Part shown: positions 1 through 34,364 of the stretch, piece after piece
Numbering within the stretch: the stretch's first letter is position 1
Layout: the number at the start of each line of letters is the position of its first letter
Assembly: GCA_024228495.1 (NCBI GenBank)
Contig: JAAETJ010000081.1
Span: forward strand, 1-34,364
Source: a bacterium
GTDB lineage: Bacteria; Pseudomonadota; Alphaproteobacteria; Rhizobiales; JAKIUO01
Direction of reading: 5' to 3'
Length of the DNA: 34,364 bases
Notes under the pieces: generated by a model
The model's database searches: none
The model's input: the letters and a program-made list of their open reading frames with translations, nothing else
What the model was told of the DNA's origin: nothing
Made by a program: the position numbers and the translations under genes

Positions 1-117
1 GCAACCAGAACGATTGGCGTGCAACTGCTTAAACTCATTCCGCCACTACGCAAGGCCGTCATGCGCGAAGGCATTGCGCCGCAAAGCAATCTCCCGCCAT
101 CAATGCTTTCACGTTAA
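1..117 (+). CDS. 3' end of a probable FAD-dependent monooxygenase (UbiH-like), partial
   Basis: An open frame enters from the left edge and stops at TAA 115-117, giving the last 38 residues of a protein. The tail contains LLKLIPPLRKAVMREG followed by a Leu-Pro-Pro segment and a final Arg. This resembles the C-terminal end of UbiH/UbiF-type flavin hydroxylases, where a helix with an 'IPPLRRxxMRE' look precedes a short proline-containing tail. That match is from memory of the family and covers only a few residues, so the function is tentative. The missing part, including any FAD-binding motif, lies outside the window. The following acyltransferase gene is 95 bp downstream on the same strand. 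Confidence 0.4.
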   Translation, partial: ATRTIGVQLLKLIPPLRKAVMREGIAPQSNLPPSMLSR

Positions 118-212
118 CTCGTCATCCTTTTAAGCTATTTGATTGACATTGGATTCCATATTGGAAATGTTGAACCTGTCTGTTCGCGTTCCGTATAATG
201 ATCGAGGTATTG

Positions 213-1118
213 ATGGCCCTACTCACCCAACTACGCTATGGCGCCGAATATCTTGCCTTGAGGTTGGTAATAGGTACGGTCAGATTGCTTCCTCTCGATA
301 CGGCAGTGCCTATTTCCGCCGCGATCTGGCGCAAACTAGCACCGATGGGAAAACGTCGTCATCAGCGCGCTCTAAACAATATTGCCAAGGCCTTTCCCGA
401 GAAAACGGATGAAGAACGCGAACTGATAGCTCTGGAAGCTTGGTCCAATCTTGGTCGGGTCATGGTCGAGACCATGCAGCTGGATCGTATTTTGAAGCAA
501 CCCGACCGCATTGAAGTTCTCAATGGCCATATACTGGAGCGTTATCGCGACAAGATGGGGCCGCTTATCTGCTGTTCACTGCATACGGGTAATTGGGAAT
601 TGGCAACTTGGCCACTGGTGGTCGCCGATATCAAGTCGGCTGCAGTCTATAGACTGGTCTCAAATCCTTATGTTGATGCTTTTCTACGCAAGCAACGTGA
701 GCTCCTTTATCCAGCGGGCATGTTTTCACGCGGAGCGAGCCGGATCAATCGCTATACTGGTCACAATACTGCAAGACAGATTGGCAGCCTCTTGCGCAAT
801 GGCGGACGCGTTGGCATGCTTGCCGACCTTTACGACCGGCGCGGTGTCGAAGTGCCTTTTTTTGGGCATCGGGCCTCTTCGTCGGTATTTGCTGCCATGC
901 TGGCCAGGCGTCTTGGATGCCGCATATGGGTCGGGCGCTGCATACGGGTTGGGACGAAATCACGTTTCAAAGTCGAAATGAGGGAACTACAAGTCCCTTT
1001 TAGCGACGATAAGGAAGCCGATATAAGAGCCATTACAGCGGCCATGCAGAGCCAGTTTGAGGAATGGATCACCGAGTTCCCTGAACAATGGATGTGGTCA
1101 AACCGCAAATGGACGTAA
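213..1118 (+). CDS. Lipid A biosynthesis (lauroyl-type) acyltransferase, LpxL/HtrB family
   Basis: The protein (301 aa from this start) belongs to the LpxL/HtrB lysophospholipid acyltransferase-like family, which moves an acyl chain from acyl-ACP onto lipid A precursors at the inner membrane. The catalytic HX4(D/E) motif is visible as HTGNWE at about residues 124-129. The N-terminal stretch is hydrophobic and amphipathic, as expected for a membrane-associated enzyme, and an Arg-Asn-(I/L)-x-x-x-FPE type segment (NNIAKAFPEK) precedes the motif, as is usual. An ATG at 198 is also in frame but has no Shine-Dalgarno. The ATG at 213 has GAGG five bases upstream, so it is preferred. Length is normal. 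I cannot tell whether it is the lauroyl enzyme or the very-long-chain LpxXL type; no acpXL-fab genes are visible beside it. Confidence 0.85.
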   Translation: MALLTQLRYGAEYLALRLVIGTVRLLPLDTAVPISAAIWRKLAPMGKRRHQRALNNIAKAFPEKTDEERELIALEAWSNLGRVMVETMQLDRILKQPDRIEVLNGHILERYRDKMGPLICCSLHTGNWELATWPLVVADIKSAAVYRLVSNPYVDAFLRKQRELLYPAGMFSRGASRINRYTGHNTARQIGSLLRNGGRVGMLADLYDRRGVEVPFFGHRASSSVFAAMLARRLGCRIWVGRCIRVGTKSRFKVEMRELQVPFSDDKEADIRAITAAMQSQFEEWITEFPEQWMWSNRKWT

Positions 1119-1147
1119 GGCAAAAACTCTGCCAATTAAAACCAGAC

Positions 1148-1184
1148 AAAAAAGCCCCGTTTCAGATCGGGTCAAGTCGGGGCT
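1148..1184 (-). terminator. Rho-independent terminator of the IalB-family gene
   Basis: Arms AGCCCCG / CGGGGCT (1153-1159 and 1178-1184) enclose an 18-base loop. Read on the minus strand the second arm runs directly into six T residues (1153-1148), so it terminates transcription arriving from the minus-strand gene ending at 1211. On the plus strand the T run is poor, but the stem may also protect the acyltransferase transcript. Confidence 0.75.
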
Positions 1185-1210
1185 CTATTCAGGTTATGAA
1201 ATCTTGCCAT

Positions 1211-1963
1211 CTATTTTTTCTTTTGCGCTTCTTTTCTCTTTTTAATAGCTGCCATTTCAGCTTTTTGGAATTTTTGTACAAGCAATATCTGCTGCTTACG
1301 AACGCCAGCAATACGTTTTTGCCAGCTTTTGCCATCGGAAGGTTTTCCAGCAAGGGCCTTACCAAACCCTTTGAGAGGAAAAGCGCGCGGCATCTGCTTT
1401 TTAGAGTTCATGGCGACGACAATGATTTTCTTGCCCTTTTTTAACTCAGCCATGAGTTCTTTGGTAGCCTTCGTTTGAGCAACACAGCTCGCCTGGTCAC
1501 AATAAACATAGCTAAACTTATGAATTTTATTCTTATCGATTTTGATAAAAACACCCATCTTGATGGCCCATCTGGCACCAATAAAACGAACTGATTTCAG
1601 AGGCTTCTTCGTTTTGGGATCTTTAAACTCGACTGGGACAAGCCAGACATGAGGGAAGGTGACAATCAAAGAATCGCCAATTCCGTCAATCTGCTCGAGA
1701 GCAATTGGCGCATACGGCACCAGATTGGAACCACCCAAACCATCGATGCGTGTGACGCATACTTTGGGCAATTTTTTTGTTTTTACGGAACAAAGCTTTA
1801 TCCAGGGATTAAATGCCTCAGATGATTCTTTCTTCTTTTTGGAGGCATCTTGTGCAAAGGCTGGCGCGCCAAACGCACTTAGCGCCACTATTGCTGTGAT
1901 TACGAGTGCGAAGCCTTTGCGGCCTCGTACAAGGCGTATTGCGTCAGTTAGAGTCATGATCAT
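1211..1963 (-). CDS. Invasion-associated locus B (IalB) family exported protein
   Basis: A 250-aa exported protein. An N-terminal hydrophobic segment ending AFGAPAFA before QDAS is a signal peptide. The mature part begins FNPWIKLC and carries paired Cys residues (KLC, KVC, then YCDQASC), followed by a 'KKGKKIIVVAMNSKKQMPRAFPLKGFGKAL' type region. This is the IalB pattern: a Cys-rich N-terminal half, then a Lys-Gly turn and a 'PLKGF' strand. IalB proteins occur widely in Hyphomicrobiales; in Bartonella one is linked to erythrocyte invasion, but most members have no known role. The start at 1963 has AAAGG nine bases upstream, and an ATG two codons later is also possible. Unusual here is a Lys-rich C-terminal tail of about 40 residues ending KKRKEAQKKK, probably coiled or nucleic-acid/peptidoglycan-sticky. 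Confidence 0.7.
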   Translation of the reverse strand: MIMTLTDAIRLVRGRKGFALVITAIVALSAFGAPAFAQDASKKKKESSEAFNPWIKLCSVKTKKLPKVCVTRIDGLGGSNLVPYAPIALEQIDGIGDSLIVTFPHVWLVPVEFKDPKTKKPLKSVRFIGARWAIKMGVFIKIDKNKIHKFSYVYCDQASCVAQTKATKELMAELKKGKKIIVVAMNSKKQMPRAFPLKGFGKALAGKPSDGKSWQKRIAGVRKQQILLVQKFQKAEMAAIKKRKEAQKKK

Positions 1964-2322
1964 TAAATTCAACCTTTCATTTCCCCCCGAAAACCTGTCG
2001 GGTTTAATTCTTTGTCTCTTGATATTATACGAACCATCTCGTCCAATTAAACAAACCCCCACCCTTCAAGGTGGCACGTTGAAAATATAAATGAATTCAG
2101 GCGCATCCAAATAAGGCGAAGACGTGGCAAAGCCCCCTCATTTGAACAAGCTATCAACAAAAACTCGCAGCTATGGCAATTTCGCGCGTCAACCGATGCC
2201 GAAATGTTGCCAAAAGAATACTCGATAATGTCTATTGTTGATAGTCCTAGAATCAACCGACATGATAATCGCGATGTATTTAGCCCAATTACGATCAATT
2301 GAAAAGAAAAAGATAACGGCCT
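1964..2322. other. Divergent intergenic region, no gene recognised
   Basis: About 360 bases between the start codons of the minus-strand IalB-family gene and the plus-strand solute-binding protein gene, so both promoters should be here. An open minus-strand frame at 2047-2298 (83 codons) has no recognisable motif or ribosome-binding site and is probably chance. I see no clear -35/-10 pair or palindrome that I would defend. Confidence 0.5.
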
Positions 2323-4134
2323 ATGAAACCCTTTCCATCCCTCACTCTTATCGCCACGTTGTTATCTTGGCAAGCTGGCTTTACCGCGCAAAAGGCGCAT
2401 GGGGCCCCCGCCCATGGTATCTCCATGCACGGTAACTTAAAGCACAAAGCCAATTTCAAGCAGTTTGGCTTTGTGAACCCGGATGCCCCCAAGGGCGGTC
2501 GGTTGGTTTATGGTGCGATTGGCGGATTTGACAGCCTTAACCCGTTTATAGTGCGCGGGCGCCCGGCGCCCAACCTGCGAAATTATATTTTTGAAAGCTT
2601 GATGACACGCGCATACGACGAACCGTTTTCACTTTACGGGCTATTGGCCGAAACGATTGACACGCCAGAGGATCGAAGTTGGGTTGCGTTCAAAATCAAC
2701 AAAAATGCCCGTTTTTCGGATGGAAAGGCCGTCACAATTGAGGATATTATCCATTCTCATGCTCTGTTGCGAGACATGGGACGGCCCAACCATCGGTTCT
2801 ATTATTCCAAGGTCACCAAGGTTGAAAAGATCGGCAGCGATACTGTCAAATTCACGTTCAAGCCCGAAGGTGATCGAGAGATGCCCTTGATCATGGGCTT
2901 GATGCCAATATTGCCCAAGCACATCTATTCCAAAGATAGCTTTGAAATAAACACCCTGAAGGCTCCCACGGGTAGCGGTCCGTATCTTGTTGATAAAATT
3001 GATGCCGGCTCCAGCATCTCCTTTAAGCGTAACCCCAATTATTGGGGCCGTGACCTGGCCGTCAACAAGGGGAGGTATAATCTCGATCATTTTGTACATA
3101 TTTTTTATCGTGACGCAAATGTCCTGTTCGAGGACTTTAAAAAAGGCGTGCATCATATCCGTCTGGAGCGAGACCCAAATCGTTGGGCCAAGGACTATAA
3201 TTTCCCGGCGATGAAAAAGGGTCTGGTCAAACGACAGACCATTAAACTGGCGATCCCGTCTGGCATGAACGCCCTCGTATTCAACACGAGACGCCCCGTT
3301 TTCGCTGATCGAAGTGTCCGCGAAGCCTTGACATTGATATTTGATTTTGAATGGATCAATCGCAATCTCTATCATAATTTATATACCAGAACCCGCAGTT
3401 TTTTTGATCGTTCAGAACTCTCAAGCGGCGATAAACCGGTCGATGAGTATGAACAATCATTGCTGTCAAAATATCCAGATGCCGTCACAAAGGCCATACA
3501 AGCAAAAGGCTACGAACCCCCTGTTAGCGATGGATATGGAAGAAACCGAAATGCGCGGCGCAGGGCCCTGCGATTGTTGATCAAGGCTGGCTATGTCTTG
3601 AAGGGTGCAGAACTCATCAACAAATCGAGCGGCAAGCCATTCACCTTTGAAATTTTGACCACCAGTGAAGATCAGGTGCGCTTGCTACTGAATTATGTCT
3701 CAGCCCTGAAACTAATCGGGATCAAGGCAAAAGTGCGGGTTGTCGATAGCGCTCAATTTCAACAACGTAAAAATACATTTGATTTTGACATGACAGACAA
3801 TGAATGGCGTGCTTCCTTATCCCCCGGTAACGAGCAGTCCTTTCGCTGGAGCGCCAAAGCGGCAGATAGCGAAGGCAGTTACAATTTTGCCGGGGTCAAA
3901 AATCCTGCCGCAGATGCGATGATCACGGCCCTGCTGATGGCCAAATCACGAAAAGATTTTGTCTCCAGTGTCCGCGCGCTTGATCGTGTTTTACTGTCCG
4001 GCAATTATGTGATCCCGCTATATCACACGCCCGGCCAATGGCTGGCCATCTGGTCACATTTAAAACATCCCGCAAACACTTCTCTTTATGGATTGCGGCT
4101 TGACACGATCTGGCAACAACCTGATACAAAATAG
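2323..4134 (+). CDS. Extracellular solute-binding protein family 5, YejA-like (oligopeptide/microcin C type ABC transporter)
   Basis: The 603-aa product has a Sec-type signal (hydrophobic residues 6-20, mature protein from about 'HGAPAHGIS'). The mature N-terminus with LKHKANFKQFGFVNPDAPKG is the hallmark of the YejA/family-5 branch of peptide-binding proteins; the segments FESLMTRAYDEPF, WVAFKINKNARFSDG and GSGPYLVDKIDAG and the region around RDANVLFEDFKKG all belong to the SBP_bac_5 fold. It should bind a peptide-like solute in the periplasm and deliver it to an inner-membrane permease. No permease or ATPase gene is beside it, so it is an orphan binding protein or works with a transporter encoded elsewhere. 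The next gene starts 43 bases downstream on the same strand, so the two are probably co-transcribed. Ribosome-binding site is weak (purine-rich, GATAACGG). Confidence 0.88.
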   Translation: MKPFPSLTLIATLLSWQAGFTAQKAHGAPAHGISMHGNLKHKANFKQFGFVNPDAPKGGRLVYGAIGGFDSLNPFIVRGRPAPNLRNYIFESLMTRAYDEPFSLYGLLAETIDTPEDRSWVAFKINKNARFSDGKAVTIEDIIHSHALLRDMGRPNHRFYYSKVTKVEKIGSDTVKFTFKPEGDREMPLIMGLMPILPKHIYSKDSFEINTLKAPTGSGPYLVDKIDAGSSISFKRNPNYWGRDLAVNKGRYNLDHFVHIFYRDANVLFEDFKKGVHHIRLERDPNRWAKDYNFPAMKKGLVKRQTIKLAIPSGMNALVFNTRRPVFADRSVREALTLIFDFEWINRNLYHNLYTRTRSFFDRSELSSGDKPVDEYEQSLLSKYPDAVTKAIQAKGYEPPVSDGYGRNRNARRRALRLLIKAGYVLKGAELINKSSGKPFTFEILTTSEDQVRLLLNYVSALKLIGIKAKVRVVDSAQFQQRKNTFDFDMTDNEWRASLSPGNEQSFRWSAKAADSEGSYNFAGVKNPAADAMITALLMAKSRKDFVSSVRALDRVLLSGNYVIPLYHTPGQWLAIWSHLKHPANTSLYGLRLDTIWQQPDTK

Positions 4135-4177
4135 ACAGGAATTTTTGACGATTCGCTTTTGGGTGGAATAGCGGCAG

Positions 4178-5515
4178 ATGACCAATACAGAACTTGGATC
4201 CAGTTTAGGCGATGACCCTGCGAACCGACCAGACACACTGGAGCGGTTACTCGCTCATTATGCGGCGGTCTTTTCTGACAAAGTCGCCTTGATTGATCCC
4301 ACAAACCGCAACAGTCTTGAAGGGCGGTCAGACAATCTGCCTTTGCGCACCTATACCTACAAAGCACTTGAGGTCGCTGTCAACAGGCTGGCTACAAGAT
4401 TGAGCGCTGTTGGACTGACGCGCGGTGATTATGTGGCGTTGCAAATGCCAAACTTTTGCGAAACGCCGATTCTTGTTCTTGGCTTGATGCGCGCGGGTCT
4501 GGTTCCTTGTTTGCTACCCCTATCCTGGTCAAACGATGATATATCGCATTCCTTTCAGCGCCTCAAACCCAAGGCATTGATTAGTTGCGGGCAGCTCAAT
4601 GGTGTCAATTATTCGGAAAATATGCGCGAATTGGCATTTGCTCATATGCATGTGCGGTTCGTCATGGGCGTGGGCTACGATATTGCGGAAGGCGTCAGCG
4701 ATATCACACCACTATTTGATCCAAACGAGAATTTCGACCATGCGCCCTACATCGCTCCCCCGTTTGATAGCGCCCTGAGCGATCTTGGCCTTGTCACATA
4801 TATTGACCCTGTTACGCCCGTTCCGCACAATAGCGGACAAATTCTGTCTAGCGGCTTACTGCACGTGCTGGAGCTGCAACTTTCCGCAAATGATCATATT
4901 TTGAGCGCCTATCCGCTATCGTCGATTCCAGGGTTAGCGGCCCATTTTTATCCCTGGCTAATGTCCGGAAGCTGCATGACCCTGCATCAGCCGTTTGATT
5001 TCGGCGTTCTGCAAGAGCAGATGCGTGCCAATAGTTTTAGCTATTTTGCAGCACCCGAACAGGTCATAGATTATTTGCTACGGAATGACCTTCCCGTACC
5101 CCAGAAACTTGCCACCGTGCGACGAGACAGCCATTTACCAACATGTAACCCGGACGTTCTGCCATCACTGGACCTGTATGATTTATGGAACCTTGGCGGC
5201 CTTGGGTCTGTACCGGTTAAATATCAAGGTTTTGATCCAGCGGGTTTGTTTGAAGATGGCCGCATCTGTCTGGCATCAGCTACGCACCAGCAACTTTGTT
5301 TGGCCGGAGCGCAAATCATCAATGATCGCCTACATGTCAAAGGACGTATATTCCCAGATGTTTCGTCGTTAAAAACATCTATGGAATGGATTTCTCTCAA
5401 AAAACGCTTTGACGATGGCTGGCTGGATACGGGGCTGATCGCTTTTGCGGGGCCGGACAATTCAGTTCTGCTCGGCGGCAAACCAGTCGAAGAATTGCAA
5501 AAGGTTGCATCCTGA
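4178..5515 (+). CDS. Degenerate ANL-superfamily (AMP-dependent synthetase/ligase-like) protein, probably inactive
   Basis: The 445-aa protein starts like an acyl-CoA synthetase: TLERLLAHYAAVFSDKVALID, then YTYKALEVAVNRLATRLSAVGLTRGDYVALQMPN and LGLMRAGLVPCLLPLSW, which is the typical N-terminal domain of the ANL superfamily. However, the P-loop motif (T-S-G-T-T-G-x-P-K) expected near residue 205 is replaced by a stretch around TYIDPVTPVPHNSGQILSSG with no S/T-G-rich loop or conserved Lys. The 'Y-R-T-G-D' motif is reduced to WLDTGLIA, and the C-terminal domain with the catalytic Lys is missing (usual length 500-550 aa). I infer a non-catalytic or repurposed paralogue. The ATG at 4178 follows the upstream gene by 43 bases. 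The stop lies 4 bases from the convergent mfd stop, with no room for a terminator. Confidence 0.65.
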   Translation: MTNTELGSSLGDDPANRPDTLERLLAHYAAVFSDKVALIDPTNRNSLEGRSDNLPLRTYTYKALEVAVNRLATRLSAVGLTRGDYVALQMPNFCETPILVLGLMRAGLVPCLLPLSWSNDDISHSFQRLKPKALISCGQLNGVNYSENMRELAFAHMHVRFVMGVGYDIAEGVSDITPLFDPNENFDHAPYIAPPFDSALSDLGLVTYIDPVTPVPHNSGQILSSGLLHVLELQLSANDHILSAYPLSSIPGLAAHFYPWLMSGSCMTLHQPFDFGVLQEQMRANSFSYFAAPEQVIDYLLRNDLPVPQKLATVRRDSHLPTCNPDVLPSLDLYDLWNLGGLGSVPVKYQGFDPAGLFEDGRICLASATHQQLCLAGAQIINDRLHVKGRIFPDVSSLKTSMEWISLKKRFDDGWLDTGLIAFAGPDNSVLLGGKPVEELQKVAS

Positions 5516-5519
5516 TCGC

Positions 5520-8500
5520 TTACCCAGCGAGCGCATTGGTTTTTTGCGCAATCTCAGCCAATTTCCGAACGAGGCGCGCGGCTCCCTTTAAGCGTTTTTC
5601 ACTATTTTCCCAATCGGCCTTATAGATCATTTTCTGATCTGGCTGTATTTTTACGACTGATGGCTTTTGGCGCATAAAATTCAAAATACCATCAGGGTTT
5701 GGCGGTGTATCTTTATGAAAAGCAACAACCGCACCTCTTGGACCCGCATTCACCGATGCAACGCCAGCGACACGGCACGACACCTTGATCTTGACGATCT
5801 CCAGCAAATGTTCAACTTCGCTCGGTAAAGACCCGAAACGGTCTGATAGCTCCGCCGCGAAGCCATCGACTTCGGTTGGATCGCTCAATGTTGACAAGCG
5901 GCGATACAGCCCCATGCGGACTTGTAGGTCAGACACATAGGGTTCGGGTATCAGCACTGAGGTGCCAATAGAAATTTGCGGTGACCATTGATCTTCCATC
6001 TCATCTACCTCACCGCCTCCTCGTAACATGGCAACGGCTTCTTCGAGCATAGATTGATAGAGCGCAAACCCGACTTCCTTGATATGACCCGACTGTTCTT
6101 CACCGAGCAGATTGCCAGCCCCTCTGATATCCAGATCATGACTGGCCAGCGCAAAGCCTGCGCCCAACGTATCAAGGGACTGCAGTACCTTCAGGCGCTT
6201 TTGTGCGCCATCTGTGAGCTTTTTGTCAGGTTCAGTTGTGAAATAGGCATAGGCTCTGGTTTTTGAGCGTCCTACCCGTCCGCGTAATTGATAAAGCTGC
6301 GCCAACCCGAACTGATCTGCGCGATGGATAATCAGTGTATTGGCCGTCGGCACATCAAGACCAGACTCGACAATCGTTGTTGACAGTAGCACGTCATATT
6401 GCCGGTCATAGAAGGCAGTCATAATATCTTCGAGCCGTCCCGGCGCCATTTGCCCATGAGCGATCGCCACTTTCAGCTCTGGCACCTGTTCGTGCAAAAA
6501 TTCTTCAATATCCGGGAGGTCTTTAATGCGCGGCACAACGTAAAAACACTGGCCACCGCGAAAGCGTTCGCGTAACAAGGCTTCACGCAGGATCATCGCA
6601 TCAAACGGCGTCACAAAGCTGCGCACAGCCATACGGTCGACGGGCGGTGTGGTAATCAAGGACAAGCCGCGCACCCCTGAAAGCGACATTTGCAAGGTGC
6701 GCGGGATGGGCGTCGCTGTGAGCGTCAGCACATGCACATCCTGACGCATATTCTTGATACGTTCTTTATGCTGGACGCCAAAATGTTGTTCTTCATCAAT
6801 GATCAACAGGCCCAGGCTGGCTATTTTCAGGCTTTTTGCCAACAAGGCATGAGTGCCAATAACAATATCTACGAAGCCTTTGGCAAGGCCTTCTTTCACC
6901 AGTTTAAGCTCCTTGGAGCCTACCAGACGCGAGGCTTGCTCAACGCGGACCGGATAGCCCTCAAAACGCTCCCTAAAGGTCTTGAAATGCTGTCGCGCCA
7001 ACAATGTGGTTGGCACGACAAGCGCTACTTGATGACCGTTCATCGCCGCAACGAACGCAGCACGCAAGGCGACTTCGGTTTTGCCAAAGCCTACATCGCC
7101 GCACACCAGCCGATCCATGGGGCGACCTTTTTCGAGATCCTCAAGAACCTGCTTGATGCTTTCTTGCTGATCCTCGGTTGGTTCGAACTTGAAGCGCGCT
7201 GTGAATTCTTCATACTCGCTTTGGGGCACGCTCATTATCGGTGCTGTTTTCAACTCACGTATTGCTGCCAATTTGATGAGTTTTTCAGCGATGTCCTTGA
7301 TGCGCTGTTTGAGTTTTGCCTTACGGGCCTGCCATGCGGCACCGCCAAGCTTGTCGAGCACAACGCTTTCATGCCCGCCATATCGGCTCAACAGTTCAAT
7401 ATTTTCCACCGGCAAATAAAGACGGTCGCCGCCATGATAATGCAATTCCATGCAGTCATGGGGTGCCCCATCAGCATCTATCGTGCGAAGCCCCTGAAAT
7501 CGGCCTATACCATGGTCGGCATGTACGACGGCATCACCGAGCGAAATGTCATTGACACCCGTTAAAACATCAGCTGCCCTGGAACGACTTTTCACCTTGC
7601 GAATCAGGCGATCACCAAGAATATCCTGCTCGGCAATGATGACGAACTCAGGTGTTGAAAAACCCTGTTCCAGACCAAGCACCGTAAAGCCCGTGACCCC
7701 AACGCCCATATTGCGTGCCTCATCCCAGCCCGTGATCATTTGGGTTCGCGTCAGACCGTGATTGGTCAATAGGTGGTTTAAACGCTCACGTGCGCCCGCA
7801 CTCCAACTGGCAATAACAACCTGCTTTTTGGCATTGTGCAGGGCCTTGATATGAGTGACGACGCTTTCATAAATATTGACACTTCCGCTGGCTCGTTCAA
7901 CTGCAAAACTGCGCCCCAGTTTGCCTTGCAGAGAGACAACGGGAATACCCTCGCTGACAGACGGCAGTTCAAACGATGTTAAAAGACGTGCGCCATGAGG
8001 TGCTATCTTGTCCTCCCATTGCTCCTTGCTCAAATAGAGCAGATCAGGTGGTAATGGTTTGTAGGGGGCACCACCAAAAGTTTTTAATTCAAGCGAATGA
8101 AGGCGGCTGTCATAATGATCTTCAATCTGTTCAAGTCGGTTGGTGCGCGCTTCTTCAAACAGATGATCAAAGCTGAGCTGAGCGTTTGGCAGATAATCAA
8201 ACACGGTTTCCAAAGGGTCTTCGTGAAACAGGGGTAGCCAGTGTTCCATACCCTCAAACCTTACACCATTGCTGATCGCTTCATAAAGCGGGTCGGCACT
8301 CGTAACCGCACCAAACAAGGCCGTGTAGCGCTGACGAAAGCTTGATCGCGCTTCCTTAGCAAACGCACACTCGTTGACCGGCATCAATAACAGCTTGGAG
8401 AGCTGGGCACCCGAGCGCTGCGTTTCTGTTTCAAAGCTGCGGATGGTCTCCAGATCATCACCAAAATAGTCAAGCCGCACGGGCCTGGAGCGCCCCGGGG

Positions 8501-9068
8501 GAAACAGATCGATGATATCACCGCGCATGGCATAATCACCATGATCCATCACGGTGCCGACGCGCAAATATCCACTTTTTTCGAGATGCGCCGCAATCTT
8601 GTTCATGGGGATGACGCGCCCCGGTATCAATTTGAGAATGGAGGAGCGAATGAAGTTCTTTGAGGGAATTTTTTGCTGAGCACTATTCATGGTCGTCAAG
8701 ATCACAACCGGGGCTTTCCACTTGGGAACGGCAATCATCCGTGCCAGAGCCATGATCCGCCGTCCGGCTATTTCGGTGTTGGGGGATACCCGGTCATAAG
8801 GCACACAGTCCCAAGCCGGCAGAACAACGCGCTTCACATCTGGGGCAAAAAACCGCAAGCTGGATGAGAGCGCTTCAAGCCGTTTGTCATCCCTTGCCAT
8901 ATGCAAAACAGGCTGTGCGAGACCATTCCCCTGCACAAAGCGGGTTCTCGCGACATCACCAAGTAGCAAGGCATCAAGTCCCTCAGTGACCCCTGATACC
9001 AGCAAACGAGGGGCATTTGACGCCACCAATTCCAGCTTTTTTTGATACTCACCCACGCCATGTTCCAT
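5520..9068 (-). CDS. mfd: Transcription-repair coupling factor Mfd
   Basis: At 1182 aa this is full-length Mfd, the ATP-dependent translocase that removes RNA polymerase stalled at DNA lesions and recruits UvrA. The order of domains fits: an N-terminal UvrB-like region, the CarD/RID polymerase-interaction domain (LGDAVVHADHGIGRFQGL, near residue 510), a helicase Walker A motif GDVGFGKTE near residue 655, DEEQHFGVQHKER near 757, the [12 protein letters not shown] motif, [18 protein letters not shown] and the C-terminal TRCF domain (LSDRFGSLP). Its ATG overlaps the stop of sdhE as TAATG, so the two are translationally coupled on the minus strand. Confidence 0.97.
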   Translation of the reverse strand: MEHGVGEYQKKLELVASNAPRLLVSGVTEGLDALLLGDVARTRFVQGNGLAQPVLHMARDDKRLEALSSSLRFFAPDVKRVVLPAWDCVPYDRVSPNTEIAGRRIMALARMIAVPKWKAPVVILTTMNSAQQKIPSKNFIRSSILKLIPGRVIPMNKIAAHLEKSGYLRVGTVMDHGDYAMRGDIIDLFPPGRSRPVRLDYFGDDLETIRSFETETQRSGAQLSKLLLMPVNECAFAKEARSSFRQRYTALFGAVTSADPLYEAISNGVRFEGMEHWLPLFHEDPLETVFDYLPNAQLSFDHLFEEARTNRLEQIEDHYDSRLHSLELKTFGGAPYKPLPPDLLYLSKEQWEDKIAPHGARLLTSFELPSVSEGIPVVSLQGKLGRSFAVERASGSVNIYESVVTHIKALHNAKKQVVIASWSAGARERLNHLLTNHGLTRTQMITGWDEARNMGVGVTGFTVLGLEQGFSTPEFVIIAEQDILGDRLIRKVKSRSRAADVLTGVNDISLGDAVVHADHGIGRFQGLRTIDADGAPHDCMELHYHGGDRLYLPVENIELLSRYGGHESVVLDKLGGAAWQARKAKLKQRIKDIAEKLIKLAAIRELKTAPIMSVPQSEYEEFTARFKFEPTEDQQESIKQVLEDLEKGRPMDRLVCGDVGFGKTEVALRAAFVAAMNGHQVALVVPTTLLARQHFKTFRERFEGYPVRVEQASRLVGSKELKLVKEGLAKGFVDIVIGTHALLAKSLKIASLGLLIIDEEQHFGVQHKERIKNMRQDVHVLTLTATPIPRTLQMSLSGVRGLSLITTPPVDRMAVRSFVTPFDAMILREALLRERFRGGQCFYVVPRIKDLPDIEEFLHEQVPELKVAIAHGQMAPGRLEDIMTAFYDRQYDVLLSTTIVESGLDVPTANTLIIHRADQFGLAQLYQLRGRVGRSKTRAYAYFTTEPDKKLTDGAQKRLKVLQSLDTLGAGFALASHDLDIRGAGNLLGEEQSGHIKEVGFALYQSMLEEAVAMLRGGGEVDEMEDQWSPQISIGTSVLIPEPYVSDLQVRMGLYRRLSTLSDPTEVDGFAAELSDRFGSLPSEVEHLLEIVKIKVSCRVAGVASVNAGPRGAVVAFHKDTPPNPDGILNFMRQKPSVVKIQPDQKMIYKADWENSEKRLKGAARLVRKLAEIAQKTNALAG

Positions 9069-9361
9069 TATTTGATAATTTTGTGAAATCTTCTGATGCG
9101 ATTGATCAGTGTCTGGCTTTGCTCGTCAAACTCCCCAATCCCGTCCACCAACGCCCCAGCCAATACCGGATCAGGCATCTCCATCAACTGTTCGAATGCG
9201 ATCAACGCACCGGCATCCATAGTGAGGACTTTGGCCTTTGCGTAATGGCCAAGCAAAAAATCCATTTCCCGCGTACCACGATGTTTCGCGCGATAAAGCG
9301 CCCGTTGCCGTTTTATCAACAGCTCATCTTTTGTCACATCTGTGTCATCATTTGAGTGCAT
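9068..9361 (-). CDS. sdhE: Succinate dehydrogenase assembly factor SdhE (FAD assembly factor, DUF339)
   Basis: A 97-aa protein with the signature RGTREMD at residues 28-34, inside the sequence KRQRALYRAKHRGTREMDFLLG, followed by a helical segment with FEQLMEMPDPVL. SdhE/SDH5 proteins promote covalent FAD attachment to SdhA. A TTG codon at 9373 would add four residues, but the ATG at 9361 has GGA at a suitable distance (GGATACAGTC before ATG) and is preferred. The gene lies upstream of mfd with a TAATG overlap and divergently from recG, an arrangement I know from many Hyphomicrobiales. Confidence 0.92.
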   Translation of the reverse strand: MHSNDDTDVTKDELLIKRQRALYRAKHRGTREMDFLLGHYAKAKVLTMDAGALIAFEQLMEMPDPVLAGALVDGIGEFDEQSQTLINRIRRFHKIIK

Positions 9362-9577
9362 GACTGTATCCAATAGTTCTTTGTTTGTTCATAATCGAGT
9401 GATTTCATGCCGACACATTTTCATGCCCGTCAATTATCGCTTTTTGAGAGGCCTAATAAACCATCATATACACCCAAAGGCTTGCCTTTTTCGCCGCGAG
9501 AACCCAATTTCGCTCACAAACTAATCAAAAGCGAATCGCTCAGACACCAAAAGCCTCGCACCAATGTGGTATTGATC

Positions 9578-11692
9578 ATGCGGCCCATTCAACTCCATGC
9601 TCTTTTTGCCAAAGCGCAAAGCCTTGATGGGATCGGCCCGAAACTTTCCGAGAAACTGACCAAGCTCGTTAATAACACTGTTGAACGCAGTGATCCACGA
9701 GTGATTGATCTTTTATGGCATTTTCCTACGGGCATTAATGATCGCCGCCACCGACCAACAATTTCTGCCGCCAGACCTGGCGGTCTCGCCACCATCGAGG
9801 TGACAGTGACGGGACATGCTCCCCCTCCTCCTGGCAATAAAAAAAATCCATACCGCGTATTTTGTGCAGATGATACCGGAGAGATGGAACTGATTTTTTT
9901 TCGTGGCCAGAAAGACTATCTGGAGCGTATGCTACCGCTTGGCGAAAAACGTATTCTGTCCGGGCGTGTTGAACGCTATGGCGCCAAACTGCAAATGTCC
10001 CATCCAGATCATATGGTGAGCGAAAAAGAGTTCAAAACCCTGCAATTGATCGAACCTGTTTATCCTCTGACCGCTGGCGTCAGCGGCAAGATAATGCGCC
10101 GCGCCGTCAATAATGCCATTGAGCTAATCCCGGCACTTGAAGAATGGCAGGACAGTGAATGGCTGAGACAGCAAAAATGGCCCGGCTTTGCCGAAGCTTT
10201 GCGCGCCGTTCACCAGCCACAAGAATTGCTCGATTTATTGCCGATTGCGCAGGCCAGAAAACGTCTCGCTTATGATGAGCTCCTGGCCAGTCAGCTTGCC
10301 CTTGCCTTGATGCGCAATAGTGAAATCAAAGGTACGGGACGCGCGCTGAAAATGGGTAATGGTTTGCGTGATAAAATCCTGTCTCTATTACCTTTTGAGC
10401 TGACAGGATCGCAACAAGCCTCCCTTGAAGAAATTTATGAGGATATGGCAAGTCCGGACCGTATGCTGCGTCTGTTGCAAGGTGATGTGGGATCGGGCAA
10501 AACTGTTGTGGCGATGCTCGCTATGGCCGCTGCCGTTGAAGCTGGTACACAAGCAGTACTGATGGCGCCAACCGAAGTGCTGGCCCGCCAGCATTTTCAT
10601 GATTTTAGTGAAATGGCGGAAAAGGCCGGGGTTAAAGTTGCCTTATTGACTGGACGCGAAAAAGGAAAAATACGCGAGGCATTACTACAAGAGCTCAAAG
10701 CCGGTGATCTGGATATGCTGATCGGCACCCATGCCCTGTTTCAGGACGATGTGGAGTTTGCGGATCTTGGCATCGCCATCATCGACGAACAACATCGGTT
10801 TGGCGTGCAACAACGCATGAAGCTGCAAGGCAAGGGTAAGAGTGCTGACACCGATGTGCTGGTCATGACGGCAACACCAATCCCGCGCACCCTGCTCCTG
10901 ACGAATTACGGCGACATGGAAACATCCCAGCTTAACGACAAGCCAGCCGGACGAAAGCCTGTCACTACGAGAGTATTACCGGTGGATCGTATTGATGAGC
11001 TGTTACACGGCTTGCAGCGCGCTCTGGCGTCTGCCACACAGGTCTACTGGGTCTGCCCTCTGGTCGAAGAATCTGAAAAACTGGATTTGGCCGCAGCTGA
11101 TCAACGCCATGCCTGGCTCAAAGGGCATTTTGGGGACAAGGTCGGCCTTGTTCACGGGCGCATGAAGGGCGAAGAAAAAGATGCCATCATGAAAAGCTTC
11201 TCTGATGGTGACATTGGCATTCTGGTTGCGACCACGGTCATTGAAGTAGGCGTCAATGTCCCAAATGCTACTATCATGGTGATTGAACACGCGGAACGTT
11301 TTGGATTGTCGCAATTGCATCAATTGCGGGGACGTGTGGGGCGCGGCGACAAACAGTCATCGTGTATTTTGCTTTATCAAGGTCCGCTATCTAAAATCGG
11401 CAAAGCGCGCCTCACCGTCATTCGAGATTCCGAAGATGGTTTTCATATCGCCGAGGAAGATTTGCGATTACGTGGTGGTGGCGAGCTGTTGGGCACAAAA
11501 CAAAGCGGCGTGCCTGAATTTTCGATTGCCAGATTGCCAGAGCATAGCGAAATTCTGGCCGCGGCCCGCGATGATGCTCAACTCATATTGGCGCGAGATC
11601 CAACCCTCACATCAAAACGTGGCAAAGCATTGAAAACCCTTCTCTATCTGTTTGAGCGCGATGCGGCGGCAAAGCTGCTACACTCAGGATAG
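9578..11692 (+). CDS. recG: ATP-dependent DNA helicase RecG
   Basis: The 704-aa product is a RecG helicase that reverses stalled forks and processes branched DNA. It starts with the wedge domain ([21 protein letters not shown] and an OB-fold part with [16 protein letters not shown]), then helicase motifs: Walker [12 protein letters not shown] near residue 305, [11 protein letters not shown] (DEQH box) near 403, [17 protein letters not shown], and [37 protein letters not shown]. The frame is open from 9407, but residues before the ATG at 9578 do not look like RecG, and the family normally begins M-R-P-x-x-L-x-x-L-F-A, so 9578 is chosen. The 3' end overlaps the convergent DUF502 gene by 9 bases. 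The 216 bases before the start show nothing else. Confidence 0.96.
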
Positions 11693-12460
11693 GTTTCTAG
11701 TATTTGGAACTGTCTCAGGTTGCAGTTTTTCGGCTTCGTCCACCAGTTCTTTGAGTCCGATTTGATAGTCTGGTACGACAAGCCCTGCCGATATAACCAT
11801 TTTAGCCGCATCCTCGACCTTCATCTCAAGGATTGTCACGTCCTCGCGCGGTACAAATAAAAGATAACCTGAGGTTGGGTTTGGCGTCGTTGGCAGGAAA
11901 ATACTCAACATCCCCCCTTCGGAGGTGTTGCATTTTTCATAGATTTCTCCAGTCGTATCTGTTGAGATAAAGACAATGGAATAGAGCCCGCGCCTTGGAT
12001 ATTCAATGATGCCGACTTTTTGAAAACTGGTCTGGCTCTGCGATAGTACCGTTTCAAATATTTGCTTGAGCGCCCCATAGACGCCACGCACAACCGGCAT
12101 GCGCCCAACCATCTGTTCCCCAAAACTGATAATCGTGCGGCCAAACAGATTGGCGACAAAGGCTCCTACAATGATCAATATAATGATCGAGAAAGCCACA
12201 CCAATACCGGGGACGGTAATATCATAGGTTTCTGGTTGCCAGATTTTAGGTAGTAGCGGTTTTACCCAACCATCAACAAAGCTGATCAAGGACCAAATAA
12301 TATAGATCGTAATGCTGACCGGTCCTACTACGATGAGACCGGTGAAAAAATAATTGCGTAGCTTGGCAATGAACCCGACTTTCTTGACCGGCAAATCTGT
12401 TGGTGCCAGCTTGTGCAAGCCTCGCGGTTCGTCTTTATGCGATGAGTTTTTATCGTTCAT
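11684..12460 (-). CDS. DUF502 family inner-membrane protein
   Basis: A 258-aa protein matching DUF502: a basic cytoplasmic N-terminus, a first membrane segment (YFFTGLIVVGPVSITIYIIW), the 'VDGWVKPLLP' link, the motif 'VPGIGVAFSIIILIIVGAFVANLFGR' as a second membrane segment, then GEQMVGRMPVVRGVYGALKQIFETVL and a soluble part with FLPTTPNPTSGYLLFVPREDV. Members have no firm biochemical role. A GTG at 12487 would extend it by nine residues, but the ATG at 12460 has GGAA five bases upstream and is favoured. It converges on recG with a 9-base overlap, which is a very common neighbour pair in alphaproteobacteria. Confidence 0.88.
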   Translation of the reverse strand: MNDKNSSHKDEPRGLHKLAPTDLPVKKVGFIAKLRNYFFTGLIVVGPVSITIYIIWSLISFVDGWVKPLLPKIWQPETYDITVPGIGVAFSIIILIIVGAFVANLFGRTIISFGEQMVGRMPVVRGVYGALKQIFETVLSQSQTSFQKVGIIEYPRRGLYSIVFISTDTTGEIYEKCNTSEGGMLSIFLPTTPNPTSGYLLFVPREDVTILEMKVEDAAKMVISAGLVVPDYQIGLKELVDEAEKLQPETVPNTRNLS

Positions 12461-12628
12461 TGCCGTTCCATATATTCTTGTTGTCACCTACAATCAAGAC
12501 TGTGATTGACACCCATATAGCGTGAATTATCGAGCTTGTTGAGTTCGAAGTTAGCGAGAGAGGCAAATATTCATCAAAGCCAATTGATGACTTGAGCAAC
12601 ACGGTTTTCAACCCAATCGTCAAAGTAG

Positions 12629-13231
12629 CTATTCCGCAACGATTGTCGTTCGAAAAGCTGGTACGACCGCTTTCTTGTTAATCTCAGGTTTGGCGGTAAC
12701 TATCGTTCGCACAGGCTTCGATCTCTTTTTATTACTACGTACTACAGTATTGAACACTGGAATGGGAGGGGCTTTTTCTATGATTGCTGGCGGTCCTGCG
12801 GTGCTCTGCACAGCTACCACTGCGCCGCGACCAAATCTGGCGAAATCACTGCGCGCCCGTTTTTTGTGCCCCGTGCTTTCATAAGCAATGGCACGTTGCC
12901 GATAGGCTTTTTTTTGAGAGGTACCATCAAGCTTGCCAAGCCATATAGCACCCGTCAGGTCGGCAATGGCAGCGCTATAACGCTTGGTGCCATTATACGC
13001 GAGGCCACGTTTGTAAAGGGCTTGAGCCATCTGGCCATCAGTTAGATCACCGGCGTTCATGGCTTTGGTGATGGTACGAACCGCGGCTTTGAATTTTTTG
13101 GCTGTGATCTGCTTGTCGGCTTTTTGCAAAAGGGCTGCATCTGCCATTGACGGAGCTGGCACCAACACGAACAATCCCGCTATAAAAAAAGCGAATATTT
13201 GCAAATATCTATTTCCAGTTCCCATAAGCAT
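12629..13231 (-). CDS. Exported tetratricopeptide-repeat protein
   Basis: The 200-aa protein has a signal peptide (hydrophobic IFAFFIAGLFVLVP then APSMADAA) and about three TPR-like helix pairs: KADKQITAKKFKAAVRTITKAMNAGDL, MAQALYKRGLAYNGTKRYSAAIADLTGAI and QKKAYRQRAIAYESTGHKKRARSDFA. The last 65 residues are basic, Pro/Val-rich and unstructured-looking. It is presumably a periplasmic scaffold; no partner can be named. AGGA precedes the ATG at 13231 with a long spacer, and an ATG two codons further in is equally possible. It shares orientation with glmS and glmU, but a 163-base gap without a clear terminator separates it from glmS. Confidence 0.7.
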   Translation of the reverse strand: MLMGTGNRYLQIFAFFIAGLFVLVPAPSMADAALLQKADKQITAKKFKAAVRTITKAMNAGDLTDGQMAQALYKRGLAYNGTKRYSAAIADLTGAIWLGKLDGTSQKKAYRQRAIAYESTGHKKRARSDFARFGRGAVVAVQSTAGPPAIIEKAPPIPVFNTVVRSNKKRSKPVRTIVTAKPEINKKAVVPAFRTTIVAE

Positions 13232-13394
13232 CGCTTTGCCATCCTGTTATTTATATCAGCAGGCCTGTCCAACAAGAACAATGATACGCGAAGACCCTTT
13301 CACTGGTCAAACAAAGGATTGGGGCAAAACAGCGACAAAACCAGGCGATGGCTGCATTTTACGCGTTAAATATGCCGTTAGTTTCGATTTGGGG

Positions 13395-15215
13395 TTATTC
13401 AACAGTCACAGATTTTGCCAGATTTCGCGGTTGATCGACGTCCGTTCCCATGAAAACGGCGGTATGATAGGCAAGCAGCTGCACAGGAACAGCAAATAGC
13501 AACGGATTGGTGAAACTGTGCGCCTTGGGCACAACGAAGCTTGAAGCGGTGCTAAACGCATCTGCCGCGTCCTTGTCATCGGTCAGCAGTATAATCTGCC
13601 CGCCCCGCGCGGCAACTTCTTCCATATTGGACACGGTTTTTTCAAACAGATCATCCTTTGGCGCAACCACCACGACGGGAACGTCTTCATCGATCAACGC
13701 GATAGGTCCATGTTTCAGCTCTCCAGCTGCGTAACCCTCTGCATGAATATAGGAAATCTCTTTCAGCTTGAGCGCCCCTTCAAGAGCAATAGGGAAGCTA
13801 CTGCCCCGGCCCAGATAAAGCACGTCGCGCTTGTGTGCGAGATTTTGAGCGATTTTTTCAAACAAGTGCTCGTTTTTTAGAATAGAGGAAATATGGCGAG
13901 GTAGCTCAACTAGCTGCGTTACAAGATCTTTTTCTTCATCCTTTGAAATATGACCCCGCTCACGCCCTGCTTTGATGGCAAGGCAGGCAAGAACGGTCAG
14001 TTGACAGGTAAAAGCTTTGGTTGAAGCAACCCCGATCTCAGGTCCGGCCAGAGTTGGTAATATGGCATCTGATTCGCGGGCAATGGTTGATTCTTTAACA
14101 TTGACGACAGACGCCACATGCTGCTTTTGCTCGCGGCTATAGCGCAATGTCGCCAGAGTATCAGCGGTTTCACCAGATTGCGAAATGAACAAAGCCAGCC
14201 CTCCTGGCTCCATAGGGGCTTCTCGATAGCGCATTTCAGATGCCACATCAATTTCTATTGGCAAACGTGCGTAACGCTCGAACCAGTACTTCGCCACCAA
14301 ACCTGCATAATACGCGGTGCCACAAGCTGAGATGGTAATGCGTGGCAGCGTATTGAAATCGATATCGAAATCTGGAATTTTCACGATATTTTTGGATAGA
14401 TCAACATAGTGGCCAAGCGTATGGGCAATAACTTCCGGTTGCTGATGAATTTCCTTAGCCATGAAATGCCGGTGATTGCCTTTGTCAACCAGCATCGCCG
14501 AGGCGAAGGATTTGGTTATCTTGCGCTCGACTTCTTGTCCCGCTTCATCAAGAATGGTGGCGCTTGATCGCGTCAAGATCACCCAGTCGCCGTCCTCCAT
14601 GTAAGAGACGCGATCAGTAAAGGGCGCGAGGGCAATAGCATCTGAACCCAGATACATCTGGTCTTTCCCATAGCCTATAGCAAGAGGACTGCCGCGACGC
14701 GCGCCAATCATCAAATCATCATAGCCTCCAAAAATGACTGCAATAGCGAAGGCACCTTCGAGTCGCGTCAAAACACCGTGCACGGCCTGTTCTGGTGCTC
14801 GTCCCATGGCAAGCTCTTCGCTGATCAAATGAACAATGACCTCGGTATCGGTATCAGATTCGAAACACGCCCCCTCCCTTTCGAGCTCGTCCCTGAGTGC
14901 TTTAAAATTTTCAATAATGCCATTGTGAACCACCGCAACCTTATCGGTCATATGAGGATGTGCATTGGTTTCATTGGGAGCACCATGGGTGGCCCAGCGC
15001 GTGTGGCCTATGCCTGCATAACCTTTAAGAGGCGCCTCATTCAGCCGCTTTTGCAATTTTTTGAGTTTGCCCTTGGCGCGAAGTCGTCCAAGCACGCCGT
15101 TTTCAACGGTGGAAATACCAGCCGAATCATAGCCTCGATATTCCAGTCTTTTAAGCGCGTCGACTAGGTCATCCGCAACGGGCTGTGTCCCCAATATCCC
15201 CACAATACCGCACAT
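13395..15215 (-). CDS. glmS: Glutamine--fructose-6-phosphate aminotransferase (isomerizing) GlmS
   Basis: This 606-aa enzyme makes glucosamine-6-phosphate from fructose-6-phosphate and glutamine, the first step to UDP-GlcNAc for peptidoglycan and lipid A. The catalytic Cys2 is present (MCGIVGILG), followed by the glutaminase (GATase II) domain with RLEYRGYDSAG, HTRWATHGAPN and HNGIIENF. Two SIS sugar-isomerase domains follow (CGTAYYAGLVAKYW and SQSGETADTLATLRY; LGRGSSFPIALEGALKLKEISYIHAEGYAAGELKHGP), and the C-terminus ends LAKSVTVE as is universal. No glmS ribozyme is expected in this group and none is seen. It lies 161 bases downstream of glmU on the same strand, so the pair can form one UDP-GlcNAc supply unit. 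Confidence 0.98.
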   Translation of the reverse strand: MCGIVGILGTQPVADDLVDALKRLEYRGYDSAGISTVENGVLGRLRAKGKLKKLQKRLNEAPLKGYAGIGHTRWATHGAPNETNAHPHMTDKVAVVHNGIIENFKALRDELEREGACFESDTDTEVIVHLISEELAMGRAPEQAVHGVLTRLEGAFAIAVIFGGYDDLMIGARRGSPLAIGYGKDQMYLGSDAIALAPFTDRVSYMEDGDWVILTRSSATILDEAGQEVERKITKSFASAMLVDKGNHRHFMAKEIHQQPEVIAHTLGHYVDLSKNIVKIPDFDIDFNTLPRITISACGTAYYAGLVAKYWFERYARLPIEIDVASEMRYREAPMEPGGLALFISQSGETADTLATLRYSREQKQHVASVVNVKESTIARESDAILPTLAGPEIGVASTKAFTCQLTVLACLAIKAGRERGHISKDEEKDLVTQLVELPRHISSILKNEHLFEKIAQNLAHKRDVLYLGRGSSFPIALEGALKLKEISYIHAEGYAAGELKHGPIALIDEDVPVVVVAPKDDLFEKTVSNMEEVAARGGQIILLTDDKDAADAFSTASSFVVPKAHSFTNPLLFAVPVQLLAYHTAVFMGTDVDQPRNLAKSVTVE

Positions 15216-15376
15216 AGGGAAGTCTCCTGTTTGAATTCAATGATATGTTAAACTCTCTAAATGCAAAAGCCGTGCAAAATCGGCGTTCGAACCTAGATAT
15301 GTCGTTATCCACCTGTTTTGACAGCTCACTTAAAGTTTCAAGCTATTACGTTAACTATGGACGGCGTGAGTGAATA

Positions 15377-16747
15377 TCAAATTTGCGAGTTCTCTTGCTT
15401 TTTGGCTTTCACACTGGCGTTCATGCGCCTGAATTTAACGGCCCAATCGTCGATTTGACGCTGCTTGGCGCGTGATACCGCCAGCGAATTCTCTGCCACA
15501 TTGCGTGTCACGACACTCCCTGAGCCAACAAACGCCCCGTCGCCAATCTTGACGGGTGCCACCAGTGCGCTATTGGAGCCAATAAAGGCGTTTTCACCAA
15601 TATCGGTGAAATGTTTGTTGAAGCCATCATAATTGCACGTGATGGTGCCTGCGCCAATATTGGCGTTTGTGCCAATGCGGGCATCCCCAATATAGGTGAG
15701 ATGAGAAACTTTGGCGCCCTCTTCGACCGTTGATTTTTTGATCTCGACAAAATTCCCGACCTTGGCATTTTCGCCAATCACCGCAGCAGGGCGCAATCGC
15801 GCATAGGGACCAATCGCGGCACCACGACCAATTGTCGTCTCTTCAAGATGGCAAAAGGCCTTTATATGAACCTGATCAGCAACTGTAACTCCAGGGCCAA
15901 AAAACACATTTGGTTCGATTAGCACGTCCTGGCCGATTATCGTATCATAACTAAAATAGACACTGTCTGGATCCAACAGCGTGGCACCACCATCCATAAT
16001 CTCGCGCCGCCGCTTACGTTGGAAGATCTTTTCAGCTAAAGACAAGTGCTCTCGCGAGTTGACGCCCAGCACTTCAAGTTCATCGCAAATGACAATTGCC
16101 ACCTCAAGACCGTCTGATTTGGCGAGTTCCACAGTATCAGTGAGATAATATTCACCATTGGCATTATCATTGTTGATACGCGCCAGCAGGTCAGGCAATT
16201 TATTAGCTTTAAAGCCAAATACCCCAGAATTACACAATGTGACGGCTCGCTCACTATCACTGGCGTCCTTGTGCTCGCGAATGGCAACAAGAGCACCATC
16301 AGGATTTTGTAATAGCCGGCCATAGCCGGTCGGGTCAACTGCATTAAAACCAAGCACGACGATGTCAGCGCCTTCATCAAGCCGCGTGGTCAGTTTGCGC
16401 AAGGTATCTAGCTTCAGGAGCGGCGTGTCTCCATACAAGATGAGGATATTGCCTTCATGTTTCGATATCGGGTCGATAGCTGCCAGGACCGCATGTGCGG
16501 TGCCAAAGCGTTCGTTTTGGATGACGGTTTGCGCGACGATATTGTCAGGAATGACACGATCACCTTGATCTTCCAGTTCGGGTCCAAGCACGACGACGTT
16601 CTGCTTGTTGCCAAGCTCATTTGCCAGCGACAGAACATGGGCCAACATTGAACGTCCACCAATGGGGTGCAGAACCTTGGGAACAGAGGAGCACATGCGC
16701 GTCCCCATGCCAGCGGCCAGTGTAATGGTCAACAAATCGGCTCCCAT
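15377..16747 (-). CDS. glmU: Bifunctional UDP-GlcNAc pyrophosphorylase / glucosamine-1-phosphate N-acetyltransferase GlmU
   Basis: A 456-aa GlmU. The N-terminal nucleotidyltransferase domain has LAAGMGTRM (residues 10-18) with SSVPKVLHPIGG; the usual Lys/Glu between AAG and GTRM is Met here, a position that tolerates variation. The left-handed beta-helix has repeated hexapeptide units and the acetyltransferase signature ARLRPAAVIGENAKVGNFVEIKKS, then HLTYIGDA and GAGTITCNYDGFNKH. The frame extends to 16810, but the first 21 residues do not belong to the family. The ATG at 16747 begins with MGADLL and has AAGGA upstream. It acts in the cytoplasm on the product of GlmS/GlmM. Confidence 0.97.
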   Translation of the reverse strand: MGADLLTITLAAGMGTRMCSSVPKVLHPIGGRSMLAHVLSLANELGNKQNVVVLGPELEDQGDRVIPDNIVAQTVIQNERFGTAHAVLAAIDPISKHEGNILILYGDTPLLKLDTLRKLTTRLDEGADIVVLGFNAVDPTGYGRLLQNPDGALVAIREHKDASDSERAVTLCNSGVFGFKANKLPDLLARINNDNANGEYYLTDTVELAKSDGLEVAIVICDELEVLGVNSREHLSLAEKIFQRKRRREIMDGGATLLDPDSVYFSYDTIIGQDVLIEPNVFFGPGVTVADQVHIKAFCHLEETTIGRGAAIGPYARLRPAAVIGENAKVGNFVEIKKSTVEEGAKVSHLTYIGDARIGTNANIGAGTITCNYDGFNKHFTDIGENAFIGSNSALVAPVKIGDGAFVGSGSVVTRNVAENSLAVSRAKQRQIDDWAVKFRRMNASVKAKKQENSQI

Positions 16748-17040
16748 AAGCGTCCATTCCTTCAATGTTAATAAATAAAACTGCATCTGGCGCCGTGAAT
16801 GATACACCAAAATAACGAGTTATCAGTCTATCTGTATTTCAAAAGTTACGACTTTTGCGAAAACAGACAGATTTCGTTTCTTTTGACATATTAAAACAAA
16901 AAAAACCATATAGCCTTATCTTGGTAACCATTGCGTTGAGATTTATGCTTGTTGCAAGTCTTGATATAGGTATATAAGGCGTTCTTCTAGGCCCTCGACA
17001 TGGCCTTTTAGACTAACAAAGACGGTTTAACAGACTTATT

Positions 17041-17778
17041 ATGCCCCAAGTGAAAAAAAAGAGCTTCATTCAAAAGAATGGTTTGGTTGCAGTTTGGTCA
17101 ATGGCAGGTTTCATCGCCATGGGCTATATCGGTTTTCTGGCAACAGGAACTGGCAGTCAGCGTTCGAACAGTACAATGGTTGCGCAGAGAAATCTCGCCA
17201 ACTCTCCTGTCGCGACACCTGTGCAGCAAGAAGTTGCCGTCCTTCGTGCTCATGTTAAGGAATTGACGAGCCGCGAGAAAAAATTATCTCGCAAGCTTTC
17301 AAATCTGGAAGAAGCGCTCGGTCCTAATACCGCAGCTCTTCCAAGTCAATCCACAGAATTTGATTTGAGAAACAGTGCGAAAAATATCAACTCGCTATCC
17401 TCGAATGGCAAACCATCCAAAAAGGTCACCATTAACGTCCTGCCGCTAACTGTGGATGACAATGTCATGCAACTTTCAGCGGGTCCACAGACAAAAAGCT
17501 ATGGAATTGATCTGGCATCAGCCCGTTCAATAGATTCGCTAGAGCGCCACTGGAGAAATCTGAAGAAGAGCAATCCAGCACTACTGAAAGGTCTCAAAGC
17601 TCACTTTGTAGACAAGGGGACCACCGACCTTCCACTTTACTCTTTGATTGCTGGCCCATTTGAAAGAATGAGTGTTGCGGTTGGCCACTGCAAAAAGATG
17701 TCAAATGCCAACATTGATTGCCAGGAAACAAATTTCCAACATGGTGGTAAGCTAAAAATAACAACAGCAGAAAGATAG
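17041..17778 (+). CDS. Membrane-anchored protein with SPOR-like C-terminal domain
   Basis: The 245-aa product has a single N-terminal membrane segment (GLVAVWSMAGFIAMGYIGFLA, residues 14-34), a short coiled-coil (VAVLRAHVKELTSREKKLSRKLSNLEEAL) and a C-terminal domain beginning SYGIDLASARSIDSLERHW and ending with LYSLIAGPFERMSVAVGHCKKM. That C-terminal pattern, with a hydrophobic 'L-x-A-G-P-F' strand and a small-residue helix, matches the SPOR-like domains found in Hyphomicrobiales, which bind denuded peptidoglycan at septa. It is the only gene on this strand between 16811 and 19791 and has its own terminator. The 230-base region before it contains a TTGACA at 16884 and AT-rich stretches, but I would not assign a promoter. 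Function is inferred from architecture. Confidence 0.65.
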   Translation: MPQVKKKSFIQKNGLVAVWSMAGFIAMGYIGFLATGTGSQRSNSTMVAQRNLANSPVATPVQQEVAVLRAHVKELTSREKKLSRKLSNLEEALGPNTAALPSQSTEFDLRNSAKNINSLSSNGKPSKKVTINVLPLTVDDNVMQLSAGPQTKSYGIDLASARSIDSLERHWRNLKKSNPALLKGLKAHFVDKGTTDLPLYSLIAGPFERMSVAVGHCKKMSNANIDCQETNFQHGGKLKITTAER

Positions 17779-17806
17779 TACTACTATCCTTCTGAAAACA
17801 AATAAT

Positions 17807-17839
17807 AAAAGCACTCATCATGATCTGATGAGCGCTTTT
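17807..17839. terminator. Bidirectional Rho-independent terminator between the SPOR-like and DUF2892 genes
   Basis: A 14-bp stem with one mismatch: AAAAGCACTCATCA at 17807-17820 pairs with TGATGAGCGCTTTT at 17826-17839 around a 5-base loop. T tracts flank it on both strands, so it serves the plus-strand gene ending at 17778 and the minus-strand gene ending at 17862. Confidence 0.88.
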
Positions 17840-17861
17840 ATTTTGATTTATCCGAACAAAT

Positions 17862-18089
17862 CTATGCTTTACAGGTCTTGATACCGATAATCGAGTAAAG
17901 CGGGCACCAACCAACCAACGCTGTGAAAAGTGGAATAACGCCGATCCAGGCAATATTGCCCAGAGGCGATCCAAGCGTCATCCCCAACATACTGGCCATC
18001 ATGCCACTAATGAGCGGTGTCATCGACAGTAACACGAGACCAACGACGATACGCAACTTACGATCAAACGAACCTACATTTACCTTCAT
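17862..18089 (-). CDS. DUF2892 family small membrane protein (YgaP-type TM domain)
   Basis: A 75-aa protein beginning MKVNVGSFDRKLRIVVGLVL, then two hydrophobic helices separated by a short glycine-rich turn and ending GWCPLYSIIGIKTC. The 'N-x-G-x-x-D-R-x-x-R-x-x-x-G' N-terminus and 'W-C-P-x-Y-x-x-x-G-x-x-T-C' C-terminus are the DUF2892 signature; in YgaP the domain is fused to a rhodanese. The two Cys near the C-terminus are typical. A strong Shine-Dalgarno (GGGAGGAAATATC) precedes the ATG. Confidence 0.93.
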   Translation of the reverse strand: MKVNVGSFDRKLRIVVGLVLLSMTPLISGMMASMLGMTLGSPLGNIAWIGVIPLFTALVGWCPLYSIIGIKTCKA

Positions 18090-18241
18090 GATATTTCCTC
18101 CCTAAAATATTCCAGTTTGAACAGCAAAATACCATTCACCATTGATAGAAGTGGCTCGGTTTGTTTGAACAGTCTGATCGGGTTCTATAAGTGGATGCTG
18201 GCCTTTTTCATGCTGCGACCGGGATTGGTTGCAGTTGGCAT

Positions 18242-18408
18242 CTAGAGCGGTTTGCGTTCACTCAGAATCATTTCAGCTGGCGGTTTTGCTCCGTTTTCGA
18301 CGCAAAGAAACTTGAAAATATCCAGATATATCCTGCATTTCTTCACTTGAAACCGAACCAAAACAGCTCAGCTGATTCTGATCCCGAGTGAACGCAAACC
18401 GCTCTAGT
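18242..18408. repeat. 167-bp MITE-like element with long terminal inverted repeats
   Basis: The ends are exact inverted copies over 22 bases, starting CTAGAGCGGTTTGCGTTC on the left and ending GAACGCAAACCGCTCTAG on the right. Similarity continues imperfectly for nearly 60 bases inward (with CAGCTG and GTTTTG pairings), so a transcript would fold into one long hairpin. No open frame is inside. Elements beginning TAGAGCGG with such arms are common as dispersed palindromic repeats in Hyphomicrobiales. I see no clear target-site duplication. It sits between the promoter side of the DUF2892 gene and the 3' end of the metallopeptidase gene. Confidence 0.75.
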
Positions 18409-18487
18409 CCTGGGATCTGATCAGTATTTTCGATCATCGAAAAAACCCTGCATCAAAGATCTGACACATAGTCACCCTGCATAGGCT

Positions 18488-19489
18488 CTACGAATTGAAA
18501 GTATCACAAGTCGAGATATCACCATGCTCAAATCCCCTTTTGAACCAGGTCACTCGCTGCTTTGAAGAACCATGCGTAAAGCTATCTGGCACGACATATC
18601 CGGTTGTGCGTTTTTGGATCTTGTCATCACCAATAGCATTGGCCGCATTAAGGGCTTCTTCGAGATCACCGCGTTCGAGAATATTCTTGGCACGATCAGC
18701 TCTTCTGGCCCAGACGCCGGCTAAACAATCGGCCTGTAACTCCATGCGCACCTGTATGGCATTCGATTTGGTACTTTTTTGCCCATGGCGCATTTTGTAC
18801 TTCTGGACCTTGTCGGTAATGCCGAGTAATGTCTGAACATGATGACCTATTTCATGTGCAATAACATATGCTTGTGCAAAATCACCAGAAGCGCCGAATT
18901 TCCGAGAAAGCTCCTTGTAAAAAGCTGTGTCGATATAGACTTTTTTGTCGTTAGGGCAGTAAAATGGCCCCATCTGACGCATACCAACACCACATGCTGT
19001 TGTTGTTGAACCTGAAAAAATCACCATTTTGGGTTCTCGATAGGTACGTCCCATTTGATCAAAAATTTTCGTCCACACATCTTCGGTATCTGCAAGGACG
19101 ACAGACAAAAATCCGCGCATTTCATCGCTGATCTTTTCTTTATCGCTTCTGGATCCATGACGATCTTCCATGCCTCCACGGGGTAAACCGCTATTACGTC
19201 TTGTTCGCCCCTGATCGGGCGGAATACGTCTGTTCGCGGCGCCATCGGGCATGCGAGGGAGCTCAAGACCTGGAAAGCCGCTACCACCTCCGCCACCGCC
19301 AAAAATCATTTTACCAAATTCAGGAAAAAAGATCATTATACCAACGACAATTATGATCCCCATAATGCCCATGCCGCCACCGCGGCGTGTGCCTCTGGCA
19401 CCGGGGAACGGAAAACGAAGCCTGCCACTGCCGCCTTGACCGCGCCGATCTTCAACATTGTCACTTTTGCGACGACCTTTCCAACGCAT
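18488..19489 (-). CDS. YpfJ-like neutral zinc metallopeptidase
   Basis: The 333-aa protein is of the YpfJ / 'KPN_02809 family' of zinc metallopeptidases. The N-terminus MRWKGRRKSDNVEDRRG is typical, then a Gly-rich linker and a membrane helix (MGIMGIIIVVGIMIFF, residues 40-55), a glycine run, and the catalytic part with FSGSTTTACG, YCPNDKKVYID and the zinc motif HEIGHH at 212-217. ELQADCLAGVWA near residue 253 supplies the third ligand. The active domain should face the periplasm. The physiological substrate is not known. A weak GAGAGAG precedes the ATG. Confidence 0.9.
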   Translation of the reverse strand: MRWKGRRKSDNVEDRRGQGGSGRLRFPFPGARGTRRGGGMGIMGIIIVVGIMIFFPEFGKMIFGGGGGGSGFPGLELPRMPDGAANRRIPPDQGRTRRNSGLPRGGMEDRHGSRSDKEKISDEMRGFLSVVLADTEDVWTKIFDQMGRTYREPKMVIFSGSTTTACGVGMRQMGPFYCPNDKKVYIDTAFYKELSRKFGASGDFAQAYVIAHEIGHHVQTLLGITDKVQKYKMRHGQKSTKSNAIQVRMELQADCLAGVWARRADRAKNILERGDLEEALNAANAIGDDKIQKRTTGYVVPDSFTHGSSKQRVTWFKRGFEHGDISTCDTFNS

Positions 19490-19791
19490 GGGCTCACTCT
19501 CTCATTAATCGTTAAACTGCTTTTCATATGGAAAACCGTTCGCACACTGCTCTTCAATAAACTTATAGATTCTGCTCGCCAGCAAGGCCACTCCCTGAGC
19601 GCTGGCGGAGAACCGAAAATGAGATTATCACAAAGAAGGGGGTTTATTTCCAATTCGGTTGATATTCATCTGGATAATTATTGCCTTTTCTGGCAATGAA
19701 GGCCATTAAATTCAATCAAACACGATAGATTAATGTGATTGTTGATGCTGCTTCATTTCTGAAAGATAACATCTTCGTCAATTATTCATTT
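19490..19791. other. Intergenic region before tRNA-Arg, no gene recognised
   Basis: About 300 bases between the divergent metallopeptidase start and the tRNA. A short inverted repeat, CGCCAGC at 19577-19583 against GCTGGCG at 19601-19607, is present but has no T tract. The tRNA promoter should be in the AT-rich last 60 bases. No coding signal is seen. Confidence 0.5.
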
Positions 19792-19868
19792 GGTCCCGTA
19801 GCTCAGTTGGATAGAGCAGGAGCCTTCTAAGCTCAAGGTCGCAGGTTCGAATCCTGCCGGGATCACCA
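19792..19868 (+). tRNA. tRNA-Arg (anticodon TCT)
   Basis: A 77-base cloverleaf including encoded CCA. The acceptor GGTCCCG pairs with CGGGATC with a G-T wobble, the D arm is GCTC-AGTTGGATA-GAGC, the anticodon loop is CTTCTAA giving anticodon TCT, and the T arm is GCAGG-TTCGAAT-CCTGC. The anticodon stem GGAGC/GCTCA has a G-A mismatch at its outer pair (27-43); the other four pairs are good. It reads the AGA codon. Confidence 0.95.
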
Positions 19869-19869
19869 T

Positions 19870-20431
19870 TATTTTCAATGTGTTAGAGTATTTTCCACAT
19901 TCTGGATATATTCTTGGGGTTCCTCCGGGGTTCCAATGGAAAAATGACTCTTACATTTTCGGTGATGGTCAAAGCCTGTACTCCTTGCCTTTTTGAGTAG
20001 CTTTTTTACTTTTTTCTATCGGACAAAAGACGGTTTTCTCGTTCTCTCCCCGGATTTCGTCCATTACAATGCCCCTACCAACACCAAAGTAAGGGGTGGA
20101 ATTTACGCCCGTACCCTCGATAATGGCTATAAATCAAGTTATTGACAGTGTCGCCCCCCGCCGGGCTGACGCCCGACTTCGACCCAATATTGGGTCTATA
20201 AACTGACTGTCCTTTAAATAAAGGGCAGACCGAGCGGCGGCCGGCAGATGGTGTGTGCTTGCAGCAAAACATACCAGCCTTGCCCTGATACTCTTGTCTT
20301 CCCTATTTGAGGATGTATGGCAGTGTTGTTTCTGACCGGATTTTAGCCGGGTATCGGGTCGAAGTCGGCCGTCAACCCTTCTGGAATTTTCTTGCGATGA
20401 CGTCGCCAATTGCTCCTTGTATTTTCAATGT
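19870..20431. repeat. Segment next to tRNA-Arg bracketed by a 12-bp direct repeat
   Basis: TATTTTCAATGT occurs at 19870-19881, one base after the tRNA CCA, and again at 20420-20431. Between the copies there is no convincing gene: a minus-strand frame ending near 19979 runs for about 45 codons without a start codon or known motif. After the second copy the base composition falls to strongly AT-rich. The arrangement resembles the scar of an integrated element, but the repeat lies outside the tRNA itself and 12 bases could be coincidence. Confidence 0.35.
20163..20378. repeat. Nested inverted repeats with an embedded perfect palindrome
   Basis: A 27-base arm at 20163-20189 matches the reverse complement of 20352-20378 at 24 of 27 positions (shared core CCGACTTCGACCC). 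Just at the inner edge of the left arm is a perfect 16-base palindrome, GACCCAATATTGGGTC (20181-20196). An outer pair, CGCCCCCCG near 20152 and CGGGGGGCG near 20436, nests around it. The roughly 300-bp structure is locally GC-rich in an AT-rich surrounding and has no convincing open frame. It may be a non-autonomous mobile element or palindromic intergenic repeat. Confidence 0.6.
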
Positions 20432-20519
20432 TGCGACGGGGGGCGGTAGAAGCGAAGTATTATCTTCAAATTTTGGAATTCATCTATAGTTGTAAAGTGA
20501 CAACGCCTTATTTTGTCAA

Positions 20520-20594
20520 TGAATTTTATTGTTGGCCAAAGCTATTTTCATCTGAAGACGGAAGTTTTGAGCTATTCTAAGACAATAAAATTCA
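20520..20594. repeat. Perfect 13-bp inverted repeat in an AT-rich leader
   Basis: TGAATTTTATTGT at 20520-20532 is the exact reverse complement of 20582-20594, with a 49-base spacer. It lies about 190 bases before the first of the three small accessory genes. The arms are AT-rich, so a stable terminator is unlikely; a binding site pair or the end of a small element is possible. Confidence 0.45.
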
Positions 20595-20785
20595 TATTAT
20601 AGATCGTTATATATTTAATTATTCGCTTCCCATGCAATATAATTGTGCTATATTTTGATAATTAAACTACGATAATAAGCAAATATATTTATAATAGGAT
20701 ATTTTAATATTATACAACTGTGCCTTTCCATAAAAATTCTGCAAACACATTATAAAACAAACTCGTTGTTCAAAAGGATATTGCT

Positions 20786-21106
20786 ATGACTGTTGGAAGC
20801 CTAAAAAAACTCGTTGCATGGAAAAATACCCAACCGGGGGCAACACCCAGCCTCCATGTTATTGGTAAAATAACAGCACCAACCCCCTGTCATGATGCTA
20901 TTGGCGTACACACTGGTGATATGAAAACCAACCCACCTGTTTACCAACTACTTATTAGTCTGCATGCTCAACCGGGGAACTGCATTAAGGTGTTGAGTGA
21001 TGTCGATTTTCATTATGTTGAACACAATTATGCCGGTATTCATGAAGAGATAGAAGTCCTTACCGACAGCGATAAACAAAGAGTCAAAGTTACGACCGTC
21101 TCTTAG
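20786..21106 (+). CDS. Small protein of unknown function, predicted beta-rich
   Basis: A 106-aa protein starting at an ATG with a good ribosome-binding site (AAAGGATATTGCT). I do not recognise the family firmly. The sequence alternates short hydrophobic strands: SLHVIGKITAP, YQLLISLHAQPG, CIKVLSDVDFHYVEHNY and IHEEIEVLTDSDKQRVKVTTV, which suggests a small beta-sandwich. There is no signal peptide or membrane segment; two Cys are present. It begins the accessory cluster after the tRNA and is followed 49 bases later by the next gene on the same strand. A 390-base AT-rich leader precedes it. Its position next to the I78-domain gene suggests a shared role. Confidence 0.65.
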   Translation: MTVGSLKKLVAWKNTQPGATPSLHVIGKITAPTPCHDAIGVHTGDMKTNPPVYQLLISLHAQPGNCIKVLSDVDFHYVEHNYAGIHEEIEVLTDSDKQRVKVTTVS

Positions 21107-21155
21107 GTATTTCTATTAAATCCCAACATGAATCTCAGTAATTGAGTAGAATTAA

Positions 21156-21575
21156 ATGATAACGATCGCCATAACAGCTGATTTCAGATTCGATGCTAAC
21201 GGCACTGTTTTAGGGCCTGAATTTGAGCGCGCCAATTTCCATTTTATCGATAAAAACATTGCCAGCGGCTTTCCCAGTTCTGTAAATCAATCACAAAACG
21301 GCCGCGGCCTTAGATTTGATAGAAGCGGATTGGAAGTCGTTTTGCCTCTGCCACGCGATAAAGTTGAATTCCGTATCGGCAATTTTGCCGAGCCGTGCGA
21401 GATATTCGCCTACAATAATAACAGAGACCTTATCGCGCAAAAAACTGCGTCGTTCACTAACACTTACAGCACAATGACGATTGAAGCTGAAAAAATCGTA
21501 AAGCTTGTTTACTTGAAAGGAGGAAACGAACCAATCATTCAATGGATTACGATAACCGCCAATGTTGAAAGTTAG
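21156..21575 (+). CDS. Hypothetical protein, predicted beta-rich, unknown function
   Basis: The 139-aa product has no signal peptide, membrane helix or motif that I recognise. It begins MITIAITADFRFDANG and ends IIQWITITANVES, with hydrophobic-polar alternation throughout and regions such as EFRIGNFAEPCEIFAYNNNRDLIA and TMTIEAEKIVKLVYLKGG, so an all-beta or jelly-roll-like fold is likely. The ribosome-binding site is weak (GAGTAGAATTAA before the ATG), so translation may depend on the upstream gene. Coding strand, spacing and AT-rich codon use match its two neighbours. Confidence 0.6.
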   Translation: MITIAITADFRFDANGTVLGPEFERANFHFIDKNIASGFPSSVNQSQNGRGLRFDRSGLEVVLPLPRDKVEFRIGNFAEPCEIFAYNNNRDLIAQKTASFTNTYSTMTIEAEKIVKLVYLKGGNEPIIQWITITANVES

Positions 21576-21586
21576 TTTTTATGTTT

Positions 21587-21624
21587 CCCTTCTTCTCTCA
21601 ATCTACAGCTTAAAAGAAGAAGGG
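21587..21624. other. Perfect 10-bp stem-loop between the second and third accessory genes
   Basis: CCCTTCTTCT (21587-21596) pairs exactly with AGAAGAAGGG (21615-21624) across an 18-base loop. No U tract follows on either strand, so it is not a standard terminator. It sits 11 bases after the stop of the 139-aa protein gene and 36 bases before the start of the I78-domain gene, where it could set relative expression of the two, for example as a processing site or partial terminator. Confidence 0.5.
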
Positions 21625-21660
21625 ATTTGGTATTATATCATTTCTATTCGTGAGGTAACA

Positions 21661-22176
21661 ATGTCAAATACTGTTTGGATTTGGAACGATGATGGAACGC
21701 GCCAATGTGAAGACGGTACAGGTGTATCGCTGGATGATATGCAGAAGGAATTGGAAAGCATAGGCGCCAAGGTCTTAAACGCCGAAAAACGCACGCATTG
21801 CAGGTTTATAACTTCGGTTTGCGGTGCCCCAACGGGCAGTGTGAATGCTTACGAAGTTACTGAAGAGGATTGGGAAAAACTCAAGGGAGGTTTTGTAGGG
21901 ACTTTAGGTTTTAAGTTATGGGACTGTGCGGATATAAAAACACCCTCCCCGACAGCCATTAAATCTATGGAAAAACTTCTCGAAGATGGTCAAATCCCTT
22001 GGCCGTGGGCACAAATATCCTCTGTCGCGAAAACGCCAGTCCTACTTCGAGAAATCATCGGACGCCCTTGTCGCTGCTATCATAAGGGAGATGCATTGAC
22101 AGAGGACTTTAGGCCTGATCGTGTCAATATCGAATTGGATCAAGAAAATCGCATCCTTGACATCTGGTTTGGATAG
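21661..22176 (+). CDS. Cytoplasmic protein with C-terminal peptidase inhibitor I78-like domain
   Basis: The 171-aa protein starts at an ATG preceded by GAGGTAAC. The last 40 residues, with LREIIGRPCRCYHKGDALTE followed by FRPDRVNIELDQENRILDIWFG, match the I78 inhibitor pattern of 'G-x-x-x-R-x-x-x-x-G-D-x-x-T-x-D-x-x-P-x-R-x-N-I-x-x-D'. The first 120 residues form a separate domain beginning TVWIWNDDGTRQCEDGTGVSLDDM and containing SVCGAPTGSVNAYEVTEEDWEKL, which I cannot assign. The domain order and lack of a signal peptide are unusual, since I78 proteins are generally small and exported. Six Cys are present, including CRC in the inhibitor part. The frame is open from 21562, but upstream codons overlap the preceding gene and the hairpin. 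Confidence 0.75.
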   Translation: MSNTVWIWNDDGTRQCEDGTGVSLDDMQKELESIGAKVLNAEKRTHCRFITSVCGAPTGSVNAYEVTEEDWEKLKGGFVGTLGFKLWDCADIKTPSPTAIKSMEKLLEDGQIPWPWAQISSVAKTPVLLREIIGRPCRCYHKGDALTEDFRPDRVNIELDQENRILDIWFG

Positions 22177-22365
22177 ACTGTAACAGCATCTGGAGAGTTT
22201 GAAATAAGGATGGTGAAAGAGTATTCAAGCAACCCGCCTGTACTCTTCCGACTTCCGCTGAATCACAATCATACGGTGACAATGTGAGCAATAGCGGTCA
22301 TTCCTCATTCTGCCAATATTGCACACACAATGTTCTTTTGCGGTACAATGAAAGTGCGCATGAAA

Positions 22366-22560
22366 TTACCACGGCTCAAAGAGAGCCCCGGTGAGCGGGA
22401 GTAGCTGGCAAATAATCTGAATAACTTTGGCAAGAGTTTTGAAGATCGCCTGACTACTTCGCATGATCGGCAGTTCATGCCCGACGAGTTCCCTATGCAG
22501 GATTTCGCTGCGACGCCGAGGCTCGCTTGGGGCTATGAGCGATTTCAATTTCAACGACAA
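22366..22560 (-). pseudogene. Possible fragment of a sigma54-dependent regulator (HoxA/HupR/NtrC type), very tentative
   Basis: An open frame of 64 codons on the minus strand reads HRELVGHELPIMRSSQAIFK then TLAKVIQI, which loosely resembles the segment just before the Walker A motif in NtrC-family AAA+ domains (L-V-G-x-S-x-x-M-R...L-x-x-L-A-K-V). After that it degenerates (PLTGALFEPW) and stops. Such regulators commonly accompany hydrogenase genes, so a remnant here would make sense. The similarity is short and from memory, and there is no ribosome-binding site. If it is not a relic, this 535-base intergenic region holds nothing else coding. Confidence 0.2.
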
Positions 22561-22577
22561 TCTGTACCTATGATTAC

Positions 22578-22591
22578 TTGATATAAATCAT
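22578..22591. promoter_or_regulatory. FNR/FixK-type box upstream of the hydrogenase operon
   Basis: TTGATATAAATCAT matches the FNR/FixK/Anr consensus TTGAT-N4-ATCAA at nine of ten fixed positions. Its centre is about 41 bases before a suitable start point near 22626, with a -10-like TAGCAT at 22614-22619, which is the class II activator geometry. The first hydrogenase gene starts at 22712, leaving a leader of about 85 bases. It suggests induction under low oxygen. Confidence 0.65.
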
Positions 22592-22711
22592 GAACCGTGG
22601 TAAAAAAAAATGCTAGCATTAGCTTGTTGATCGCTGAGCTCCAACTTTGATTTCTAAGCAAATCGGGTGAGAAGAAACCAGTTCGGGGCGAGCCTCGTGG
22701 GGACTTGCGCC

Positions 22712-23188
22712 ATGGCCTCTACACAGAAAATACTTATCTTGGGATTAGGCAACACGCTACTTAGCGATGATGGTGTGGGGGTTCATATTGTCAACGCGCT
22801 GCAACACCGGTTTGCAGACCGTAATGATATTGATTGTCTTGAAGGGGGAACCCTTGGGCTCTCCCTGTTACCCGAAATGAACAATACCAGCGGCTTTATC
22901 GCCGTTGATGCTGCACAAATTGATCGCCCGCCAGGCACTGTTGTCACCTTTGAAAACGCGCAGATGGATGCGCAACTGGCAGGCCGCAAGCGCACCGCTC
23001 ACGAAGTCGCTCTGGCTGATCTGATGGATACAGCTTTGCTCACAGGCATCAGACCCGAGCGGCGGGCACTCGTCGCCATTCAACCCGAGAGTACTTGTTG
23101 GGGTGATGCTCCTTCAAAAAGGGTCGCCAATGCCATGGAGTATGCCGAGTGTGAGATTCTTTCATTGATCGAAAGGTGGGAAACATGA
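22712..23188 (+). CDS. hynD: [NiFe] hydrogenase maturation endopeptidase (HynD/HybD family)
   Basis: A 158-aa protease that removes the C-terminal tail of the hydrogenase large subunit after nickel insertion. It begins TQKILILGLGNTLLSDDGVGVHIV, the family signature; the nickel-binding acidic residue in 'G-N-x-L-x-x-D-(D/E)-G' is Asp here. DCLEGGTLGLSLLP and FIAVDAAQ carry the second acidic ligand, and RTAHEVALADLM carries the His. GTG codons at 22667 and 22697 are in frame, but the ATG at 22712 fits the family length. The stop overlaps the next gene as ATGA. Its target is presumably HynL, whose tail is 15 residues. Confidence 0.93.
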   Translation: MASTQKILILGLGNTLLSDDGVGVHIVNALQHRFADRNDIDCLEGGTLGLSLLPEMNNTSGFIAVDAAQIDRPPGTVVTFENAQMDAQLAGRKRTAHEVALADLMDTALLTGIRPERRALVAIQPESTCWGDAPSKRVANAMEYAECEILSLIERWET

Positions 23189-23616
23189 ACTGTACAAAAG
23201 AATTTACCCACAACGCCCCTTTCGTTCACGTGCTGATGCACGAAATCACAGTCTTGCTTGGAGATTTGGCCTTAAATGGCAAGGAAGGTGCTATCGATCT
23301 GCGTGGACTTCCCCTGCTGGATCAAGACAAAAAACAGCTCGAAGACTTATTGGGACGCGGTGAAGTGTCGGCAATAGTGAACATCATGGGTGAAACACAG
23401 ATTTGGGAAACTGCTTATTCAGGTGTTTGGTGGTTAAGGCACAAAGACACTGGAGATAAGGTCATCTCCGACCAAGTCGCCGTTACCATAATTCCGGAAA
23501 TACTGAAAACTCACAAGAGCGACGTAAAATCATCATTGGAGCGCTTGCGAACCGTTTTTAAGACCGAAGAAAAAAGAGAGGATGGGAATTCTCATGACCA
23601 CGAACAGCTCCGGTAA
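23185..23616 (+). CDS. hupH: HupH-like hydrogenase expression/maturation protein, single domain
   Basis: The 143-aa protein resembles the C-terminal conserved region of HupH/HyaF: LHEITVLLG-type start, LLGRGEVSAIVNIMGETQIWETAYSGVWWLRH, and ISDQVAVTIIPEIL. In full HupH proteins (about 280 aa) this domain is preceded by another; here it stands alone. HupH assists large-subunit or cofactor maturation in rhizobial uptake hydrogenases. A GTG at 23176 lies in frame, but ATG 23185 overlaps the protease stop as ATGA and has AAGGTGGG upstream, so it is chosen. The 3' end overlaps the small-subunit gene by 23 bases. Confidence 0.8.
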   Translation: MNCTKEFTHNAPFVHVLMHEITVLLGDLALNGKEGAIDLRGLPLLDQDKKQLEDLLGRGEVSAIVNIMGETQIWETAYSGVWWLRHKDTGDKVISDQVAVTIIPEILKTHKSDVKSSLERLRTVFKTEEKREDGNSHDHEQLR

Positions 23617-24739
23617 AAAAAACCTGACAACAGGGCGTCAGCCTGAGACATTGAGCGATATGCTGCAACGGCGCGGTGTATCACGGCGAGCCTTTTTGAA
23701 ATATGCGGCGATGACGGCTTCACTCATGGCCTTACCGCCAACAATGGCTAACGTGATGGCTGCAAACCTTGCCAGGGCTCGTCGCCAGTCGGTGATCTGG
23801 CTTTCGTTTCAGGAATGCACCGGATGTACAGAAAGCCTGACCCGATCCATGCGCCCAACTCTTGAAGACCTGATCTTCGACTTTATCTCGCTCGACTATC
23901 ACCATACTTTGCAGGCCGTTTCAGGACATGCAGCCGAAGAAGCCCGTCGCAATGCCATGAAGGAAAACAAGGGCAAATATATTGTCATCGTCGATGGCTC
24001 GGTGCCGATAAAAGACGGCGGTATCTATTCAATGATTGCCGGTATGACCAATCTCCAGATCCTGGAAGAGACCGTGAATGATGCTTTTGCCGTGGTTGCC
24101 GTTGGAACCTGCGCTGCCTATGGCGGCCTACCCCACGCCGACCCGAATCCGACAGGTGCAGTACCTATCAGCGATCTTGTCAAGGACAAGCCGCTTATCA
24201 ATCTTCCGGGCTGCCCCCCCATCCCGGAAGTGATGTCGGGAACGCTTTCCTATGTCCTGTCGTTCGGCAAAATCCCAGAACTGGATCATCTGGCAAGACC
24301 TCTCTCCTTTTACGGCGAAACCATTCATGATCGTTGTTACCGGCGACCGTTTTATGATCGCGGCCTGTTCGCAAAAAGCTTTGATGATGAGGGTGCCCGT
24401 AAGGGCTGGTGTCTTTATGAACTCGGTTGCAAGGGGCCGGTTGCCTATAATAGCTGCGCCACTATGAAATGGAATGGTGGCGTCTCCTTTCCCATTCAGT
24501 CGGGACATGGCTGTCTTGGCTGCTCGGAACCAAATTTCTGGGATATGGGCGGTTTTTACAAGCCGCTTTCAACCGGGCTTGGCAACATGGGATCAGCGCT
24601 TGCAGGGGCCGCTGTCGCCGGGGCAGCGCTTGGTGGCGGCTCGGCCTGGCTAGCCCGAAAACATCAGGGCGAATATATGAAGAACCTTGTCGATCATGAG
24701 AAAGACAAGGCTGGACAAAACAGTAAAAAGGAGAACTAG
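23594..24739 (+). CDS. hynS: [NiFe] hydrogenase small subunit (Isp-type, group 1e), Tat-exported
   Basis: 381 aa. The Tat motif SRRAFLKYAA is at about residues 30-39, followed by a hydrophobic stretch and signal end near 'MANVMAANLARA'. The proximal [4Fe-4S] ligands begin at ECTGCTES; later Cys are in VGTCAAYGG and LPGCPP. Distal and medial clusters are held by HDRC, WCLYELGC, SCATMKWNGG, and GHGCLGC. The extra Cys of oxygen-tolerant enzymes are replaced by Gly in ECTGC and in CAAYGG. A C-terminal helix (NMGSALAGAAVAGAALGGGS) anchors the complex in the membrane. An ATG at 23582 is in frame; neither start has ideal spacing, since GAGAGG abuts the first and lies 12 bases from the second. It is followed 3 bases later by isp1. 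Confidence 0.95.
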   Translation: MTTNSSGKKNLTTGRQPETLSDMLQRRGVSRRAFLKYAAMTASLMALPPTMANVMAANLARARRQSVIWLSFQECTGCTESLTRSMRPTLEDLIFDFISLDYHHTLQAVSGHAAEEARRNAMKENKGKYIVIVDGSVPIKDGGIYSMIAGMTNLQILEETVNDAFAVVAVGTCAAYGGLPHADPNPTGAVPISDLVKDKPLINLPGCPPIPEVMSGTLSYVLSFGKIPELDHLARPLSFYGETIHDRCYRRPFYDRGLFAKSFDDEGARKGWCLYELGCKGPVAYNSCATMKWNGGVSFPIQSGHGCLGCSEPNFWDMGGFYKPLSTGLGNMGSALAGAAVAGAALGGGSAWLARKHQGEYMKNLVDHEKDKAGQNSKKEN

Positions 24740-24742
24740 ATT

Positions 24743-25408
24743 ATGGAACTTCTTGAATTTGCACGCGGTCCCGCCTTGCAATCCGCCATGGTAATTTTTG
24801 TTGCAGGCGTATTGTGGCGCATAATCGGCATTCTGGCACTACCTTTTATCTCAATCCCTTCAAGGGCGCGAAAAGGTGTGTTGCCTGAAGGCGAAGTCAA
24901 GGGATGGTTTGAGGGCATTTGGAGACGCATGTGGCCGCACAAGAGTTTTATCAGGCAGGCTTTGTTTTCAACGATTAATGGTCACGTCTATCATATCGGT
25001 CTGTTTGTGGTGGTGTTTTTGTTCGCACCGCATATTGCCTTTATCAAGGATTTGACCGGCCTTTCCTGGGCTAGTCTGCCAAGTAATCTGGTCAATGCTG
25101 TTGGTGTTGTGACCGCCGCCTCTCTTATCGCTGCGCTCATTCACCGTCTGACGAACCCGGTGCAGCGGCTAATCTCCACCTTCAATGATTATTTCAGTTG
25201 GTTCGTGACGCTGGCTCCGGTGCTCACAGGATTACTGGCGGTCAGTCATCTTGGAGCACGCTATGAGACACTGCTCGCCATTCACCTTTTGAGCATTGCC
25301 CTGCTGCTCATCTGGTTTCCGTTCGGCAAACTCATGCATGCCTTTCTGTTCGTCGTATCAAGAGGTGCCACAGGCGCACGCATGAAACACAGGGGGGCGC
25401 AGATATGA
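24743..25408 (+). CDS. isp1: Isp1, NarI/HdrE-like integral membrane cytochrome b subunit
   Basis: A 221-aa protein with five predicted membrane helices (about residues 11-36, 82-104, 114-135, 150-170 and 176-202), matching the NarI/DsrM/HdrE family. His residues at 81, 84, 134, 169, 181 and 199 lie in or at the ends of helices and could bind two b hemes. In Isp-type hydrogenases it passes electrons from the small subunit to quinone or to Isp2. AAGGAG precedes the ATG by nine bases. The stop overlaps isp2 as ATGA. Its place between the small and large subunit genes, together with isp2, is diagnostic. Confidence 0.9.
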   Translation: MELLEFARGPALQSAMVIFVAGVLWRIIGILALPFISIPSRARKGVLPEGEVKGWFEGIWRRMWPHKSFIRQALFSTINGHVYHIGLFVVVFLFAPHIAFIKDLTGLSWASLPSNLVNAVGVVTAASLIAALIHRLTNPVQRLISTFNDYFSWFVTLAPVLTGLLAVSHLGARYETLLAIHLLSIALLLIWFPFGKLMHAFLFVVSRGATGARMKHRGAQI

Positions 25409-26700
25409 GTTTAACAGCTAAAAAAGCAGATCAACAGGGCGATCTTTCCGATGATCAACGCATCATCAATGCTATGCATACCTTCGTCAATGATTTCGGT
25501 TTGACTGCGGCGACCTATATGGAAAGCTGCGTCAAGTGTGGCCTATGTGCCCAAGCCTGTCAGTTCTATGTGACAACCGGCAATCCCAAATATACACCGA
25601 TCGGCAAGATACGACCGTTTCAGCAGGCCTATGACCGTCATATGGGGCCGTTTGCACCGGTTTATCGTTTTTTCAACCTGGTGCCGGCCGTGACCTTGAA
25701 AGAGCTGAAATACTGGCAGGAACTGATTTATGACAGTTGCACCTTGTGCGGGCGCTGCACCCTGATCTGTCCCATGGGTATCGATATTGCTGAGCTGGTC
25801 AAGGAAGCGCGACACGGCATGTTCGAGGCGGGACTTATTCCAGAACGACTGGCACTAATGGACCGCACAACTGTGGCCTGGGGATCTCCAGCAACGCCTG
25901 CCGAAGATTTCGCCGAGATCATTGAGGAGATCAGCCAGGAATATGATGTGCCGATAAATGTCGACAAGGAAAAAGCCAATATACTGGTCACCCTTGCCCC
26001 CGCCGAACTTGGTGACCACACCAAGGCTGTGGCCGACATGGCGAAAATTCTTAACTCGATTGATGCCGACTGGACACTATGCTCTGATGGGTTCGAGGCC
26101 TCTAATATTGGCTTTATCAACGGTGATCTCGCCTTGCAGAAAAAGCTCACCATGAAGCTCATCGAAACTGCGCAAAGGATTGGTGCGAAGACGCTCGTGC
26201 TTCCCGAATGCGGCCATGCCTATGGTGCGGCGCGCTGGGAGGCCGCTCGATGGTATGGCGGGCCGGTTCCGGTCAATGTCGTTCACATGACCGAGTTTCT
26301 GGACGACCTCGTATCAACCGGCAAAATCAAACTCGATCATGTGGATGAGACAGCAAGTTTTCATGACCCCTGTCAACTGGTGCGCCGTGGCGGCGTCACC
26401 AAGGCGCCAAGGCAAATCATGGAAGCGCTCGGTCTTGATCTTATCGAAATGGAAGATAGCGGTTCTTTTGGCTGGTGTTGCGGCGGCGGTGGCGGCGTTG
26501 TCTCCAACACACGCGCCGACAAATTGCGCCACAAGGTGTTCGATCTGAAGAAAAAACAGTTTGAAGAAACCGGTGCAAAGCGCTTGGTGACGGCCTGCGG
26601 ACAATGTCGTATTACCCTCACCATGGGTGCCAAGCACATCAACTGGAACCAGGAAACAGACAGTTTGCTGGAACTGGTGGCGAATAATCTGGTGACTTAA
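25405..26700 (+). CDS. isp2: Isp2, HdrD-like iron-sulfur protein
   Basis: 431 aa. Two ferredoxin-type [4Fe-4S] motifs are CVKCGLCAQAC (Cys 42, 45, 48, 52) and CTLCGRCTLIC (Cys 112, 115, 118, 122). The C-terminal half has heterodisulfide-reductase CCG features: PECGHAYGAARW near 268, FHDPCQLVRRGG near 320, GWCCGGGGG near 356 and ACGQCRITL near 398. In HdrD the CCG Cys bind an unusual Fe-S cluster at the disulfide site, so Isp2 may reduce a disulfide, persulfide or quinone. There is no signal peptide, so it should lie on the cytoplasmic face of Isp1. The start codon overlaps the isp1 stop (ATGA). Confidence 0.93.
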   Translation: MSLTAKKADQQGDLSDDQRIINAMHTFVNDFGLTAATYMESCVKCGLCAQACQFYVTTGNPKYTPIGKIRPFQQAYDRHMGPFAPVYRFFNLVPAVTLKELKYWQELIYDSCTLCGRCTLICPMGIDIAELVKEARHGMFEAGLIPERLALMDRTTVAWGSPATPAEDFAEIIEEISQEYDVPINVDKEKANILVTLAPAELGDHTKAVADMAKILNSIDADWTLCSDGFEASNIGFINGDLALQKKLTMKLIETAQRIGAKTLVLPECGHAYGAARWEAARWYGGPVPVNVVHMTEFLDDLVSTGKIKLDHVDETASFHDPCQLVRRGGVTKAPRQIMEALGLDLIEMEDSGSFGWCCGGGGGVVSNTRADKLRHKVFDLKKKQFEETGAKRLVTACGQCRITLTMGAKHINWNQETDSLLELVANNLVT

Positions 26701-26748
26701 GACGCCCTCCCTTTTATTCGAGACAAGGAACAACAAGGAGAGAAGAAT

Positions 26749-28497
26749 ATGTCCAAACGAGTGGTTGTCGATCCGATTACGCGGATTGAGGGACATCTTC
26801 GCATTGAAGCCGATACCAATGAAAAAGGTGCTATCACATCGGCTTTTTCATCGGGCACCATGGTGCGCGGTATTGAGCTTATCCTCAAGGGCCGCGATCC
26901 GCGTGACGCTTGGGGTTTTGCGCAGCGCATTTGCGGTGTATGCACTCTGGTGCATGGCATAGCCTCAGTGCGGGCCGTTGAAAATGCGCTTGGCTACAAG
27001 ATCCCCCCGAATGCTCAGCTTATTCGTAACCTGATGATTGGCGCGCAGTATGTGCATGACCATGTCATGCATTTCTATCATCTACATGCTCTTGACTGGG
27101 TTGATGTGGTATCGGCCCTCTCGGCGGATCCAAAGGCGACGTCGGCGTTGCAGCAATCCATATCGGGGCATGCTAAATCGAGCCCCGGCTACTTCAAGGA
27201 CGTGCAGACAAAAGTTAAAAAATTCGTTGAAGCAGGGCAGTTGGGCATCTTTGCGCAAGGTTTTTGGGGTCATAAAGAGTACAAGCTGCCACCAGAAGCT
27301 AATCTAATGGCCCTTGCCCACTATCTCGAAGCTCTTGAATGGCAGCGCAATGTAGTGCAGATCCACACTATTTTTGGCGGCAAAAACCCGCACCCCAATT
27401 TCATTGTCGGCGGCGTGCCATCCCCTATCAGCACGGACCCTACCGCAACCACAGGAGGTTCGGCGGCAACAGCGGTCAATATCGTCAACCTGCAAGAGGT
27501 GCGTAATATCATCAAGCGCATGCGCAAATTCGTCGATGACGTTTACGTCCCAGATACGCTGGCCATTGCAAGCTTTTACAAGGACTGGTTCAAGCGCGGC
27601 GAAGGCCTCGGCAACTTCATGTGCTATGGCGATTTTCCCATGGATGGTACAGGCGACCCCGCCAAATGGATGATCCCCTCAGGTGTCATTCTCAACCGGG
27701 ACATTTCGAAAATCCATCCTCTCGACATCAATGACCCCGAGCAGATACAGGAATTTGTCTCCCATAGCTGGTATAATTGCAGCAAGGGTAAAAAGACAGG
27801 ACTGCACCCCTATGACGGCGAAACAACATTCAATTATGATGGACCCAAACCGCCCTTTGACCAACTCGATGTGGACAAGGGATATTCTTGGCTGAAAGCC
27901 CCGCGCTGGCGTGGCAAACCCATGGAAGTCGGGCCGCTGGCTCGCGTTCTCATGCTTTACGGCAAGGGGCATGAGCCGACTGTCGAGCTTGCAGGATACG
28001 CCCTCAAGAAGCTTGATGTGCCCATAACAGCATTGTTCTCAACACTGGGACGCACAGCCGCAAGAACGCTCGAAACCAAAATCATCGGAGATCAGATGGA
28101 CGGCTGGCTCGACACCCTTCTCGCCAATATTAAAGCCGGGACTGTGCAGGTGCATGATGATAGCAAGTGGGACCCTTCTACCTGGCCATCGGTTGCAAAG
28201 GGGGTTGGTTTCACCGAAGCTCCGCGCGGAGCACTAGCTCACTGGGTCGTCATCAAGGACGGGCTTATCGATAATTATCAGGCGGTGGTGCCAAGCACAT
28301 GGAATGCAGGGCCCAGAGATCACAACAACCTTCCTGGTGCCTATGAAGCCGCCCTTGAAGATCACCATACCTTACATAATCCAAAACAGCCGCTGGAGAT
28401 TCAAAGAACCATTCACAGTTTCGATCCCTGCATTGCCTGCGCCGTTCACGTCAACGACCCCAATGGCAAAGAGTTGGTAAAAATCAAGGTACAATAG
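26749..28497 (+). CDS. hynL: [NiFe] hydrogenase large subunit (Isp-type, group 1e)
   Basis: 582 aa. The N-terminal signature RICGVCTLVHG supplies Cys 62 and 65 and the C-terminal DPCIACAVH supplies Cys 561 and 564, the four NiFe ligands. After the His at 567 comes a 15-residue tail (VNDPNGKELVKIKVQ) that HynD should cleave. SRVVVDPITRIEGHL-like start, GAQYVHDHVMHFYHLHALDWVD, GGKNPHPNFIVGGV, and APRGALAHW are typical group 1 segments. A strong AAGGAG lies eight bases before the ATG. It carries no own signal and is exported with HynS by the Tat pathway. The gene is separated from isp2 by 48 bases. No terminator is obvious after the stop. Confidence 0.97.
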   Translation: MSKRVVVDPITRIEGHLRIEADTNEKGAITSAFSSGTMVRGIELILKGRDPRDAWGFAQRICGVCTLVHGIASVRAVENALGYKIPPNAQLIRNLMIGAQYVHDHVMHFYHLHALDWVDVVSALSADPKATSALQQSISGHAKSSPGYFKDVQTKVKKFVEAGQLGIFAQGFWGHKEYKLPPEANLMALAHYLEALEWQRNVVQIHTIFGGKNPHPNFIVGGVPSPISTDPTATTGGSAATAVNIVNLQEVRNIIKRMRKFVDDVYVPDTLAIASFYKDWFKRGEGLGNFMCYGDFPMDGTGDPAKWMIPSGVILNRDISKIHPLDINDPEQIQEFVSHSWYNCSKGKKTGLHPYDGETTFNYDGPKPPFDQLDVDKGYSWLKAPRWRGKPMEVGPLARVLMLYGKGHEPTVELAGYALKKLDVPITALFSTLGRTAARTLETKIIGDQMDGWLDTLLANIKAGTVQVHDDSKWDPSTWPSVAKGVGFTEAPRGALAHWVVIKDGLIDNYQAVVPSTWNAGPRDHNNLPGAYEAALEDHHTLHNPKQPLEIQRTIHSFDPCIACAVHVNDPNGKELVKIKVQ

Positions 28498-28635
28498 TTA
28501 GTCTTGACAAAGATCTGAAAAATAAAACCTAAGAAAGATGTTTGAGAGACAGAAATAGCCATTTTCAGAAAGAAGTTGTCGATTCATAGTGGGGCGATTT
28601 ATACGCATTTTGATGCTTTTTTTACTTTGCTCATT

Positions 28636-28860
28636 TTATCGGTACCGGCTAGCGCTCAGGTTCTTTTTGAAATTAAGGGATGGACGGGAAAAGGCTTCTA
28701 CAAAAAGAATGGTCACCTGATCACGCCATAGCTTGATCTGGTTGGTATGCACCTCAAACTGCTGCACCAACTCACTCAGGATCTTCTCACCCTTGATCGC
28801 TTCAAGAGCTACTTCCGATTTGAAAGCAAGTGTGTGAATTTTGTGTGGACGTCTCGTCAT
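28636..28860 (-). pseudogene. Truncated IS3-family transposase OrfA (IS relic)
   Basis: The frame starting with M-T-R-R-P-H-K reads HKIHTLAFKSEVALEAIKGE then KILSELVQQFEVHTNQIKLW, which is the N-terminal helix-turn-helix of IS3-family OrfA (typical form: F-K-x-K-V-A-L-x-A-x-K-G-E-x-T-L-x-E-L-x-x-x-F-x-V-H-x-N-Q-I-x-x-W). The similarity stops after WRDQ, at about residue 47, and the rest is unrelated. OrfB with the DDE domain is absent. A 9-base inverted repeat, GGTACCGGC at 28641-28649 and GCCGGTACC at 28888-28896, frames the fragment and may mark deletion or element ends. It cannot be active by itself. Confidence 0.8.
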
Positions 28861-28911
28861 AGCGGTTCTCCTGTTGTCGGCAATCATGCCGGTACCAGGC
28901 CAAATGTCCAC

Positions 28912-29262
28912 TTATCCCATCTGTTCAGATTTCCCGAGCCACTTCTCACACAGATAGAAAATGATTTAGGCAGTATCCATTGGGAAACCAGCAACCAGGA
29001 TCAATAAAATCAAAAATTCAAATGATCCGAAATGACATATATCGATAAGTTTCAATATTCGCAATGTCTAATGTTTAGATGTGACCTTTTGCTTCTTCCT
29101 CCTGCTTCCCATAGTGAAACCCCAAGTCATTTGGAAGAATGATACATTACAAATAGGTTATATTGGCTTATTGAGGCCATCATCGCCCTATTCGTCATAT
29201 TAGAGACAATAAGATCGCAAAAGCTGCGCAGATCACGCAAAAGAATCGGAGCCCAGAGCGAA
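28912..29262 (+). other. Intergenic region after the IS relic, no gene recognised
   Basis: About 350 bases between the IS3 fragment and the start of the next gene. It is AT-rich and contains no frame with a family signature. The first 80 bases may still belong to the IS end. The promoter of the following plus-strand gene should be in the last 150 bases, but I see no clear consensus. Confidence 0.4.
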
Positions 29263-30504
29263 ATGCTGTCATTTTACAAATCCATTTCCCATAACTTCGT
29301 CACCGCAGTATTGCTCACTTTCCTTTCCGCGCCAGTTATTGCCGCGCCAGATGACAAACGTAAAACAGTTGCGAGCGAACAATCCGATCCAAGAACCGAT
29401 GAGTTAGAGTATGAGCGCTCGAAACGCTTGCTCTCGGCCATTGACGAGATATTGAAAGATACCGCAACTATCCGTCAAGATGCGCGCAAGCTCCCCAGCA
29501 AACATGAATACTCCATTATTACCCCTCCATGGATCGAGACCAAAGAAGACCGCCAACTAAAGGTCAACAAACTATTAGATTCGGCTCTGGAAATTGTTAC
29601 CGAGGTTCCCATTGTTGACCTGCAAAAAAAACTGCGCAACAACCGCACCAATATAAAAAAAATGGAAGATCAAATCGCCGTCTTGCGTGAGAAACAGCTC
29701 GATGCTCCAACTGACGGTTTTCTTCCCGGCTATGTCGTCGATACCGTTGCTTCTATCGATGAGAAAATCGCCGATATCAACACAAGGATCGCTGGCAACA
29801 AGCAGCAGATCATCAAGATAAAAAAGAAAATATCCGACGGGTTGAAAAAAAGTGGCGTGGAGATCAAGGAAGCTCAGCTCGATATTCTGCTCGGCAGCGT
29901 CATCGGCGGCGATCTGGTCAAACTCGTTGCTGCATTTGAAGCCGCACGGGCGATTGATGACCGACTTAGTTTTTTGATGGATCGAAACGGTGAAAACCTA
30001 ACCGCCGCTCGGCGCTATTTCGCCATGCATGCGTCCCTGTTTGCTCTCCTTGTACATGCACAAGAGTTGGTACTCGATAAAATTGACGCGATTTATCTGC
30101 CCCGTCTTGGCGCCATAATCAAAGACATCAGACAAGCCCGACGCGAAACCTTTCAGCTGCTGCGCACTCACAATCGCAGTGATCAGCGTAAGACACTGCG
30201 AGCCAATCTCAAATCGCAGACTTTTTCTGAAAAAGTCGCCAAGACCTATCGCAACTATCTGTTGACGCAGCGCGATCAAATGTCCAAAGCACGCCAGCGT
30301 ACACTCAAGGATCTACACATCGCCGACAATACCTACCTTACGGTCGAAGCGAGTTTTCAGCTACGGTCCTTGATCAAGGATGCCAGCACCAGCTTTGAAG
30401 CGATCCGCAAACTGGAAGCCCCCGGGTTCGATAATGTGTTTCGCAACAAGGACTTGAAGCGTGAATTTGAGAACCTGACGAACAAGCTGACGCCAACTTC
30501 CTAG
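29263..30504 (+). CDS. Exported coiled-coil protein of unknown function
   Basis: A 413-aa protein with a Sec signal (hydrophobic VTAVLLTFLSAPVIAA, residues 13-28). The rest is strongly helical and charged: a long heptad-like region around LRNNRTNIKKMEDQIAVLREKQLD and IDEKIADINTRIAGNKQQII, then a more compact part with LDILLGSVIGGDLVKLVAAFEAARAIDDRLSF and further helices. There is one Gly-rich break but no recognised domain or metal motif. Ribosome-binding site is poor (GGAG twelve bases upstream). It stands alone between the IS relic and mgtE, which converges from the other strand. I cannot assign a role; a periplasmic scaffold or secretion-related function would fit the architecture but is guesswork. 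Confidence 0.7.
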   Translation: MLSFYKSISHNFVTAVLLTFLSAPVIAAPDDKRKTVASEQSDPRTDELEYERSKRLLSAIDEILKDTATIRQDARKLPSKHEYSIITPPWIETKEDRQLKVNKLLDSALEIVTEVPIVDLQKKLRNNRTNIKKMEDQIAVLREKQLDAPTDGFLPGYVVDTVASIDEKIADINTRIAGNKQQIIKIKKKISDGLKKSGVEIKEAQLDILLGSVIGGDLVKLVAAFEAARAIDDRLSFLMDRNGENLTAARRYFAMHASLFALLVHAQELVLDKIDAIYLPRLGAIIKDIRQARRETFQLLRTHNRSDQRKTLRANLKSQTFSEKVAKTYRNYLLTQRDQMSKARQRTLKDLHIADNTYLTVEASFQLRSLIKDASTSFEAIRKLEAPGFDNVFRNKDLKREFENLTNKLTPTS

Positions 30505-30573
30505 GTAGAATGGAAGGAACAATACCTTCGCAGACGGTACTGTAGACTAGTCCCCAGATCCCACAATGACGTT

Positions 30574-31953
30574 TTATATGAGATAAATAGCGGCGAGGCC
30601 AAGAAAGGCAAAGAAGCCAACAATATCTGTGACCGTTGTGACGAATACACTTGATGCAAGGGCTGGATCCACTTTGCGATATTCGAGAACCAGCGGGATC
30701 AAGATGCCCGATATGCCAGCAACGAACATATTGACGATCATCGCCGCGGCGAGCACGCCAGACAAACGGCTGCTTCCAAACCAAAAATAGGCCACTAGCG
30801 CCATCAATATTGCAAACGCGATCCCATTGAGCAAACCAACAAGAGTTTCACGCGTGATCACGCGACCAGCATTGGCGGCGCCCAAATCACGAGTTGCAAG
30901 GGCCCGTACAGTCACCGTCATGGTTTGCGTTCCTGCATTCCCCCCCATTGAGGCAACAATCGGCATCAATACGGCCAGCGCCACCATCTGCTCGATGGTC
31001 GCATCAAACAAACTGATAACATAAGAGGCGATGAGCGCTGTGATGAGATTGATGAACAACCATGAAAAACGACCCAGAGCAGTACGCAAGACCGTATCAG
31101 CAAGGGATTCGTCCCCGACACCAGCCAACAGAAAAATATCTTCTTGCGCTTCTTCGGCCATCACCTCGACTATATCGTCCACTGTGACAACTCCCACAAG
31201 GCGACTATCGTCGTCAACAACCGGGGCCGATAGCAGATTATAGCGCTCGAATTGGCGCGCCAGCTCTTCCTGATCCAATTCCACATTGATCAAGTGGCGC
31301 TCATCGTCCATCAACTCCTTGATTGCTGTATCTAGTGAGGAGCGCAGCAAATCATCAAGGCTTACAGTACCCTTGAGATGTAGTGAAGGTGTCGTGACGA
31401 AAACTTCCGAAAAATGATCAGGTAGATTTGAAGCATCCCGCAAGTGATCTATGGTTTGCTCGACAGTCCAGAATGTTGGTACATGCACAAAATTCTGACG
31501 CATACGACGACCGGCGGAATCGTCGGGATATTGCAGACCACGAACAACAGCGCTACGCACATCATGGGGAACCTGGTCAAGGATTTTCTGACGTTCACCA
31601 ACATCCAGATCTTCCAAAAGATAAACGGCGTCGTCCGTATCCAGCTCTTCAACAGCTTCGGCGATCTGCTCATTAGGTAATTGCACCACAAGTTCATCGC
31701 GCACCGCTTCCTCGACTTCAACAAGTGTCGCAGGATTGAGCTGCGAGCCGATCGCTTCAACGAAGGCGAAACGCTCATTTGTGGAGAGATGTTCTATAAG
31801 ATCAGCAAGATCACTATCATGCAACCCTTGGGACAAGAGACGTACATTGTCGAAATTCGCGTCCTCAATCGCAGAACGAACGGACTTCACAAAGGACGCC
31901 AATAGCGCTCCTTCGTTATCGCGAATATATATATCTGCTGTTGAACTGGACAT
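30574..31953 (-). CDS. mgtE: Magnesium transporter MgtE
   Basis: The 459-aa protein is MgtE, a homodimeric Mg2+ channel-like transporter in the inner membrane. The N-terminal helical domain (LHDSDLADLIEHLSTNERFAFV and the DTDDAVYLLEDL repeats) is followed by two CBS domains (residues about 145-265, with VVDDDSRLVGVVTVDDIVEVM) that sense Mg2+, and then five membrane helices. The conserved filter region LMPIVASMGGNAGTQTMTV and the VTTVTDIVGFFAFLGLA end are present. GAGG precedes the ATG by five bases. The 70-base gap to the convergent upstream gene has no good terminator. Confidence 0.95.
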   Translation of the reverse strand: MSSSTADIYIRDNEGALLASFVKSVRSAIEDANFDNVRLLSQGLHDSDLADLIEHLSTNERFAFVEAIGSQLNPATLVEVEEAVRDELVVQLPNEQIAEAVEELDTDDAVYLLEDLDVGERQKILDQVPHDVRSAVVRGLQYPDDSAGRRMRQNFVHVPTFWTVEQTIDHLRDASNLPDHFSEVFVTTPSLHLKGTVSLDDLLRSSLDTAIKELMDDERHLINVELDQEELARQFERYNLLSAPVVDDDSRLVGVVTVDDIVEVMAEEAQEDIFLLAGVGDESLADTVLRTALGRFSWLFINLITALIASYVISLFDATIEQMVALAVLMPIVASMGGNAGTQTMTVTVRALATRDLGAANAGRVITRETLVGLLNGIAFAILMALVAYFWFGSSRLSGVLAAAMIVNMFVAGISGILIPLVLEYRKVDPALASSVFVTTVTDIVGFFAFLGLAAIYLI

Positions 31954-32087
31954 ATCTGCCTCGTGCGAAAAACCCTTGGTAACCCAACCGTTTTTAAATC
32001 ATGCGCTCGCAATTGCAACTGGTGAATGGCGGGTACGCTTAATCTTCCCATGTCTCCCATGCTATATACCAGGACCGTCCATTTATC

Positions 32088-32204
32088 ATTTTCTGGGCTT
32101 GCCCCGGGATACAAAGCAACCAGCTAATCTTGTCGCGAAGTAATCGGCACTGCCTCCTGAGCCCAGGATCGGCTCATTGCTTGTCCAGGAAGCAAGTGGT
32201 GGAT
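32088..32204. repeat. Dispersed intergenic repeat, copy A
   Basis: About 117 bases that align with the segment from 34243 to about 34357 at the right end of the window. Shared blocks include GGCACTGCC, CCTGAG and a GGATCG core followed by TTGC/TCGC, and both copies have CCGGG-rich palindromic ends. Similarity is roughly three quarters. It lies between the mgtE promoter region and the porin terminator. It does not code for anything I recognise. Confidence 0.65.
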
Positions 32205-32232
32205 AGATGGAAGCACGGCTAAAACTGCAAAG

Positions 32233-32269
32233 AAAAACCGCCTCCCTTTTTTAAAGAGAGGCGGTTTTT
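32233..32269 (-). terminator. Rho-independent terminator of the porin gene
   Basis: A perfect 12-bp stem, AAAAACCGCCTC (32233-32244) with GAGGCGGTTTTT (32258-32269), with a 13-base loop. On the minus strand it ends in a T run and lies 26 bases past the porin stop; by symmetry it can also stop plus-strand transcription. Confidence 0.92.
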
Positions 32270-32294
32270 GATTTTCTTGTTCGATCAAGTTCGA

Positions 32295-33545
32295 CTAGAA
32301 CTTGATGCGAGCACCACCCATGATCTGGTCTACGTCGCCATTGGCTGTTCCATCATCTTCCCAATGACGAAAGGCAATATAGAGTTCGGTAGCAGCACTA
32401 TCGAAGTGTTGGACAACACCTAAGCCCCACATTGTGGTATCGGCACTTGCAATGCCAACTGCAGCAGCAGTTCCAGCTGCATTTCCGCCATCAAAGTCAT
32501 ACTCACCAAATTCAGCATAGATGCTTGTGTTACCAACTCCAGTAAAGTCGCGGTTTACACCACCCTGAACGTGCCAAAACTGCTTGTCATACATATCTGT
32601 TACAGTAGAAAGCAGACCACCATCGATTTCAGTACCAGCTGCAAACGCTATATTAAGGCCGGTGGCGGTGTGCATCAGAGCAACCGAACCCATAACGTTA
32701 GAACCATCGACGTCCGCGCCAGCTGCGTTTGTTGAGTTATCATTTACGGTATAACCAATACCAGCAGCGATGCGGATTGGACCAAATTCACCGGCATAAC
32801 GAAGAGCCATATCCCATGCATCCACACCACCACCAACTGCGGTGACATGATCATCGAGATCTGCCCAGGCGACAGAGAAGGTAAAACCACGAAGTGTTGG
32901 TGATACCCATGCAATCGCTTCATGAGCGCCCTGTTCCAGATTGAAACCATTCAATGGAGTTGCATTCCAGAGATTTGCTTCAGATGAACCAGTGACACCG
33001 CGTCCACCAAGAGAAATCTCGGCAACACCATCGGTTGGAGCATAAGCATGCCCCAGAACAAAAGTACCAACTCTGGAATTTTTGAGGTAGATAAAGTTTT
33101 TATCAACCTTTGTTGGGTGGATAAATCCACCACCCTGACTGGAACCAGCATTTGTAAGCGTCCCGCTGTTACGATCTTCTGTAATCCGAAAACGAAGCAC
33201 ATAACCTGCAGTCCAGGAGCTGGTCAAAGCAGCGCTACCAGCGAACTGAACGCGTGATCCTGATGGACCATGGCCACTAGAATAGAATTCATCGTAGCCA
33301 TCATGATCGTCGATCCAGCCAAAATCGCGAGCGACCCAGCCTGAAACTGTCAGTGAAACCTTACGATTTCCTTTGCGAGCTGTTGTTGCTTCCAGTTCAG
33401 CAACGCGCTCTTCGAGGTCTGCACAACAGTCACCGCCAAGATCGGCAGCTACTGCTGGTGTCAGAGCCATTCCGCCCATTAGAAAACCAGCTGCTGCTAC
33501 AAGAGCCAACGGGCTGGATGTCTTCTTGAGTCCCCCAATAGTCAT
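32295..33545 (-). CDS. Outer-membrane porin, alphaproteobacterial Omp2/RopA family
   Basis: 416 aa. A signal peptide (LALVAAAGFLMGGMALTPAVAA) is followed by DLGGDCCADLEERVAELEA, a short coiled-coil stalk with a Cys pair that is typical of Hyphomicrobiales porins, then KVSLTVSGWVARDFGW as the first barrel strand. The body alternates strands such as RVQFAGSAALTSSWTAGYVLRF and FVLGHAYAPTDGVAEISLGG, and the protein ends IMGGARIKF with the C-terminal Phe required for insertion by the BAM complex. It forms a general diffusion channel. GGAG lies eight bases before the ATG. It has a strong terminator and its own long leader, consistent with high expression. Confidence 0.92.
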   Translation of the reverse strand: MTIGGLKKTSSPLALVAAAGFLMGGMALTPAVAADLGGDCCADLEERVAELEATTARKGNRKVSLTVSGWVARDFGWIDDHDGYDEFYSSGHGPSGSRVQFAGSAALTSSWTAGYVLRFRITEDRNSGTLTNAGSSQGGGFIHPTKVDKNFIYLKNSRVGTFVLGHAYAPTDGVAEISLGGRGVTGSSEANLWNATPLNGFNLEQGAHEAIAWVSPTLRGFTFSVAWADLDDHVTAVGGGVDAWDMALRYAGEFGPIRIAAGIGYTVNDNSTNAAGADVDGSNVMGSVALMHTATGLNIAFAAGTEIDGGLLSTVTDMYDKQFWHVQGGVNRDFTGVGNTSIYAEFGEYDFDGGNAAGTAAAVGIASADTTMWGLGVVQHFDSAATELYIAFRHWEDDGTANGDVDQIMGGARIKF

Positions 33546-34242
33546 ATTTTTTCTCCACTCTAATCAATCGAGTTGTGATTCCGAGGGAGCAGTAAGCCAT
33601 ACGAATGATCTGCTCGTTTATTGTAAAACCCTGAATTGCCTTATGTCGTTTAAAGGGCATTACAAGGGTCGTCAAAAACCCTTGCCGCAAACATGCGAAA
33701 CCAGGGCAACAACAAATCCCCAAGAGATAGCATCTGGTGCATAAAGCGATGCGACCTACTACTAGGGATACATTTTACAGAAACTGTACTGGATACTTGA
33801 GGATCGAATGATCCTAACTGATCGACCATACCTGGTCAGTACATAAGACCGAGCTGGTCTCTAAAGAAGCAACATTTGAGCAAGTAACCTTGAGTGCATC
33901 ACCGACTCGCTGTTGTTGAAACCCATTGTTAGTAAAGCTTGGACGGGGATGCAACCATCGTGACACGATTTTGCCTGATTCACGATGTTTGCGTTGTATA
34001 AACGTCACATCACCCCTTGAGAAGCCCTAACCATAGGCCTTTCATCTAGCTAATACCTAAATATGCAATACATGTTTGGAAACCAAAATAGGCGAACTGT
34101 GTATAAAAAGAATGAACAGCATTAACTTTTCACGCTGTTTTTCGGGATTTAGGCGATTCTTCAAGCAAGCAGATCACTGGAGGGTGCAGCTCGATCCCCT
34201 GTTTAACAGCCAATTATCTTGCCTGTGCGCGATTTGAGTTTT
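33546..34242. other. Intergenic region upstream of the porin, no gene recognised
   Basis: About 700 bases. The porin promoter and 5' leader should be in the first 200 bases. Open frames here are short, without family signatures. I see no tRNA, riboswitch or array. The right part leads into the second copy of the dispersed repeat. Confidence 0.5.
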
Positions 34243-34364
34243 CCTTTCCGGGCCTGAACCGGGGATCCAGGGCAACCAACTACCATCTATCGCGAGATAT
34301 TTGGCACTGCCCCCTGAGTCCCGGATCGTCTCTTCGCATGTCCGGGGAGCGAGTGAGTGAGTGA
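34243..34364. repeat. Dispersed intergenic repeat, copy B, running into a short GTGA tandem at the window edge
   Basis: Aligns with copy A (32088-32204): TTCCGGGCCTGAACCGGGG then GGCAACCAACTACC, GGCACTGCCCCCTGAG and CCGGATCG. It carries the CCGGGGATCCAGG and CCCGGATC palindromic sequences that are familiar from alphaproteobacterial intergenic repeats. The last bases are a short tandem of GAGT/GTGA units (about 34349-34364) cut by the window end, so the full length is unknown. Confidence 0.65.

What the first reader, a model, noticed from the sequence alone, without database searches (positions are those of the whole stretch)
20786..22176. Three-gene cluster of unknown function with a cytoplasmic I78-domain protein
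Three consecutive small genes, none with a signal peptide, two predicted all-beta and the last carrying a C-terminal I78 inhibitor-like domain behind an unassigned Cys-containing domain. They are AT-rich, sit immediately after a tRNA-linked repeat region and have no metabolic link to neighbours. Candidates are a protease-inhibitor based defence or stress module, or a cargo of a lost mobile element. This is the most likely place for an undescribed system in this window.
Basis: partly seen in the sequence, partly recalled or inferred. Interest (0 to 1): 0.6.

Follow-up and report, generated by a model that had tools for sequence, protein, structure and literature searches.

The report
Two-domain I78-type protease inhibitor gene
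A small bacterial gene encodes a probable serine-protease inhibitor that joins a known inhibitor domain (I78) to an undescribed domain; one of its two neighbour genes belongs to a family found beside it in another genome, while the other neighbour has no detected relatives, so this looks like a new inhibitor architecture rather than a proven three-gene system.

Summary
The three genes are there: P1 (20786-21106), P2 (21156-21575), P3 (real start 21661, to 22176). The I78 call scores below Pfam's cut-off alone (18.7 vs 23.6 bits) but holds: a profile of five other I78-type domains finds P3 at E=9e-20, profile-profile probability is 99.5%, and the best PDB relative is the elastase inhibitor AFUEI, then potato-inhibitor-I proteins. 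The inhibitory-loop residues match: Thr147(P2)-Glu148(P1)-Asp149(P1')-Arg154(P6'). The P3 N-terminal half is an uncatalogued domain with conserved cysteines, found alone in secreted or lipoprotein form in other Proteobacteria, fused to I78 in three genomes, and in Bradyrhizobium altum in a gene just downstream of a Kazal inhibitor gene. P1 belongs to a sparse uncatalogued family; a member lies right after the P3 homologue in one other alphaproteobacterium (E=3e-8). P2 is an orphan. None of the four genus-mates searched has any of the three genes, and synteny with them breaks at the tRNA-Arg 3' end. Most likely: a cytoplasmic two-domain serine-protease inhibitor with a companion protein, in an accessory region. 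A three-gene system, and defence, are not supported by direct evidence.

The parts
20786..21106 (+). P1, 106 aa, cytoplasmic-looking member of an uncatalogued family (secreted/lipoprotein and leaderless forms elsewhere)
   Evidence: Family by profile search; no Pfam/NCBIfam/PHROGs/PADLOC match; a relative is encoded right after the P3 homologue in G164 (hmmsearch E=3.3e-8; hhalign 91.7%)
21156..21575 (+). P2, 139 aa, orphan ORF
   Evidence: No homologue in 101 relatives, 385 class genomes, plasmids or viral contigs; no family or PDB match; weakest codon score
21586..21625 (.). 19-nt inverted repeat between P2 and P3, possible transcription stop or processing site
   Evidence: 84% complementary arms, 2-nt spacer; predicted hairpin, not significant against shuffles (z=-1.31)
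21661..22176 (+). P3, 171 aa, two-domain I78-type inhibitor (start corrected from 21562)
   Evidence: Full-length homologues in G053 (45% identity) and G164 (49% identity) with the same architecture; ribosome-binding site GTGAGGTAAC
21661..21927 (+). P3 N-terminal domain (residues 1-89), uncatalogued; conserved C16, C54, G55, T58, G59; predicted beta-alpha-beta-beta-alpha
   Evidence: Alignment A5; no Pfam match in this region; AlphaFold model, about 69-87 mean pLDDT over residues 21-50 and 61-70
21997..22020 (+). Linker with P-W-P-W motif (residues about 113-120)
   Evidence: PWPW or PWPF in all three fusion homologues; the B. altum N-domain protein ends WPLPWPFPW
22048..22173 (+). P3 I78 domain (residues about 130-171), reactive loop G143-D-A-L-T147-E148|D149-F-R-P-D-R154-V-N156

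Best explanation
P3 is a leaderless, two-domain serine-protease inhibitor. Its C-terminal I78 domain presents a canonical, substrate-like loop whose scissile bond would be Glu148-Asp149: the loop enters the protease active site, P1 Glu148 sets specificity (perhaps a Glu-preferring S1- or S8-type protease), and Thr147, Asp149 and Arg154 brace the loop so it is barely hydrolysed. The N-terminal domain is a separate module with conserved cysteines that probably helps dock, position or stabilise the inhibitor. P1 is an accessory protein that travels with P3 in some genomes; P2 is probably unrelated or strain-specific. The locus is accessory DNA. Shown by computation: gene structure, I78 homology, loop residues, N-domain family, P1-P3 adjacency in two genomes. 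Inferred: inhibition itself, protease class, role of the N-domain and of P1, cytoplasmic site of action.
For: A profile of five other I78-type domains (no P3 member in it) finds window P3 at E=9e-20, G053 at 1.4e-13 and G164 at 5e-11 among 6,535 ORFs; hhalign 99.5%; the P3-family profile's top PDB match is AFUEI (E=2e-5), then flax and pumpkin potato-I inhibitors, aligned through the reactive loop. [quoted passage not shown] P8' is Asn, as in AFUEI. P1 differs among the fusions (Glu, Arg, Met), as expected for specificity tuning. The N-domain is linked to two unrelated inhibitor types: fused to I78 in three genomes and just downstream of a Kazal gene that passes Pfam's cut-off in B. altum. The P1 family lies beside P3 in G164.
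Against: No protease target identified and no protease gene within the cluster. Single-sequence Pfam scores of all three fusions fall below the gathering cut-off (18.7, 15.5, 22.1 vs 23.6). The I78 part of the model is low confidence (pLDDT below 50), so the loop geometry was not confirmed. P1 Glu is unusual beside the Gln or Arg of the other bacterial I78 domains compared, so the loop could have another role. Conserved cysteines suit an exported protein better than a cytoplasmic one. The P1-P3 link outside the window rests on a single genome.
Confidence: 0.55

Rival explanations
1. P3 is an immunity or control protein: it keeps in check a protease toxin or protease effector of the same cell or of competitors and phages (defence or anti-self-damage module), with P1 as adaptor.
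For: Leaderless inhibitor; patchy distribution (2 of 130 order genomes, the window's own included); homologues beside mobile-type genes: terminase small subunit in G164, group II intron reverse transcriptase and an MPTase-PolyVal metallopeptidase in G053.
Against: No serine-protease or recognised toxin gene next to P3 in any of the three loci; no PADLOC or PHROGs match; no known defence genes seen around it; no phage homologue.
Confidence: 0.15
2. P3 acts outside the cytoplasm like its single-domain relatives (exported by a non-classical route or released on lysis) to neutralise proteases of competitors or predators.
For: Single N-domain proteins carry signal peptides or lipoboxes by eye (L013, L034, L067-L069, Acinetobacter pittii plasmids L042); several I78-only proteins look exported; conserved Cys pair.
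Against: All three fusion proteins start M-S/A-N with no signal peptide and a plausible ribosome-binding site.
Confidence: 0.15
3. The I78-like domain is a degenerate, non-inhibitory protein-binding module, and the three ORFs are a chance cluster of accessory genes left by rearrangement.
For: P2 is an orphan; the locus lies downstream of a synteny breakpoint at the tRNA-Arg 3' end; sub-threshold Pfam scores; none of the three genes in the four genus-mates searched.
Against: Key loop residues and the C-terminal IWFG are conserved across three divergent fusions; P1-family adjacency in G164 would be an unlikely coincidence given the rarity of both families.
Confidence: 0.15

Closest known systems
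MEROPS I78 / Pfam PF11720 inhibitors (example with structure: AFUEI, PDB 3w0d)
   Same: Same loop pattern G-D-x-[IL]-T-P1-[DE]-[FY]-x3-R-[VL]-N-I and flanking strands
   Different: AFUEI is a 68-residue protein purified from A. fumigatus, i.e. a single short domain (PMC8954713); P3 has an extra N-terminal domain, a P-W-rich linker, no signal peptide, and Glu at P1
Potato inhibitor I family (PF00280; CMTI-V, LUTI, eglin c, CI-2)
   Same: P2 Thr, P1' Asp and P6' Arg shared; CMTI-V and LUTI matched by the P3 profile
   Different: P8' is Asn instead of Arg or Trp; score below the PF00280 cut-off (14.3 vs 24.5)
Kazal-type inhibitors (PF00050)
   Same: Neighbour of the N-domain gene in Bradyrhizobium altum
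   Different: Unrelated fold and sequence; none seen near the window cluster
Tyrosinase-adjacent P1-family proteins (L030)
   Same: Leaderless P1-family member encoded directly upstream of a tyrosinase (PF00264)
   Different: No tyrosinase near the window cluster

Membership tests
I78 peptidase inhibitor (PF11720) | Passes the curated family model on its own | tested here: not met
   18.7 bits vs cut-off 23.6; the two homologues also fall below
I78 peptidase inhibitor (PF11720) | Homology to I78 domains by profile methods | tested here: met
   E=9e-20 with an independent profile whose five members all match PF11720, the first above the cut-off; hhalign 99.5%; AFUEI top PDB hit
I78 peptidase inhibitor (PF11720) | Canonical reactive-loop residues (P2 Thr, P1' Asp/Glu, P6' Arg, P8' Asn) | tested here: met
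   T147, D149, R154, N156
I78 peptidase inhibitor (PF11720) | Inhibits a serine protease | not testable with these tools
   Needs enzyme assay
I78 peptidase inhibitor (PF11720) | Small single-domain architecture, as in AFUEI (typical, not strictly defining) | tested here: not met
   P3 has an additional N-terminal domain in all three homologues; the G157 and G335 I78 proteins are also longer than one domain
Known anti-phage defence system (PADLOC) | Match to a catalogued defence protein | tested here: not met
   0 families for P1-P3
Integrated element at tRNA-Arg | Duplicate of the tRNA 3' end at the far boundary and an integrase | tested here: not met
   No second copy of the tRNA tail in the window; no match of 16 or more bases with up to 2 mismatches in C995:24000-42500. 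No integrase noticed by eye in the ORF list; not searched by profile

The most novel reading that the evidence does not exclude
The N-terminal domain (C16...C54-G-x-x-T-G) is itself a new class of protease-binding or inhibitor domain, widespread as periplasmic lipoproteins, and P3 plus P1 form a leaderless double-headed inhibitor module that protects the cell from an intracellular protease effector.
Probability: 0.12. Interest if true: 0.65.

Novelty: new variant of a known kind. Interest (0 to 1): 0.36.

Why it matters
The N-domain has no significant match in the Pfam, NCBIfam or PHROGs scans made here, yet occurs in Alpha- and Gammaproteobacteria, including small Acinetobacter plasmids, and is tied to two unrelated inhibitor families. 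That makes a testable prediction: it binds or helps to inhibit proteases. Leaderless I78 inhibitors would also raise the question of what intracellular serine protease needs restraining.

Tried and rejected
Start at 21562 for P3 (rejected: overlap with P2, no ribosome-binding site, not shared). P2 homologues in relatives, class, plasmids and viral contigs: none. P1-P2 homology: none. First half of the G164 neighbour protein as a P1-family domain: not supported (hhalign 3%); only its second half is. Phage or viral homologues: none. Integrated island with tRNA attachment duplicate: no duplicate found; the leuA that follows the tRNA in relatives lies on another contig beside an IS21-type istA-like fragment, named from its sequence by eye, so a rearrangement is as likely. 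Fold search with the P3 model: no match at E<=0.001, only weak ferredoxin-like alpha/beta hits (S6, ACT-like). P1 single-sequence model: pLDDT 40, not searched further.

Full report
Observation. The window is one whole contig (G000:C80) of a 5.1-Mb, 1254-contig genome. Three same-strand ORFs lie at 20786-21106 (P1, 106 aa), 21156-21575 (P2, 139 aa) and 21661-22176 (P3, 171 aa). Codon scores support P1 and P3 and more weakly P2. GC dips only modestly.

I78 domain. Alone, P3 scores 18.7 bits against PF11720 (cut-off 23.6). Three stronger tests settle the homology. A profile of five I78-type domains from other loci, all of which match PF11720 (the first at 36.9 bits, above the cut-off), finds P3 at E=9e-20 and both full-length homologues. 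Profile-profile comparison gives 99.5% probability. A profile of the three P3-type domains finds the elastase inhibitor AFUEI as its best PDB match at E=2e-5, followed by flax and pumpkin potato-inhibitor-I proteins, aligned through the reactive loop. The loop reads G-D-A-L-T147-E148|D149-F-R-P-D-R154-V-N156. [quoted passage not shown] P1 is Glu here, Arg in G164 and Met in G053; the five single I78 domains compared have Gln or Arg.

N-terminal domain. Residues 1-89 match no Pfam family. Profile searches find the domain alone in secreted or lipoprotein form in Alpha- and Gammaproteobacteria and on small Acinetobacter pittii plasmids. Signal peptides and lipoboxes were judged by eye. It is duplicated in a secreted Bradyrhizobium altum protein that ends in a P-W-rich tail like the P3 linker. 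That gene begins 118 bp after a secreted Kazal-type inhibitor gene that passes the PF00050 cut-off (22.2 vs 21 bits). In a second Bradyrhizobium (L035) an IS21-like insertion separates a Kazal-like gene (sub-threshold) from a broken N-domain gene. AlphaFold gives beta-alpha-beta-beta-alpha for this part with moderate confidence; the C-terminal part is low confidence. No PDB fold matches at E<=0.001.

Conservation of the cluster. Among 100 relatives, 384 other class genomes, 129 other order genomes and the scans of the genome-contig collection, full-length P3 homologues were found in only two other genomes: G053 and the MAG OFTM306 (held as G164 and as L033). These searches sample each rank and overlap in part. 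In G164 the gene right after P3 (ATG about 94 bp downstream) encodes a 238-aa protein whose second half belongs to the P1 family (hmmsearch E=3.3e-8 with no member of that locus in the model; hhalign 91.7%, with P2 as a negative control at 0.15%). The P1 family is sparse (7 other genomes in the class sample), with lipoprotein-like forms and leaderless forms, one of the latter directly upstream of a tyrosinase. P2 has no detectable homologue. So P1 and P3 are associated; P2 is not shown to be part of anything. In the four genus-mates searched, none of the three genes was found.

Location. The genus-mates share the metallopeptidase and tRNA-Arg with the window, and similarity ends within a few bases of the tRNA 3' end. 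In all four, leuA, a transporter and trmFO-like genes (named by eye) follow, in G003 after two extra genes. In this genome leuA lies on contig C995 beside an IS21-type fragment. No duplicated tRNA tail was found, so this is a breakpoint in accessory or rearranged DNA, not a demonstrated island. G053's P3 lies between two group-II-intron reverse-transcriptase-type ORFs (one confirmed by Pfam) and beside an MPTase-PolyVal metallopeptidase gene; G164's lies beside a phage terminase small subunit.

Conclusion. P3 is most likely a leaderless two-domain I78 serine-protease inhibitor, a new architecture within a known kind. Inhibition, its target and the roles of the N-domain and P1 are inferred. Defence is neither supported nor excluded.

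Noticed in passing
window 19792-19872: Synteny with the genus-mates breaks at or within a few bases of the 3' end of tRNA-Arg(TCT); relatives continue into leuA, which in this genome sits on contig C995 next to an IS21-type fragment.
   Followed up: partly
L034:1926-3101: Bradyrhizobium altum: secreted Kazal inhibitor gene followed 118 bp later by a secreted double N-domain gene ending WPLPWPFPW; in L035 an IS21-like insertion separates the two genes.
   Followed up: partly
L030:1480-3286 (and remnant in L029): P1-family gene directly upstream of a tyrosinase gene (PF00264, E=1.2e-33).
   Followed up: no
L042:3887-4201 (NZ_CP131868.1): N-domain lipoprotein-like gene on small Acinetobacter pittii plasmids, annotated hypothetical.
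   Followed up: no
L017:5195-12089: G053 P3 homologue lies between two group-II-intron-type reverse transcriptase ORFs and near MPTase-PolyVal and RelA/SpoT-domain genes.
   Followed up: no
window 20163-20189 / 20352-20378: 27-bp inverted repeat (89%) flanking 162 bp downstream of the tRNA; no other copy in the window at up to 3 mismatches.
   Followed up: partly
window 29263-30504: 413-aa protein with an apparent signal peptide and coiled-coil-like sequence, no Pfam match, downstream of the hydrogenase genes.
   Followed up: no
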